From a virus: a stretch of DNA of 54,111 nucleotides. Made by a program: the position numbers and the translations under genes. Below, one piece after another: positions 1 through 54,111 of this stretch. The notes below the pieces were generated by a model, which made no database searches, had not been told where the DNA came from, and saw only the letters and a program-made list of their open reading frames with translations. The first letter of the stretch is position 1. Each line of letters starts with the position of its first letter. The stretch is from positions 1-54,111 of IMG/VR virus record IMGVR_UViG_3300020160_000355. One strand, written 5' to 3'.

Positions 1-33
1 ACCATCAAAACCCTTGCACATGAGGTAATGTGA
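1..33 (+). CDS. C-terminal end of a truncated CDS
   Basis: The first 33 bases are open in frame 1 and encode the last ten residues (TIKTLAHEVM) of a protein whose start lies outside the window. The stop TGA (31-33) shares a base with the ATG of the next gene (TGATG), the same coupling seen many times in this genome. That coupling is the only support; the function cannot be read. Confidence 0.35.
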   Translation, partial: TIKTLAHEVM

Positions 34-263
34 TGGAGCTCGTTGACCTGACTGACAAATGGCAGCACGGCAGGTTCTACAAGGTAGCAGCGTTCGACCA
101 GTGCGACGGCTGTGTGTTCTATCCTGATAAGCCGAAAGACAAAGTACCTTGTTGGGACGCCTTAGGCTGCGAAAGTAAGAGCATACGAGTAATCTATATC
201 AACATCGACGAAGCATCTGTCGTCGAATATGTAAAAGGGAGACTCAATGGGAAAACCAACTGA
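33..263 (+). CDS. Hypothetical 76-aa early protein
   Basis: Unrecognised small soluble protein. The ATG at 33 is preferred over a GTG at 30 because it overlaps the upstream stop as TGATG and has GAGG seven bases upstream. It contains a Cys-poor pair (CDGC near residues 24-27) and two further Cys, but no clear zinc-ribbon spacing. It overlaps the next gene by 17 bases, so it belongs to a rightward early operon. Confidence 0.6.
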   Translation: MELVDLTDKWQHGRFYKVAAFDQCDGCVFYPDKPKDKVPCWDALGCESKSIRVIYINIDEASVVEYVKGRLNGKTN

Positions 264-351
264 CGACCTAACTGAATTCCAAATCATCTGGTGTGTCGCG
301 CTCGCCGTAGTCATCGGCGTAGCAGTGTGGGCTCACCTATCACAAACATAG
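247..351 (+). CDS. 34-aa single-pass membrane microprotein
   Basis: A short ORF with GGGAG five bases before the ATG, starting inside the 3' end of the previous gene. The product begins MGKPTDDLTEFQ and then has one hydrophobic helix (about residues 13-29, IIWCVALAVVIGVAVW) and a six-residue tail. This reads as an N-out or N-in single-span inner-membrane peptide. Early phage genes of this size often act on host membrane processes, but no function can be assigned. Confidence 0.55.
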   Translation: MGKPTDDLTEFQIIWCVALAVVIGVAVWAHLSQT

Positions 352-352
352 C

Positions 353-420
353 GGGGGGTTCATGAAACTCGGTGCCTAGCCTAGTCGATGTGACTGGCAT
401 CGTGGTTGCTTGCTCCCCCC
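353..420 (+). other. Intergenic element closed by G6/C6 tracts
   Basis: The 166-base gap between the microprotein and the MoxR gene contains GGGGGG (353-358) and CCCCCC (415-420), which can pair to close a 56-base internal region. No run of T follows, so it is not a simple intrinsic terminator. It could be a structured 5' leader for the MoxR transcript. A similar G6/C5 arrangement occurs at 16,670-16,713. Confidence 0.3.
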
Positions 421-517
421 AACGGAAGAACTCGGCAAGCGACAGCCCAACCATGACGAGGGGCATGGACGAATCGACTAACCCCTCACTTCACTTAACT
501 CACTTAGAAAGTTCATC

Positions 518-1522
518 ATGAAATACAACGACATCAAACGCTCTGTTCTCGCTAACTTCGCCAAGGGCAACAACCTTGTGCCATTCATCGTAGGCAAACC
601 CGGCGGCGGTAAGTCATCGCTGGCTCGTGAGATTGTTGCCGAGCTTGGCATTGACCCCGAGCGCATCACAGAGTTCAACCCATCCTTGCGTGACCCAGTT
701 GACATCATGGGCTTGCCCGTTACTGGCGGCGAGTGTTCATCATGGTTGCCTCCCTCAGAGTTCTGGCGTGTTCGTGACGACGGTACTGACCGCCCATGTG
801 CGCTCATCATCGAGGAAATGTCCGATGCGGCTGTGCCTATGCAGAACCCACTGTGTCGTGTTGTCCTTGACCGCTTCGCTGGCGAGCTCAAGCTGCACCC
901 TAAGTTGCACATCATTGCAACGGGCAACCGTACCGAGGACAAGTCTGGTGCGACCCGCATGACTACCAAGCTGGGCAACCGTATGCAGACGCTGACGTTC
1001 GACGAGAACCTTGACGACTGGTGTGACTGGGCTCTTGACAATGGCATCGCTGTGGAGATGGTTCAGTTCCTGCGCTTCCGTCCCAACATGTTGTCTGACT
1101 TCGACCCCAACCGTGCTATCAACCCAACGCCTCGTTCATGGGCTATGGCTAACCAAGTTGACGGTGACTTGCCTGCTGACTTGTACTACGCCAACATCGC
1201 TGGCTTAGTTGGCGAGGGTGCTGCCGCTGAGTACACAGGCTTCAAGCGTATCTTCGAGGCACTGCCTGACATTGACGGCATCTTGATGAACCCTGCCAAG
1301 GCTAACGTACCTGACGACATGCCCGTGTTGTTTGCTCTGACTGGTGCGCTTGCGCATCGTGTTAGCAAGGACAACTTCGACCGTGTGTGCGAGTACATCA
1401 ACCGCATCCCTGCTGAGTTCCAAGTCATGTGTGTGCTCGACTCCAAGAAGCTCAAGCCTGAGATTGTCAACACCAAAGCCTTCGTGCAGTGGGCGGTCAA
1501 GAACGCCAATGTCCTCTCTTGA
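518..1522 (+). CDS. MoxR-type AAA+ ATPase
   Basis: A 334-residue AAA+ ATPase of the MoxR/AAA_5 class, ATP-driven chaperones that usually work with a VWA-domain partner to remodel or mature protein complexes. The Walker A loop is GKPGGGKS (residues 26-33). Walker B is ALIIEEMSD (about 95-103, with Glu replacing the usual Asp). The sensor-1 region is HIIATGNR (131-138, Asn137). The ATPase core takes up the first 160 residues and the remainder is helical. It heads an operon that also holds a DUF3150-like gene and a metallopeptidase/VWA-like gene, the expected partner type. Its substrate in the phage cycle is unknown. Confidence 0.85.
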   Translation: MKYNDIKRSVLANFAKGNNLVPFIVGKPGGGKSSLAREIVAELGIDPERITEFNPSLRDPVDIMGLPVTGGECSSWLPPSEFWRVRDDGTDRPCALIIEEMSDAAVPMQNPLCRVVLDRFAGELKLHPKLHIIATGNRTEDKSGATRMTTKLGNRMQTLTFDENLDDWCDWALDNGIAVEMVQFLRFRPNMLSDFDPNRAINPTPRSWAMANQVDGDLPADLYYANIAGLVGEGAAAEYTGFKRIFEALPDIDGILMNPAKANVPDDMPVLFALTGALAHRVSKDNFDRVCEYINRIPAEFQVMCVLDSKKLKPEIVNTKAFVQWAVKNANVLS

Positions 1523-1769
1523 GTGGAGTGAGTCATTCTTTACTCGGGCTGGTGGCAACCCCGCTGTGCCCGAGTTGTATTACGAGCTGTGGAGGGTAGG
1601 GCAAGACCGTACCGCTTGGTACAACATGCCCGTCGCGTATATCTACCGCAAAGGTAAACGGTTGTACGAGTTAGAAATAACAGACGACGAAGACAACGCT
1701 CGGCAGTTCACAACACTCAAAGCAGCTAAAGCAATGGGCATCGCCCTAGTAAGGATGAACGATGGCTGA
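1509..1769 (+). CDS. Small early protein, paralogue family A
   Basis: An 86-residue hypothetical protein. The start at 1509 overlaps the end of the MoxR gene by 14 bases; the open frame upstream of it is only the shadow of MoxR. It begins MSSLEWSESFF and ends TLKAAKAMGIALVRMNDG. That ending resembles the C-terminal half of the next protein (SVDDAKAWVFTQVRLNDG) and of the 4588-4842 product (TLDEAKAWV), so these look like diverged tandem copies. It is aromatic-rich with no membrane segment. Confidence 0.65.
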   Translation: MSSLEWSESFFTRAGGNPAVPELYYELWRVGQDRTAWYNMPVAYIYRKGKRLYELEITDDEDNARQFTTLKAAKAMGIALVRMNDG

Positions 1770-2046
1770 ATACAAATGGACAGAAGCTATGGGGTTAGCT
1801 GATTGGGTACTCAGGGAAGTCGTGAACGGCGAAGTTCCGCAAAACGGTAGCCCTATTACTGATTCATATAAACCACCCTTCGGCTTCATCATGCGCTCAG
1901 GGCCAACGTCATACACCGCATGGATACCAAACGATGCTGGCAATCGAATGGAGTTCTATTCAGTGGACGACGCCAAGGCATGGGTATTTACACAAGTGAG
2001 GTTAAACGATGGCACAGCGCTATTACGTACAGATAGCTTTCGCTGA
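1762..2046 (+). CDS. Small early protein, paralogue family A
   Basis: A 94-residue hypothetical protein starting MAEYKWTEAMGLADWV, overlapping the previous gene by eight bases with AAGGA at good spacing. Residues near 68-83 (YSVDDAKAWVFTQVRLNDG) match the C-terminal motif of the preceding gene. The shared pattern of tryptophans and the DxAKAWV motif suggest a small alpha/beta domain. Function unknown. The last 38 bases overlap the next gene in another frame. Confidence 0.65.
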   Translation: MAEYKWTEAMGLADWVLREVVNGEVPQNGSPITDSYKPPFGFIMRSGPTSYTAWIPNDAGNRMEFYSVDDAKAWVFTQVRLNDGTALLRTDSFR

Positions 2047-2218
2047 CAACGGAGGCATCGCAATCAATGGGCCCGTCACACAAGGCGGGCGAACAGACAC
2101 AAGCAAGTTGTATATCACTGAGTCACTTGACCCTACTCATATAGGCGCGATGTTCTTAGCGTTCCACGCAGACCTCAAGCTGAGTAACAAGCTCGACTTA
2201 GACAACATTGAATTTTAG
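2009..2218 (+). CDS. Hypothetical 69-aa early protein
   Basis: Begins MAQRYYVQIAFADNGG and looks beta-rich in its first half (alternating hydrophobics), with a short helical C-terminus. GAGG lies seven bases before the ATG, and the gene overlaps its upstream neighbour by 38 bases. No family is recognised. Confidence 0.6.
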   Translation: MAQRYYVQIAFADNGGIAINGPVTQGGRTDTSKLYITESLDPTHIGAMFLAFHADLKLSNKLDLDNIEF

Positions 2219-2226
2219 GAGGACAC

Positions 2227-3102
2227 ATGCAACCGACAACACTATCTAGCAAAGCAATGCTGGTCAAGCTGACAGTACGCCGAGCAAACTTAACACGCCG
2301 TGACATTACGGCTGAGCTCATTATTCAGAATCAGATGGATGACACATCATTGGTCGTCAACCGCAAACTGTTTCGTGACAAGCTCAACCCCATCAACCGC
2401 ATCATGCAGGTGGCATCGGAGGTTTACACCTATCACAAGGCGCACACGCTGGCATACATTGATAAAGGCCCACGGCTGTTACCCAACGCACAGTACATGG
2501 ACTACACATCAGAAATGCGCCAACGCATCCAAGCAGTAGACGACATGCTCGACAAGTACATGCCTGACTACGATAACTATGTGCAGCTTGACATCAAGGC
2601 TCGTGCATTGGGTAACACAGGCACGGCTCGCGTTGAGGACTATCCAACTGCTGATGAGTTCCGTAGCAAGATGGGCTTCGACTTGCGCTTCACTCCACTG
2701 CCTGATGCTAAGCACTTCTTGTTCGACATTAGTGATGCAGACATGGCTGAGTTCAACGCATCAATGGAGCAGGTTGCACAGGGCGCTCGTGCTGAGGTTA
2801 TCAAGGGCATGCTCGAACCATTGCAACACTTGGTTGAAAAGCTCAACAAACCCATCGGTACTGAGGGCGCTATCTTCCGTGACACTGCGGTAGAGAACGT
2901 AGTCGAGGGCTTACGTCGTGCTAAGGCACTCAACGTCAACAGCGATGCTGATGTGGATGCAATGGCTGACACACTGATGGAGGCTGTGAAGATGTATGAC
3001 TTCAACAAGGACATCTTGCGTGAGTCACCAGTAGTCCGTGAGCAAGCGGCTATCAAACTCGACGAGATTGCCAAGAAGATGGCTGCGTATGGATTGGGTT
3101 GA
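2227..3102 (+). CDS. DUF3150-like protein
   Basis: A 291-residue, mostly helical protein with a strong AGGAGG ribosome site. Its opening (SSKAMLVKLTVRRANLTRRD) and overall length and helix pattern fit my memory of the DUF3150 family, which occurs next to MoxR ATPases and VWA-type genes in phages and plasmids. Here it lies between a MoxR gene and a metallopeptidase/VWA-like gene, which strengthens the assignment. Its biochemical role is unknown; the context suggests a substrate or adaptor of the ATPase module. A profile search would settle the family. Confidence 0.55.
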   Translation: MQPTTLSSKAMLVKLTVRRANLTRRDITAELIIQNQMDDTSLVVNRKLFRDKLNPINRIMQVASEVYTYHKAHTLAYIDKGPRLLPNAQYMDYTSEMRQRIQAVDDMLDKYMPDYDNYVQLDIKARALGNTGTARVEDYPTADEFRSKMGFDLRFTPLPDAKHFLFDISDADMAEFNASMEQVAQGARAEVIKGMLEPLQHLVEKLNKPIGTEGAIFRDTAVENVVEGLRRAKALNVNSDADVDAMADTLMEAVKMYDFNKDILRESPVVREQAAIKLDEIAKKMAAYGLG

Positions 3103-3280
3103 TGGATGGGTACGTGACATGGTTTACATGGCGTCGGGATTGCTACTCGCTTTCCTGATTGCCATTACATACACCGTGTTCCAAATAGTTAGCGACTGGA
3201 TGCAACGTCGCTATGTGCAACAGGCCAAGCAACCACAGAAGGTGGAAGGCAAGGTCAAACAACCAATGGGGTTCTTATGA
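3089..3280 (+). CDS. Single-pass membrane protein, 63 aa
   Basis: The N-terminus MDWVDGWVRDMVYMASG is followed by a hydrophobic helix (LLLAFLIAITYTVFQIV) and a basic, Gln-rich cytoplasmic-type tail. The start at 3089 overlaps the DUF3150-like gene by 14 bases; a second in-frame ATG at 3119 is possible. Neither has a strong Shine-Dalgarno site, so translation is probably coupled. Function unknown. Confidence 0.5.
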   Translation: MDWVDGWVRDMVYMASGLLLAFLIAITYTVFQIVSDWMQRRYVQQAKQPQKVEGKVKQPMGFL

Positions 3281-3495
3281 CAGACACCGACATCATGATG
3301 CTTAGCATCTTCTTCAACATCATCTTGTTGTTCAACAGTTGGCTCATGCACAAACGATACGAGGTGCTAGGCATGTTGTTCGGTAAGACTGTTGGGTTAG
3401 TAGCAGCAATCGCTGATGGTAAGGCGATGCCTGAGCGAGATAGTAAGGGCGAGATTCGTATCAAGGATTTACAGGAGAAAGCAAATGGCAACTAA
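3277..3495 (+). CDS. Membrane-anchored small protein, 72 aa
   Basis: The start overlaps the previous stop as ATGA. An N-terminal hydrophobic helix (MMLSIFFNIILLFNSWLM, about residues 7-24) anchors a short soluble part ending IRIKDLQEKANGN. With the preceding gene it forms a pair of small membrane proteins inside the MoxR/VWA operon, so they might tether that module to the inner membrane; this is inference from position only. Confidence 0.6.
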   Translation: MTDTDIMMLSIFFNIILLFNSWLMHKRYEVLGMLFGKTVGLVAAIADGKAMPERDSKGEIRIKDLQEKANGN

Positions 3496-4591
3496 GTTAG
3501 AAAAAGCAAAAGCACAAATCGTGCTTGACCATCCCTTCTTCGCGGCTATCCTGCTGCGTCGCAAGCTCATCTGTGACAACACCATCCCAACACTGGCAGT
3601 CGATGCTCGTGCCAACATCTATTACAACAATGACTTCCTTGAGTCGTTGACTGTGCCGCAGATTGTGTGGGGCTTGTGCCACGAGGTCGGCCATGTCATC
3701 GGCCAGCATGCTATCCGTAAGGGTGCTCGCAACCACAAGAAGTGGAACTACGCTGGTGACGCATGGATTAACGACACACTCGACGACAGCGGCGTCGGCC
3801 AACGCATCCCTAACACTGTGGACATGAAGGGTAGCAAAGACAAGACTACTGAGTCTATCTATGACGAGTTGCCTGACAACCACGGCGACAACGGCTTAGG
3901 TGATGACGTTATCTACGGCATCGGTGCTGACGGTAGCGGCAAGCCCCTGACACCTGACGAGATTAAGGAGATTGAGGGCCAAATCAAGATTGAGATTGCC
4001 GAGGCTGCCCAAGCTGCCAAGATGCGCGGTAAGTTGTCTGGTCGTCTTGAGAAGATGGTCGCTGACATGCTCGAGGTCAAGACACCTTGGTATGAGATTC
4101 TCGAGAAGCACATGACTGCGTGTGTCGCTCAGGGTCAATCATGGCGTCGTCCTAACCGTCGCTTCGTAGACCACTATCTGCCTAGCGTTGACAAGTTGCC
4201 ACAGATGGGTGAGCTTGTTGTTCAGGTTGACGTATCAGGTTCTATCTCACGCCAAGAGTTAGCGGCATACAACGGTCACCTATCACGCATCATCGAGCAG
4301 TGTCGCCCTGAGAAAGTTCATGTGTTGTACACCGACACCGAAGTTCAGAAGCACATGGAGTTCGACTGCGGCGAAGAGGTTAGCCTCGAGTTCTACTCAG
4401 GCGGTGGCACTGACATGCCCGCTGGCTTTGACTACTGTGCCAAGTTCGGTATCGAGCCACAAGTGTTCGTGTGTTTGACTGACGGCTACACAGGCTTCGG
4501 TGAAGACCCCGGCTACCCAGTTGTGTGGTGTATCAGTTCAGATGTCGAAGCACCGTGGGGTGAGAACATTCACTTCGAGTTGGAACAGTGA
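3485..4591 (+). CDS. Metallopeptidase-like/VWA-like protein (DUF2201 type)
   Basis: A 368-residue protein starting MATKLEKAKAQ, chosen because GGAG lies about nine bases upstream. The N-terminal half has a zinc-peptidase motif CHEVGHVIGQH (HExxH at 66-70, another His at 75), as in the putative metallopeptidase domain of DUF2201 proteins. A charged helical linker covers about 155-215. The C-terminal part is a VWA-like domain with a MIDAS motif DVSGS (249-253), GGGTD near 316 and LTDGYTGFG near 338. Such proteins are found with MoxR ATPases, and one is encoded upstream here. The combination suggests an ATPase-driven protein-remodelling module; the target is unknown. Confidence 0.8.
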   Translation: MATKLEKAKAQIVLDHPFFAAILLRRKLICDNTIPTLAVDARANIYYNNDFLESLTVPQIVWGLCHEVGHVIGQHAIRKGARNHKKWNYAGDAWINDTLDDSGVGQRIPNTVDMKGSKDKTTESIYDELPDNHGDNGLGDDVIYGIGADGSGKPLTPDEIKEIEGQIKIEIAEAAQAAKMRGKLSGRLEKMVADMLEVKTPWYEILEKHMTACVAQGQSWRRPNRRFVDHYLPSVDKLPQMGELVVQVDVSGSISRQELAAYNGHLSRIIEQCRPEKVHVLYTDTEVQKHMEFDCGEEVSLEFYSGGGTDMPAGFDYCAKFGIEPQVFVCLTDGYTGFGEDPGYPVVWCISSDVEAPWGENIHFELEQ

Positions 4592-4842
4592 GTGAGTTCA
4601 AGTACGAGTGGAGCAGCTCTGAGTACTTGACCACAAGCTGGAGATACCACGTATCTAGGCAAGACCCTTTGCACTTCAGGATACTCGGGCTAATCAACCG
4701 TGAACTAACAACAGACGAGGACGCTGAGCGCATCCACCACTACCACGCGTTCGAGAACGCACAACACACCAGCATGTATTTCCCTACCTTAGATGAAGCT
4801 AAGGCATGGGTTGTTGCATGCACGATGGGCGCTAAACCATGA
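4588..4842 (+). CDS. Small early protein, paralogue family A
   Basis: An 84-residue protein that starts with GTG overlapping the upstream stop (GTGA). It begins MSEFKYEWSSSEYL and ends with TLDEAKAWVVACTMG, the same C-terminal motif as the genes at 1509 and 1762. His- and Tyr-rich in the middle. Function unknown. Confidence 0.6.
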   Translation: MSEFKYEWSSSEYLTTSWRYHVSRQDPLHFRILGLINRELTTDEDAERIHHYHAFENAQHTSMYFPTLDEAKAWVVACTMGAKP

Positions 4843-4854
4843 AAGGGAAACACT

Positions 4855-5079
4855 ATGGCAAATCTAAGCGCACAGATACAAGAGCTCGAAGAAGAGTGCT
4901 ACTACAACCAACAACGAGTGACAGAACTTGAAGAAGAGAACGCTCGACTCAAGGATGAAGTCAGCGACCTTGAAGACCAAGTAGCTGAACTAGAGGAGCA
5001 GGTTGAATGGATGCACGAGATACACCCCGAACTAGAGGAGGCGTATGACGCAAAGCAACGACTCGACCAAGCAACTTAA
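4855..5079 (+). CDS. Coiled-coil protein with EWMxxxHP motif
   Basis: 74 residues, nearly all heptad-patterned and Glu-rich (for example ELEEENARLKDEVSDLEDQV), so a parallel coiled coil is very likely. The C-terminal EWMHEIHPELEEAY closely resembles MEWMQRVHPDVITAY in the product of 8568-8894, which suggests homologous coiled-coil proteins. An AAAGGG site precedes the ATG. No known function. Confidence 0.65.
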   Translation: MANLSAQIQELEEECYYNQQRVTELEEENARLKDEVSDLEDQVAELEEQVEWMHEIHPELEEAYDAKQRLDQAT

Positions 5080-5302
5080 ATGGTTGTATGGAACACGAAT
5101 GTCCAAGTTGTTCGAGGTCAACATCCACTCGGTCTACAACAGACTGATTGCAAAAGTTGATTACGACGATGGGAAGTTCGTAATAACTACACAACACAAG
5201 ACTGACTTAGCATCCGACGAGCTCATCAAAGCGTATTGTGAGGCAACCATCCACTCAATGGAGCAATGGCTTGCTGAAGAAATAGCAAAGAAACTTACTT
5301 AA
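5045..5302 (+). CDS. Hypothetical 85-aa protein
   Basis: Begins MTQSNDSTKQLKWLYG; the start lies within the end of the coiled-coil gene (35-base overlap), preceded by GAGGAGG at short spacing. Mixed alpha/beta composition with an acidic helical C-terminus (EQWLAEEIAKKLT). No recognised family. Confidence 0.6.
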   Translation: MTQSNDSTKQLKWLYGTRMSKLFEVNIHSVYNRLIAKVDYDDGKFVITTQHKTDLASDELIKAYCEATIHSMEQWLAEEIAKKLT

Positions 5303-5311
5303 GGAAATCAA

Positions 5312-6223
5312 ATGGGACATCCACTTACATACAAATGGGCAGAAGCATTGTTCGACACACGTCGCAAGACAAAAGACTTCAAGGCATACAAGACCGACAC
5401 ACACATGACCAAAGAAGCAGACGGCACGTTCATGTTCACCTACCTCCAATACAACTGGGAGAAGGACGAGGTTAGCAAGCAGTACAAGCGGTCAGAAGTC
5501 CGTGCCGCAACACCATTGGTCAGCATCTCACCCGACAACGTGATGACATTGTTAGCACCTGAGACTAAGGGTTGGCCTAGTGTGCACCACATGACTATCC
5601 GCAACCGCTTGCAAGAAATCACTGGCTTCAGTATCTACTCTGACACTGCACACCACAAGAACAAAGAGACTCCGATTCGTATCTTCCACAGGTTCTATGG
5701 CGCTAATGGATGGGAGAAGCAGTCATGGTGTACTGGCAGCGATAGCTCCATCCCATACAAGGCGGGCACACAGTTCCAAGTCAGCACTACACAGGGCAGG
5801 GTCGAGTGCCTCAACCCACCGACGGACATTAAGAGCGTAGTGAAAAATTCAGCTGTGCAGCAAGTCAAGGGCGACACCGCTGTCATCCGTAAGCTGGCAA
5901 TGGTTATGTTGCGTGTTGGCTTTGAAGAGCACATCGAGAAGAAGCTGACTAGCTACTGGTACGCAACACCGCAGACCAAGCTGCTGTCGGATGTCAACTA
6001 CAAAGACCCAACAGGCGACGACGCTATGGCTGTGCTTGCCCAAGGTATGCGCATGGCTACTCGTGTGGACGAGTCGTACTGGGACGGCGGGGTGTTCAAG
6101 AAGCGCACTATGGATGAACGTGTCAGCCTGATGCGTGAGCGCATCCTTGAGAACGGCATGAAGGCACTACGCAAACACATCTATAAAACAACCGACGGTT
6201 ATGAGAAGGTGGAGGTCAAATAA
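5312..6223 (+). CDS. Hypothetical 303-aa protein
   Basis: Unrecognised protein with an AAGGA site. It opens MGHPLTYKWAEALFDTRRKT, faintly like the EYKWTEAMGL start of the 1762 gene. It contains a run of aromatic residues and a long basic helical C-terminal part (about 240-303, RVSLMRERILENGMKALRK). No catalytic motif or membrane segment is evident. Its size and soluble character suggest an early takeover or DNA-associated protein, but this is a guess. Confidence 0.6.
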   Translation: MGHPLTYKWAEALFDTRRKTKDFKAYKTDTHMTKEADGTFMFTYLQYNWEKDEVSKQYKRSEVRAATPLVSISPDNVMTLLAPETKGWPSVHHMTIRNRLQEITGFSIYSDTAHHKNKETPIRIFHRFYGANGWEKQSWCTGSDSSIPYKAGTQFQVSTTQGRVECLNPPTDIKSVVKNSAVQQVKGDTAVIRKLAMVMLRVGFEEHIEKKLTSYWYATPQTKLLSDVNYKDPTGDDAMAVLAQGMRMATRVDESYWDGGVFKKRTMDERVSLMRERILENGMKALRKHIYKTTDGYEKVEVK

Positions 6224-6288
6224 CAAATCAGTCTATAAACATACACACGTTTCCGTTATCATCAACACACTTACTGAAAGAAATCATC

Positions 6289-6942
6289 ATGGCATACGTC
6301 GCAATCTCCGCAGCGCTTATCAATTCAACTGCGAACAATATCATCCATATGCGGGACAAAGAGAAGCTCACTGTCCCTGCTGTCGCTGAGCGCATCTCTG
6401 TATCTAACAAGGATGCTAACCTTGAGCTCCTAGTCTGGGGCAACCACCTTCACTTGCGTGACCAAATGCCTAGCGACTGGAAGGCTACGACCAACCGCAT
6501 CTCAGCACGTATTCAGTTTGAGTGGGCAGAAGCAAAGAAAGCTTCATTCGACTTCACGTTCGAGTGTGCTGACCCCATCGAAGTACCACGGTGCGACAAC
6601 CATTCGTACTATGGGCACCAAATCAAAGTTGACGCGGTTAGTCACCTGCTCCCACAACAAGCCCGTGACGCTATCGAGTACAACAAGTTCCTGCGTGTCA
6701 CTGACGACAAGTGGAACGACATCAAGTCCAAGGTCACTCAGTTCCTTCAGTCTGCCAAGTCATTGAACGAAGCACTCAAGCTGTGGCCAGCTCTGTCTTT
6801 GTATATCTCTGACGACTACATCAACCGAGTAAATAACAACACCAAGCGCGAGAAGGTGGCATCGAAGGCCGAGGAAATCATGGCATCTATCTCAATCGAC
6901 GACCTGACAGCAGCCGCTGTCGCATCCAAACTAACTGTATGA
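6289..6942 (+). CDS. Hypothetical 217-aa protein, possibly Nmad5-like
   Basis: Begins MAYVAISAALINSTANN. A beta-rich middle is followed by helices with the segment KVTQFLQSAKSLNEALKLWP (about 150-170), then a Lys/Ala-rich end. The helical KxxKxxL...ALKLWP pattern recalls phage proteins annotated as Nmad5 (nucleotide-modification-associated domain 5), but the resemblance is from memory and weak. The 65-base gap upstream has no promoter I would defend. The last bases overlap an ATG in the downstream region. Confidence 0.55.
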   Translation: MAYVAISAALINSTANNIIHMRDKEKLTVPAVAERISVSNKDANLELLVWGNHLHLRDQMPSDWKATTNRISARIQFEWAEAKKASFDFTFECADPIEVPRCDNHSYYGHQIKVDAVSHLLPQQARDAIEYNKFLRVTDDKWNDIKSKVTQFLQSAKSLNEALKLWPALSLYISDDYINRVNNNTKREKVASKAEEIMASISIDDLTAAAVASKLTV

Positions 6943-6952
6943 AAGACCCAGA

Positions 6953-7189
6953 ATGCAACTACTCACACTCGAAGCTCGAGCACAAAAGCTCTTCGCCTCC
7001 TACAACGTCACACCTGAAGTCCGTGACCGCTATGAAAGGGACTGGCTCCGTAGTGTCCAAGCCCTCGGCGACAAGTGGCTCTTTGCCAAATACGCAGAAC
7101 GACTCACACCCGAGCAACAGCGAGCTCGCTGCGAGGATGGCACGTATCGAGTCACGGCTAGTTCAGCTGATGATTCATCAAGGGCTTAA
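6953..7189 (+). CDS. Hypothetical 78-aa protein
   Basis: Begins MQLLTLEARAQKLFASYNV. This frame has protein-like composition (tryptophans, balanced charge: RDRYERDWLRSVQALGDKW), whereas the alternative frame beginning at 6939 is Ser/Thr/Pro-rich in its first half and looks like a shadow. However, the 6939 ATG overlaps the upstream stop as ATGA and its frame ends in TAATG with the next gene. Which frame is translated, or whether both are, remains open. Confidence 0.5.
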   Translation: MQLLTLEARAQKLFASYNVTPEVRDRYERDWLRSVQALGDKWLFAKYAERLTPEQQRARCEDGTYRVTASSADDSSRA

Positions 7190-7214
7190 CCCATACGCAA
7201 AGGTATATGAGTAA
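7137..7214 (+). CDS. Possible 25-aa overlapping microprotein
   Basis: An ATG at 7137 opens MARIESRLVQLMIHQGLNPY in a different frame from the 78-aa gene and ends in a stop sharing bases with the following ATG (TAATG at 7212-7216). The sequence is amphipathic and protein-like. It could be a tiny coupled gene, or the true end of a frame starting at 6939, or the result of a frameshift. Low certainty. Confidence 0.3.
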   Translation: MARIESRLVQLMIHQGLNPYAKVYE

Positions 7215-7594
7215 TGGCTGAATACTACAAACACATGAACAACTGCGATGCCAATGGCTGCAAGTACGACGAGCCCGATGTGTGCCCCGTTGTGCGAAAC
7301 ATTCGCTTGGCTACTGGCAACATTCCAACATTGACTGAGGAGGTCACACCTATCATGCAACCAAGTCTGCGACAAGTCGGCGGCGACCACTACAAGAAAC
7401 TCGCGGTGCAACCGTGGGACGTAGTGGATACATGGCCAATCGAACAACAAATTGGCTACTACCGTGGCGGTGCGTTGAAGTATGTAATGCGTATGGGGAA
7501 CAAAGATGAATCAATTCAAGAAGTTAGCAAAGGCCTTCACTACTTGGAAAAACTCATCGAGTGCCTCAAGCGACAAGCTGAAGAAACACGATGA
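7214..7594 (+). CDS. DUF3310 protein (SaV-like)
   Basis: A 126-residue protein with the hallmark DUF3310 core in its C-terminal half: GGDHYKKLAVQPWDVVDTW followed by YYRGGALKYVMRMGNK and a helix (SKGLHYLEKLIECL). The family is common in phages, often described as nucleotide-kinase-like, with no firmly established activity. The N-terminal 55 residues, with four Cys and one His (CDANGCKYDEPDVC), could bind a metal. The start overlaps the upstream stop as TAATG. Confidence 0.75.
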   Translation: MAEYYKHMNNCDANGCKYDEPDVCPVVRNIRLATGNIPTLTEEVTPIMQPSLRQVGGDHYKKLAVQPWDVVDTWPIEQQIGYYRGGALKYVMRMGNKDESIQEVSKGLHYLEKLIECLKRQAEETR

Positions 7595-7673
7595 TTACTC
7601 GGACGCGATGGCGTATCTTACGGAACGTCAGCGGGAGATGGAGTACAAAGAAGCGATAAGGAGGATTAACCCG

Positions 7674-7952
7674 ATGGCAATCAATCACGCTGCTATGAAC
7701 GCAGCAGGGCAACAAGCGATGTGGAACTCCGCAATAACTACAGGAACCGGTATGGGAGCAATCAACCAAGCATGGCCGCAAGGCTTAGAGTCTGACCGCG
7801 TTCGCCAAGATTCAACACGGCAGTTCGCTGTCGAGAAGGTGGACAACGGATTCATCATCCGTAGCGGCAAGTATTCAAAAATCTGCAAAGACATGGAAGA
7901 GCTGAGCAATCAGTTCGTCGCAATCATGGTCGAGGCACAACTGGACAAGTAA
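7674..7952 (+). CDS. Hypothetical 92-aa protein
   Basis: The ATG at 7674 (MAINHAAMNAAGQQ) has a full AAGGAGG nine bases upstream, which decides the start; the frame is open further upstream (ATG at 7608, MAYLTERQREMEYKEA), so a longer form cannot be excluded. Gly/Thr/Met-rich N-terminus, then a beta-rich segment (FAVEKVDNGFIIRSGKYSKI) and a C-terminal helix. No recognised family. Confidence 0.55.
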   Translation: MAINHAAMNAAGQQAMWNSAITTGTGMGAINQAWPQGLESDRVRQDSTRQFAVEKVDNGFIIRSGKYSKICKDMEELSNQFVAIMVEAQLDK

Positions 7953-7954
7953 CT

Positions 7955-8566
7955 ATGTCTGACTTACGTACTGAACTCTTCACGAAAGTGATACCCAAAA
8001 TGAACACACTTACTAAACCAACAGAGCTTAACAACTTAAACTTCGATGACCCTGAACAGCCATTGGAAGTCGCACCTGAGATTCTTTCCAACAACGAGTT
8101 GATATTCAACTACGTCAAGGAGCATCCTGCTTGCTACGGCGCGGACGTGGCAAAGCACTTCACTGGGCGCATCTCTACATCGTCTGTGTTGTCGCAGATT
8201 CACACAATGACACGGCGCGAGTTGTTCCACAAAGTTAAGTGCAGCACCACTGGATACCTTATGTACTCCACCGCAGTCAATGCCTACCCACGAGCTAAGG
8301 GTACTGAGCGCACTGCACGGTTACTCAAAGCGATGGCAACGATGACCCCTGAAGAACGTGGCGCTCGAATCAAGGAAGGCCACCGCAAGGCTAAGCTGAA
8401 GCAAGCCGAACAGCAGCTCGCACCAACCAAAAAGATAGTGCTGATTAAGAAAGACACGCAAGAGCAAGTTGCACCACGACCAACTGCCGGCATCAACATC
8501 GACTTACTCCCATTGTCCGAAGCCCGTCGCTTGTACGACGAGTTGCGTAAAGTCTTTGGAGGTTGA
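7955..8566 (+). CDS. Probable winged-helix DNA-binding protein
   Basis: 203 residues. Residues about 47-95 (NELIFNYVKEHPACYGADVAKHF, then TSSVLSQIHTMTRRELF) have the helix-turn-helix pattern of a winged-helix domain, with a following hairpin-like KVKCSTTGYLMYS. The rest is basic and Lys/Gln-rich (110-170), fitting nucleic-acid contact. It begins two bases after its neighbour. It is a candidate regulator of phage or host transcription; no target can be named. Confidence 0.6.
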   Translation: MSDLRTELFTKVIPKMNTLTKPTELNNLNFDDPEQPLEVAPEILSNNELIFNYVKEHPACYGADVAKHFTGRISTSSVLSQIHTMTRRELFHKVKCSTTGYLMYSTAVNAYPRAKGTERTARLLKAMATMTPEERGARIKEGHRKAKLKQAEQQLAPTKKIVLIKKDTQEQVAPRPTAGINIDLLPLSEARRLYDELRKVFGG

Positions 8567-8567
8567 T

Positions 8568-8894
8568 ATGGACAGCTACTACACCCAGCCAGCAGTCGTC
8601 GAAGCGTTCGTTGACCAGAGTGGCAACAGGCATGAAGTTGTCAAGGCTCGCCAGCTAGAGAATTTCAAAATCTCTATCGAAGCCCACGTCAGCACGTTAA
8701 CTGCGGAAGTGCAGACACTGAAGTACCACGCTAACTGGATTGAGCCTCGCCTCAACGATTACCACAAGTTCATGGAATGGATGCAACGCGTTCACCCTGA
8801 CGTCATCACTGCCTACACACAGGCTACCAAGGTTGAGAAGATACTTGACGATGCCAAAGGTGAAATGGCTTACCCACAGGCGGTGCAAGCATGA
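8568..8894 (+). CDS. Coiled-coil protein with EWMxxxHP motif
   Basis: 108 residues from the ATG at 8568, which has GGAGG six bases upstream; the open frame before it is a shadow. A helical region (about 30-60) precedes MEWMQRVHPDVITAY, matching the motif of the 4855-5079 coiled-coil protein. N-terminal MDSYYTQPAVVEAFVDQSGN is beta-like. The pair looks like homologues placed 3.5 kb apart. Function unknown. Confidence 0.65.
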   Translation: MDSYYTQPAVVEAFVDQSGNRHEVVKARQLENFKISIEAHVSTLTAEVQTLKYHANWIEPRLNDYHKFMEWMQRVHPDVITAYTQATKVEKILDDAKGEMAYPQAVQA

Positions 8895-9061
8895 AGCACC
8901 TCGGCCTATTCCTGAGCCTTGTTGTACGGTGGGCTACGCTTGGCATGTTTGTATTGAGCGTGTGGGCAATCACATACGCCACAGTTGGTTACGCCATGTA
9001 CTTTATTCTTGTGGCAATCTTCTTCCATCTTGAAGCACAGTACTATGAGAAAAAAGAGTAA
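8891..9061 (+). CDS. 56-aa membrane protein
   Basis: A short gene coupled to its neighbour by ATGA. The product has two adjacent hydrophobic stretches (GLFLSLVVRWATLGMFVLSV and AITYATVGYAMYFILVAIFF) and a charged C-terminus (EAQYYEKKE), so a small two-helix inner-membrane hairpin. Too little is known to assign a role; an early position argues against a holin but does not exclude it. Confidence 0.55.
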   Translation: MKHLGLFLSLVVRWATLGMFVLSVWAITYATVGYAMYFILVAIFFHLEAQYYEKKE

Positions 9062-9560
9062 GTACAAACCAAAGGGTGTTCGCTTAGACAATCTGACTTG
9101 GGTTGTCTCTGGCATGAAGCCCTTCACATCTGTGTCACTTGGCACAGACATTCGCATCAAGAACCACGTTGCCTTGGAGCAGCTCCGCAAGGGTGAGGCT
9201 AACAAGGAAGACATCGACATCATCATTGGCGCGTTCAATATGATGGAAGGCTTCGGGCGTATGGGTATTGGCTCTGACTGGCAAGAAGAGATTCGCGCTG
9301 GTCAGGATGCCCTACTGTCTATCGCTCGCCGTGGTGTTCGTAGAGATATGCGATTCGTGTCCACTGGCCCTGAGCTAGTGGCTATCAACTTAGCAATGGA
9401 GATTCATGATGCCCAGCTTGACGCATGCACAGTCAGACAGCTTGAGCAAGCCCTCGAGATTGTCAAAGAAGATGTCATCTACAAAAGAGCAAGAGCAATC
9501 AACGCCGAAGACCCGCCTAGCCCCGGGGGCACCTTGGCCGAAATTGGAGCAACCAGTTGA
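9045..9560 (+). CDS. Hypothetical 171-aa protein
   Basis: Starts MRKKSKYKPKGVRLDNLTWVVSGMKP at 9045, overlapping the membrane-protein gene by 17 bases. Basic N-terminus, then a largely helical body. Many phages encode proteins with a similar KPKGVRLDNLxWVxxGxKP opening, but I know of no function. The C-terminus runs 89 bases into the next gene in another frame. Confidence 0.6.
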   Translation: MRKKSKYKPKGVRLDNLTWVVSGMKPFTSVSLGTDIRIKNHVALEQLRKGEANKEDIDIIIGAFNMMEGFGRMGIGSDWQEEIRAGQDALLSIARRGVRRDMRFVSTGPELVAINLAMEIHDAQLDACTVRQLEQALEIVKEDVIYKRARAINAEDPPSPGGTLAEIGATS

Positions 9561-9792
9561 ACCTAAAAAACCAAAACGTGTCGGCCCCCCGAAGCCTAAG
9601 TACGTCCGCAAAACCAAAGCGACGGGCGAGCACATCACCCCAGACTGGCAGCCAAGCAAAACCGTGGGGCGACCATTGGCCTTTTCCAGCAACATGCTTG
9701 ACATCTTTGCAAGAGCTCGTGACGAGATTGCCTCGGGAAAAGCGCGGGGCAAAATCAGAGATTCTGGCAAGAACGCTAAACGAAAGTCCTGA
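9472..9792 (+). CDS. Basic, proline-rich protein, 106 aa
   Basis: Start at 9472 (MSSTKEQEQSTPKTRLAPG) inside the upstream gene. Very Lys/Pro-rich in the middle (PKKPKRVGPPKPKYVRKTK), a short helix (SNMLDIFARARDEIASGK), and a basic C-terminus. Likely disordered and nucleic-acid binding. No family recognised. Confidence 0.5.
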   Translation: MSSTKEQEQSTPKTRLAPGAPWPKLEQPVEPKKPKRVGPPKPKYVRKTKATGEHITPDWQPSKTVGRPLAFSSNMLDIFARARDEIASGKARGKIRDSGKNAKRKS

Positions 9793-9801
9793 GGCATTAC
9801 T

Positions 9802-9999
9802 ATGAGACAACCACACCGCACTACTAAAGAAATGTGGGCGATTGAAATTCGCGACAGCGCCTTCCATAAGGCTGCATGGAGCACAGTCGGCTATTCGCTG
9901 TACGAACACAAGAGCGAAGCACAAGCAGACATTGATAGCTTCAAGATTGACGGTAGGCCAATGAAGGTGCGCGTCACTATCCAAAGAGCAACACCGTGA
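9802..9999 (+). CDS. Hypothetical 65-aa protein
   Basis: A compact protein reading MRQPHRTTKEMWAIEIRDSA, with alternating hydrophobics that suggest a small beta-alpha fold and ending RPMKVRVTIQRATP. Its stop overlaps the next GTG start (GTGA). Function unknown. Confidence 0.55.
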   Translation: MRQPHRTTKEMWAIEIRDSAFHKAAWSTVGYSLYEHKSEAQADIDSFKIDGRPMKVRVTIQRATP

Positions 10000-10136
10000 A
10001 CAGAAAACCCATTGGGCTATCAGTGCCCTACCGCAAGACTGAGAAGCAAGAGTCCGTAGAGGCTCAGTTGGCAGCGCTCCAAAAGAAAGTCACTGACCTT
10101 GAACAACGGGTCAAGCAACTTGAGAAAAACAAATGA
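9996..10136 (+). CDS. 46-aa coiled-coil protein upstream of polymerase
   Basis: A GTG start overlaps the previous stop (GTGA), and the stop overlaps the polymerase ATG (ATGA), so the gene is wedged precisely between two others. The product has a basic head (MNRKPIGLSVPYRKTEK) and a short heptad coiled coil (LAALQKKVTDLEQRVKQLEK). It may dimerise; a role linked to replication is only suggested by position. Confidence 0.55.
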   Translation: MNRKPIGLSVPYRKTEKQESVEAQLAALQKKVTDLEQRVKQLEKNK

Positions 10137-11998
10137 CACAACTCATCACCCTTGACTTTGAGACTTACTACTCGAAAGACTATGGCCTCAAAAAATACAC
10201 CACCGAACACTACATCCGTGACGAGCAATTCCAAGTCATCGGATTCGCCTACAAAGTTGACGACGGAGAAACCCATTGGGTCACGGGCACTGACAGGCAG
10301 ATTACCGAGGCGCTTCACGAACTCGGAATTCCTAACGCCTACCTCATTTGTCACAACATGGCGTTCGACGGAGCCATCCTTGCATGGCGCTACGGCATCA
10401 AGCCCAAGTACTATCTCGATACCCTATCAATGGCCCGTCCGGTCACGGGGCTCACGGTTGGTGGCTCACTAGCAGCACTCGCCAAGAAGTACCTGTTGGA
10501 TGAGAAGGGTACAGAAGTTGTCAATGCACTTGGCCTGCGCCGTGAAGACTTCAGCCCCGAGCAGATGGCTCGCTATGGTGAGTACTGTAAGCACGACGTT
10601 AACCTGACGTACGGGCTGTACCACATCTTCAAACAGTGGAACCCTCCAAAGGAGCTCTACATCCAAGACCTGATGCTGCGTATGTTCACTGACCCAGTAC
10701 TCAAGCTGGACAAGAACGTGCTGGTTGACCATCTGTTCAACGTGCAAGACAAGAAGGCCAAGCTGATGGAGCGCATCGACGAAACCATTGGTCGCGATGC
10801 TCTGATGTCAAACCCCAAGTTCGCTGCTGTGTTGGAGCGGCTCGGTGTCACACCGCCCATGAAGGTTAGCCTTCGTACAAACAAGGAGACGTATGCCTTT
10901 GGTAAAACTGACCAAGAATTCAAAGCTCTCGCCGACCATCATGACCCAAGGGTGCAGGCCATCGTTGCTGCGCGTCTCGGCGTCAAATCTACGCTTGAGG
11001 AAACCCGCACCGAATCGTTCATTGGTATTGCCGAGCGAGGGAGTCTACCGATTCTGCTCAACTACTGGGGAGCGCATACTGGTAGGGCTTCTGGTGGCGA
11101 CAAGATGAACCTTCAGAACCTGCCGCGAGGCGGGGCGCTGCGTAAGTCAATCACCGTACCCGAAGGGCACTCACTGGTAGCAGTTGACTCTGCACAGATT
11201 GAAGCTCGTGTCGTTGCATGGTGGGCTGGCCAAGAAGACTTGGTCGAAGACTTCCGCAACAACGTGGACATCTATTCGTCGTTTGCTTCCGTGGTGTACG
11301 GCAGACCTGTTGACCGTAAGAAGAACCCAAACGACAAGGTCGAGGGCTTCGTTGGTAAGACTTGTATCTTGGGACTAGGCTACGGCATGGGGCCTGACAA
11401 GTTCAAGGCGACACTCAAGATCGGTATGGGTGGTATCTCCGTGGACATGCCACTTGAGGACGCACAACGCACTGTGTCTGTGTACCGCGCCAAGTACGAC
11501 AAGATTGCTGCCATATGGAAGTCATGCCAGAAAGCACTGGAGCAGATGTGCAAAGGCTTCGAGACTGAGGTGGGCGTGGGCATTGCCTTGCGCTGTACAC
11601 CTGAGGGCGTCCACTTGCCTAACGGCACAATGATTCGCTACCCCAACCTCCGTAAAAACGCTGATGGATATGAGTACGACGGACGCTACGGCCCTGTTAA
11701 AATCTACGGCGGTAAGATGGTTGAGAACATCGTGCAAGCTCTGGCTCGTATCGTTGTGTTTGACCAAATGGCCAAGGTGGACATTGAGTTGCGTAAGAAC
11801 GACAACCCTGATGCCGACCGACGCTATAAAGTTGCACTGACCGTGCATGATGAGGTAGTATCTGTTGTACCGACACCGGCTGCGAAGTGGTGTTTGGAGT
11901 TCATGCTTGAGACAATGAAAGTTCCACCTAAGTGGTGTGCTGACCTGCCTGTCTCTTGTGAGGGCGACATCGGTAAGAACTACGCTGACGCTAAATAA
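10133..11998 (+). CDS. polA-like: Family A DNA polymerase with 3'-5' exonuclease
   Basis: A 621-residue replicative polymerase without a 5'-3' exonuclease domain. The proofreading domain shows Exo I DFET (D8, E10), Exo II CHNMAFDGA (D79) and Exo III YCKHDVNL (D155). The polymerase domain has motif A VDSAQIEAR (D352), motif B GKTCILGLGYG (K409, Y417) and motif C VHDE (572-574). The residue aligned with E. coli Phe762 is Leu413, a natural variant used as a marker in viral polymerase surveys. It begins the replication block and overlaps the coiled-coil gene by four bases. It should copy the phage genome together with the primase-helicase and the ssDNA-binding candidate. Confidence 0.95.
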   Translation: MTQLITLDFETYYSKDYGLKKYTTEHYIRDEQFQVIGFAYKVDDGETHWVTGTDRQITEALHELGIPNAYLICHNMAFDGAILAWRYGIKPKYYLDTLSMARPVTGLTVGGSLAALAKKYLLDEKGTEVVNALGLRREDFSPEQMARYGEYCKHDVNLTYGLYHIFKQWNPPKELYIQDLMLRMFTDPVLKLDKNVLVDHLFNVQDKKAKLMERIDETIGRDALMSNPKFAAVLERLGVTPPMKVSLRTNKETYAFGKTDQEFKALADHHDPRVQAIVAARLGVKSTLEETRTESFIGIAERGSLPILLNYWGAHTGRASGGDKMNLQNLPRGGALRKSITVPEGHSLVAVDSAQIEARVVAWWAGQEDLVEDFRNNVDIYSSFASVVYGRPVDRKKNPNDKVEGFVGKTCILGLGYGMGPDKFKATLKIGMGGISVDMPLEDAQRTVSVYRAKYDKIAAIWKSCQKALEQMCKGFETEVGVGIALRCTPEGVHLPNGTMIRYPNLRKNADGYEYDGRYGPVKIYGGKMVENIVQALARIVVFDQMAKVDIELRKNDNPDADRRYKVALTVHDEVVSVVPTPAAKWCLEFMLETMKVPPKWCADLPVSCEGDIGKNYADAK

Positions 11999-12030
11999 CT
12001 TAAAGACTTTGGTCTTTGAGAGGAACCCCT

Positions 12031-12684
12031 ATGGCTATACCCGCTTGGACATACTCCCAGCTTGACAAATTCGAGACGTGCCCACGTCAGTTCTACCACG
12101 TCCGTGTGTTGAAAGACATCAAGGAGCCACCAACTGAGGCGACTATGTGGGGTGAGAAAGTCCACACTGCTATGGAACATCGTGTCCGCGACGGCACACC
12201 GCTTCCTGAAGGTATGGAACAGTGGGAAGGCATCGCTGCCAAGTTCGCTGCACTGCCCGGCCAGAAACTCTGCGAGGAGCAGATGGCTGTGGACAAGAAC
12301 TTCCAACCCGCTGAGTGGGGCAATGCGTGGTCACGCGGTATCGCTGACTTACTCGTTATCCATGGTGACAAGGCTGGTGTGTTCGACTACAAAACAGGTA
12401 AGCGCAAAATCACTGAGCAGCTCGAACTCTATGTTGGTTACACGTTTGCAACATACCCTGAAGTGAACTACGTAACAACTGGCTTCGTGTGGCTGCGTGA
12501 CAAGAAGATTGACAAGGCCACCTATCATCGCGACCAAGTCGCAGGTATCTGGAATGGCTTCCTACCAAGGGTGCGCAAACTAGAGTCAGCGTATGAAAGA
12601 GAAGCATGGCCATGCCGACCATCTGGTCTGTGCCGTGGCTGGTGCCCAGTTAAGACATGTGATTTCTACAAGGAGAAGAAATGA
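12031..12684 (+). CDS. Cas4/RecB-like PD-(D/E)XK nuclease
   Basis: 217 residues from the ATG at 12,031 (GAGAGG upstream). The nuclease core shows His46, Asp106 in RGIADLLV and FDYKTGK (D119, K121), the RecB/Cas4 pattern. Cys17 (ETCPRQF) and a C-terminal cluster (C195, C201, C205, C210) fit a 4Fe-4S site as in Cas4 and AddB-type nucleases. In phages such exonucleases act in recombination or DNA end processing, and its place directly after the polymerase supports a replication or recombination role. No CRISPR genes are near. Confidence 0.8.
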   Translation: MAIPAWTYSQLDKFETCPRQFYHVRVLKDIKEPPTEATMWGEKVHTAMEHRVRDGTPLPEGMEQWEGIAAKFAALPGQKLCEEQMAVDKNFQPAEWGNAWSRGIADLLVIHGDKAGVFDYKTGKRKITEQLELYVGYTFATYPEVNYVTTGFVWLRDKKIDKATYHRDQVAGIWNGFLPRVRKLESAYEREAWPCRPSGLCRGWCPVKTCDFYKEKK

Positions 12685-12902
12685 AACTACCTACCGTTGA
12701 TGCAAATTACTCTGAAGCAGTTGAATGCCCACAATGCGGCGGCAACAACCTACACCAAGCCTCTATTGCTGTAGAGCACGACCTGTCTGTCAGGTACAAA
12801 ATGTTCTGCGAGGGATGCGGCAGGCTACCTTCGTTGCTTGCCATACACCACCACAAAGGCTGCACTTTTATCGAATGGGTTGAAGATGGCTCAAACTCCT
12901 GA
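12681..12902 (+). CDS. Small zinc-ribbon-like protein
   Basis: 73 residues with CPQCGG (16-21) and FCEGCG (about 42-47), two CxxC knuckles that should bind one zinc ion, and a His-rich HHHKGC segment. The start overlaps the nuclease stop as ATGA. Such ribbons bind nucleic acid or protein partners; the specific role is unknown. Confidence 0.6.
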   Translation: MKLPTVDANYSEAVECPQCGGNNLHQASIAVEHDLSVRYKMFCEGCGRLPSLLAIHHHKGCTFIEWVEDGSNS

Positions 12903-13194
12903 AGGCAAAGTCAAAGACGCAGTTAAGAAAGAGCTGCGCAAACGAGACATCTGGTATTTCATGCCCATGCAAAACGGCTTCGGCGTTGTGGGCATTCCCG
13001 ATTTCATCTGTTGCTGGGAAGGAAAGTTTCTGGCAATCGAGACAAAGGCCCCCGGCAAGAGGGGTGACACCACGGCTAATCAAGACCGTGTTATCGCTGA
13101 GATCAAAGACCACTGGGGTAAAGCCTTGGTAGTCGATGATATCGAACAACTACGTGATTATTTGGAGTATGCAAATGAACAAGGGCGGGGCTAA
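12886..13194 (+). CDS. VRR-NUC domain nuclease
   Basis: 102 residues starting MAQTPEGKVKDAVKKEL at 12,886. The stretch GIPDFICCWEGKFLAIETKAPG carries the catalytic PD...ExK signature of stand-alone VRR-NUC nucleases (PD-(D/E)XK superfamily), preceded by a basic helix. Phage relatives are thought to process branched or other structured DNA. It overlaps both neighbours, which include a second nuclease of the same superfamily and an HNH-like protein. Confidence 0.8.
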   Translation: MAQTPEGKVKDAVKKELRKRDIWYFMPMQNGFGVVGIPDFICCWEGKFLAIETKAPGKRGDTTANQDRVIAEIKDHWGKALVVDDIEQLRDYLEYANEQGRG

Positions 13195-13438
13195 AAAAGC
13201 TGCGTATGACAAGGCCTACAACGCAAGGCCAGAACAAGTTGACAACCGTGAGAAGCGCAATGCAGCCCGTGCTGCGCTGATGCGGGATGGCAAAGTAAAG
13301 AAAGGCGACGGTAAAGATGTTGACCATAAGCAAATGCTTGACGGCGGCGGCGGCAACGGTAAAGGCAACTTACGTGTTGTTGACCAAAAGACGAACCGAG
13401 GCTGGCGCAAAACCAATGGCGGTCAGTACGGCAAGTGA
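13175..13438 (+). CDS. HNH-like small protein
   Basis: 87 residues, very basic, starting MNKGGAKKAAYDKAYN (GGAG upstream favours 13,175 over an ATG six bases earlier). The C-terminal part GDGKDVDHKQMLDGG followed by GNLRVVDQKTNRGWRK has the DH...N...N layout of a minimal HNH/endonuclease VII-like fold. No zinc knuckles are present. It could be a nicking or resolving nuclease for replication or packaging. Confidence 0.6.
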   Translation: MNKGGAKKAAYDKAYNARPEQVDNREKRNAARAALMRDGKVKKGDGKDVDHKQMLDGGGGNGKGNLRVVDQKTNRGWRKTNGGQYGK

Positions 13439-13451
13439 TTGGGAGGCGGGG

Positions 13452-13706
13452 GTGAACGTAATCGCCCCCTACAGGTACACAAAGATTGGCAGCGGGTCTG
13501 ACTCGATTGGTACTCTCTTTGGTGCGCCCATTCCCTCTAACGTAACTGCGGTCACGATACAACAAGACGCGGTGAACTACCAACACAAAATCCGGTGGCG
13601 AGTTCGCAGTGACATAAGCGATGAAATCCATGAGATGGAATTGCCTGATGCAGCAACGAGAGAGCACATTCAAGCTGTGTTAACCGCAATGAGACTCACA
13701 TGCTAA
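13452..13706 (+). CDS. Hypothetical 84-aa protein
   Basis: A GTG at 13,452 has GGGAGG five bases upstream; ATGs further upstream lie inside the HNH-like gene and have no site. The product (MNVIAPYRYTKIGSGSDSIG) appears beta-rich, then ends in a helix (DAATREHIQAVLTAMRL). Unknown function; overlaps the helicase gene by seven bases. Confidence 0.5.
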   Translation: MNVIAPYRYTKIGSGSDSIGTLFGAPIPSNVTAVTIQQDAVNYQHKIRWRVRSDISDEIHEMELPDAATREHIQAVLTAMRLTC

Positions 13707-15265
13707 TAAGAAAAGACAAAAAAGCCCTCATCTTTAAACTGCGCAACCCTTCACGAGTTACCACTGTCATCCCAACGGCACGTTTGGTTTCTCATGAGGG
13801 GGACACGCTAGTGGCTGTGCCGCACCGACCCGAGGAAGTTAAGGTGCTCCGCAATCTGGGGTTCAACCCACCAGACCCGATGGAGTACTACTACCAATGG
13901 CCCGGACGGTTCAAGCCATTTGCTGCACAGATTGAGACTGCCAACTTCCTAGCTATGCACGACCGTGCCTTCTGTCTGAACTCTATGGGTTTGGGTAAGA
14001 CGGTTACGTCGCTGTGGGCCTACGACTACATGCGTGAGTGCAAGCTAGTGAAGAAGGTTTTAATAGTATGTCCGTTGTCCACGATGGAGCGCACTTGGGC
14101 TGATGAAGTCTTCAAGACGTTCCCACATCTGGATGCGGCTGTGTTGTATGGCACTCGTGAGCGCCGCAAGAAACTGCTGGCACAAGAAGCGGATGTCTAC
14201 ATCATCAACACCGATGGCCTCAAGACCATCATGGAAGACTTGGCTATGCGTGATGACATCGACCTCATCATCGTGGACGAGCTGGCCATGTTCCGTAACG
14301 CTGGCACTGACCGCTGGAAGACACTGAACAACATCTGTAACAAGCAGACCCCACGACGCGTATGGGGTTTGACTGGTGCACCAACTCCACATGAGCCAAC
14401 CGACGCATGGGCGCAATGCCGTATCGTCGTGCCAACGAGCCCCGTAGTACCTAAATACTTCGGTAAGTTCCGCGACATGGTTATGAAGCAGTTGACTCAG
14501 TTCAAGTGGGTTGCCCGTAAGGACGCCGTGGATACTGTGAAAGCAATCATGCAACCGTCAGTGCGCTTCGCATTGGATGACTGTATTGACTTGCCCGAGC
14601 AGACGTTCGTGACTCGTGATGTAGAGATGACCACTGAGCAGAAGGCGGCATACAAGAACATGCTGGACAAGCTCAAGATGGAATACGAAGGTGGCCAAGT
14701 ACTCGCTGTGAACGAAGCTGTGAAGGCTAACAAGCTGGTGCAGATCGCTTGCGGTGTGGCGTACGGTGCTCAAGGTGAGTACATCCACATTCCGAACAAA
14801 CCACGCATCGACGTGCTGAAAGAGCTCATTGAAGAGTCCGAAGGCAAGGTGCTTGTGTTCGTGCCGTTGACTGGTGTGCTCGAGCATCTGATGGATGAAC
14901 TCAAGACCGAATGGGATTGTGCCGCCATCCACGGTGGTACGTCCAAGGCTGACCGCGATGACATCTTTGGCCGGTTTCAGAAGACCCCTCAGATTCGTGT
15001 GATCGTGGCCAACCCATCCACCATGTCTCACGGTCTAACACTGACTGCGGCAACGACCATCATCTGGTATGCACCCATCCATAGCAACGACGTGTACGAA
15101 CAGGCATGCGCCCGAGTACGCCGACCCGGCCAAACACGCACAACAGTCATCGCCCATATAGCGGGCAGTGATATTGAACGTCGTATTTATACGCGATTGC
15201 AAGGTAAGCAGAAGCTGCAAGGCTCGCTGCTAGAAATAATGAAAGGAATTGAGAGCGACCAGTAA
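13700..15265 (+). CDS. SNF2-type superfamily 2 helicase
   Basis: 521 residues with a Walker A SMGLGKT (95-101), motif II as DLIIVDELA (D193, E194), TGAPTP as motif III (225-230) and motif VI QACARVRRPGQ (468-478), all typical of SNF2/RapA-like double-stranded DNA translocases. The two RecA domains take up nearly the whole protein. Phage versions support replication, fork remodelling or recombination. It lies with nucleases and the polymerase, in keeping with that role. It has no fused nuclease. Confidence 0.9.
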   Translation: MLIRKDKKALIFKLRNPSRVTTVIPTARLVSHEGDTLVAVPHRPEEVKVLRNLGFNPPDPMEYYYQWPGRFKPFAAQIETANFLAMHDRAFCLNSMGLGKTVTSLWAYDYMRECKLVKKVLIVCPLSTMERTWADEVFKTFPHLDAAVLYGTRERRKKLLAQEADVYIINTDGLKTIMEDLAMRDDIDLIIVDELAMFRNAGTDRWKTLNNICNKQTPRRVWGLTGAPTPHEPTDAWAQCRIVVPTSPVVPKYFGKFRDMVMKQLTQFKWVARKDAVDTVKAIMQPSVRFALDDCIDLPEQTFVTRDVEMTTEQKAAYKNMLDKLKMEYEGGQVLAVNEAVKANKLVQIACGVAYGAQGEYIHIPNKPRIDVLKELIEESEGKVLVFVPLTGVLEHLMDELKTEWDCAAIHGGTSKADRDDIFGRFQKTPQIRVIVANPSTMSHGLTLTAATTIIWYAPIHSNDVYEQACARVRRPGQTRTTVIAHIAGSDIERRIYTRLQGKQKLQGSLLEIMKGIESDQ

Positions 15266-15327
15266 AAACCACTATACACACTCACTCAAATGATGGTAAC
15301 CTCCGTCCCCCTCACTGGAACATAACA

Positions 15328-15708
15328 ATGAAAATTTCAGAACTGGTAGCCAAGTACATTGAGCTACGCGATAAAAAAGCTGAGTTCAAAGCTGAGTACG
15401 AGAACAAAGTAGAGAAATTGGATACAGTCCTTAACCAGATTGAGTCCGCCTTACTTAAGACGTTCGAGACTACAGGTATGGACTCGGTCAAGACAGAGTT
15501 CGGTACGGCCTATACTACTGAACGCAGCACTGCTTCTGTGGCTGACAAGGACGCTTTCATGTCTTTCGTCAAGTCTCGTGAAGATTGGCATCTGATGGAA
15601 GTTCGCGCTTCTAAGACAGCCATCCAACAATACAAAGATGAACACCAAGACCTCCCGCCCGGTATCAACTGGCGCTCGGAGCGTGTGGTCAACATCCGTC
15701 GTTCGTAA
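15328..15708 (+). CDS. Hypothetical 126-aa replication-region protein
   Basis: Begins MKISELVAKYIELRDKKAEF. A helical, coiled-coil-like N-terminal half precedes a more mixed C-terminus ending INWRSERVVNIRRS. Proteins with this arrangement accompany recombination or ssDNA-binding genes in other phages, but I cannot name a family. It follows a 62-base gap, so it may start a new transcript or simply a new operon segment. Confidence 0.6.
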   Translation: MKISELVAKYIELRDKKAEFKAEYENKVEKLDTVLNQIESALLKTFETTGMDSVKTEFGTAYTTERSTASVADKDAFMSFVKSREDWHLMEVRASKTAIQQYKDEHQDLPPGINWRSERVVNIRRS

Positions 15709-15734
15709 CCCTCAACCCACTGGAGAAAACTAAG

Positions 15735-16661
15735 ATGTCAAACATCATCCCATTCAACACCGATGCAGGTAACTTGCCTGCGTATTTGAAATCAGCTAAC
15801 CGCGCAGTTGTCAACGACGACTTGACCGCTCACGCTGGCACGGGCTTCCCCGTCATGTCCATCAAGGGCAAGAACTTCACGGTTGTCCGTGACGGCGAGC
15901 GCACTGTGCTCACTAAAGATGTGGACGGCGAGAAGATCGCAGTGCCATCAATCGAAGTCGTGTTGGTCAAAGCCAACAAGGGCACTTCCAAAGTGTTCTA
16001 CATCAAGGGCTACCAAGAAGGCGCTGAGGCTGTGAAGCCTGATTGCTTCTCTAACACTGGTGATCGTCCTGATTCATCTGTGGCCGAACCTCAAGCTAAG
16101 TCATGCGCTCTGTGCCCACACAACCAATGGGGCTCTAAGATCGGTGACAACGGCGGCAAAGGCAAGGCTTGCCAAGACAGCGTCCGTATGGCTATCGCTA
16201 CTGCTGACCAAATCAACGACCCCTACTTGTTGCGTGTGCCACCAGCATCCATCAAGTCTTTGGGTGAGTACGGCAAGATGCTCGCTAAGCGCGGTGTTGG
16301 CTACAACATGGTTGTGACCCGTATCGGATTCGACATGGAATCCCCAACTCCTAAGCTGACCTTCAAGCCTACAGGTTTGTTGAGCGACGCTGGCTATGCT
16401 CAAGTGCAAGAAGTTGCAGGTTCTGACGTTGTGTTGTCCATCTTGGGCGCTGACGGTATCGCTGCTGCTGCGGCCGCTGAGGCTGCTCCTGAGGAAGCAT
16501 TGCCAACTGTGGAAGTCAAGGCTGCTGCACCTGCCCCTGCTCCAGTAGCAGAGAAGCCAAAGGCTACCCCTAAACCAAAGGCTGAACCAGCACCTGTTGC
16601 TGCGGAACCACAGGTTGACATGGGTAACCTTAACCTCGACGACTTGAACTTCGACGACTAA
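15735..16661 (+). CDS. Probable single-stranded DNA-binding protein
   Basis: 308 residues with three parts: a globular beta-rich region (about 1-110) followed by a Cys/His cluster SCALCPHNQWGS...KACQ (about 119-147, possible zinc ligands Cys, Cys, His, Cys); a second folded region to about 235; then an Ala/Pro-rich linker ending in the acidic tip NLNLDDLNFDD. A flexible linker with an acidic aromatic tip is the hallmark of SSB-type proteins that recruit replication partners, and T4 gp32 also holds a zinc ion. It sits between helicase and primase genes. Similarity is architectural, so the call is an inference. Confidence 0.5.
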   Translation: MSNIIPFNTDAGNLPAYLKSANRAVVNDDLTAHAGTGFPVMSIKGKNFTVVRDGERTVLTKDVDGEKIAVPSIEVVLVKANKGTSKVFYIKGYQEGAEAVKPDCFSNTGDRPDSSVAEPQAKSCALCPHNQWGSKIGDNGGKGKACQDSVRMAIATADQINDPYLLRVPPASIKSLGEYGKMLAKRGVGYNMVVTRIGFDMESPTPKLTFKPTGLLSDAGYAQVQEVAGSDVVLSILGADGIAAAAAAEAAPEEALPTVEVKAAAPAPAPVAEKPKATPKPKAEPAPVAAEPQVDMGNLNLDDLNFDD

Positions 16662-16669
16662 TGGTTTTC

Positions 16670-16740
16670 GGGGGGCTACGGGCAATCCCGCCCAGCTACA
16701 GTAGTAGTCCCCCTCCTTCCTTTCAGCCCTTCGGGGCTTT
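16670..16740 (+). terminator. Structured intergenic RNA with UUCG terminator-like hairpin
   Basis: After the SSB-like gene, GGGGGG (16,670-16,675) can pair with CCCCC (16,709-16,713) around inner stems. Immediately downstream AGCCC-TTCG-GGGCT (16,725-16,738) forms a perfect five-bp stem with a stable UUCG loop followed by TTCACTTT. This could partly terminate the abundant SSB-like transcript or protect its 3' end. The T tract is interrupted, so termination is probably incomplete. Confidence 0.5.
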
Positions 16741-16757
16741 CACTTTCTGGAGAAATC

Positions 16758-17009
16758 ATGTCATATCAAATTGACCAGCGCAAAGTCGCCGGTGTCGTAG
16801 TCGAAGCCAACCTAGCCCTCAGCGGCAAAGATTTCAACCACGGAGAAATCATCATCGGCTTAGCAGAGCTACTGGCCCGCGTCATTGTTGAGGCATCGGA
16901 TACGAACATCCAAGCGGGCGAATTGGTGAAAGTGGCTATGGCCCACATCGACCGCACTATTACCGTTGGCGCTCACGCCACAGGGAAATCAATCATCGCA
17001 AAGGCATAA
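16758..17009 (+). CDS. Hypothetical 83-aa protein
   Basis: A small helical protein (MSYQIDQRKVAGVVVEANLA) preceded by GGAG at good spacing and ending one base before the primase-helicase start. Mostly amphipathic helices, no membrane span. Function unknown. Confidence 0.55.
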   Translation: MSYQIDQRKVAGVVVEANLALSGKDFNHGEIIIGLAELLARVIVEASDTNIQAGELVKVAMAHIDRTITVGAHATGKSIIAKA

Positions 17010-17010
17010 C

Positions 17011-20004
17011 ATGGACGCGCTCACCTTCCTCAAAACAATCTTGCCGGAAGATGGGTATAAGTTCGTTGGCCTGAGTCGTGCCGGCAACCCCGGCATCGCC
17101 CACAAGGCGTATGAATCACTGGAGCTGATGGCTGAGGCCATCGCTTCCTATGACAAGCAAACTAACTTAACTGTCTATCACGCATGCGCTGCCTATAAGG
17201 AGCCAAGCTATGAAGCTATCGTCAACGGCGAAACAAAGAGAAAATATCGCGGCGAACCTAATTGGTTCAAAGCTAAATCGTTTTGGGCTGACATCGACTG
17301 TGGTGCAGACAAAGCTGCTGAAGGTAAAGGCTACCCCGATAAGAAGTCTGCTGCTGCTGCTATCTTGGGTTTCTGCCGCGCTAATGGCTTCCCTGACCCT
17401 ATGCTCGTTGATAGCGGTGGCGGTATCCATTGCTATTGGCCCCTCACCCGTAGTATTGGTCCAAATAGCTGGCGTACTATGGCCAGTAGCTTCAAAGCTG
17501 CTTTGGCTGGCGCTGGTCTTCTTGTCGACCCAACTCGCACTGCTGACTTATCCTCTGTTCTGCGCCCTGTGGGCAGCCACAACCGCAAGCCCGGTCGTGA
17601 TGTACGTGATGTCAAAGTTGTCCGAGCAGGTACAGCTATTGACCCAAAAGATTTTCATGCCGCAGTTCAAGCGGCTGTTGCTAAGTACGACGTTATTCCA
17701 CAACAACCAGTCAGTCGTGCTCCCGTTGCTGGCCTGAACGATGACCTGATCGGCCACCTCGGCCCCCAAATTGAATCATCTGCCCATGAGGTTGCTAACC
17801 ACTGCGCCCAAGTTGGCAAGATGCGTGACACCAAAGGAGACGTTGACTATGAATCATGGCGCGGCATCATCGGAATCATCAAACACTGTGTTGAAGGTGA
17901 ACCTCTGGCACATGAGTGGAGTGAACTTAGAGCGGCTACTGGCCACTCTAATGTGGATGTTGACACACGTTTTAATACTTGGGATAGCGGCCCTGCTACT
18001 TGTGAATATTTTCAACGCTGTAACCCGTCCGCCTGCGATGGCTGTGTTCACAAAGGAAACATCAAATCACCAATCGTGTTGGGACGACTTCTGCCTGAAC
18101 CAGCAGAATCAACGGTAGAGGTCATTGACGAGGCTAAGCCCGACGAAGTGTTGGAAGCCATTGTGCCTCCAATGCCCGAAGGCTACGAGTACCAAGCTGA
18201 CCACATGCTGCGATTCATCCGCGACAAAGACGGTGTGATGCAGCCATATACGTTCTGCCGTACTCTGTTCTATCCAATTCAACGCATCAAGAAAGCTGAC
18301 GGAGCTTATGCGTTCACTATTCGCATGCACTTGCCTGACCAACGTGTACGTGACTTCGAGGTGGACACATCTGCACTGGCTTCATCAACAGACTTACTCA
18401 AGGCACTGTCTAAGTACGAACTGATGCCCTCTAACAACAAGGACTCAACGATGCACATGACCGCGTACATCCGCGACTCAATCCACAAGCTCATGGCCGA
18501 GCAACGTGAGACAGATACATTGACTGCGTTTGGCTGGCGCGACAACATGAGTGGGGTGCTCCTTGGAGACAGGCTTTATCACCAAGACGGTTCAATTCGT
18601 AAAGTCTTTATTGGTGGTGCTGCTGCTGACCATCGGGCTGCTTACCCTGAGCCTCGTGGTACTCTGGCTGCTTATAGTGCAGCGGTCAACTACATTTATA
18701 ACCGCGAGAACAGCCAAGCTGCCCAGTATGTCTTCTGTAACGTCTACGGTTCGCTCATCACTCCATTCGGCGAAGACAGCTATAACGGAGCTCTGGTAGC
18801 CGTCAACTCTGGCGCGTCTGGTAAGGGCAAGACTTCTGTGTGGCGTTCTGCGCTGTACGGTTTGTGCGATGCCAACAAGATGATCTTCGCTGGTAAGGAA
18901 GGCGCAACTCGCAATGCCCGCTGGGCAATCGTCGGTGCCCACAAGAACATCCCCGTGGTGTTTGACGAGATGACTGACATGGATGCAGGTGAAGTGTCGG
19001 CTATGGCTTACACAACATCACAGGGCACTGACCGCGCTCGACTGACTTCCGCTGGTGGTAAGGTTGGTTTCGCTGAACAGCACACATGGAAGACTGTGGT
19101 TGGTTTGACTGCCAACGAAGACATGCACTCCAAGCTGTCTGGCCACAACGCTAACACGCAAGCGGAAGCAGTCCGTATGATCGGCATCAACTTCGCCACG
19201 TACAACGTACCTATCATTGACCCAGCCGTCGAAGTGTCCAACGCTATCGACACCATGCGCGAGAACATGGGCAATGCAGGGCATGAGTTCGTGAAGTACA
19301 TCGTGACGCACCAACAGGAAGTCGCTGACCTCTACGCCAAGATCGAGAACAAGATGAGCCGCTTGATGCCGCAGTCTGAGTATCGTTTCTTCCGTAGCCA
19401 TGCAACGTGTACTCTGGTGGCAGCCAAGATTCTGATTGACCACAACATCGTGGACTTCGACTTTCAAAAGCTGGAGGACTTCACAGTTACGCTGATGACT
19501 GACCTGACTGCTGCGGTGTCCAAGGGTAATGTGACTGACCCGGGTGAGGCTGTTAGCCGCATGATTCGTGAGATGTCTAGCCGCATCTTGGTGACCGTAG
19601 GCTATCGCGACACTCGTGCTGATGCTCGTGGCCCTGAGGAATCTTTGTCCCGCATCAATGGCGTGGCGGTTGGTCGCCGCATACTGGGTTCACCCAACAA
19701 GAACTCTGGCGAGACCGTCGACCCCAAGCTGGTTGGTAAGCTGTTCATCGCCAAGAAAGACTTCTACGACTGGTGTGCCAAGAATCGTATGGAGCCAAAG
19801 GAAGTGCTGAAGTTTGCACAGGAGAAGAAGTGGGTAGGTAAGAGCTCTGAGCGATTCAACATCGGTCGTGGCACTGCACACTCAACAGGCGCATGCGTCT
19901 GCTATTGCTTCAACTTCGATGCGATGGAAGGCGTTGTTGAGAAAACAAGTGGCCCGACTGTTGTCAGTTTAGAGACTGCTGCGGTATCATCCGCTGGCCA
20001 GTGA
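17011..20004 (+). CDS. Primase-helicase fusion (AEP primase plus DUF927-like ATPase)
   Basis: 997 residues from the ATG at 17,011. The N-terminal region resembles an archaeo-eukaryotic primase of the plasmid RepB type: FWADIDCG supplies D94 and D96, and SGGGIHCYWPL (135-145) is the nucleotide-binding motif. A PriCT-2-like segment follows (about 285-330, YESWRGIIGIIKHCVEGE) with a Cys cluster CEYFQRCNPSACDGC (about 332-346). The C-terminal half has an ATPase core with Walker A GASGKGKTS (K607) and Walker B IPVVFDEMTD (D652, E653), DUF927-like. It should prime and unwind DNA for the family A polymerase, and is the last gene of the rightward arm. Confidence 0.85.
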   Translation: MDALTFLKTILPEDGYKFVGLSRAGNPGIAHKAYESLELMAEAIASYDKQTNLTVYHACAAYKEPSYEAIVNGETKRKYRGEPNWFKAKSFWADIDCGADKAAEGKGYPDKKSAAAAILGFCRANGFPDPMLVDSGGGIHCYWPLTRSIGPNSWRTMASSFKAALAGAGLLVDPTRTADLSSVLRPVGSHNRKPGRDVRDVKVVRAGTAIDPKDFHAAVQAAVAKYDVIPQQPVSRAPVAGLNDDLIGHLGPQIESSAHEVANHCAQVGKMRDTKGDVDYESWRGIIGIIKHCVEGEPLAHEWSELRAATGHSNVDVDTRFNTWDSGPATCEYFQRCNPSACDGCVHKGNIKSPIVLGRLLPEPAESTVEVIDEAKPDEVLEAIVPPMPEGYEYQADHMLRFIRDKDGVMQPYTFCRTLFYPIQRIKKADGAYAFTIRMHLPDQRVRDFEVDTSALASSTDLLKALSKYELMPSNNKDSTMHMTAYIRDSIHKLMAEQRETDTLTAFGWRDNMSGVLLGDRLYHQDGSIRKVFIGGAAADHRAAYPEPRGTLAAYSAAVNYIYNRENSQAAQYVFCNVYGSLITPFGEDSYNGALVAVNSGASGKGKTSVWRSALYGLCDANKMIFAGKEGATRNARWAIVGAHKNIPVVFDEMTDMDAGEVSAMAYTTSQGTDRARLTSAGGKVGFAEQHTWKTVVGLTANEDMHSKLSGHNANTQAEAVRMIGINFATYNVPIIDPAVEVSNAIDTMRENMGNAGHEFVKYIVTHQQEVADLYAKIENKMSRLMPQSEYRFFRSHATCTLVAAKILIDHNIVDFDFQKLEDFTVTLMTDLTAAVSKGNVTDPGEAVSRMIREMSSRILVTVGYRDTRADARGPEESLSRINGVAVGRRILGSPNKNSGETVDPKLVGKLFIAKKDFYDWCAKNRMEPKEVLKFAQEKKWVGKSSERFNIGRGTAHSTGACVCYCFNFDAMEGVVEKTSGPTVVSLETAAVSSAGQ

Positions 20005-20036
20005 GCAGTTGCTGGCTGTCTCTAGATGAGGGTTTT

Positions 20037-20066
20037 GCCCCCGGCGTCAAACCCGGGGGCCTTTTT
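20037..20066 (+). terminator. Intrinsic terminator at the junction of the two arms
   Basis: GCCCCCGG (20,037-20,044) pairs perfectly with CCGGGGGC (20,053-20,060) around an eight-base loop and is followed by CTTTTTC. It ends transcription of the replication arm 32 bases after the primase-helicase stop. On the other strand the hairpin is followed by AAAACCC, so it should not be an efficient terminator for the leftward late transcript, whose last gene ends at 20,066. Confidence 0.85.
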
Positions 20067-20311
20067 CATTTCCAGCTTGGTAAGCTATGTACGAGCTGGG
20101 TTAAGACTGCCCCGAGCGCACCGCCTGCGCCGCCGATCATCATGAGGACTTTCCACCCGCCCTTGGCTTCGGACAGAGTGGTGTTAATTTCAGCAAGAGA
20201 CTTCTGCATGGCGGCCATGCTCTCGACAAGTTTGTCCATGTCGTCTTGGAGGTGACGGATATCGGCAGCATGGGTGGCTAGCTCGCGGGCGGTTTCGATT
20301 GCGTCTGACAT
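20066..20311 (-). CDS. XhlA-like membrane protein (holin-like)
   Basis: 81 residues from the ATG at 20,311, which overlaps the upstream stop as TGATG; the longer open frame is a shadow. A coiled coil (HLQDDMDKLVESMAAMQKSL, about 19-45) is followed by one C-terminal membrane helix (VLMMIGGAGGALGAVLTQLV). This is the layout of XhlA haemolysin/holin-associated proteins. It is the last late gene, 16 kb from the main lysis cassette. It might aid lysis or act in the virion membrane channel. Confidence 0.5.
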   Translation of the reverse strand: MSDAIETARELATHAADIRHLQDDMDKLVESMAAMQKSLAEINTTLSEAKGGWKVLMMIGGAGGALGAVLTQLVHSLPSWK

Positions 20312-20565
20312 CAGCAGTTCCAAGCACGTAGAGATTTGTTGATGCGGCTGTTCGGGTCTTTGGCCGTCTTCTCGCTGGTCAGCTTTTTCTTCATGCCTTC
20401 CATACGAGCGCAAAACGAATCTTTGCGTGGACCACCCTCAGGCTGCGGGGCCTTCAGCCCGGGCTTGCCGGGGTTTGCTTTGTTGTAAGAGGCGCGGCCC
20501 TTAGCGTTGAGTCCGCCGGATTCCGCTTTGCCTTCCTTACGTTGCCATGCTGGTGACTTGGCCAT
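20311..20565 (-). CDS. DUF6321-like small basic protein
   Basis: 84 residues beginning MAKSPAWQRKEGKAESGGLN, followed by a Gly/Pro/Lys-rich segment and RKDSFCARMEGMKKKL, then a C-terminal NKSLRAWNC. The SPAWQRKEGK..GGLNAKGR and SFCARM motifs recur in phage proteins I recall as DUF6321. They are encoded near the end of structural operons. Activity unknown, probably virion-associated and disordered. Confidence 0.6.
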   Translation of the reverse strand: MAKSPAWQRKEGKAESGGLNAKGRASYNKANPGKPGLKAPQPEGGPRKDSFCARMEGMKKKLTSEKTAKDPNSRINKSLRAWNC

Positions 20566-20567
20566 GA

Positions 20568-20852
20568 TTACTTCCCGTGGAAAGCTGTAATGTGATATCC
20601 AGTAGGCATGGTCACATGGCAGTCTGTACCGAACAAAATGCCGGGGCCGGGAATCTCAATGTTTATCACGTTGTTAGCGTTGCCGGGGACAGACACTTCG
20701 AGCAACAAAGCGCCAGAAGCGCCGCCGTTGCGAAACTCAAGGTGGCCTGCTGTTGATGTGCCTAAACAAGCAACGCTACGAAGGTATGAAGCCCCCGTAA
20801 AAACTGTGCCTGTGGTATCGAGGTGTGTTGCACTGATGTTTACTGCGTCCAT
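20568..20852 (-). CDS. Hypothetical 94-aa virion-region protein
   Basis: Beta-rich, Gly/Thr/Ser-rich protein (MDAVNISATHLDTTGTVFTG) without charged helices, with an AAGGAG site. The composition is typical of small capsid-decorating or fibre-associated beta proteins. It follows the giant virion protein by ten bases. No family identified. Confidence 0.5.
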   Translation of the reverse strand: MDAVNISATHLDTTGTVFTGASYLRSVACLGTSTAGHLEFRNGGASGALLLEVSVPGNANNVINIEIPGPGILFGTDCHVTMPTGYHITAFHGK

Positions 20853-20862
20853 TTGGAACTCC

Positions 20863-23800
20863 TTAGATAATGTTCTTTACAAATTCTTTGTTGGACTTGC
20901 TAGTCTCCACACCTTCAACCACCCCAGCTTCTCGCTTGCGGGCAGCCACAGTGGCTTTAAACAACTCCGACATTGGTTGAATTTTATACCCATTGCGCTT
21001 ACGAGAAGCCTGTAATTCTTCCCAGTCCTTGCGGGCTTCAGCCATACCTTCAGTGTCACCATCGCGGTTAGCGTTGACATACGCACCTTTGATGGAAGCA
21101 GCGCGCTCCGTGTAGAACTGGTCAAACTCCATTGTCACCTTCTGGGCATATTGGCGGCCAGTAATCGTAGTCGTTGGCAGGCCAACAGCTTGGAACGCGG
21201 CATCCACCATGCTAATTTCTTCAGGCTTCAAGACTACATCGCCGTTGCGCATAGTCACACCTTCGTTGGCGTAGCGGACGCCCTTCATCGCATTGCCGAT
21301 ACCGTTGGGCATCAACAATTCCAGACCCTTGTAGTATTCACCCTTGGTCATCATGCCCGCGCCGTCGATCATCTTGGGGGCTAAGCCACCGAAGAATGGG
21401 CCCATCAAACCGACCATCACCTTTTCGTAGCCAGAGCGAGTGGACAAGTCCACATCAGTGAATGGCAGGATAGAAGCGACGTTACCCATACCCAACTTGC
21501 CGCCAAGGTTCACACCAGCCGCAGCAGGCACACCATTCAGGAGCAGATTGGCCATGGTCTCATCGCCAATGGCTTGACGCAGTTTGTACTCGAGGTCTTT
21601 TGGTTCATCATCGTCACCGAACGCGGCCAGCATCAAGCTAGCAACCTGTTGCACAAATGGCACACCAAGTGCACCGCCAACCACGGCCATGTGACCTGTG
21701 ATGAAAGCTAGAGCACGTCGAGCCACAACACGTTCCTCAGGACCTGCACCCTTGAAGGCTGTGTTGATGAGCTTGCCCAGCATAGAGAGCTGGATGATTT
21801 GGAAGCGCTTGAACTGACCGACCAAGCGGCCAGCGTCAGAGTTCAGGATACGTGGCGTGTTGAAACCATCGTACGAGCCGTGAGTGTTGGACACCACTTC
21901 GGCGGCAAACTTGGTAGCAGCATCAGTATTGCCAGCGCCGTAGCGTTGGATGTATCCACGGTAGGCAGCAATTGCAGCCGTTGCACGGTTTACAGCTTCA
22001 ATGCGGTTGTTCACACCTTGGAGTTTGCGCATTACTGTGTTCAGCACATTGTGCTCACCGGCACGAGCCTTAGCGTCAGCGTCGATACCAATGTCAATCT
22101 TGCCCATACCGACCAAGGTCTGGAGCATGGCGCGGACGTCAGCTGGAGCCTTGGCAAAGTCGATGTGCTCGTTGATAGTCAAGCCTTTAACCATTGCGGC
22201 CACATCACCGTACGCAGCTTTGATAGCGCGGACAGAGCGGAAGTAACCGAGACGGCCAGACATGTACGGCAGAGACAGCACAGTGGTTTGCAGCAACTGT
22301 TGCAGGTAGAACGCAGGGCTAGTGGACAGGAACCACACAGAGGTGGCCTGAGTCAGCGCTTGGCTCAATGGGGATGGAGTCTTGTACTCAAGGCTGGCAG
22401 TTTGGCGCTTGTACAGCTCGTTGTACAGCGGCATAGCCTCACGGACGTTCCGCTTGGCTTCAGTGCGCATGCGCTCAAGAGAATCCACCACGTCATCGTT
22501 ATGCTTCATGGTGCTCAGGAAATGAGCATCGGCTCGGCCAGATGTGGCCAAGTTACGCATCATGTTGGCGTTTGCACCGGACACATACTTGCGCATGATT
22601 TCCGATTTGCGGGCGCTGTTCTCAGCAGCAGTCATCAGATACAAGTCTGACACCATGCGATCTAGTTCAGCGTTACCCTCACCACTTTCGCCTTCTTGGC
22701 GAGCAATCAAGTTGCGCAGGCGGGCCACAGCAAGGTGAACATCAGAGCCAATGAAGGAACCAATATCTTCTTTGGGGCCAGCCTCAGAGCCGTCCATGTC
22801 GAACTTGCCAGTGGCCATGAGGTCCGCAGCAATTTGGTCAGCCTCACCTTGGGTCTCGGCAAACTGCACGACGTAGTGGTCAGGGTTAGAAACGTTGTCG
22901 GCCAACCATGCGGCGGCTCGCTCCTTGTTCTCACCCTTCTCAGCAGCAACACCTTCCCAGTACTTGAACTCCGCAGACTTAGCAGCCACCACGTAGTCGC
23001 CGTAACGACCGAGGTAAGCGTAAGGTGTGGTGAAGTCCACGTTCTGGATTTTGCTCAACTGGGTGCGCATCAGCTTCTTAGCCTGTGCCACTTCGGCCAT
23101 CAGGTCAGCGTCGCCATCAGCAGCCTTGGCGCGTTCGGCGAACTCGCGTTCAACCGCAGCATCAATAGCTTCCTTCTTAGCTTTGAGGGCTTGGTAGCCA
23201 TGCTCAAACACATCACGGATAACCTGTGCAGCCGCTGGAGACTCTTGCTCAATCGCAAAGAAGCGACGGCTCAACTCAGGGTCGACTTCAAACAAGGTTG
23301 TGCCGATGCGGTGTTCACCGGGATAGAAGCCCCACTTCTTACTCATGGTGGAGTCCAAGATGAAGCGGTTCACGCTACCAGCACCCTCACCTTGGAGGTG
23401 CTTAGGCAACTTGTCGAACGCATCCAAGATGTGCTCAATGCGTTGTTCAAAATCAAGGCGCGTCTTCTGGCGAGCATACTGTGCAGTCAGGTAGTCCTGA
23501 GCAGAGCGCATGTACTTACCAGCCATGTTGACGATGTCTTCAGTGATGCCAGCAGCCAGCAAACCGTTCTTAGCCGCAGTGGCCAAGTTGGTGATTACAG
23601 ATTTAGCAGGCTTCACCACCGAAGCGGGAAGCGTGTTCTCTAGGCCTTCGTTCAAGCGGGTAGACATTGACTTGCCAAAACGCATGCGGTCTTTATCCGC
23701 AGCAACTTGACCCCCCACTCGGAAGATGTTCTTGTCGTTGAACACCACGAGGTTGCGAGTTGGGTTACTCAGCTTAAGAATGCGTTTCTTGTCCTGCTCA

Positions 23801-26800
23801 ATTTCTTGGCGGAGCATTTCCACCGCAAACTCAGATGACGTGCGGCGGGCAACAGCAGCCAACCATGATGTATTCGCCTCGTCTTTGTACTGAGCAGGTG
23901 CGGTAGCGCTTTTCTTTTCCCATTTATCGGCGTACTCAGTATCCTGCGCCAATGTCCGTTCTTTTTCTTTGAGCAGTTCTTGCTTGTTTTTGAGGTTTGC
24001 CTCAGCAAACGTGACATCCCCACGGCTGTTCTGGTCTAAGAACTTGAGCGCAGGGATACCAATCTTCTCGTCCAAGTATGTGGACACAATTTGTTTTGTA
24101 CCAGCGCCGCGAAGGCGGCTGTTGTAGTCTTCTACCTCAAACTGCTCGCTAATAAGTCCTGAGCGTTTTTCCAAGACTCCGAGGGCGCGATAGAGCTCTT
24201 CGCCTGTCAGCTCGTCAAGCGATGCGTTGAGTTCATCTTCCAGTTCGGTGCGGATGGACTCACTCATGTTATCAACCAACCGTCTGAGGACGGCTGGCTG
24301 TTTTGTAAGAAGGGTGTTCCAGTCAAGAATGTCTTGGTCTTCGACTCCAACGTCGACGCGCATGAGGCTACCCTCAGGACGAGCCGTTTCATAGAACCAG
24401 TATGGGCGGCCAATTTGCAGAATTCGAGCTTGGCGATCAATCTCGGCCATGCTTAAAGGCTCATCAGTCCCTAGCTTTTCTTTTGCCCATGCATTGGCTT
24501 TTTCTAGGGTTTCAGCATCAGTACGAAGTGCCTTTGTATTTGCTTTGCGATCTACATCGTCAGCCCAGTACCCTTTGGCAACGCCAGCAGCTTGCGCAAG
24601 GTAGGAACCCCAACCAAACGCCTGTCTGCCTTCACCAGTACTCATAAACTTATGGCTAAATTTACGGAACGCAGCAGCCGTACCATGGTATGTGCCAGCC
24701 ATTTCTAGACGAGCCGCGCCAAACGCCATGTCCACTACGTCACGAGCAGTCATAGCCTCAGGACTAAAGCCTAACTTACGAACAGCAGCCTTAAATGCGG
24801 CCCACAAAGTGCGGAACCATAGATGGAGTGGGCCAATCGTTTTTGGAGCAGCCGTTGGGTCAATACCCATTTGCACTGCTTCCTCGATGAAGTACGCCAA
24901 CATCTCAGAACGACGGTCTTCTTGGACGGTGCCAGCGTTCATCACGCGCTCCGCAGCACGGACAGCTAACACTGACTCAATCGAGTTCTCGCCCTGCTTA
25001 GCCCAATTTACAATTTGCTGGGTAAGCTTGTCATACATTGCTTTAGGCAATAGATTCTCTAAGCCGACGTGAGCGCCGACTTCGTGCATGAACTTAGCAC
25101 GTCCTTGCCCTTTTTCAATTCGATTGGCTACTAGGTAAGCTCGGCCATTGCTAGCAACGCCATAAGCGCCCTCAATAGCCATCACTGCCCCAAGTTTCTG
25201 CACAGTCGGGTCAGTTGAACGGACAAGGGCTTCAATAGACTCAACCACCACCAGCTTACGAGCTGGAATAGGAGTGCGGATGAAGTCTTCAATTTCCTTA
25301 GTTAGCTCGGCGGAGGTGTAAGGATTCTTAGCACGGGCGTCGATACCAAATAAGGTCTTTTCTTCCTTACCAACGATGTTGCGCTCAGTGGATGCTTGAG
25401 TAACACCTTGGCGATTACCTGTAGTAGTCGTGGTCACGGGTTGGACCGACTGGCGAACCAGCTTGTCTTCACCGGTCTTGTTCTGGGCTACTGCACCAGT
25501 AACGAAGTCCATCACACGTTCTTGGTTGTCTGGCACAACGAACAGCTTAGCGCCGTCCATTTGTTGGCCGTAGTTGTCAATCAAGTTCTTGTATGTAGCC
25601 TTGTCCACGTTGATACAACCAAACGAGTAGCGCGAATCAGCAGCGTTCTCGTTCTTCAAGGCAGCGGTGCGCTTGGCGGCGTCATTCTCGTGGAGCCACA
25701 CGGAGTGCATGATGGTCAGTACACCGGGGTTCTCATCCACGATGCCAAACACCTTACCGAAATCGTACTCGCCAGCAGTCTTAGCCGCAGCGCCACCCTT
25801 GGCCGCATCCACCATTACGAGGTTGTGCAGACCAGCGGGAGTAACGCGGTTGGTTGGCAGGTCGTTGTTGCCTTTATAGAAGTCGCCCTTGGCCAAACCA
25901 AACAGAGATTTCTTCTCCAAGACCAGCTTGCCATCAGGTGTGAACACGAAGATACGGCCACTTGGCTTGTCAGCCATAACCAACAGCTTGTTCTTGGCGG
26001 TCAGGTCGGCCTTCAATGCAGGCATCAAAGTAGCGTAGGCTTGCTTAGCCGCAGTAGACATCTTGGCCGCAGCCTCCGCTGGAGCCTCAGCCTTCACCTC
26101 TTGGGTTACGCTGTATTCTTGCGCTGGGCTGACAGTGAACGCCTCAACCTTGTTCATGTATGTTGGGTTGAACACCACAGCCACAGCCAGCACGGCTGTG
26201 TAAAGTGCTTTGACGATGTCACGGATAGCTGCGTGAACCGCAGCAGCACCCTTGGCGGCATAGAGAGCGATGTCTCCGTGCAGCTTGGTCAGGAACTCAG
26301 ATGTGCCACGCTTAGCGTCATAGTGCTTCTCAAGGCGGATTGTCTGGCCTTCTGTCAGCTCGCTGACTGGGCCTTCCACCAAAACAGTCTGCTCTGGGGT
26401 CAGCTCCGTGGCCATACCTACATTGGATTCAGTTACCGCTTCAGTAGTTCCAACAGTGCTTGGTGCTTCCACGGGCTGCTCTTTGACAGCAGTATTAAGA
26501 ATCTTGTCGGCAGCCGCGAGATTAGCCACGCCACGATTTGCGACATCATCCCAGCGAATCTTTGCATCTTTGCTCAGGCTTTCGTAAGAAGGCATTGCAG
26601 GGAACTGCGCAGCCAGCTCAGCCCACTGTTCAGCGGGCGTCTTGATTACTTCTTCTTGCTTGGGCTCGACTTTGGCTTCGCTTTCGGTGGCAGCTTGGCC
26701 CCCTTCGGTGTTTCCTTGGCCCACCGTTTCGCTACTTCCGGCTCGTTCTTGAACAGGTACTTGCGCTGGGCTTGGCTCTTGAACGGCATTGGTCGGCTCC

Positions 26801-29800
26801 GTAGTGGTTGTGCGGCTGGCCATCTCAGCGTCGAGCTTCTTGGCCAGTGCTACGTTTTTAAACTTGTTGGCTTCATCCAGCAGTAACTGGAGCTCGCCCA
26901 TGTCGAACTTGGTCAGGTCGCCCTTAGTCTCTTTGAACTTGGCTTTCACAGCCTTGACTTCATCAGAGGCTTCGTTCTTTGTAGCAGTCGCAGTAGCGGT
27001 CGACTCACCAGCTGAAGCAGCAGCAAACTCTGCACGAGCGGCATCCAACTGAGTAAACAGCTTGACCTTCAATGCAGCATCTTGGTCAGTCATCTCGCTA
27101 GGCTTAGGCAGGTTGGCCAGCGCAGCTTCCAATGTACGAACGTGGTACTTGGCGTACTCAATGTTGAGTTGCTTCTGGATAGCGGCACGGCCTTCTACGT
27201 CGTCGGCAGCCAGCTTACCCATCTGGGTTTGCAGCTTCTCAATCTTGCCAAGGTCGGCTTTACGTTGTGTTTCCACTGCACCTTGACTACCGCCAGCAGA
27301 GGCCACTGTGCCCATGCTCTTGCCTTCTTGTTCCTCGCCACCATACAACTCGTCAGACAAGTACTTCGTGTTGTCAAAGTCTTGGCTCTCACCTTCAAAC
27401 TCAGCACGTTGCTGGTCGGAGATGGAGTCTTTCAGTGTGATGACACGGCGCGGAGTAACCAGCTCGAGCAGGTCACGGCGAGGGATACCTTGCGGGAACT
27501 CAGGCGATGTGTACGCATCCGCAGCACGTTGGAACAGAACATCCAGACGTTCGTACTGCTTAATTTTTCCGTTGCGTTGTACTTCTGGTTTTGGAGTCAC
27601 GCACTCATACTGTTCACTAGCAGCATCGTATGTAGCCGCGAGCCTAGAGACTGAGCGAGCGCGGTCTTCTGGAGTCACATCAGCAGTGATGCTGTCGGAC
27701 AGATACTTAGCTTGAGCAGCTTGTTTCTGTTCTTTGGATGGACGGGCAACGCCTTCCACCGTAACGTCTTCAACTCCAGCCAGAGCCTCGGCGGAGATAC
27801 CGAGGCGTTCAGCAATGGCAGCTCGGGTATCAAGGTTAGCCTGAGAATACTGTGGGCGCATCACAACACCCAAACGGCGAAGCTGGGCATCCACAGTGGT
27901 TAAGGACAGGCCGGTCAGTGCAGCAATTTCTGCCTCACTGGCTTGCTCAATCAGAGCAAGGCGCACCATCTCAATACGCTGTTCAAGCGTAGCCCCGCCT
28001 CGTTTTTCCTGAGTGGGGGTTAGAACCTGACGGTACAGGTTAGAGAGGATGTCGCCATCATGCTCTATTTTTTCAACGCTGGCGGCGGGGACTGCTTCTG
28101 TAGTTCCACCAGTTGTTGATGGAACGCTGACATCGGCGACTTGACCTGTTTGACCGGATACTTGCCCGCCATCACCCAGCCCTGTGGTAGTTTGGGTTTG
28201 TCCATCTGTGGCCCCGCTTACTTGCGGCGTGGCTTCGCCACCGACAACATTGGGTACATCTCCGGCGCTTGGCCGTACTCCGCCTGTTGATGGCTGTCCA
28301 GCTTGGACGTCAGACGGTCCCGCTCCGACACTTGTTGCTCCGACGGGTTGAACTTGAGCGGGTCGTACATCCCCAGCTGCTCCAGAGACTGCTTCTGTTG
28401 TTCCGCCTTCGACTGGTACTGTTCCCAGCCCGGTAGTTGTTTGCAATTGCAATTTGTCATTCTTAGCTCCTTTTGGTTGGACTTGCTGAGCAGCAGCATA
28501 GGCAGGGGCTTCCTGTCCAGTCAGTGCTTCGTACATCTGCGCCATCTGAGTCAGCTTGGCGTCGTTTGTGCCTTTACCCGCAGCAACCAGTTCGGTCATT
28601 GCAGTGTTGATGCCCTCGGCTACAGCGGCGAGGTCAGACTTGTTTGTCCAGAATTTCAGCGCCCCACCTTGGACGGCAGCAAGTTTGCGCTTCTCTGCGG
28701 GGAGTGTCTGCATATATGCAGCTTCAACCTTACGGCGCAGTTCAGATTTCTGGTCTTCGTTAGCAGCCAGCTTGTCTAGCTCGGCGTTGTACTTGGCGGG
28801 GTCGGTGAATGCCTTACCCATAATCATGCCGCCCACATGCTGGCCGTTGTCCAAAGTGGGTTCTGCACCAAAGTACGCGGCTACAGTATCGCGGCGCTCT
28901 TGCAATGCTTGAGCTTGTTGAGCTTGTTGGTCGGCAACCTGTTGGGCCTGCTGGTCAGCTTGTGCTTGTTGTTGAGCGGCGGCAATGTCTGTCGTACCGC
29001 CTGAGACTGCGGGAGCAGCAGGGGGGACTTGTTGTCCAGAGCTAACAGCGTCTGTAGTTGTAGGTGTGATTTCCGCAGGAGCAACTGGAGCGGATACCGG
29101 TGGGACAAACTGAGTTGTTGTGATGTCCGGCTGAGTAGTAGCTTTTGCCCCCATAGCCTGAGACAGCTCATTGCCACCTTCCGAACGACGCCATCCACCG
29201 CCGAGGCCACCAGCCATGCCACCTAAGGCAGCACCACCAATGAAGGACTCTTTGAACCGCTCTTGTGCAGCAGCACTGAGGAAAGCTTCGTTGGCGTCAA
29301 CCGACATACGACCAACTTGGTTGAGCATCTCTTGGCCAGTTTCAGAAGCACCTTCTTTAAGGGCTACACCAGTTGCAGTTGCAGCAGTACGAGCCGCAGC
29401 GCCGGTCAGGCCAGTACCACGGTCAAGAATGTTTACTGTGTTCTTAAAGGCAGTGCCACGAGCCAATGCAGACTCAATACCAACAGCGTTCAGTGCAGCG
29501 TACGGTACAGCTAAGGCAGCAGCGACACCACCACGGGTCTCACCAGATTGCTCACGTTGGTTGCCAAGAACATCGCCAACAGCAGATGGATAGGAGGCAG
29601 CAACAGCACCAGCTTGGGAGCCGGCGTTGAGCGCCTTAGTGGCGGCAGCTACACCCTCGACGTCTTTAGCCGCAGTTGCGGCAGTTAGCGCAGCACGAGT
29701 ACCGGACATAGCGCCACGGGCAAGTGCACCTCCAGCGATAGCCTCAGCTGCATAAGGGAGTGACTGGATAGCCAAACCTTTTGCGTAGCTACCGAAGTCG

Positions 29801-30144
29801 CCGACACCATGAACGTCTTTCCACTGGTCAACAGCGCCTAAGTCGCGTGCTCGTTTGGAAGCCTTATCAGCAAGGAACTCATTCTCTTCGCGCTGGGTTT
29901 TTAGCCATTCAGCGGAATCTTTAGCGCCGACACCTTCAGCGACAGCTTCGCCAACGCCATAAAGGCCGGCTTGGTATCGGTCGATGGAAGAAGAAATCTG
30001 GCTAGAGGTAAGTCCAGCCTGTGGCTTTGGGTTGAAATGCTCTTGCTCTAAGTCATCCCAGATGTTGGAAGAAGCTGGCTTTTCGTCCTTCTTCTTTTTC
30101 TCGGAGAACAGGTCGCGTTCGTACTCATCCCAAATATTAGCCAT
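20863..30144 (-). CDS. Giant polyvalent virion protein (3,093 aa)
   Basis: By position and size, an ejected internal virion protein like T7 gp16 but over twice its length. The N-terminus repeats a short motif (NIWDEYERDLF, NIWDDLEQEHF), then Ala/Gly-rich amphipathic helices (90-320) and Pro/Gln-rich linkers. A helix-turn-helix-like segment lies near 728-760. A hydrophobic helix near 1,320 precedes an L,D-transpeptidase-like domain (about 1,370-1,555, nucleophile Cys1510 in YSFGCINV). A zincin-like motif HEVGAH is at 1,687-1,692. An ART-PolyVal domain (1,815-2,140) starts YHGTAAAF and includes TGEGRQAFGWGSYL. The C-terminal third is helical with hydrophobic stretches (about 2,590-2,660, 2,810-2,845), like PLxRFG-type proteins. 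It likely opens the envelope, enters with DNA and acts on host targets. Confidence 0.8.
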   Translation of the reverse strand: MANIWDEYERDLFSEKKKKDEKPASSNIWDDLEQEHFNPKPQAGLTSSQISSSIDRYQAGLYGVGEAVAEGVGAKDSAEWLKTQREENEFLADKASKRARDLGAVDQWKDVHGVGDFGSYAKGLAIQSLPYAAEAIAGGALARGAMSGTRAALTAATAAKDVEGVAAATKALNAGSQAGAVAASYPSAVGDVLGNQREQSGETRGGVAAALAVPYAALNAVGIESALARGTAFKNTVNILDRGTGLTGAAARTAATATGVALKEGASETGQEMLNQVGRMSVDANEAFLSAAAQERFKESFIGGAALGGMAGGLGGGWRRSEGGNELSQAMGAKATTQPDITTTQFVPPVSAPVAPAEITPTTTDAVSSGQQVPPAAPAVSGGTTDIAAAQQQAQADQQAQQVADQQAQQAQALQERRDTVAAYFGAEPTLDNGQHVGGMIMGKAFTDPAKYNAELDKLAANEDQKSELRRKVEAAYMQTLPAEKRKLAAVQGGALKFWTNKSDLAAVAEGINTAMTELVAAGKGTNDAKLTQMAQMYEALTGQEAPAYAAAQQVQPKGAKNDKLQLQTTTGLGTVPVEGGTTEAVSGAAGDVRPAQVQPVGATSVGAGPSDVQAGQPSTGGVRPSAGDVPNVVGGEATPQVSGATDGQTQTTTGLGDGGQVSGQTGQVADVSVPSTTGGTTEAVPAASVEKIEHDGDILSNLYRQVLTPTQEKRGGATLEQRIEMVRLALIEQASEAEIAALTGLSLTTVDAQLRRLGVVMRPQYSQANLDTRAAIAERLGISAEALAGVEDVTVEGVARPSKEQKQAAQAKYLSDSITADVTPEDRARSVSRLAATYDAASEQYECVTPKPEVQRNGKIKQYERLDVLFQRAADAYTSPEFPQGIPRRDLLELVTPRRVITLKDSISDQQRAEFEGESQDFDNTKYLSDELYGGEEQEGKSMGTVASAGGSQGAVETQRKADLGKIEKLQTQMGKLAADDVEGRAAIQKQLNIEYAKYHVRTLEAALANLPKPSEMTDQDAALKVKLFTQLDAARAEFAAASAGESTATATATKNEASDEVKAVKAKFKETKGDLTKFDMGELQLLLDEANKFKNVALAKKLDAEMASRTTTTEPTNAVQEPSPAQVPVQERAGSSETVGQGNTEGGQAATESEAKVEPKQEEVIKTPAEQWAELAAQFPAMPSYESLSKDAKIRWDDVANRGVANLAAADKILNTAVKEQPVEAPSTVGTTEAVTESNVGMATELTPEQTVLVEGPVSELTEGQTIRLEKHYDAKRGTSEFLTKLHGDIALYAAKGAAAVHAAIRDIVKALYTAVLAVAVVFNPTYMNKVEAFTVSPAQEYSVTQEVKAEAPAEAAAKMSTAAKQAYATLMPALKADLTAKNKLLVMADKPSGRIFVFTPDGKLVLEKKSLFGLAKGDFYKGNNDLPTNRVTPAGLHNLVMVDAAKGGAAAKTAGEYDFGKVFGIVDENPGVLTIMHSVWLHENDAAKRTAALKNENAADSRYSFGCINVDKATYKNLIDNYGQQMDGAKLFVVPDNQERVMDFVTGAVAQNKTGEDKLVRQSVQPVTTTTTGNRQGVTQASTERNIVGKEEKTLFGIDARAKNPYTSAELTKEIEDFIRTPIPARKLVVVESIEALVRSTDPTVQKLGAVMAIEGAYGVASNGRAYLVANRIEKGQGRAKFMHEVGAHVGLENLLPKAMYDKLTQQIVNWAKQGENSIESVLAVRAAERVMNAGTVQEDRRSEMLAYFIEEAVQMGIDPTAAPKTIGPLHLWFRTLWAAFKAAVRKLGFSPEAMTARDVVDMAFGAARLEMAGTYHGTAAAFRKFSHKFMSTGEGRQAFGWGSYLAQAAGVAKGYWADDVDRKANTKALRTDAETLEKANAWAKEKLGTDEPLSMAEIDRQARILQIGRPYWFYETARPEGSLMRVDVGVEDQDILDWNTLLTKQPAVLRRLVDNMSESIRTELEDELNASLDELTGEELYRALGVLEKRSGLISEQFEVEDYNSRLRGAGTKQIVSTYLDEKIGIPALKFLDQNSRGDVTFAEANLKNKQELLKEKERTLAQDTEYADKWEKKSATAPAQYKDEANTSWLAAVARRTSSEFAVEMLRQEIEQDKKRILKLSNPTRNLVVFNDKNIFRVGGQVAADKDRMRFGKSMSTRLNEGLENTLPASVVKPAKSVITNLATAAKNGLLAAGITEDIVNMAGKYMRSAQDYLTAQYARQKTRLDFEQRIEHILDAFDKLPKHLQGEGAGSVNRFILDSTMSKKWGFYPGEHRIGTTLFEVDPELSRRFFAIEQESPAAAQVIRDVFEHGYQALKAKKEAIDAAVEREFAERAKAADGDADLMAEVAQAKKLMRTQLSKIQNVDFTTPYAYLGRYGDYVVAAKSAEFKYWEGVAAEKGENKERAAAWLADNVSNPDHYVVQFAETQGEADQIAADLMATGKFDMDGSEAGPKEDIGSFIGSDVHLAVARLRNLIARQEGESGEGNAELDRMVSDLYLMTAAENSARKSEIMRKYVSGANANMMRNLATSGRADAHFLSTMKHNDDVVDSLERMRTEAKRNVREAMPLYNELYKRQTASLEYKTPSPLSQALTQATSVWFLSTSPAFYLQQLLQTTVLSLPYMSGRLGYFRSVRAIKAAYGDVAAMVKGLTINEHIDFAKAPADVRAMLQTLVGMGKIDIGIDADAKARAGEHNVLNTVMRKLQGVNNRIEAVNRATAAIAAYRGYIQRYGAGNTDAATKFAAEVVSNTHGSYDGFNTPRILNSDAGRLVGQFKRFQIIQLSMLGKLINTAFKGAGPEERVVARRALAFITGHMAVVGGALGVPFVQQVASLMLAAFGDDDEPKDLEYKLRQAIGDETMANLLLNGVPAAAGVNLGGKLGMGNVASILPFTDVDLSTRSGYEKVMVGLMGPFFGGLAPKMIDGAGMMTKGEYYKGLELLMPNGIGNAMKGVRYANEGVTMRNGDVVLKPEEISMVDAAFQAVGLPTTTITGRQYAQKVTMEFDQFYTERAASIKGAYVNANRDGDTEGMAEARKDWEELQASRKRNGYKIQPMSELFKATVAARKREAGVVEGVETSKSNKEFVKNII

Positions 30145-30150
30145 GATTTC

Positions 30151-31770
30151 TTATCCCCCGCGATTCTGTAACGGAGCGTTAAGTATAGCTTTGTTCCGAG
30201 CCGCAGTCTCAGCTTCTTGCTCACGTTTCTTACGAGCTTCTTCAATATCGCGGGCTTCCCGCTCAGCCTTCATGCGAGCAGCTTCGGCTTTCTGCTTTTC
30301 TTGCCACGGTAACGCAGTCTTTGGCTTTGTCTCAGCCTTAGTTTCTGGCTTCGTCTCAGACTTATCCTTAGGAATAGCACTATCAGGCTTCTTAACCCAA
30401 GTGAGGTCAGCTTTGTCTACCTTGGATGCAGGATACTTCTTGTTGAAGTCAGCAATCAATTTGTCTGCGGCGGTTGGGTCAAAGGCTTTACCTGTCTGTG
30501 GGTTGATACCACTTGTGATAGCGTCAGCCAAAGCTTGGGGAGCCACGCCGTTCTCAGCAAAGAAAGCTTCTTTCTGCTTATTGAGCTCAGCTGCGGTAGC
30601 CCCGGGGTTAGCCTTGACGATTTCTAGTCGAGTTTTTGCCCAGTCCTGCTCAACGGATGAACGAGCGTCCTTGCTAGCCATGATGCGGTAAGCGGCAGCC
30701 AAATCTGTTGCAGCGCCGTCATCCACCATCTGTTGGGCAATAGCAGCCTTACCTGCCGCACTACCTCCAGCGCCACCAGCGCCACGGTTCGAGTACATGT
30801 TTGCAGCGCCGTAGTTCTTAGCGATTTCGGATGGAGCGACGGCCTCTTTGACCTTGACACCGCGTTCAGCAATATCAATTTCTTGGCGTTTCTGCTGGAA
30901 GGAGATGACGTCACTAGCGTTCTTGAACATGCCCTTCTTCACCAAAGAATCGGCGAAGCCATGGGTGTAGTGTTGTGCAAGGGCAGCGTCAATCTTGGCA
31001 GGCATCTCGCGGACATCAAACTTGTCGACAGTCTTACCGCCATGCTGTAGAACCACTTGGCCGCCAACAACTTTGACATCTTGGCCTGTCAGCTCTTTCA
31101 GCTTAGAGCCATACTCAGACACAACGCCAGACGCACCTTTCTCTGCCAATGTACGCTCGAGGTTGCCTTTGAGGTCTGTGATTTCTCGGTTCCACTTGTC
31201 TTTTGCGACATCGAAATCTTCGTTGAACTTTTGATCGCGACGACCTGCTTGCACAGTCATCTGTTTGGATTCAACGTCCAATGCCCGCTCAGGATTGATA
31301 CCGCGCACTTTAGCTAGGTAGTCTGTGTCGGCCTGCTCACGGGTATAAGCAGTGGGCTTCATACCAGCAGCGTCAGCTTGGGCTTTCTGCCAAGTAGCTG
31401 CATCGTCCGTTGGGATTCCAGCGCGAGCGCCTTCAACACGAGCTTTGTTCTCAAGGGCAACAGCTGCGGCAGACTGATTTACTGCGCGATCAAAATCGTC
31501 ACCACCTGCACCAGTGTTGACTGAGCCGATACCGCGACCAGCTAAACGCTCCATCTCTGGGCCGTAGTCTTGTCCGCCAACTTTGCCATATGTGTCCGTA
31601 GCAGCAGATTTGAGCGCAGCGCGTTCTTCGCCAGCAGCCTTCATCTCTTGAGCCTGAAGAGCAATCAGCTCATCCCGCTTCTTCTGCGACTCGATGGCTT
31701 CCATCATTTGGTATGTCTCCATACCGCCCTTGGCTAAACCGCCAGCAAACGCACCAAAATTAAATCCCAT
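30151..31770 (-). CDS. Internal virion protein, helical (539 aa)
   Basis: Start at 31,770 (MGFNFGAFAGGLAKGGMETY) is set by GGAGG upstream; a longer frame exists but lacks a site. After a Gly-rich hydrophobic head, the protein is almost wholly helical and charged (QKKRDELIALQAQEMKAA), ending in a Lys/Glu/Arg-rich coil (KQKAEAARMKAEREARDIEE). It lies directly upstream of the giant protein with six bases between. Position, length and helical character match the middle internal core protein of short-tailed phages (gp15-like), probably part of the ejection machine. Confidence 0.65.
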   Translation of the reverse strand: MGFNFGAFAGGLAKGGMETYQMMEAIESQKKRDELIALQAQEMKAAGEERAALKSAATDTYGKVGGQDYGPEMERLAGRGIGSVNTGAGGDDFDRAVNQSAAAVALENKARVEGARAGIPTDDAATWQKAQADAAGMKPTAYTREQADTDYLAKVRGINPERALDVESKQMTVQAGRRDQKFNEDFDVAKDKWNREITDLKGNLERTLAEKGASGVVSEYGSKLKELTGQDVKVVGGQVVLQHGGKTVDKFDVREMPAKIDAALAQHYTHGFADSLVKKGMFKNASDVISFQQKRQEIDIAERGVKVKEAVAPSEIAKNYGAANMYSNRGAGGAGGSAAGKAAIAQQMVDDGAATDLAAAYRIMASKDARSSVEQDWAKTRLEIVKANPGATAAELNKQKEAFFAENGVAPQALADAITSGINPQTGKAFDPTAADKLIADFNKKYPASKVDKADLTWVKKPDSAIPKDKSETKPETKAETKPKTALPWQEKQKAEAARMKAEREARDIEEARKKREQEAETAARNKAILNAPLQNRGG

Positions 31771-32506
31771 GATTTTCCTCCGCGAGCAAGGCGCGTACGC
31801 CACTCATTTGTTCAGTTACCGCATTATCAATCTGTTTGAGCAGCGCCACAACTTGGACGTGCTTCTCTGGATGGTTCGCCTTGATATAGTTCATCCGGTC
31901 TTTGCTGTGGTTGCAGTATGCAGTGCAGTTCCAACAGTCCAATGATGAATGAGCCATGCTTAGACGGCCCTCTACTTCTACACCTTCAGTTTGTAGGAAG
32001 GCCAGCACTTCTTGGTGGGTCCATGCTTCCAATGGGAATACATGCTCGACACCATCTTCAACAAAGCCGGACGCTACAGGAGCGCCGTGTGACTCGTCAG
32101 CACGTTGGCCGCGAATAACAGCGGTCACTCCGAGTTCCTTAATTGCATTGCGGGCAGGCACCCAGATGTTCTCAGAGCAGCACTCCATATAGTTGCGCAG
32201 CATGAGAGGCTTGGCTGTATTGGAATACTCTTGCCCGTGCTTGGTGTAGTCCACTGGAACGACGTCCACTGGGTAGCCGCTAGCTGCAATAGAAGCAGGC
32301 TGGTCGGACACCACACGAATCAGGTTCGGCAGGCGAAGCGCCAGCATGGCTTCTTCAATCTCAGGGAAGTTGGCTTGGGTATCCACCCAGACGACGTAAG
32401 CCTTATCCAGATACTCCTTGGCCAAGTAAAGGCAGGCAAGGGAATCCTTGCCACCTGAGTACATCAGCGCAACTTTCTCGTGGCGGGCGAATACGTCAGC
32501 CAGCAT
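31760..32506 (-). CDS. PAPS-reductase-like (PP-loop) enzyme
   Basis: 248 residues starting at the ATG at 32,506, one base after the previous stop; the upstream open frame is a shadow of that gene. It has the PP-loop MYSGGKDSLACLYLA (SGGKDS 17-22), a Cys pair (C109, C110) and a C-terminal CWNCTAYC (C191, C194, C198) that could hold an Fe-S or zinc site. This is the PAPS reductase/DndC-like fold, which activates with ATP or handles sulfur. Phage members are linked to sulfur metabolism or nucleic-acid thio-modification. Unusually, it is encoded among internal virion genes and overlaps one by 11 bases. Confidence 0.75.
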   Translation of the reverse strand: MLADVFARHEKVALMYSGGKDSLACLYLAKEYLDKAYVVWVDTQANFPEIEEAMLALRLPNLIRVVSDQPASIAASGYPVDVVPVDYTKHGQEYSNTAKPLMLRNYMECCSENIWVPARNAIKELGVTAVIRGQRADESHGAPVASGFVEDGVEHVFPLEAWTHQEVLAFLQTEGVEVEGRLSMAHSSLDCWNCTAYCNHSKDRMNYIKANHPEKHVQVVALLKQIDNAVTEQMSGVRALLAEENHGI

Positions 32507-32507
32507 C

Positions 32508-33335
32508 TTAGGACATGTAGAGGGCTGCGCCGGTACCGATGGCTGAGCCGAGACCAGAGGCGCTTGCGTTTGCAGCAGACGCTTGGTTGGCCGCAGCTTG
32601 GTTAGCAGCGTTCGTAGCGCCAACACCAAGGTTACCTACGTTGTTCCACATACCGCCAGCAGTGCTTGCGCCTGCATTGAGGGCAGAACCTGTCTGGCCG
32701 AAGTTGGCAATAGAAGCGTTACCGCCTGCGAAGCCTTGACCTGTAGCACCCAGTGCAATACCTGTAGAAGCGTTGCCTTGAGCGGGGAGGCCAGCATACA
32801 TGTTGTACACGTTGGCTTGTTTCTGTAGGCCGACGTCTTTAGCAGCCTGACGTGTTTGGTTCATGGCTTGGGCTTCAAGCAGTGCTTGGCCTGCGCTTAC
32901 ACCAGCAGAGGCCATCTGAGCAGTACCGGATGTCGGGTCGATACCGTAGGCACGTTGGCGCATAGTCTGTTGCTGGCGCTGGTTGTCCATCGCTGAAGTC
33001 AAGTCGGACTTGGCACTTTGAGCTAGTTGCTCGCGGTAACCCTCTTCGTTGTACTGGTCAGCGTCAGCTTTAAGCTTCTCCATTGCCGGAATCGCGCCTT
33101 GCTCATACCGCTCGTAGGCTTTCTTGGCCTGCCCAAGTTGCGTGTTTGTGACATCCTTAGTCATGGCCCACTGCTCATCAGCACGCGCTTCTTGCTGCTG
33201 AGACTGTTTGAGCATCTCAGGATAGATGTCAGTGGTGAACTTGCTCCACTGCTCCTTGGCGAGCGCAGACAGCTCGCGTTGCGCGATGCCGATATTTGGG
33301 TCTGCTGCTGGTGCGCTGACTGACGATTTACCCAT
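32508..33335 (-). CDS. Internal virion protein, gp14-like (275 aa)
   Basis: AGGAG precedes the ATG. A helical, Gln-rich N-terminal part (ARADEQWAMTKDVTNTQLGQ) is followed by an Ala/Gly/Asn-rich C-terminal half (TAGGMWNNVGNLGVGATNAA) with hydrophobic Gly-zipper-like character. This is the composition of the first ejected core protein of short-tailed phages, which inserts in the outer membrane. Order upstream of the other two internal proteins supports this. Assigned on composition and context. Confidence 0.65.
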   Translation of the reverse strand: MGKSSVSAPAADPNIGIAQRELSALAKEQWSKFTTDIYPEMLKQSQQQEARADEQWAMTKDVTNTQLGQAKKAYERYEQGAIPAMEKLKADADQYNEEGYREQLAQSAKSDLTSAMDNQRQQQTMRQRAYGIDPTSGTAQMASAGVSAGQALLEAQAMNQTRQAAKDVGLQKQANVYNMYAGLPAQGNASTGIALGATGQGFAGGNASIANFGQTGSALNAGASTAGGMWNNVGNLGVGATNAANQAAANQASAANASASGLGSAIGTGAALYMS

Positions 33336-33337
33336 GA

Positions 33338-33754
33338 TTAACTCCTAATCCACTTGCATTCAGATTTGAGCATGCCGTACAGGATAGCGTCTTCCCCATC
33401 CTCGAACGCTTCGCGGAGTACACCCTCTTGGATGAACCCTACATGCTCGTCAAATTTTCTAGCTACGCTGTTGCTTGCCCGAACTAGCCCAGTGACACGA
33501 CGGCACTTGAGCTGCACGAACGGATAAGCAAAGAACGCATACATAAACTCTTTGGAGGTCCAGCGTTTGCCGGGTGTCGCCGCTACGTTCATACAGACAG
33601 CTGCTCCGGTGTACATGTTGTATGCCACACCAGCAATCAGCTCTCCGTCTTCCTCAATCCCAATGGCCACGTTGGCATCGTCTAGGTTCTCGCCAATACG
33701 CTCAGCAACCCAGTTACGAACACGCTCGTCTTGGCCATATACCAGAATTTTCAT
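33338..33754 (-). CDS. GNAT-family acetyltransferase
   Basis: 138 residues with a GNAT pattern: NVAIGIEEDGELIAGVAYN (beta strands), a long helix, then LVRASNSVARKFDEHVGFIQEGVLRE, matching the N-x-x-A/S-x-x-x-x-x-x-x-G-F segment of the acetyl-CoA binding fold, and YGML at the end. Such N-acetyltransferases are frequent in phage structural operons between tail and internal proteins; substrates are not established. It could modify a virion or host protein. Confidence 0.75.
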   Translation of the reverse strand: MKILVYGQDERVRNWVAERIGENLDDANVAIGIEEDGELIAGVAYNMYTGAAVCMNVAATPGKRWTSKEFMYAFFAYPFVQLKCRRVTGLVRASNSVARKFDEHVGFIQEGVLREAFEDGEDAILYGMLKSECKWIRS

Positions 33755-33763
33755 GGCCGTAGT

Positions 33764-33967
33764 TTAACCCGAGTGCTCGATACGCGAAAGAATTAAATTC
33801 AGTTGTGTGATGCAGTCAGCCAAAGTAGCGTCTGCCGGCAATGGGTTGATAGACACCGCACCGGGGCGAGCCCCACTAATCAGCTCAATGTTCTGCTTCA
33901 TTGGCTCAACCACTCGAGCGATATCGAGTGGCAGCATGCTGGTTGGGGGGATAGAGGGCTTCCTCAT
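33764..33967 (-). CDS. Hypothetical 67-aa protein
   Basis: Coupled to the nozzle gene by ATGA. The N-terminal half is Pro-rich (MRKPSIPPTSMLPLD), then a segment ending in a helix (LADCITQLNLILSRIEHSG). Small proteins of this type commonly sit between tail and internal protein genes in short-tailed phages. No function known. Confidence 0.55.
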   Translation of the reverse strand: MRKPSIPPTSMLPLDIARVVEPMKQNIELISGARPGAVSINPLPADATLADCITQLNLILSRIEHSG

Positions 33968-35793
33968 AGCTGACGCAGCTCACCAATAGAAGTGGCCATA
34001 GCGAACTTGCGTAGCGGCGCATTACCGGTTAGCCGTACTTCGTAGATGTACTCTTTGCCCGCAGCGGCCATACGCTGTGGCTCTTGGTCTGTAAAACCGT
34101 GCGTTGATATAAGCTGGTCATTTGCATAGATGAACGCCTGCACAAAGCGCGTGTCAGCAAGCGGGGGAATGTTGGCCAAAATACTGCCATTAACCTGCAT
34201 GCCGTTGAGGGTCACGCTGTTGAGGGTACTCTGTAGCAGCGGGCCAGCAGCCCACAGTGCTTGGTTACTTGCAGTAATCTCGGCAACTAGCTCGTTGTAC
34301 GCGCCAACGTTATCCATGTAGTCCCAGTTCGCTTGCACTTTGGCGATGGCGAAGTTTGCAGGTTCTGGCAGTATGAAGGTCTTAGAGACCCACTCGTAGT
34401 ACGTGTTGTTGACTGGGTCTGAGTCCAACTGATAGATGGCGTTATCCACGGGGGACACGTAGAACACCTCGGCAGTCGAACGAGCAACGAACACAGCCTG
34501 TGCCGCTACATCTAGCGTAATTAGCGGTGGTGTATCCCCGCGCATCAAGATCAGCGCAGACTTCTCTTGACCTCGCTGGTAGAACGCAATGTACATGTTT
34601 TGGTAAATAGCACCAACCATGCTGGTGGGCACGTACTCTTGCCATTCGTCGCGAGTGAACAGCTGACGGGTGATGACGTCTTGTGTGCCGGGGGCAATAG
34701 ACACCAAGCCGTTAGGACTAGCGTAGAGCACACCGAACTGGTCGGAAGTGATGGATTTCTTCGCTACGCATGGCTCAGGTAGCGGAATCTTCTCTTGTGA
34801 CATCGCCCCGGGCTGTGAGCCCGTGATGAGGTATGGGGTCTGTGTTGTACAAACAACAAGCGACTGGCCAAACACGCCGAGACCAACAATAGGAGCACCC
34901 ACTGTCATCATATATGCTACGGGCCATGCGTGCGGAAGATACGGCTCGCAGAACCACACTTCATTCCCCACGAAGCCAGCCAAGATGCCGTTCGGCATGG
35001 CTATCAAGCCCTTTAACCCAGCAGGAGGTGGGGTGTACGTAAATGAAGGCAGCGCAACACCAAGTGCCGCAGCAAGGATGTTGTCGGTGAACGAGCCGGA
35101 GGCTGCGCCTGTAGCTGGGTTCACTGATACTTGCCCGACATACAGGTACGATGCAGTAGATGCACTGGACACCGAGCGGTAGATACGGATAGCCGTGATG
35201 TTATACCCAGCGGCAGTAGTTGGCGCTGTCGAAAACGCGCTGACCGTGACTGTAGTAGTCGTAGCAGCTAGACTGATTGATGCTGCTGGACTTGGGGCGG
35301 ACTCTTCAAGCACTGCGCCAAAAGCACTGACGTATGTGTAAACGTAGGCGCGGGTTTCCGCAGTACCTGTGGAGGCAGCAAGTGTAGGAGCGGCTACAGG
35401 GGCAGGAACGCCCATGTTGTATGAAGTGATCGGGAAAGGCTTAGAACCGATTCCAGTGCCTGTGGCTAAATTCCAGTTTGTCTTTTTTGGGGCTACACCG
35501 TCTGTGTAGTACACCCGAAATTCTGTGCTGTCCGCAACGGGGCCGGGGACAACGTTGGTATCAACACCGAACTCAAGCCATGCAGAATCCCCCGATGTAG
35601 AGTTTTCGAGGCGATAGATCGAAAGTGTGTCCGACAAGCCGGACTGGTATTCAAGGGTCGACTTACGCCATGGGCGCAGCTCTCCCGATTGAAGCTTTAC
35701 GTTCTTAGCTACCTGCGCCTGATTGGGCGCAAGCAAGGCCGGGCCTGTACGGGGCGAGATACCCGAGAAATTTTCTAATTTCAGAAATGGCAT
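33964..35793 (-). CDS. Tail nozzle / tubular protein B-like (609 aa)
   Basis: A beta-rich protein opening MPFLKLENFSGISPRTGPALLAPNQAQVA, the classic start of nozzle proteins (T7 gp12, P22 gp10 functional class). Features that fit are fibronectin-like strands (AYVYTYVSAFGAVLEESAPS), a beta-propeller-like core with GxLxAxxxNEVWFCEPYLPHAWP (about 270-295) and LYASPNGLVSI. It would form the distal end of the short tail. Followed by two small genes and the acetyltransferase. Confidence 0.8.
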   Translation of the reverse strand: MPFLKLENFSGISPRTGPALLAPNQAQVAKNVKLQSGELRPWRKSTLEYQSGLSDTLSIYRLENSTSGDSAWLEFGVDTNVVPGPVADSTEFRVYYTDGVAPKKTNWNLATGTGIGSKPFPITSYNMGVPAPVAAPTLAASTGTAETRAYVYTYVSAFGAVLEESAPSPAASISLAATTTTVTVSAFSTAPTTAAGYNITAIRIYRSVSSASTASYLYVGQVSVNPATGAASGSFTDNILAAALGVALPSFTYTPPPAGLKGLIAMPNGILAGFVGNEVWFCEPYLPHAWPVAYMMTVGAPIVGLGVFGQSLVVCTTQTPYLITGSQPGAMSQEKIPLPEPCVAKKSITSDQFGVLYASPNGLVSIAPGTQDVITRQLFTRDEWQEYVPTSMVGAIYQNMYIAFYQRGQEKSALILMRGDTPPLITLDVAAQAVFVARSTAEVFYVSPVDNAIYQLDSDPVNNTYYEWVSKTFILPEPANFAIAKVQANWDYMDNVGAYNELVAEITASNQALWAAGPLLQSTLNSVTLNGMQVNGSILANIPPLADTRFVQAFIYANDQLISTHGFTDQEPQRMAAAGKEYIYEVRLTGNAPLRKFAMATSIGELRQL

Positions 35794-35807
35794 ATCGCCC
35801 CCTTACA

Positions 35808-36038
35808 TTACTCAGCGGCTGGTGTGTCAGCAGTTTTTGCGTCAGCCTTCTTGGTCTTAGCTGCCTTAGGGGCTTCCAATTCCTCAGCCAGTGCTTTACC
35901 GTCGTCGTTCAAGTTGAACACGCCGTCGTCGCCCAAAGTGCCGACTTTTTTACGGTCGCCCATGATACCAATGATGATGTTGCCAGCAACTAAGTCGGCA
36001 CCGGACAGGTCCATAAATTTCTCAAAGCTTAAAGCCAT
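35808..36038 (-). CDS. Hypothetical 76-aa protein with Lys/Ala tail
   Basis: Begins MALSFEKFMDLSGADLVAGN (GGAG upstream). A short folded part is followed by an acidic helix and a Lys/Ala-rich, probably disordered tail (PKAAKTKKADAKTADTPAAE). Lies between the endolysin and nozzle genes. Role unknown. Confidence 0.55.
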   Translation of the reverse strand: MALSFEKFMDLSGADLVAGNIIIGIMGDRKKVGTLGDDGVFNLNDDGKALAEELEAPKAAKTKKADAKTADTPAAE

Positions 36039-36061
36039 TTTTCTTCTCCAGAGGGGTTAAA

Positions 36062-36085
36062 CACAAGGATGATTGTATCCCCGTG
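36062..36085 (-). terminator. Hairpin downstream of the endolysin gene
   Basis: On the minus strand CACGGGGAT pairs with ATCCTTGTG (nine pairs, two G-U) around a six-base loop, seven bases after the endolysin stop, followed by TTTAACC. The T run is short, so this may be a weak terminator or a processing or stability hairpin between lysis and tail nozzle genes. Confidence 0.35.
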
Positions 36086-36091
36086 CTGGGC

Positions 36092-36706
36092 TTAGGCAAG
36101 TGTCGTACCGTGGTCAATTAGCCCGAGAGCCAACTGTGTGTGCTTCACGCGATCATCTAAGCCAATCGTGCCGCCGTTAATTCTTTTTGTCAGGGCAACC
36201 CAGTCGCCTGCTTCAGCCAAAGCATTGCAGTTGTGGGTGCTCCAGAACCAGCCGGCAGTCATAGCTGCGTACCGTGGGGTCGAAACCAAATCAGGATTGG
36301 CCACGAAGTCAACACCCAGCGCCTTGCTGGCGTGGAAGTAGTTTGCATGCCCAGTCAACTGGATGCACCCACGCCCGCGAAAACGCCAGCCGTCACCGGA
36401 GGCTTCATCTCGGTTTCCCATACGTGAGCTGTACACGTTGTTGGCGATCTTGCGCGGGTTACCGGCGTACTGACTTGCAACCTCTAGCGTAGGGAAACGC
36501 TTAGCCCACAGCTTCATCAGCGTAGCGGCTTTGTAGTTCAGGTTCTCTTCAAGGATACGGAACTGAGCGCACTCATGGCCACACTGGCCAATGAACGCTG
36601 CCTGTTTTTTAGGCGTGTCGATTCCAAACTTCTCGAAGGTCTCGTTGAGCGCATCAACCCAGACAGGGTCAATGTGCATAGCTTTCAGTTGTTCAGCGGT
36701 TACCAC
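36092..36706 (-). CDS. GH19 chitinase-fold endolysin
   Basis: A 204-residue muralytic enzyme. The start is GTG at 36,706 with AAGGAG at good spacing, overlapping Rz by 14 bases. GH19 features are GQCGHECAQFRILEENLNYKA (Glu45 as catalytic acid, Glu53/54 nearby), GNRDEASGDGWRFRGRGCIQLTG (substrate cleft) and TAGWFWSTHNCNALAEAGD. These phage enzymes cleave peptidoglycan glycan strands. No signal peptide is visible, so it needs the holin for release to the periplasm. Confidence 0.9.
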   Translation of the reverse strand: MVTAEQLKAMHIDPVWVDALNETFEKFGIDTPKKQAAFIGQCGHECAQFRILEENLNYKAATLMKLWAKRFPTLEVASQYAGNPRKIANNVYSSRMGNRDEASGDGWRFRGRGCIQLTGHANYFHASKALGVDFVANPDLVSTPRYAAMTAGWFWSTHNCNALAEAGDWVALTKRINGGTIGLDDRVKHTQLALGLIDHGTTLA

Positions 36707-37112
36707 TTAGGGTCTCCTTCACTTGGTTGTAGCGGTCGATGCAGGAGTTGAGCTCGATGATGGCCCTGTCTCCTTCGGCGACGAGCCGGATAAGGTCTTC
36801 AACAGTCTGTCCGTCAAGTTCGGCTCTCTCTTTACCATCGTTGCCGGTAGAGGCGGAACATCCACCCTTGGAGGTGACGGGGACGTACAGCCTTGGACGG
36901 CTAGCAATAATCCCAGACAGCTTAGTTTCAAACTCTTGCTTTGTTTCAGCATCTTTTGCATCTTGCACGTCCTTCTGTTTGTTCATCTCGCCATTGAGGC
37001 GAGCAATCTCCAGCGCATCTTCCGTCTCCTTCTGGGCATAGCCTTCATGGTGCCCATAGAAATAGGAAGCGACCGCTAGGACAATAGCCCCAACGATTAG
37101 GTGCGGGTTCAT
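36693..37112 (-). CDS. Rz: Rz-like inner-membrane spanin
   Basis: 139 residues with GGAGG upstream. One N-terminal membrane helix (LIVGAIVLAVASYFYG), then a periplasmic helical coil (EDALEIARLNGEMNKQKDVQ) and a C-terminal region VPVTSKGGCSAS...LIRLVAEGDRAIIELNSCIDRYN, the standard Rz pattern. It spans the periplasm with an outer-membrane lipoprotein to fuse the membranes in the last step of lysis. The partner gene is embedded in its sequence in another frame. Confidence 0.85.
   Translation of the reverse strand: MNPHLIVGAIVLAVASYFYGHHEGYAQKETEDALEIARLNGEMNKQKDVQDAKDAETKQEFETKLSGIIASRPRLYVPVTSKGGCSASTGNDGKERAELDGQTVEDLIRLVAEGDRAIIELNSCIDRYNQVKETLSGNR
36719..36961 (-). CDS. Rz1: Rz1-like outer-membrane spanin lipoprotein, embedded in Rz
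   Basis: 80 residues wholly inside the Rz gene in a different frame, preceded by AAGGA. A signal peptide with lipobox (SCLGLLLAVQGC, modified Cys25) leads to a Pro-rich start TSPSPPRVDVPPLP, as expected for Rz1. The remainder is Ser/Thr-rich. It should be lipidated, sorted to the outer membrane and pair with Rz. The longer tail than lambda Rz1 is notable. Confidence 0.75.
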   Translation of the reverse strand: MQKMLKQSKSLKLSCLGLLLAVQGCTSPSPPRVDVPPLPATMVKREPNLTDRLLKTLSGSSPKETGPSSSSTPASTATTK

Positions 37113-37621
37113 GCTGCCTCCTGCTTAGCGGCTGCACGCTCGTGAGCGATGTCTTCTGCGGCAGGGTCGATATAGTCAGGCGGTGTTGTGGGTGGGGGCG
37201 GTGCACGCCATTCTTCATCCAACTCAGGATTCTTAAACCCATTGAAATTGAAATCAAACATGCCCGGTTGAGCCGTAGGCGCGGGGCTAGTGCTAGGCGC
37301 TACGGCTTGGAGCTGTGGGGGCGGGGCTACCGGTGTAGGGTTAGCTAGCTTCTGTGCTGCGGCTTGTACGCCCTTGCGGCTCATGACGCCACCGATACCG
37401 CCTACGACAAGCAGAACGATGTCATTGAGCATCTTCGCAAAAGCTTGGTCCATGGGAGCCATAGACTTCAGTGGTTGGACAACGAACGCCAAGCTATAGA
37501 GCATGAACGCGACGATGCCCGCCAAGATGAGTGTGACTACGATGACAACAAAACCCCAAATGCGGGTCTCATACTCATCAGCGGTCAGCCGAGGCAGCGG
37601 GTGTTGGTGCTTGTTGAACAA
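37109..37621 (-). CDS. Holin candidate with disordered tail (170 aa)
   Basis: A TTG start at 37,621 has GGAG seven bases upstream, so initiation there is likely. Two hydrophobic helices (WGFVVIVVTLILAGIVAFMLY, about 24-44, and MLNDIVLLVVGGIGGVMS, about 63-80) precede a Pro/Ala-rich disordered C-terminus ending in a basic helix (DIAHERAAAKQEAA). It lies directly upstream of Rz and the endolysin. A two-span membrane protein in this position is the best holin candidate here. Inefficient TTG initiation would suit a protein that must accumulate slowly. Confidence 0.6.
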   Translation of the reverse strand: MFNKHQHPLPRLTADEYETRIWGFVVIVVTLILAGIVAFMLYSLAFVVQPLKSMAPMDQAFAKMLNDIVLLVVGGIGGVMSRKGVQAAAQKLANPTPVAPPPQLQAVAPSTSPAPTAQPGMFDFNFNGFKNPELDEEWRAPPPPTTPPDYIDPAAEDIAHERAAAKQEAA

Positions 37622-37799
37622 TTTGTTTCTCCAAAACAGGGGCTACGAGGTAATCTGGACAGTCTTGTGTGAACAGACAGTCAGGGCGTTGGCAGCGTTT
37701 CTGCGACCAGTTCGCTGGGTCTTGGCAATGATACCGGTATCGGTCTTCACAGCCCGCCATCAGCATCAACAGGCTTAGGCTCAATACGAGGTTTCTCAC
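37578..37799 (-). CDS. Small Cys-rich lipoprotein
   Basis: A GTG at 37,799 has GGAG exactly seven bases upstream, giving MRNLVLSLSLLMLMAGC, a textbook lipoprotein signal with the lipobox Cys at 17. A longer form from a TTG at 37,832 is less likely. The mature part is Cys-rich (DRYRYHCQDPANWSQKRC, RPDCLFTQDC) and ends in an Ala/Pro tail. It overlaps the upstream membrane-protein gene by 53 bases and the holin candidate by 44. It resembles lipoproteins in other phages with a DRYRYPCQDP segment; function unknown. Confidence 0.65.
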   Translation of the reverse strand: MRNLVLSLSLLMLMAGCEDRYRYHCQDPANWSQKRCQRPDCLFTQDCPDYLVAPVLEKQIVQQAPTPAASADR

Positions 37800-37944
37800 G
37801 TTTCTTCTCCTTCTCTTCCAATCGTTGGACAATGGCTTCGGCCTTGTTCAGTTGTTTCTGTACATGCACGATGGCAAACGATAGCCCCATGATGCAAAAG
37901 ATCAAAAGCGTGACGATGACTACCCATGACCAAAATTCCTTCAT
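37747..37944 (-). CDS. Single-pass membrane protein with charged coil (65 aa)
   Basis: Start chosen at 37,944, where the ATG overlaps the upstream stop as ATGA; a longer frame starting at 38,046 would overlap by 106 bases. One membrane helix (WSWVVIVTLLIFCIMGLSFAIV) is followed by a Lys/Glu-rich coil (NKAEAIVQRLEEKEKKREK). That layout resembles an inner-membrane spanin, and its 3' end overlaps a lipoprotein gene out of frame, as Rz does with Rz1. It could be a second spanin-like pair or a virion-entry/superinfection protein. Confidence 0.6.
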   Translation of the reverse strand: MKEFWSWVVIVTLLIFCIMGLSFAIVHVQKQLNKAEAIVQRLEEKEKKREKPRIEPKPVDADGGL

Positions 37945-38678
37945 AGAGTTAAATACAACCCCATCGTCTCTAAGAACCCGAACAGAATCGCCACTGCGTA
38001 CACCAGCTTGTATATTAGGATTTCTTGGCGGTGTTCGTGTTGCCATTTTAGGGCTCGTTCTTTCCTAGCTTTGACCTCACGAGCAGCTTCCTGCTCTTCC
38101 AAAATCTCGTCGTACTTGGTAAGAAACTCTTGGTACATTGCGCCAAGCCCTAGTTCTTCCGGAGTCCCCCAAATCATCGCCTGTTTTAGCTGCGCTGACA
38201 ACTGGTTCATCTGCCACTGGATTTCAATCCGGTCGATAGCACTGTCGGCAACTTTGTCCGTGGTCAGTGCCTCTTCCTCGAGTTCTCGGCAATGCTCTTT
38301 GAGTTGCCTCATGGCCTCAAAGTAGACCTTCAAATTCTCACATATCTCATGCACTGCACGAGCTTGAAACTCCTCGTAACTCAGCTCTGGTTCTGGGCCT
38401 CGCTTGGATTTTTTCTCGGGTGATTTGGCTGGCTCGGCGGCGGCAACAACTTGCTTTTCAGGTACAGATTTAGCCTGTCCTGCGCCTCGAAAAAGGCCAG
38501 TAATCCATTCCCAGATTCCTGTGACTTCTTTATAGATGGCTTTGGCGTCGGCGATTCCACCTTCAACCTGCTTCTTAAACTTGCCAATTTCAGCCTTCCC
38601 TTCTGACAGCATTTGACAGCCAGCACGGATAGCACCGACTGCACTTTGCGCCATGAGGAGAAGACTGATTGGGTCCAC
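37941..38678 (-). CDS. Hypothetical 245-aa membrane-tethered coiled-coil protein
   Basis: A GTG start lies just after the cupin stop. Gly/Ala-rich start (MDPISLLLMAQSAVGAIRAG), long charged helices (CENLKVYFEAMRQLKEHCRE), a basic segment, and a C-terminal hydrophobic helix (IYKLVYAVAILFGFLETMGL). Tail anchoring in the inner membrane is likely. It heads the lysis cassette. No family is recognised. Confidence 0.55.
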   Translation of the reverse strand: MDPISLLLMAQSAVGAIRAGCQMLSEGKAEIGKFKKQVEGGIADAKAIYKEVTGIWEWITGLFRGAGQAKSVPEKQVVAAAEPAKSPEKKSKRGPEPELSYEEFQARAVHEICENLKVYFEAMRQLKEHCRELEEEALTTDKVADSAIDRIEIQWQMNQLSAQLKQAMIWGTPEELGLGAMYQEFLTKYDEILEEQEAAREVKARKERALKWQHEHRQEILIYKLVYAVAILFGFLETMGLYLTL

Positions 38679-38679
38679 A

Positions 38680-39039
38680 TCACAAGGGTTTTACTACGCC
38701 TACTTGCAAAGGGTTATCAACGCCCGCAGGAATCATGGATGGGTCGAGCACATCCTCTTCGCGTTCACCAGTGCGCAGAGCGTGTAGGCAGGAAGCGATA
38801 GTGTCATCTTCCAGCGCGGTCAAAAAATGGCGCTTGCCTTTGGCAATGTAGATCATGTGGGGGGCTTTGAACACAGTCTTGCTGCCTTCAACATCGACCT
38901 CTACACTGCCTTTGGACAGCAAGGTAATGTGGTCAAAGTTATGTACGTGGCCTTCGTTACGGTCCCCAGCTTTGACGAAGTGCATCATGCGAACCCAGAG
39001 GTTCGACACACAACTCATTGTTGTTTCTGGGTAGTTCAT
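38680..39039 (-). CDS. Cupin-domain protein
   Basis: 119 residues with a single cupin barrel: GHVHNFDHITLLSKGSVEV (H31, H33, H37) forms motif 1 and APHMIYIAKGKRHFLTAL (H61, H71) motif 2, so a metal site is plausible. Small cupins occur in phage structural operons without known substrates. It follows the tail-tip genes by four-base overlaps, so it may bind or modify a sugar, or act in the tail. Function open. Confidence 0.7.
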   Translation of the reverse strand: MNYPETTMSCVSNLWVRMMHFVKAGDRNEGHVHNFDHITLLSKGSVEVDVEGSKTVFKAPHMIYIAKGKRHFLTALEDDTIASCLHALRTGEREEDVLDPSMIPAGVDNPLQVGVVKPL

Positions 39040-39422
39040 AGCTGTGTAGTACCAATCTCAGTTGGGTCCGACGCCAACAAACCAAACTTGACGAGGGCTT
39101 TCGCTGCCCTCTTTTCAAATTCAACTTGCGCCCACATGGCAGCGTTTGCTTGCTGCTCTGTGGTCGGCGCTTCAATAGGCAGTTCTTGCACGAGGGCGAC
39201 GATTTGATCGAATCCAGTAGCCAAAGCTACCTCTTGTTCGCGTTGCGTTGCCCATGTTGGAGCGCGGTGCATGATTTCTTCATGGAGTGCAGTGCCAGTC
39301 AAGAACGCGCCATCAACTACGGGCACGTCAATAGCGTAAGCACCGAGAAGTTTTTCGCCTTCTTTGTAAAGCACTTCAATTTGGCCAATTTCTGGCGTTG
39401 CGCGAATAATCTGATAGTCCAT
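39036..39422 (-). CDS. Hypothetical 128-aa protein (possible fibre accessory)
   Basis: Begins MDYQIIRATPEIGQIEVLYK and has a helical C-terminal half (ANAAMWAQVEFEKRAAKALV). Directly follows the glycine-rich adhesin and is coupled to both neighbours (TAATG, ATGA). Its location suggests a chaperone or a tail-associated role, but no family motif is visible. Confidence 0.55.
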   Translation of the reverse strand: MDYQIIRATPEIGQIEVLYKEGEKLLGAYAIDVPVVDGAFLTGTALHEEIMHRAPTWATQREQEVALATGFDQIVALVQELPIEAPTTEQQANAAMWAQVEFEKRAAKALVKFGLLASDPTEIGTTQL

Positions 39423-40333
39423 TAAGAGATACCTCCGTTACGTGTTCCTGTTGCAATCCATGAAATGTTGCCGTTGCCTGAGACTGCGCCACCACCAGCA
39501 CCACCACCGGCACCGGCGCTGTTGCCTGTCGTGCCGGTAGCGCCGGTAGCACCAAAAGAACCCCCGGCCCCCCCAGCGAGGTTGTATTGCCCGCTGTTTA
39601 CCGAGTCAACCTTCGCCGCCCCGCCAGCCCCGGCGCTTGTAAGTGTTCCTGCCTGCCCTGCATTAGAGGTGAAAGCATAAAGAGGCCCGACTGCCGTTCC
39701 GCCAGCGCCGCCGCCAAGACCTCCGCCGCCACTACTACCACTCAGATCAGTGCCCTGAAGTTTGCCGTAGTAGCGAGTGACATACCCAGCGCCACCGCCG
39801 CCACCGCCGCCGCCAGCAATCCGACCAGCGTTGTTGATACTCACGCCAACAGAGACGCTCAAAGCAAGTCCCCCGCCACTACCGGCAGTTGCTTGGACAA
39901 CGCCACTGGGACGGGAAGCGCCACGTCCGCCTGCGCCGCCCATGCCTTGAATAGTGCCGTTGTTCACGAGCGTTACGCCGCCGGGGAAGCTACCGTTGAT
40001 CGTAAGCGCTGGCGTACCTGTACTCGTTGAGTAGATGTAAACACCAGAGTTGATGGTTGCGACCACTGCGCTAGACTGATTCCAACCAGCATTAACGGCT
40101 AGGGTGCGTAAGTTCGCGTTTGTTTGGCTAGATGAAATCGTGAATGAGAACGTAGGTGAAGTAGGTCTCTTGCCATAGAACTGATTGAAACCAAGGTTTG
40201 CGCTGGTAAACGTACCTGACGCACCTGCGTCGGTATACCAAACAGTTCCTCGGTATGCGTTCAAATTATTGCCACGACCAAACTCGGCGTTGATAGCCGA
40301 CATTGAAAGAGCGCCAGAAGCAGGGAGAGTCAT
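39422..40333 (-). CDS. Glycine-rich tail adhesin (gp38-like)
   Basis: 303 residues with a structured attachment region (about 1-60, ending LGFNQFYGKRPTS), a beta middle, then Gly-rich blocks (GGAGGRGASRPSG, RIAGGGGGGGGAGYV, SSGGGGLGGGAGG, GNSAGAGGGAGGGAVSG) separated by variable loops. This is the polyglycine-rich architecture of T-even gp38-type adhesins, in which Gly strands form a sandwich and the loops contact the host receptor. Location downstream of the chaperone-tipped fibre gene supports a receptor-binding role. Confidence 0.75.
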   Translation of the reverse strand: MTLPASGALSMSAINAEFGRGNNLNAYRGTVWYTDAGASGTFTSANLGFNQFYGKRPTSPTFSFTISSSQTNANLRTLAVNAGWNQSSAVVATINSGVYIYSTSTGTPALTINGSFPGGVTLVNNGTIQGMGGAGGRGASRPSGVVQATAGSGGGLALSVSVGVSINNAGRIAGGGGGGGGAGYVTRYYGKLQGTDLSGSSGGGGLGGGAGGTAVGPLYAFTSNAGQAGTLTSAGAGGAAKVDSVNSGQYNLAGGAGGSFGATGATGTTGNSAGAGGGAGGGAVSGNGNISWIATGTRNGGIS

Positions 40334-40342
40334 TTGTGCTCC

Positions 40343-40933
40343 TTATGGTGCGCCGTATGCTGTGATATCCGCAGCGGAAGTAATGTTGCCCGATGAGTCC
40401 ATCGAGGCAATGACAGTGGAACCATACTTGAACTGTAGCTTACCGCTTGCCTGCTCCACAGAGAAGTTTGTTGTGAGTAGCTTTGGTGTTGTTGTAGCTG
40501 TTGTAGCTGTTGTAGCTGTTGCGGCGTTACCCGTACAAGAGCCGGAAGAACCTGTGACGTTGCCCGTGACGTTTGCAACAATACCGTCAGAGAATGTTTT
40601 CACTCCGGACACAGTCTGAGCACCATCTAACTGGACAAAGTTGCCTAGTCCGGCTGCGGTGATGCGCAGCTCAAGCTTGTCTGCTGCCGCATAGCTACGC
40701 GCTGTAGTGCCCTCCTGCGCCCGGACGACAGTCATTGAATCTGCGGTTCGGCTCGTGACTTTAACAATTTCAAGGTTGTTGCTTGAGTCTACTAAGGTGG
40801 CGTAGAAATACGAGCCTGCTGGAGTAGTAGGGAACAACGCGCCCAAATTGGTCGACACCGTAATCGTAGTCGAGGACGAGGTGATGGAGGAGGCGAGAGT
40901 GGCCGAAGCCGTGTTTGAAAAAAGAACAGGCAT
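40343..40933 (-). CDS. Tail fibre/structural protein (196 aa)
   Basis: Ser/Thr/Ala-rich beta protein (MPVLFSNTASATLASSITSS). It contains DGAQTVSGVKTFSDGIVANVTGNVTG, typical of fibre shaft segments, then an Ala/Thr repeat (about residues 136-147) coded by 9-bp repeats. Probably a short trimeric fibre or fibre linker. AAGGA upstream. Located between the S74-tipped fibre and the adhesin. Confidence 0.65.
   Translation of the reverse strand: MPVLFSNTASATLASSITSSSTTITVSTNLGALFPTTPAGSYFYATLVDSSNNLEIVKVTSRTADSMTVVRAQEGTTARSYAAADKLELRITAAGLGNFVQLDGAQTVSGVKTFSDGIVANVTGNVTGSSGSCTGNAATATTATTATTTPKLLTTNFSVEQASGKLQFKYGSTVIASMDSSGNITSAADITAYGAP
40491..40526 (-). repeat. 9-bp tandem microsatellite in a fibre gene
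   Basis: Three perfect copies of GTTGTAGCT (plus strand) and a fourth degenerate copy GTTGCGGCG. They encode an Ala-Thr-Thr triplet repeat in the fibre protein. Slippage here would change length in frame (three residues per unit) and so vary the fibre without knocking it out. Confidence 0.7.
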
Positions 40934-40942
40934 GTGTTTTCC

Positions 40943-42442
40943 TTAGTCGACTAATTTTGCCACAGTGGCTTCTAGTTGCGCAATCCGCTCTTGTAATTGG
41001 TCGATCAACTCGTCATGCTCGTTACCTGTCTGGACAAGCAATGGAACCAACTTCTCGTACTGCACAGTCAAGTAGTTCTTACCAGACTTGCTTTCACCTG
41101 CTAACGGGTCTTTATCGAATGGTGCTTGGTGGACCGCTTCAGGTACGATCTTCTGCACGCGCTGGGCAAGCAAGCCAATGTCTTTTGCTGGTGGGTAGAA
41201 GTCCCACTTGTTACATTCTTCCAAGTCCCAATCAAAGTACACACCGTCAATCTGGCGGAGCATCTTACGAGCGTTGGCAATTGGTGTTACATTGTTTTTC
41301 AACCGCTCATCAGATGCGTACGCGGTAACGTTACCCGTGTTGATCTGGTTACCTGAACCATCCCAGTACGCACGCCATGTGCTGTTACTGTAGTAAAAAC
41401 CGGTTGCCCCAGAGTTGAACATCAACGTGCCGGACACATCTGAGAACGAGATACCCGCATATGTGTTGGTAGTACCTGTTACTCCAATTGAACCGTATGA
41501 ACCATAGTTGATGGTGTTGCCTTGGATACGCTGCCACACAGTCGATGCGGAATCGAGAATCGCGTTGCCCAAAATAGTAGGGCGCGCGCGGACAAAGTTC
41601 GTGACACCGTTGTGGTCAATGCTGATCGCTGTCTGCGCACCGGTAGCGTAGCTGCTCGTTGTGGCGAGGTACATTTTTGTACCATAAGCGCCGGAGCCCT
41701 GAACATAGATACCTGCTTGCGCACCAGTCGTGCCTGTACCGCCGTTCCACGTAATGCCGGAGGCGTAGTCAGCCGTTGTCTGGCCGTTAAAGTGGATGCC
41801 GTAGTTACCAAGCCCGGGGGTTGTGGCGTTGATTGCCGCTTGGTATGCGGATTGAAGAGCTAAAGCTGTAGTGCCTGCAATAGTAGTAGGTGTCCCGCCG
41901 GAGCCATTAGCCGCAGCAGTCAAGCGCCCTTGGGCGTCTACCGTAATGTTTGCGTTGGTGTAGGAGCCCGCTGTCACTGTGGTATTCGCCAAGCTCCAAG
42001 TTACGGCAGCAGAGCCGTTAAATGTTGAGCCGCTCAAACCTGTACCCGCAGTGTGCGCGTTAGCCACAGACCCCGCAGAGCCAGTTGTGCTCTGATTAAA
42101 CGTTGGCCATGTTTGTCCTGCGGCAAACGTGATTGCCCCAGTCATGGTCCCACCTGCCTTTGCCAGATATGACGTCAGGTCGACCGCACCCCAAGATAGA
42201 TTTGTGCCGTCCGTAGTCAGAAACTTGCCGGAGTTGCTAGTCTGAGTAGGGATAACCCCGTCTACATACCCTTTACTAGCCGCATGAAGGCTAGCCGTAG
42301 GGGCAGCATGTAAAGTAAGAAACCCCGTCAACGTACCACCGGAAAGCTCTAACTTGCCGGTGTTCAGGTTCAGAAAGTTCGCATCGACTTCCGCATTGGT
42401 CAGCGGAGAGCCTTTGCCAGCGCGGGTGACGATGGTTGACAT
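40943..42442 (-). CDS. Tail fibre with S74 intramolecular chaperone
   Basis: 499 residues. The N-terminal part carries fibre-type repeats (DANFLNLNTGKLELSGGTLT, GYVDGVI, GGTMTGAITF), a beta-rich shaft and receptor region, and a C-terminal peptidase S74 chaperone beginning at SDERLKNNVTPI (Ser377-Asp378 as the self-cleavage site), followed by FDWDLEECNKWDFYP, DIGLLAQRVQKIVPEAV and a C-terminal coiled coil. The chaperone guides trimerisation and is then removed. This is the main tail fibre or spike candidate. Confidence 0.85.
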   Translation of the reverse strand: MSTIVTRAGKGSPLTNAEVDANFLNLNTGKLELSGGTLTGFLTLHAAPTASLHAASKGYVDGVIPTQTSNSGKFLTTDGTNLSWGAVDLTSYLAKAGGTMTGAITFAAGQTWPTFNQSTTGSAGSVANAHTAGTGLSGSTFNGSAAVTWSLANTTVTAGSYTNANITVDAQGRLTAAANGSGGTPTTIAGTTALALQSAYQAAINATTPGLGNYGIHFNGQTTADYASGITWNGGTGTTGAQAGIYVQGSGAYGTKMYLATTSSYATGAQTAISIDHNGVTNFVRARPTILGNAILDSASTVWQRIQGNTINYGSYGSIGVTGTTNTYAGISFSDVSGTLMFNSGATGFYYSNSTWRAYWDGSGNQINTGNVTAYASDERLKNNVTPIANARKMLRQIDGVYFDWDLEECNKWDFYPPAKDIGLLAQRVQKIVPEAVHQAPFDKDPLAGESKSGKNYLTVQYEKLVPLLVQTGNEHDELIDQLQERIAQLEATVAKLVD

Positions 42443-42452
42443 CAGCTACCCC

Positions 42453-42902
42453 TTAGCTGACGGTAATGGTCCAAGTGATGCTCATTGCATCTGAAGCGCC
42501 TTTGTTCACCACAGAGAACACTGTGCGGCACAGCAGGGTGCCACCAGAGCTAGCGTTAAGAACGCCGGCTTCAGTAACCGCGCCAGTACCTGTACCGGCT
42601 GGGAAGGTTGCTGTATATGTCACGACGTTAGCGGCAGAGGACGAAGACGCAAGCGTCACGCGGCCCAGTTCAGAAACGAGTGCGGTATCACCAGCTGCTG
42701 CTGCGGTAGTGCCCGCGCCAACAGCCATATCTGTCATAGCAATCGGAGTGTTAACCGTAGTTTTGAGCATACTTGCAGCAATGAAAGTCTTGCCTGCGGT
42801 CACGACCAAGTTTTGGATTTTGCGCTCGTCTTTAACGCCGCCATTGGCGTCAAACAATTTAATACTGACAGCGCCAGTAATTTTTAGGTGGTCTTGCAAC
42901 AT
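42453..42902 (-). CDS. Fibre-associated beta protein (149 aa)
   Basis: AAGGAG upstream. The sequence (KITGAVSIKLFDANGGVKDE, then KTFIAASML, MAVGAGTTAAAAGDTAL, EAGVLNASSGGTLLCRTVF) matches a widely distributed phage tail-fibre/appendage protein type with a GAGTTA...DTAL segment. Probably part of the tail tip. Assigned from recall of the pattern. Confidence 0.6.
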   Translation of the reverse strand: MLQDHLKITGAVSIKLFDANGGVKDERKIQNLVVTAGKTFIAASMLKTTVNTPIAMTDMAVGAGTTAAAAGDTALVSELGRVTLASSSSAANVVTYTATFPAGTGTGAVTEAGVLNASSGGTLLCRTVFSVVNKGASDAMSITWTITVS

Positions 42903-42912
42903 GGTTTACTCC

Positions 42913-43872
42913 TTAGAAAGTGAAGGCGGTTCCGACATAGTCTTCTGCAAAATAGGCTAGGTCGCAATAATCTTGCTGGACAATAAGGCCGCCGTCGGCA
43001 AGCGAAACTGAGTCACTTACATCTTTAGCTATTGTCTGCGAAAAATCGTCGATTGCAAAGGCAATATTTGCAATCGAAGTGCTAAATGAAAAATCAAGAC
43101 CATCGCTAGCCTCGAATCCATCATTCATAGTTACGCCATCAGTGATTAGCTTCTGGGCATCGAACGTCTGAGCGTCTACAAACGAAATAGGGTCGTCCAG
43201 TGCTTTTTGGGCTTGGAAGACTGCGGCGTCGGCTAATGAAGCAGCATCACTAAAGACTTTCTCTGTAGAAAGTATAACTACGTCAGTAGCCGTATAAGAC
43301 TCAACTAAGTCTTTAGCGACTGTTAGAGCAGCTAAATCAAGTAACCCGGCGGTGTCGGCAACCGCTTTATCAGCGGAAAGAGTTAGGGCATCTGAGGTAG
43401 ATACGGCGTCAACAATAGCTTTAGTAAAGGCAACAAGGGCGGCGTCGGACACGCTATACGTGTCAGCAAAGTCGCGCAAGAACGTTAAAACAGTTTGCAC
43501 TGTGTCTGTCACTGCCGCAGTGTCGGACAACGTTTTGGCTGCTTGGAGTGCTACCAAATCGGTTAGTACGAACGAGTCTACGAGGCTTTTTCCGAGGGTA
43601 TAGCTAACCCCATCCGATACGACCGCAACATCAGCCTTATATTGGTACTGCCCGGAGTCGTCCATGTACACAACGGGCACGATTTCAATGTACGACAGCG
43701 CAGACGCAGCAAGTACATACGTTGTTAGTACCTCTGGGGCTGTGTATCCAACAGAAGCGCTCGCGCTTTCATATGAAGCTGTGGCTTCTGGGGCTACATG
43801 CGTAACGGAAGGCGTAGCGTCAACGACTACGATGCTGACCGAAATCTGTGGCCCGCCGACCGTAGCGTCCAT
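42913..43872 (-). CDS. Structural protein of 18-residue repeats (319 aa)
   Basis: After a Val/Ala/Ser-rich N-terminal part (1-90), residues 95-258 consist of at least nine units of 18 residues (one of 20) with the pattern K-x-phi-x-D-x-x-x-phi-x-D-x-x-x-phi. Units start at residues 95, 113, 133, 151, 169, 187, 205, 223 and 241, and a further one at 283. The regularity suggests a solenoid or a trimeric fibre shaft. The gene lies between two adaptor genes and the fibres, so it may be a fibre or stalk at the neck or tail tip. Length could vary by whole units. Confidence 0.6.
   Translation of the reverse strand: MDATVGGPQISVSIVVVDATPSVTHVAPEATASYESASASVGYTAPEVLTTYVLAASALSYIEIVPVVYMDDSGQYQYKADVAVVSDGVSYTLGKSLVDSFVLTDLVALQAAKTLSDTAAVTDTVQTVLTFLRDFADTYSVSDAALVAFTKAIVDAVSTSDALTLSADKAVADTAGLLDLAALTVAKDLVESYTATDVVILSTEKVFSDAASLADAAVFQAQKALDDPISFVDAQTFDAQKLITDGVTMNDGFEASDGLDFSFSTSIANIAFAIDDFSQTIAKDVSDSVSLADGGLIVQQDYCDLAYFAEDYVGTAFTF
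43096..43590 (-). repeat. Tandem array encoding 18-residue repeats
   Basis: Protein-level tandem repeat, nine consecutive units of 54 bases (one of 60), strongly diverged in DNA but constant in the KxxxD and D spacing. Divergence at DNA level with conserved periodicity argues for selection on the fold rather than recent duplication. Confidence 0.65.
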
Positions 43873-44204
43873 TAGAAGTCCCCGCGAACCTTGAACTTCA
43901 GTGTGTCGTACACAGTCTGAATCTGACCATCAGCAAACGTGATTTGAATCTCCCCTTCATAGTCGCCGGGAGTACCTGTCAGCATCTCAGGAGCGGACGC
44001 AGGGTAGAACACGCAGCCCCCATTGAGGGCGTCGGTCACCGCGCCGGGGACTGTAGCCTGCAACGTAGTAGCCCCAGCAGCTCGAAATTTAAGAACTAGA
44101 TTCGCCCCGGTCAGAACAATAGGCGAGCCAGTAGTGGTGTCTGTGAGCGTACACACCAGCGCTGGGCGAGTGTCGTTTTGAACCAGTTTGATTTTGTCAC
44201 TCAT
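43872..44204 (-). CDS. BppU-like beta-sandwich structural protein (110 aa)
   Basis: Begins MSDKIKLVQNDTRPALVCTL, then GSPIVLTGANLVLKFRAAG, PAGDY-like GTPGDYEGEIQITFADGQIQT and LKFKVRGDF. This matches the N-terminal domain of BppU-type baseplate/tail proteins that bind fibres. Overlaps both neighbours (ATGA upstream, TAATG downstream). Probably an adaptor that docks the repeat protein or fibre. Confidence 0.55.
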   Translation of the reverse strand: MSDKIKLVQNDTRPALVCTLTDTTTGSPIVLTGANLVLKFRAAGATTLQATVPGAVTDALNGGCVFYPASAPEMLTGTPGDYEGEIQITFADGQIQTVYDTLKFKVRGDF

Positions 44205-44851
44205 GCGAACCTCTGAAATTCAATACGTGCAGAAGCACGGGTCAAGCCCTTGTACACGCGGGTGCGGACTTCGGCCATGATGTCGTTGAACCGCTTTGTG
44301 TAGACGCCGGCAGCACTGGGGTCATAGTATGGCTGGTCAGGAGTGTTGTACAAGCGTGCGCGTGCGCCCATAGCAATCTGCTCAAGGAAACGCTCATACA
44401 GCTCGTCAGTGACCGTTGTAGACGAACGCTTAGGCGCAAGGGCTGCCTTCACCTTCAACTTGTTCTGTGCCGTCGTCTCGGGCTTCGTAACCAACTGCAT
44501 CACGTTCGAGCGTGTGCGGAAGTAGTAGTACGGGTTGCCCTTTAGGTCTTCCCAGTTCGACGTGCGGTAGATTTGATTCAGCTCTTCTTGAGACTTAGGA
44601 ATCAAAAGCTGGTCACCGTAGTACGCCTGCATGATCTCCACTACTTTGTAGTTGGGGTCGTTGGCATCCAAGTCGTATTCACCCACATTCTCTTGCCCAG
44701 CGATGGGGTCGAGGTTCTCTTGGATGTAGTGCGTCTCTTCACAGAACTCGATGACCGCGTTGCGGATGGCCTGCACGGCCACGATTTCAGGCACGTCACG
44801 GACGAACGGCATGACCTCGGGCAAGAAGACTTCGTAGGAAACTTCGCTCAT
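44201..44851 (-). CDS. Head-tail adaptor / tubular protein A-like (216 aa)
   Basis: The opening EVFLPEVMPFVRDVPEIVAVQAIRNAVIEFCEETHYI, a middle VGEYDLDANDPNYKVVEI and a C-terminal YERFLEQIAMGARARLYNTP fit phage adaptor proteins that join the portal to the tail (T7 gp11 functional class). It is coupled to the upstream adaptor gene by ATGA. Its role is to seal or extend the portal channel in virion assembly. Confidence 0.65.
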   Translation of the reverse strand: MSEVSYEVFLPEVMPFVRDVPEIVAVQAIRNAVIEFCEETHYIQENLDPIAGQENVGEYDLDANDPNYKVVEIMQAYYGDQLLIPKSQEELNQIYRTSNWEDLKGNPYYYFRTRSNVMQLVTKPETTAQNKLKVKAALAPKRSSTTVTDELYERFLEQIAMGARARLYNTPDQPYYDPSAAGVYTKRFNDIMAEVRTRVYKGLTRASARIEFQRFA

Positions 44852-45534
44852 GATTGTGACCCGGGTACAGAGGTGTTACGTGGGTTGAGGGCCTGAACGG
44901 GGTCGTTCGATACCTCAGTCTGCGCCTTACCGCTAACAGCAGCAACGAATGTAGCCAAATAGCCTTGGGCCAACTGAAGGCCGGGAGCGTACTCAGCATC
45001 TTTACTACAAGCGCGGTAAAGGATGTAATCCACCAGAGAGGACTGGTAGATGTCAAAAATTGGGATGACTTCTGATTCAGAGGTCAAGTTTGTAGGCTGG
45101 GCCGAATAGTTCAGCTCAACGTACTGAGTGCCCGTATTGGGCGGATACACATAGAACGCTGTCTGGTCCTGTGTGTCATAGATGTAGTTACGCACCTCGG
45201 CGGCTGCCGTGGCGGTGTGCCAGTTGGGGTTGAAGTTGTCTAACAACTCACGAGACACAATACGAATGGCGCGACCCGGCGTAGTGCCTGAGGTGCCCAT
45301 GTTGCGATACATCTGAAGCAACAACCAACCGCCCGTAGGCAGAGACTGGCGAGTGCCAGCATCTAGCTTTTTTGAGACGGTGGTCGAGGAAGCGCTCGGC
45401 TGGATGAGCACAATTTGGCGCATACCGTCGTTGAGCCAAGCCAACAGTTCCGAACGAGTCCAACGGATGTTGGCCAAGTCGATCAGCTGGACTGACGCTT
45501 TATCAATGATGGTTTGTGCTGTTACCGTGCCCAT
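44848..45534 (-). CDS. Head-completion/adaptor protein, DUF6682-like (228 aa)
   Basis: Starts MGTVTAQTIIDKASVQLIDL, with RWTRSELLAWLNDGMRQIVLIQPSA as the helical signature recalled from DUF6682, then a beta domain (FYVYPPNTGTQYVELNYSAQ) and a C-terminal helical part (SLVDYILYRACSKDAEY). This is the position and pattern of phage head-to-tail adaptor proteins. It probably binds directly below the portal. Confidence 0.65.
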   Translation of the reverse strand: MGTVTAQTIIDKASVQLIDLANIRWTRSELLAWLNDGMRQIVLIQPSASSTTVSKKLDAGTRQSLPTGGWLLLQMYRNMGTSGTTPGRAIRIVSRELLDNFNPNWHTATAAAEVRNYIYDTQDQTAFYVYPPNTGTQYVELNYSAQPTNLTSESEVIPIFDIYQSSLVDYILYRACSKDAEYAPGLQLAQGYLATFVAAVSGKAQTEVSNDPVQALNPRNTSVPGSQS

Positions 45535-45541
45535 TTTTGCC

Positions 45542-45784
45542 TTACGCTGTTACTGCCAATGCGGCTTCAATCGCTGGAACTTGAGTGCCTACCCACAAGC
45601 CTTGAACCGTGAGGTTATCAGCTGTTGCAGTGCCTGCATCAAGACCAGTGATGCCCAGAGCTTGAGTGTAAGTGAAACCTGCGGAAACCAAGCCATCAAT
45701 GTTGGCGGTGGTGTCTTCAGCTACTACAGCTTGCGCTTGAGGGAGAGATAAACCGCTGGCGATTAAGTCGTCTAGTACTGCCAT
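45542..45784 (-). CDS. Hypothetical 80-aa protein downstream of coat
   Basis: An acidic Ala/Val/Thr-rich protein (MAVLDDLIASGLSLPQAQAV) with two similar halves: DDLIASGLSLPQAQAV and DGLVSAGFTYTQALGI both read D-x-L-[IV]-x-x-G-[LF]-[ST]-[LY]-x-QA. An internal duplication is likely. AGGAG upstream; it lies after the coat terminator. It may decorate the head or act in fibre attachment; unknown. Confidence 0.55.
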   Translation of the reverse strand: MAVLDDLIASGLSLPQAQAVVAEDTTANIDGLVSAGFTYTQALGITGLDAGTATADNLTVQGLWVGTQVPAIEAALAVTA

Positions 45785-45803
45785 GTCGTTCTCCTAAGGT
45801 TAA

Positions 45804-45830
45804 TTTAAAAGCAGGGGCCGAAGCCCCCGC
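45804..45830 (-). terminator. Intrinsic terminator after the coat gene
   Basis: On the minus strand GCGGGGGC-TTCG-GCCCCTGC (one A-C mismatch) is followed by TTTTAAATT. A strong GC stem with a UUCG loop and T tract, 18 bases after the coat stop. It would limit read-through to the tail genes, giving more coat than tail mRNA, like the terminator after T7 gene 10. Confidence 0.8.
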
Positions 45831-45847
45831 CCGTCTCCACGGGGAGA

Positions 45848-46870
45848 TTAACCTGCGGCGACCAACAGTGCCAAGCCTTTTGGCTGAGCAACTTGTGAGC
45901 CATACACGTTCAAGCCGCGCACCAATGTACCGAAGTCGTTGGGGTTTTGCAGGCTTTCCACTTTCGCGATTTGCGAAGCGAATGTGATGGCAGACTTGTG
46001 ACCAGCCATGATAGCGTGGCGCTTAGCTGTACCAGAAGCGTTGGCATCAGTGCCAGTGTTGGGGTTCATCCAAGTCTTGCCTGATGCACCGCGTGGAACC
46101 AAGTTCGACACGTACACAGTGAAACGGTCGATCATGCCGATCTTGCCGTTGCGCAAAACGCTAGATGCGTCGCCCATGAACTGAGCTTGAGCCAAGTTAG
46201 ATTGCATCAAGATTTGACGCTCTGTTGGGGTCAAGATCAACCAGCGGTCAGTCTCAGGCACGTTGGCTTCGTCCAACACGCTTGACAGAGCAGTGATGCT
46301 CGACAAGATGTTAGAAGCAGTCAAGGTCACAGGAGCTGCGTCTGTACCGAGGTTGTAACCACCAGAGATAGCACCAGCGGTGGCACCTTGGTTAGCTGCG
46401 TCGCCAGCGGCAAAGTTTGTGTACAACACGTCTTTGTCGATGTTGATCTTCATTTGCATTGCGGCGTCGTTGGTGAACATGTCCATCAACTTTGGCTTGG
46501 CTTGCAATTCCAACACGTTGTTCACGTTCACGCCGAAGTACTTACCCTTGTTGATGACCAAGCTGATGGTCGAAGGAGCTGGCACTTCGTAAGCCAAGTT
46601 TTGGCCAACGCTGTAGCTGTTGATCGTGATGGATGGGATGGTGTTGATGATGACAGTGTCACCCATGCCAGTGATGTCGCCTTGCCAGTCGGTGTTAGCG
46701 ATTTCGCCGAACACGGTGGCTGCGTAGAACTTCTGGGCCAACTTGCCAGACCAGAGGGCTGGAATGAACGAACCAGAGTAGGCTGTACCTGAGTACGCTA
46801 CTTGGCCGCCGGGGGTGTTGAAACCGCCGGAGTTGATGGGATAGGCTGCTGCTGCGGTGATTGTAGACAT
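45848..46870 (-). CDS. Major capsid (coat) protein
   Basis: 340 residues with typical coat composition: N-terminal SGTAYSGSFIPALWSGKLAQ, DTVIINTIPSITINSYSVGQ (the strand-rich axial part), PSTISLVINKGKYFGVNVNN, and a C-terminal domain with LDEANVPETDRWLILTPTER, MIDRFTVYVSNLVP and HAIMAGHKSAITFASQIAKV. These motifs are seen in HK97-fold coats of short-tailed phages. The gene order scaffold-coat and flanking terminators support high expression. No protease gene is seen, so maturation is probably without cleavage. Confidence 0.85.
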   Translation of the reverse strand: MSTITAAAAYPINSGGFNTPGGQVAYSGTAYSGSFIPALWSGKLAQKFYAATVFGEIANTDWQGDITGMGDTVIINTIPSITINSYSVGQNLAYEVPAPSTISLVINKGKYFGVNVNNVLELQAKPKLMDMFTNDAAMQMKINIDKDVLYTNFAAGDAANQGATAGAISGGYNLGTDAAPVTLTASNILSSITALSSVLDEANVPETDRWLILTPTERQILMQSNLAQAQFMGDASSVLRNGKIGMIDRFTVYVSNLVPRGASGKTWMNPNTGTDANASGTAKRHAIMAGHKSAITFASQIAKVESLQNPNDFGTLVRGLNVYGSQVAQPKGLALLVAAG

Positions 46871-46888
46871 GGTGGTCTTCCTTCTGTT

Positions 46889-46910
46889 AAAAAACGGTTT
46901 GGTTCAACCG
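46889..46910 (-). terminator. Terminator-like hairpin just upstream of the coat gene
   Basis: On the minus strand CGGTT-GAACCA-AACCG is followed by TTTTTT (46,894-46,889), in the gap between scaffold stop and coat ribosome site. A five-bp stem with six T is a plausible weak terminator or pause site. As no promoter fits between it and the coat gene, it may attenuate transcription or mark an RNA processing site. Confidence 0.5.
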
Positions 46911-46931
46911 CCATGTCCTTTGGTGCATTGC

Positions 46932-47891
46932 TTAGTAGCGGATGCGGCCCTCAGTAGTGGCGGCGTGGATATCTTTTTCGATCTGCACCGCTTCTGCCTC
47001 GTCAATCATGCCACGTCTCCACTCAGCGTAAAAAGCGTCAATATCCTGTTGAGAATAAACACGCTTGTCCACATTGGGATTCGTAGGCGCTGGCGACGTA
47101 CGCGAGCGGGTCGGTGCTACTTGACTATTAAGATTCGGACGGCTGTTCGACGGTGCTGCCGGGGCCAGTGACTTCTTGTACTGGTTAAAAATAGTGGCGG
47201 TACGGTGTGCATCTAGTGCTTCATACGCGTTTGTGAGCGCGTACTGGCGAGGCATGCCGTAGACGGGGTCCACTTCTGCTAACCAATTCAAGAAACCTTG
47301 GTCTACGTTCAGGGCTTGCCAATCTGGTACTGCGGTCGCCAAAGCGCTTTCGTAGCGGTCCTTGTCAGACACTACTTGGCGTTCAGTCACATTACCTAGC
47401 TTGCCCTTTAGTTCGGCGATCTCTGCGGTTAACTGGGCTTCTAACTGGCGGCTGCCGGCTAGCTTTGCTTCAGTTGCACGCTCAATCAAGTCGATCAAGT
47501 CGGAGCCAAATGCTTCTTTGTCTTGTTCAGTGATTAGAGACGGAGTCGATGCCGGAACAGGTTGAGCTTGAACTGCTTTGGCTGTTGCGAGGTCTGTGGT
47601 CAGTTGGCCGATTTGGCTGTTCATCTCACGGACTTGCGCGTACAGACGTGGCACTTCAGCGTCAAACTTACCCTTCAGAGTGTGGTACTTCTGTTCCCAC
47701 GTTTCTTCGGATACCGCTGGCTTCGCTTCTGGCTCTGGCGAGACATTTTGCGGTTGTGGTTCAGGGGTGGGTTGAGGGTCTGTGGCTAAGGGTTCACCAG
47801 TGTCCGGGTTAACAGGCTGGGTTCCATTTAGCTGCGCTACAAGCGCGTCAGCATCTTCAACTTGCTGTTGAACAGCACGAGGCAATGACAT
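46932..47891 (-). CDS. Scaffolding (capsid assembly) protein
   Basis: 319 residues, acidic and Pro-rich at the N-terminus (DTGEPLATDPQPTPEPQPQN), a long central coiled coil (EVPRLYAQVREMNSQIGQLT; EAQLTAEIAELKGKLGNVTE) and a basic C-terminus (about 240-319). The charge order and place between portal and coat are those of scaffolds, with a C-terminal coat-binding helix. AAGGAG upstream. Confidence 0.8.
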   Translation of the reverse strand: MSLPRAVQQQVEDADALVAQLNGTQPVNPDTGEPLATDPQPTPEPQPQNVSPEPEAKPAVSEETWEQKYHTLKGKFDAEVPRLYAQVREMNSQIGQLTTDLATAKAVQAQPVPASTPSLITEQDKEAFGSDLIDLIERATEAKLAGSRQLEAQLTAEIAELKGKLGNVTERQVVSDKDRYESALATAVPDWQALNVDQGFLNWLAEVDPVYGMPRQYALTNAYEALDAHRTATIFNQYKKSLAPAAPSNSRPNLNSQVAPTRSRTSPAPTNPNVDKRVYSQQDIDAFYAEWRRGMIDEAEAVQIEKDIHAATTEGRIRY

Positions 47892-48006
47892 CTCTATCTC
47901 CTTCGCTCCGACTACGCTGGAGGGCTCCAGTTACGGTATGCCCACTCACGCTTACGGTCAGCTACTACGGTTAAATTTTTGACTCCGAGCGCCCTTGCGG
48001 GTAAGC

Positions 48007-48243
48007 TCATTGTCTGCGGGTTTTAGCCAACAAAGTGCTACCTTCATCGACAAGGTCAAGGATTTCCTTAACCTGCAACGCCCGGCCTTGCAGCCGGAGC
48101 ATTTCATCTTTTTCTCTCGACGTACACAGGCGCGTTAGCGTGTCTGCGTGTGTCAGTTGCAAGAATTCTACCAGTGGTTGGAACTCTTGCGATTTGAGTA
48201 GTGTAAGGCAACGAGCTACGCGCTCGTCAACTCGCACTGACAT
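48007..48243 (-). CDS. Hypothetical 78-aa helical protein
   Basis: Almost all helix (MSVRVDERVARCLTLLKSQE, LQGRALQVKEILDLVDEGST), with the start overlapping the upstream stop as TAATG. Small helical proteins between portal and scaffold genes are typical of this phage type; function unknown. A 115-base gap to the scaffold gene follows, with a GAGC/GCTC-closed hairpin but no T tract. Confidence 0.55.
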   Translation of the reverse strand: MSVRVDERVARCLTLLKSQEFQPLVEFLQLTHADTLTRLCTSREKDEMLRLQGRALQVKEILDLVDEGSTLLAKTRRQ

Positions 48244-48434
48244 TATTTGCAGAGACCGTCGGTCTTAGCGGATTCTTGAGCGACTTCTTTGCCGCCGCGC
48301 TTCAATGTACCGAAGATGCCGCCGTCTGAACCGCCGTTGCCTTGAGAGGCTGGGCCTTTAGACATGCCGTCGGTTTTGGCTGATTCTTGCTTGTACTCAG
48401 CGCTGCGCTTTTCCATTGGATTGATTGCTTGCAT
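48243..48434 (-). CDS. Hypothetical 63-aa protein with internal repeat
   Basis: Gly/Lys/Ser-rich, with QESAKTDGMSKG and QESAKTDGLCK as a near-exact duplicated segment at either side of a Gly-rich centre (NGGSDGGIFGTLKRGG). It is the first gene behind the strong promoter at 48,460-48,487. Probably disordered; role unknown. Confidence 0.55.
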   Translation of the reverse strand: MQAINPMEKRSAEYKQESAKTDGMSKGPASQGNGGSDGGIFGTLKRGGKEVAQESAKTDGLCK

Positions 48435-48459
48435 GGGATTACTCCGTTAGGTTGATGCG

Positions 48460-48487
48460 ATTATGTACAACATTCTACTGTTGTCAA
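48460..48487 (-). promoter_or_regulatory. Near-consensus sigma70 promoter
   Basis: On the minus strand TTGACA (48,487-48,482) is a perfect -35, spaced 16 bases from CATAAT (48,465-48,460, five of six). It overlaps the portal stop codon and would start a transcript about 20 bases upstream of the 63-aa gene, covering the small genes, scaffold and coat. It uses host RNA polymerase, in keeping with the lack of a phage RNA polymerase here. Confidence 0.75.
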
Positions 48488-50622
48488 GAGCCAACTCCGC
48501 TCAAAGGAGCAAAATTGTTGGTGACCGGGGCTCCAGTTGCTAGTGTCGCGCCGGGTTGTGCGTTTGGTGGGGTACCACCTGCCTGTGCTTGGCCGTTCTG
48601 CTGTTCAAGCATCATCTGCTGTTGCTGGGCCGCCTGCTGTTGCTGCTGTTGGGCCATACGTGCCTTGATGATCTCCACTGGTGGCACGATGTTGTCTGGG
48701 TTCAGGTCCAGAGTCTTAGCGGCTTGGCGCAACAGTTCTGCGATGCCTTCGACACCGACGATCTGCTGAGTGAGCGGGTTTGACAACGCGATCTGCAAGA
48801 ACTGGTTCTGACGCATCTGAGCCTGCTCTTTTACCAGCAAAGAGGTCGCGCCTCGTGCAACGATGTTCACGTCACCCTTCAAGTCTGGGTCATCACCGTA
48901 ACGCATGTTGTAAAAATACAACCGTTCGATGGCCAGACGAATGACGTTTTCGTCGATGTTTGCAATCACTTGCTTAATAGCCTTACCAGCGTTAGACATC
49001 ATCATGCTCATGCCGGAGGCTGTACGGCCAGCGCCGCCTGCTGCGCTCTCGCCGGTCATGTACTTGGGGATGCCTGTGTATTCGTCAGCCAGTGTTGAGA
49101 ACTTCTCGTACACGCTCATCAGTTCAGATGACAAGCTGGATGGCTGGAAGAATTGCATTGGGGCTTGGCCACCAGCCATTGGGTCAGACGTGACTTGCCA
49201 CACCTTCCATGGGTACATCTGTGTGATGTTCTCGCCTTGGGGCAAGCGGTCGATGTTGTAGACCACCTGCGGGCCGGAGGCGATGGACATGTTGTTCACC
49301 AGCGCACGAGCAGCGGCGTTACAGATGTCTTGAGCATCACGGCACAAGTCAGCAACAGAGTTGCCCCAGTACGCACCGGGAACTTCTTCGTAGCTCGCCT
49401 TGTAGTAAGGTTTGCGACCCAGCGGGTCTGGGTTGATGACGGCCTTGATGACCCATGTACCAATGACCCAAGCCTCGATGGGGTAGTCCATCAAAGGGTC
49501 TGGAACTTCTTCTTCGGTCATGCCCCAGTCGCGTAGCAACTGGCCCTGCACGTTGCCCCAGTACTGGAGCGCGTCAATCAACTGCGATGGGTTCTGTTGC
49601 ACGCCCATAGTTGACTTGCCCTCAGCCGCAGCCTTGTTCATGTCAACGTAAATCCAGTCGCGCAAGCCGCCCTTGCCGTACTCTTCGAGCACCATGCGGA
49701 TAGCGCCGTCGCTGTAACCTTCCACACCAATCAGTGCTTGCAGGTCAGCGCGTGCGAGTTTGTGTCGTTCGATGAGCGCACCGTCGTCAACAGTAGATGC
49801 GTCAGCTGCTGGGTAAATGTTGAATGGGTCAACACGTTCCCACTCTAAGCACAGCTCATCTTTCACAGCCAGCTCGTACTGGCCATCCGCAGTTGGAGTC
49901 CACTGCATCTTAGGGCGCTTGCGGACCACTGGGCCTTTTATGAACGCGGAAGGGAATGTTGTGATGTCATCGAGAAAGTCGCTGAACGCTTGGGCCCAGT
50001 TACCTTCTTGTAGCTGGTCAGTCATCTTGACTTCCATACGCTCAGCCGTGCGGCCGGCCATATCTTTCAAGTGTGACATTGCCATATCCTTCATTTCAAG
50101 CAAGCGCTCGCGCACTTGTTGGTCTGTAGGTGGCGTGCCAGCTGCGTACAGCTGCATCACTTCTTGCTGGGCCTGCTGCATGATGGATTCGACCTGACTT
50201 GGGGGTAGGTCAGGAATCGCACCGGGCTTGATGGTCCAAGGCTTCTCATCAGAAGCAGTTATTAACGTGTCGCGCAACCAGCTCGATGCAGCACGGCATT
50301 TGTTCGATGTCAACATCATGTAGATGGTGGAACTGCCTTGCTCCCGAAGCTGAGCGAGCTTATCGGGGTCGTATTCGCCGCGACGAGCGCGGACGGATTT
50401 GAGCATTTTGATTTCTGAAGTCTGCTGCTTCGCCATCATGGAGCTCATCCATGTCTTGCGAATAAAGCCGGCTAGAGCCTGAACCACAGGTTGTGCGTTC
50501 TGCTGTTGCGCTTTTGTGCGCTGCTCTTCTTGTAGCGCCTTCAGAGATTTAATCGTGACCATACCACCCGTGGTAACAGTACCCGGGGCGTTCGTATTGG
50601 TAATGTTCAAGCCAAGTTGCAT
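48484..50622 (-). CDS. Portal protein (712 aa)
   Basis: A large portal, close to P22 size and bigger than T7-type portals. Features are RKTWMSSMMAKQQTSEIKML near the start, WKVWQVTSDPMAGGQAPMQF with PSSLSSELMSVYEKFSTLAD (clip/stem region), EYTGIPKYMTGESA and a C-terminal Gln-rich coil (MAQQQQQQAAQQQQMMLEQQ), matching the barrel helix class. It forms the dodecameric ring for DNA entry and binds terminase. The ATG has no obvious Shine-Dalgarno site. Confidence 0.85.
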   Translation of the reverse strand: MQLGLNITNTNAPGTVTTGGMVTIKSLKALQEEQRTKAQQQNAQPVVQALAGFIRKTWMSSMMAKQQTSEIKMLKSVRARRGEYDPDKLAQLREQGSSTIYMMLTSNKCRAASSWLRDTLITASDEKPWTIKPGAIPDLPPSQVESIMQQAQQEVMQLYAAGTPPTDQQVRERLLEMKDMAMSHLKDMAGRTAERMEVKMTDQLQEGNWAQAFSDFLDDITTFPSAFIKGPVVRKRPKMQWTPTADGQYELAVKDELCLEWERVDPFNIYPAADASTVDDGALIERHKLARADLQALIGVEGYSDGAIRMVLEEYGKGGLRDWIYVDMNKAAAEGKSTMGVQQNPSQLIDALQYWGNVQGQLLRDWGMTEEEVPDPLMDYPIEAWVIGTWVIKAVINPDPLGRKPYYKASYEEVPGAYWGNSVADLCRDAQDICNAAARALVNNMSIASGPQVVYNIDRLPQGENITQMYPWKVWQVTSDPMAGGQAPMQFFQPSSLSSELMSVYEKFSTLADEYTGIPKYMTGESAAGGAGRTASGMSMMMSNAGKAIKQVIANIDENVIRLAIERLYFYNMRYGDDPDLKGDVNIVARGATSLLVKEQAQMRQNQFLQIALSNPLTQQIVGVEGIAELLRQAAKTLDLNPDNIVPPVEIIKARMAQQQQQQAAQQQQMMLEQQNGQAQAGGTPPNAQPGATLATGAPVTNNFAPLSGVGS

Positions 50623-50670
50623 ATGTGCGTCACTTTGTGCGGTGGGATGTACTATGGCACGATCTCAGCA

Positions 50671-52071
50671 TCAGGTCCACACGTAGTTGGATTTCTGTAC
50701 TGTGACTGCCTTGCGGCCCCAAGCATCGCCTGTGACGTTTCCATCAGCGTGCAGACACGCGTACTGATGGGCATCTGCAATGTGGGAGTGTGAGTTTTTC
50801 TCGGGCTTATCGTCCGTCTCACCATTCTGACGGATTTTATACCTATATCCGCCTCGGAGTGCAGCAATTAATTTTGTACAGCTTGGGTCGATCAAATGAC
50901 CGGGCTTACCGTCTACTGTTCGAGTGAGCATCGAATCGACTGCGTTAACTCGCGCCACCACGCTGTTCGTACGCGCTGGGATGACTCGAAACCCCTCTTG
51001 TTTGAGGATATCGAACACCGACCGCTCGTCAGTCTGCGCCCGCTGTTGGCCGGCAGGGTCACCAATAATAAGCACGTTCATGCCCGGAAAACGGTTAGCC
51101 AGCAACGGTTTGAGCTTCTCGCGGCAGAACCGCAGCGTGCCCATACCCTCTGAGGTCAGGTCAGCAAAAGTCAGCAATCGACCCTGCGCGTCAACTTGGT
51201 TGATCGTGCATGCAGGTGTAAGCCCGAAGTCCATCCCAATGATGAGCGGGTGGGTCTGGAGCTTGATATGGTTCAGAGTCTTCTCTGCCACATGTGTCTC
51301 TTTGTCAAACGCTCGGAACACCGGCTGGCCTGAGAGCGAACGTCCGAACTTACCGTGTACGTAGACGTCAATCCAGTCTTCGGACTTGCCTTCGCACAAG
51401 TTCTCGTAGTAGCCGTCAGGCAGGAACTGTACCCAGTCCGCTTCCTGCGCCAAGCCACTAGGCTGCATCGTGACGTGCATGTTGTCAGGCGGGTCGTTCA
51501 GTAAGGTTTCCCAGAACGTATCAGCGTCCGGCGGGTTGGTAGCGCCCCACACCTTGTGAATCTGCTTGCCGTTGTCATCGCAAGCACCCACACCGTTCAT
51601 CGTCTTATCGGGATAGCGACCAAGACGACCAGTAAGAGCGTTGTAAATGTCAGGGTTGATCTCTCGAAACTCGTCCATGACGCCAAAGGTGAGCTGGAGG
51701 GACAAAAGACGTCGAGCATCATTAGCATCGTCCAGACCACGAAATAGGACTTCGCACTCCACATCATCAAACTTAAGCAGAAACTTAGAGTTCGTTTTCT
51801 CCAATATGCCAGCTTCTCCATCTGGATACCATTTCAAAAAGTCCGGGATGGTGGTGTCCCACAGCATCTGACGGGTGTTACGAATAACAGCACAGCGCGA
51901 ACGACGGATGCCGTCCGGCCCTGCCTTGATACGTGCAGCCTCGTAGCCGATCTTAATCAACGACGCGGTTGTCTTGGTAGAACCCACCGGGCCCACGATG
52001 AAGTTCGCGAACTTGTCCGATGTCAGGAATGGGACCACCGACAGGGGTGGTGTGTAGACAAGGTTAGCCAT
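50671..52071 (-). CDS. terL: Terminase large subunit
   Basis: 466 residues. ATPase domain with Walker A VGPVGSTKTT (G27-T35) and Walker B FGVMDEFREI (D133, E134). The nuclease domain has IIGMDFGLTP (D280), LIIGDPAGQQRA (around 338) and a C-terminal HIADAHQYACLH. The enzyme pumps DNA into the procapsid and cuts concatemers. It overlaps TerS by eight bases. Confidence 0.9.
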   Translation of the reverse strand: MANLVYTPPLSVVPFLTSDKFANFIVGPVGSTKTTASLIKIGYEAARIKAGPDGIRRSRCAVIRNTRQMLWDTTIPDFLKWYPDGEAGILEKTNSKFLLKFDDVECEVLFRGLDDANDARRLLSLQLTFGVMDEFREINPDIYNALTGRLGRYPDKTMNGVGACDDNGKQIHKVWGATNPPDADTFWETLLNDPPDNMHVTMQPSGLAQEADWVQFLPDGYYENLCEGKSEDWIDVYVHGKFGRSLSGQPVFRAFDKETHVAEKTLNHIKLQTHPLIIGMDFGLTPACTINQVDAQGRLLTFADLTSEGMGTLRFCREKLKPLLANRFPGMNVLIIGDPAGQQRAQTDERSVFDILKQEGFRVIPARTNSVVARVNAVDSMLTRTVDGKPGHLIDPSCTKLIAALRGGYRYKIRQNGETDDKPEKNSHSHIADAHQYACLHADGNVTGDAWGRKAVTVQKSNYVWT

Positions 52072-52555
52072 CTATGGTGATCGGAGTTGGGCCGGGGGCC
52101 TGTGGGATGTTGATGGTGATAGAAAACTTTGGCGCAGAAGCTATAGACGTGTCGACTGCCTTTTTGTCAGGCTTCAAGCCGGCTACATCCACGAGTGAGT
52201 TGAACACACTCAGCTTCTGCATGATTGACGTGTCGTTGGCGATGGCCTGTTTGAACATCTGGCTCATCATCTCTTCAGCCATCAGACCAGCCTTGAGCCG
52301 GAACGTCATGCCATTACGCTCAAACTCAGCGCGCTGGTTCTGAACTGCATGGATGAACGGTGGCCACTGCTGTAAGCGCTCCCACTTCTCGCCACTGAAA
52401 CCAAAGCGAGCTGCTACGTCGGTCGGATTCTCCAGCCCCGCAGCGCACTCCCACACCAACTGGGGCGGGATGTCTAGGGTGACATGAGGTTCACTGGCTT
52501 GAGGTGAGAGCGCGAACTCTTGGTGGTCTGCGAAGTGGTCGAGGTCGTTACTCAT
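52064..52555 (-). CDS. terS: Terminase small subunit (probable)
   Basis: 163 residues directly upstream of TerL. A helix-turn-helix-like segment (ENPTDVAARFGFSGEKWERL, about 42-61) is followed by long helices (FRLKAGLMAEEMMSQMFKQA) and a Pro-rich C-terminal beta part (FSITINIPQAPGPTPITIDG). This is the usual DNA-recognition, oligomerisation and TerL-binding layout. Assigned by position and pattern. Confidence 0.75.
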   Translation of the reverse strand: MSNDLDHFADHQEFALSPQASEPHVTLDIPPQLVWECAAGLENPTDVAARFGFSGEKWERLQQWPPFIHAVQNQRAEFERNGMTFRLKAGLMAEEMMSQMFKQAIANDTSIMQKLSVFNSLVDVAGLKPDKKAVDTSIASAPKFSITINIPQAPGPTPITIDG

Positions 52556-52679
52556 ACTTCTTCAACCCGTCGGTCAGGATGCGTCGAATCAGTTCAGACA
52601 TGGTCAGCCCAGTGCGCTCCGCTTCTTTGCGCAGTGCATCCACGACCTGTTCGGGTAGGAAGAAGTTGTAGCGTTTCAT
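52548..52679 (-). CDS. Ribbon-helix-helix DNA-binding protein (43 aa)
   Basis: A short gene whose ATG overlaps the upstream stop as TGATG and whose end overlaps TerS by eight bases. The product MKRYNFFLPEQVVDALRKEA, followed by ERTGLTMSELIRRILTDGLKK, has the beta strand, helix and helix of CopG/Arc-type ribbon-helix-helix repressors (FLPEQ...ALR...GLTMSELIRRIL). It may regulate late transcription or assist packaging. It is a dimeric family, and the length is just enough for the fold. Confidence 0.7.
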   Translation of the reverse strand: MKRYNFFLPEQVVDALRKEAERTGLTMSELIRRILTDGLKKYE

Positions 52680-52951
52680 CAGTCGAGCTTCAAATCACTA
52701 AGGTCTGGGAGGCCGGCGTCCACTGGGGCGGCTTTAGGTTCGCGTGGTTTACGCACCTTCGGAGCTGGGGGCGGGGTTTCTTGCTTGAGGGTCAAAGCTT
52801 CCAGCTGGGGTTTGCCCTGCTCTTGGATTTTGCGCATCAGCGTGTTGACTTCATCGTATGTGTACGTCGCCTGACGAGCAGACTGGAACAGCACAAATGC
52901 CATGTCGATTTCTTGGATGGTGAGCTCTAGCTTGAGGGTAGGGGTATTCAT
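52679..52951 (-). CDS. Hypothetical 90-aa protein
   Basis: A helical N-terminal part (LELTIQEIDMAFVLFQSARQ), then a Pro/Lys-rich linker (ETPPPAPKVRKPREPKAAP) and acidic end DLSDLKLD. The acidic tail after a flexible linker recalls proteins that dock to partners. Second gene of the leftward arm; no family known. Confidence 0.55.
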   Translation of the reverse strand: MNTPTLKLELTIQEIDMAFVLFQSARQATYTYDEVNTLMRKIQEQGKPQLEALTLKQETPPPAPKVRKPREPKAAPVDAGLPDLSDLKLD

Positions 52952-52952
52952 A

Positions 52953-53174
52953 TTATTTTTTGCCTTTTGCGTACGCAGCTGTTGAGAGCTTGCCAGATTT
53001 CAGGGCCTTGCCAGTTTTCATAGCACCTTTGCCCTCGCCTTCCATCTTCTCACCCTTTGCATACTGCGCGGGGGTGATCTTGCCGGACTTGACGGCTTTA
53101 GCTTCTTTGCGTTCTTCGGCTGGAGTGTCCTTGCCTTTGAACAGATTCTTCAGTGCTGGTTTGGGAATTGCCAT
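52953..53174 (-). CDS. Small basic Lys/Gly/Ala-rich protein (73 aa)
   Basis: The ATG at 53,174 has AAGGAGC at ideal spacing, favouring it over a more upstream in-frame start. The product (MAIPKPALKNLFKGKDTPAE) contains repeats KAVKSGKITPAQYAKGEK and KALKSGKLSTAAYAKGKK, i.e. a duplicated AxKSGKxxxAxYAKG unit. Highly basic, it may bind DNA or the acidic scaffold. It is the first gene of the leftward arm. Confidence 0.65.
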   Translation of the reverse strand: MAIPKPALKNLFKGKDTPAEERKEAKAVKSGKITPAQYAKGEKMEGEGKGAMKTGKALKSGKLSTAAYAKGKK

Positions 53175-53335
53175 TTGGTGCTCCTTGTGAATGACGTGTG
53201 TATGGTACACGGGAATAAGTATTCAATGCAACTTTTTAGGTTTACAACGTGTGGCGAATGTGTGTATGTACTAAAAAACGACCTTTGTTGCGTGTGCGAT
53301 ACGTAAAACAGGCGGGGGGTCCCTCGTGTCCGTGT

Positions 53336-53356
53336 CCCTCCCCCCACCCCTACCCC
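53336..53356 (-). other. G-quadruplex motif in the divergent control region
   Basis: The minus strand reads G4-TA-G4-T-G6-A-G3, four G tracts with one- or two-base loops, a canonical high-stability quadruplex pattern. A leftward transcript starting upstream of it would carry it in the RNA leader. It might influence promoter activity, replication or leader RNA. Confidence 0.6.
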
Positions 53357-53434
53357 GTTGTATTGTTGAAACCTCTAGTGGGTAGTAAGCAAGACAACGA
53401 AAAGGTTGTATCGCTGAAACCCCTTGTGAGGGTA
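53357..53434 (+). repeat. Imperfect direct repeat pair
   Basis: GTTGTATTGTTGAAACC at 53,357 and GTTGTATCGCTGAAACC at 53,405 start 48 bases apart; each is followed by a short stretch with GTG and GGGTA. A third, partial copy GTCGTATTGAAACC is at 53,739-53,752. Candidate protein-binding repeats or iterons. Confidence 0.5.
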
Positions 53435-53449
53435 TCGCCCCTCGCTGAA

Positions 53450-53563
53450 TGTTCCTTAAAAACTGATTGTCTGAATGTTTGCTTACGGCTTCGTGTCGTG
53501 GCGGGCGGTTTCGAGCCGCAATAACGGGTAGGTCAATCGGTGGAGCAATGTCTTTAAAAATTT
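53450..53563 (+). promoter_or_regulatory. Two boxA-like antitermination motifs
   Basis: TGTTCCTTAAAAAC (53,450-53,463) and TGTCTTTAAAAATT (53,549-53,562) resemble the bacterial rRNA leader boxA (TGCTCTTTAACAA), to which NusB and S10 bind. The first is followed by GATTGTCTG, reminiscent of the sequence after boxA in rrn leaders. They precede a terminator at 53,950 on the same strand. Confidence 0.4.
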
Positions 53564-53949
53564 GAATTTGAATCCTTGGGGCTTACAACCCGAGACGGGT
53601 ACGAAGTAGACGAAGATACCCTGACAGCATTGATTGTGTCCGTGCGCCTAGTGGAATAGGTGCTTAGGGCTAGGCTCTGTTGTGCGAATGAGCAGTATGA
53701 ATCCCATGCCATTGTGCGAGTAGATTGGCGACAGTAGTGTCGTATTGAAACCACAAATTAGCGTATGGCGGCAACTCGGAAGGCGCGCACCACAACCTAG
53801 ACCACCGACAATCTTACGCAACACGCTTCAGCGGTGCGAGACCGTGGAGTGGAGTCGAATCTAATGGAAAGACATTAGTCAGTAGCGCCGACTGTAAAAC
53901 GGGCGATGAGGTGGCAACCCTAGTACCGAGAACAGAAAACCTAGGCTCC

Positions 53950-53984
53950 AGCCCGCTAGGTTATGAGACTAGCGGGCTTTATTG
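53950..53984 (+). terminator. Intrinsic terminator upstream of the next rightward gene
   Basis: AGCCCGCTAG (53,950-53,959) pairs perfectly with CTAGCGGGCT (53,969-53,978) around a nine-base loop, then TTTATTGTG. It implies a rightward transcript that ends here, i.e. a leader or small RNA made from within the control region, 54 bases ahead of the next start codon. Confidence 0.75.
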
Positions 53985-54037
53985 TGTGTATTCAATCCCG
54001 AGTGCATACAACGAAGCTAACTAACTGGAGAATTTTC

Positions 54038-54111
54038 ATGAACGCAATCGACACAATCACTTTCGCCCCTGCAATCATCAATGTTGAGGGCAAAACCGCG
54101 ACTGAGCGCAA
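54038..54111 (+). CDS. 5' end of a rightward gene, truncated by the window
   Basis: An ATG at 54,038 preceded by GGAG at good spacing opens a frame MNAIDTITFAPAIINVEGKT that runs to the end of the window (24 codons visible). No function can be read. It points rightward like the genes at the start of the window, so it is probably the first gene of the early operon. Confidence 0.65.
   Translation, partial: MNAIDTITFAPAIINVEGKTATER

Follow-up and report, generated by a model that had tools for sequence, protein, structure and literature searches.

A giant PLxRFG-type polyvalent protein with constant ends and exchanged effector cassettes as a putative podophage ejection protein

The window, i.e. 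the whole 54,111-base IMG/VR virus record analysed here, carries a single 3,093-codon gene (P0001) whose product belongs by its sequence to the known PLxRFG, or large-polyvalent-protein, kind. Across its relatives the two ends of the protein are constant and the centre is exchanged as cassettes, and this exchange is fast. In our view the giant is likely the biggest of the ejection ('core') proteins of its podophage, with conserved ends, a gp16-like chassis and swappable effector cassettes between them. Giant PLxRFG proteins take up as much as a fifth of the genome in many podophages and are not known to have a tested function. Two features of the exchanged centre are new: an L,D-transpeptidase (LDT) cassette that is absent from the published list of polyvalent cargo (main text, PMC5512222), and a link, seen in the sequences, between zincin class and a boundary peptide.

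A late gene with constant ends and an exchanged centre

The initial annotation had described one giant gene occupying about 17% of the window; the single ORF is present and takes up 17.2% of the record, with its strand now corrected to minus (Table 1). Scanning IMG/VR with an alignment of the C-terminus yielded 48 loci with giant ORFs (about 47 related giants), and the intact giants, 41 including that of the window, range from 2,082 to 3,130 amino acids. The giant ORF is no assembly accident: an equivalent ORF stands at the corresponding place in the relative L001 (2,509 aa, ~88-90% identical at both ends) and in about 45 other contigs, and these syntenic contigs rule out a chimeric assembly as its origin. 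The terminase of the virus has no close cultured relative (the best match, at 41%, is to Pseudomonas phage Rollin). A C-terminus similar to that of P0001 occurs in the cultured Klebsiella phages LASTA, SJM3 and ZX1, Agrobacterium phage Atu_ph08, Pseudomonas phages F116 and H66 and Erwinia phage Pavtok. PADLOC returned no result for P0001.

Table 1. Positions of the giant gene, its regions and its upstream neighbours in the window.
Feature	Position	Strand	Basis or remark
Giant polyvalent protein P0001, 3,093 aa	20863..30144	minus	uninterrupted ORF, homologues
N-terminal chassis, residues 41-328, Gly/Ala-rich	29161..30024	minus	~90% identical in nearest relative
HTH slot, residues 719-757	27874..27990	minus	HTH_23; swapped between L015 and L018
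LDT cassette leader, residues 1263-1326	26167..26358	minus	holds the protein's most hydrophobic stretch, 1307-1325
L,D-transpeptidase (YkuD-fold), residues 1375-1545	25510..26022	minus	H1480, C1510 in SFGCIN
Bracket peptide LFGI, residues 1598-1601, ahead of zincin	25342..25353	minus	
HExxxH zincin-like metallopeptidase, residues 1602-1800	24745..25341	minus	HEVGAH 1687-1692, E1747
ADP-ribosyltransferase (HYD type), residues 1801-2150	23695..24744	minus	H1820, Y1848, D2037
Bracket peptide RFGK, residues 2155-2158, cargo/chassis junction	23671..23682	minus	
C-terminal helical chassis, residues 2155-3093	20866..23682	minus	NF032893 at 2426-3059
QFKRF motif, residues 2777-2781	21802..21816	minus	aligns with QFKSF of T7 gp16
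Gene preceding giant, ~539 aa from its first ATG (550-aa gene)	30151..31770	minus	T7 gp15 position
Virion structural protein, 275 aa	32508..33335	minus	phrog_8003, 4e-28
Internal virion protein, 609 aa	33964..35793	minus	phrog_511, 5e-142

In all related loci the giant is the last late gene, and a convergent 1,012-aa gene of replication type (assigned by sequence motif) lies downstream of it in 47 of the 48, the exception falling at a contig end. Virion-type genes stand upstream in most of the 48 loci, and the two genes preceding the giant encode about 250-350 and then about 410-760 aa in nearly all of them, a succession that resembles the 14-15-16 order of T7 in position. In the window, the gene preceding the giant had no family match in profile searches. 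Two internal-virion-type genes had been placed upstream of the giant, and both are there, the phrog_8003 type also being kept upstream in most loci; neither is immediately adjacent, the next gene being the one without a family match, and genes for a PAPS reductase and a GNAT-like protein lie in between. The PAPS-reductase-like gene (PF01507, 7e-20; 31760-32503, minus strand, ORF listed to 32629) sits among the internal virion genes and has no match at the equivalent position in any of the 48 related loci, and the GNAT-like acyltransferase gene (phrog_4470, 5e-46; 33338-33754, minus strand) sits inside the virion gene block, and most relatives have a counterpart about equally far upstream of their giant.

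The place of the gene, its virion-type neighbours and a weak fold match to the T7 and PhiM1 ejection core (below) lead us to infer that the giant is probably present in the virion and ejected with the DNA. A late-expressed cytoplasmic protein that never enters the virion, e.g. a host-takeover or lysis-timing factor, would also suit the end of a late operon, a place where accessory genes might accumulate. However, the position behind the virion genes is kept across 40+ contigs, the C-terminus is of the tail-700 family and bears a weak resemblance to ejection core folds, and the homologues in Pseudomonas phages H66 and 8P carry the depositor annotation 'structural protein', all of which makes a purely cytoplasmic giant very improbable.

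The kinship with PLxRFG and polyvalent proteins proposed at the outset is borne out by the C-terminus, which far exceeds the cut-off of NCBIfam NF032893 (tail-700, PLxRFG; 296.1 bits against 100, model positions 26-656 of 681), and by the occurrence of HTH, zincin and ADP-ribosyltransferase (ART) in one polypeptide. Polyvalent proteins combine at least two unrelated activities of a known set, and P0001 has an HTH, an HExxxH zincin and an HYD ART. A lack of profile or fold matches, which would have spoken against the proposed domains, did not come about: the five regions that had been named (HTH, LDT, zincin, ART and helical C-terminus) were each recovered, in that order, by profile, fold or catalytic residues. 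The order had also been called unusual, which needs qualifying: LDT-zincin-ART is found in at least seven giants including that of the window, and is one state among rapidly reshuffled cassettes.

The C-terminal ~640 residues also match several giant PHROGs, including phrog_10089, 'DarB-like antirestriction' (6e-55), and other relatives of the C-terminus are annotated as DarB-like, methylase or Snf2 helicase. Such labels would fit a head-internal protein of the DarB/Ddr type, lying loose in the head and injected for genome protection or establishment with no part in an entry channel; DarB was located in the P1 head by Iyer et al. (PMC5512222). Yet DarB is an adenine methylase fused to an SF2 helicase, and no methylase or helicase domain was found in P0001 by Pfam or among the matches listed for the centres of 40 relatives, so the DarB label of P0001 derives solely from the shared chassis. 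With the tail-700 chassis as the only shared part, and with the giant gene last in a T7-like order of internal virion proteins, we regard a DarB-type role as unlikely and favour an ejection core protein.

Comparison with the nearest relative displays the contrast between ends and centre: identity is ~90% over the first 350 residues and ~88% over residues 2150-3093, whereas it falls to 10-60% in the centre, where the relative lacks the LDT block. The N-terminal chassis is recognized in about two-thirds of the intact giants. The pair L015 and L018 is closer still, with ends 97-98% identical and a 358-aa block with the LDT cassette in L015 only; identity directly beside the block is 95% and 99%, and the HTH slot and one ART stretch vary independently. 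On a tree of the chassis the LDT label requires 13 changes (at least 12 of them forced by supported branches) against a mean of 12.7 for shuffled labels, and therefore carries no phylogenetic signal. In a further pair, L009 and L010, the LDT region is 100% identical (residues ~901-1200 of P0005) and most of the remaining sequence is 40-60% identical, a pattern that we read as a recent cassette transfer.

The HTH_23 match in P0001 scores 26.2 bits when the segment is scanned alone (cut-off 24.6) and 17.8 bits in the whole protein. This DNA-binding slot (residues ~650-880) varies among relatives, with Sigma70_r4 in eight of 40, KORA in three and ParB_N in two; PcrA_UvrD_tudor matches occur somewhere in the centre of 10 of the 40.

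The L,D-transpeptidase cassette

The LDT cassette joins a membrane-like leader of ~64 residues, with the pattern LE[KQ]HYxAK...AIRxIIK..., to a YkuD-type enzyme domain. The L,D-TRANSPEPTIDASE domain scores under the Pfam cut-off (YkuD, PF03734; 19.0 bits, 2e-3, cut-off 23.4). An AF2 model of residues 1255-2150 gives the LDT core a pLDDT of mostly 80-96, and this core aligns with LDTs (VIA-align) at Z 10-11 over 115-138 residues and 2.3-3.6 Å. Its fold neighbours are Helicobacter pylori Csd6 and Campylobacter jejuni Pgp2 (both at Z ~11), LdtMt2 and Bacillus subtilis YkuD, where Z differences of <1 are ties, so that Csd6 and Pgp2 rank level with the mycobacterial LDTs and YkuD. Both Csd6 and Pgp2 belong to the L,D-carboxypeptidases. 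All 18 LDT copies retain the catalytic His and the motif S-x-G-C-[IV]-N (His, Ser, Gly, Cys, Asn), and dN/dS is ~0.04 (five comparable pairs); the domain is under purifying selection.

The cassette is absent from 28 of the 41 intact giants and is distributed independently of zincin class (p 0.74). Pfam searches of the giants and of the upstream virion genes found no substitute peptidoglycan enzyme in the phages that lack it, nor any in the other group, a negative result for functional replacement of the LDT by another peptidoglycan hydrolase. Given its absence from so many giants and the lack of a substitute in these searches, the LDT is no general requirement for entry, and the role of an accessory matched to the host is the likelier one.

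The same leader and LDT also occur in a 3,368-3,374-aa protein that combines LPD38, ART-PolyVal and GNAT-like domains with an unrelated chassis (L071:5102-15208; LPD38 scores 129.5 and ART-PolyVal 75.2, above Pfam cut-offs of 27 and 31.2). Since leader and LDT are here joined to another C-terminus, the cassette moves between different polyvalent chassis. No copy was found in the collection of cultured phages, where matches were weak and partial (E 0.01 or worse), and none in 84,980 bacterial and archaeal genomes, although the latter were scanned with short peptide patterns and the result is thus no strong absence. The founding paper on polyvalent proteins names lysozyme, SpoIID-like and DD-peptidase domains as their peptidoglycan enzymes, and the word 'transpeptidase' has 0 occurrences in its main text (PMC5512222).

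The turnover of the cassette bears on a further explanation, namely that LDT and ART are anti-competitor or superinfection-exclusion effectors, which would block other phages by altering the envelope or host proteins once the phage has entered. Very fast turnover without phylogenetic signal is typical of conflict genes, and the T6SS effector Tlde1a provides a precedent for an LDT fold delivered as a periplasmic weapon (PMC9638812). The cassette is, however, fused to a putative virion protein, and as only the few copies from one particle would be available, early action fits better than lasting exclusion; we therefore consider exclusion distinctly unlikely. An LDT acting at entry would instead have the periplasm as its place of action and the stem peptides of peptidoglycan, or lipoprotein bound to it, as its targets, and by analogy may occupy the role of the lytic transglycosylase of T7 gp16 or the endolysin-like insert of PhiM1. 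LDT as cargo would point to L,D cross-links, or to links between lipoprotein and peptidoglycan, as a barrier or target in phage entry.

Zincin, ADP-ribosyltransferase and boundary peptides

An HExxH or HExxxH motif is present in all 41 intact giants, against an expectation of 0.019 per protein. Within the HExxxH class, a variant already described for polyvalent proteins (PMC5512222), residues equivalent to H1687, E1688, H1692 and the downstream E1747 are kept in 20 of 20. The predicted ART that follows retains its triad in the relatives (H1820 in 19 of 19, Y1848 in 19 of 19, D2037 in 18 of 18), and such an H-Y-D triad is the signature of polyvalent ARTs, which are defined by a His in strand 1, a Tyr in strand 2 and an Asp in strand 5 (PMC5512222). 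ART-PolyVal (PF18760) matches the P0001 segment at 21.5 bits (4e-4), under the gathering score of 31.2, and matches 14 of 40 relatives at E up to 0.05 (best 9e-6). The cargo profile had one match among PDB sequences, PARP12 (E 0.56), aligned exactly at the HGT...YGxGxY motifs. The combined model of residues 1255-2150 gave no zincin or ART fold match, which is no evidence of absence. In that model a long hairpin of helices (residues ~2044-2126, ~23767-24015; model 790-872) breaks into the ART ahead of its final strand; it resembles the coiled-coil hairpins of membrane-fusion proteins such as HlyD and MacA in shape only.

HExxxH zincin and ART are tightly linked: 18 giants have both, two the zincin only, none the ART only and 21 neither (Fisher p 9e-10). 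The block is bracketed by short peptides. Among the 22 HExxxH giants a [KRQL][FY][GS]x peptide, mostly KFGK, is found where the zincin starts in 19 and at the chassis junction in 21, as opposed to 0 of 25 HExxH giants at the junction (p 2e-12), counts that are inflated by shared descent of the block and that refer to a pattern selected after viewing the sequences. The peptide may serve for processing, mark a joint of recombination, or do both. A search for an FS[KR]-type boundary motif common to all giants led to its rejection, the broader [KRQL][FY][GS]x pattern holding for the HExxxH class only. Of the HExxH class, L005 (identical to L014) has ERLAS[KR]SxSF on either side of its zincin block (residues ~1355 and 1600) and L051 has a similar LASRS pair; a repeat bracketing the zincin was found in these only and is not general across the class.

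The zincin would probably sever cargo from chassis, as has been suggested for polyvalent proteins in general. A bolder proposal, possible if on balance doubtful, would make the PLxRFG giants ejectosome proteins that process themselves, with zincin and cut sites as a matched exchangeable unit, the HExxxH type cutting K-F-G-K-like brackets and the HExxH type another junction, with the LDT swapped to match host cross-linking. Were this so, the giants would be a modular, protease-programmed toolkit delivered via the phage tail. Natural near-isogenic pairs with and without the LDT cassette, together with the class-specific bracket peptides, offer ready tests of exchange and of the proposed self-processing.

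The helical chassis and comparison with known systems

The chassis is helical in its AF2 model (residues 2140-3093; 47 sequences, pLDDT 73, pTM 0.62). Foldseek against viral models returned large polyvalent proteins as the top named matches (E 1e-57 to 1e-20); a further match, at 1e-5, was to the 'internal virion protein D' of CRP-4. The best two of 854 aligned PDB chains were T7 gp16 (9jyy_I, Z 7.9, 230 residues) and the PhiM1 ejectosome (8vb2_A, Z 7.4, 237 residues), a weak match at Z values that helical proteins reach by chance; the third chain had 105 aligned residues. By hhalign, the chassis and six gp16 homologues align with P 0.04-0.065, not significant alone, placing GRLVGQFKRFQ on GKMVMQFKSFT, and in this register QF[KR]xF is shared by 47 of 47 chassis and six of six gp16 homologues; the PhiM1 core protein is without the motif. 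The two registers disagree, with model position 547 on T7 1275 in the fold alignment and 637 on T7 1107 in the motif alignment. A search of PDB sequences with the chassis profile did not return gp16, only chance coiled-coil matches (influenza HA2, E 0.01). We treat a kinship of the chassis with gp16 as likely, though still putative; such a link would make the role of the giants a direct question for cryo-EM, proteomics and genetics.

For an ejection core protein the following course may be pictured. The giant would probably be packaged within the head next to the portal and driven out through the tail on infection, and HTH and ART, judged by their families, would have DNA and host proteins as their targets once in the cytoplasm.

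Among known systems, the PLxRFG/tail-700 phages (Klebsiella LASTA, SJM3, SopranoGao and ZX1) have in common with P0001 the C-terminal 640 residues, the giant size (495 kDa in Lastavirus) and one of the largest portions of the genome (PMC9505181), but their proteins match P0001 in the C-terminus only, at 20-30% identity. The polyvalent proteins of Iyer et al. (2017; PMC5512222) have the HEXXXH zincin, the HYD ART, HTH/ParB-like slots, a late virion context and extreme domain shuffling in common with these giants, and differ in that the LDT is missing from that paper's main text and LPD38 was not found in P0001. Csd6 and Pgp2 share the YkuD fold and the catalytic His and Cys with the LDT, and Tlde1a is the precedent for a delivered LDT fold, whereas the predicted enzyme of P0001 is embedded in a much larger phage polypeptide and has a leader of its own.

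A further comparison is with T7 gp16 and the top ejection protein of PhiM1. Where the peptidoglycan is highly cross-linked, the T7 genome depends for its entry on the N-terminal transglycosylase of gp16, and the C-terminal part of gp16 is believed to get as far as the cytoplasm (PMC8954989); the PhiM1 protein has an insert resembling an endolysin (PMC11440229). The giant is 2.3 times larger, adds zincin, ART and HTH cargo and has an LDT instead of a transglycosylase, and its homology to these proteins is putative at the level of sequence. In common with them it is the last and largest gene among the putative internal virion genes and has a predicted peptidoglycan enzyme attached, and it shows weak similarity to their helical cores, with QF[KR]xF common to the T7 group.
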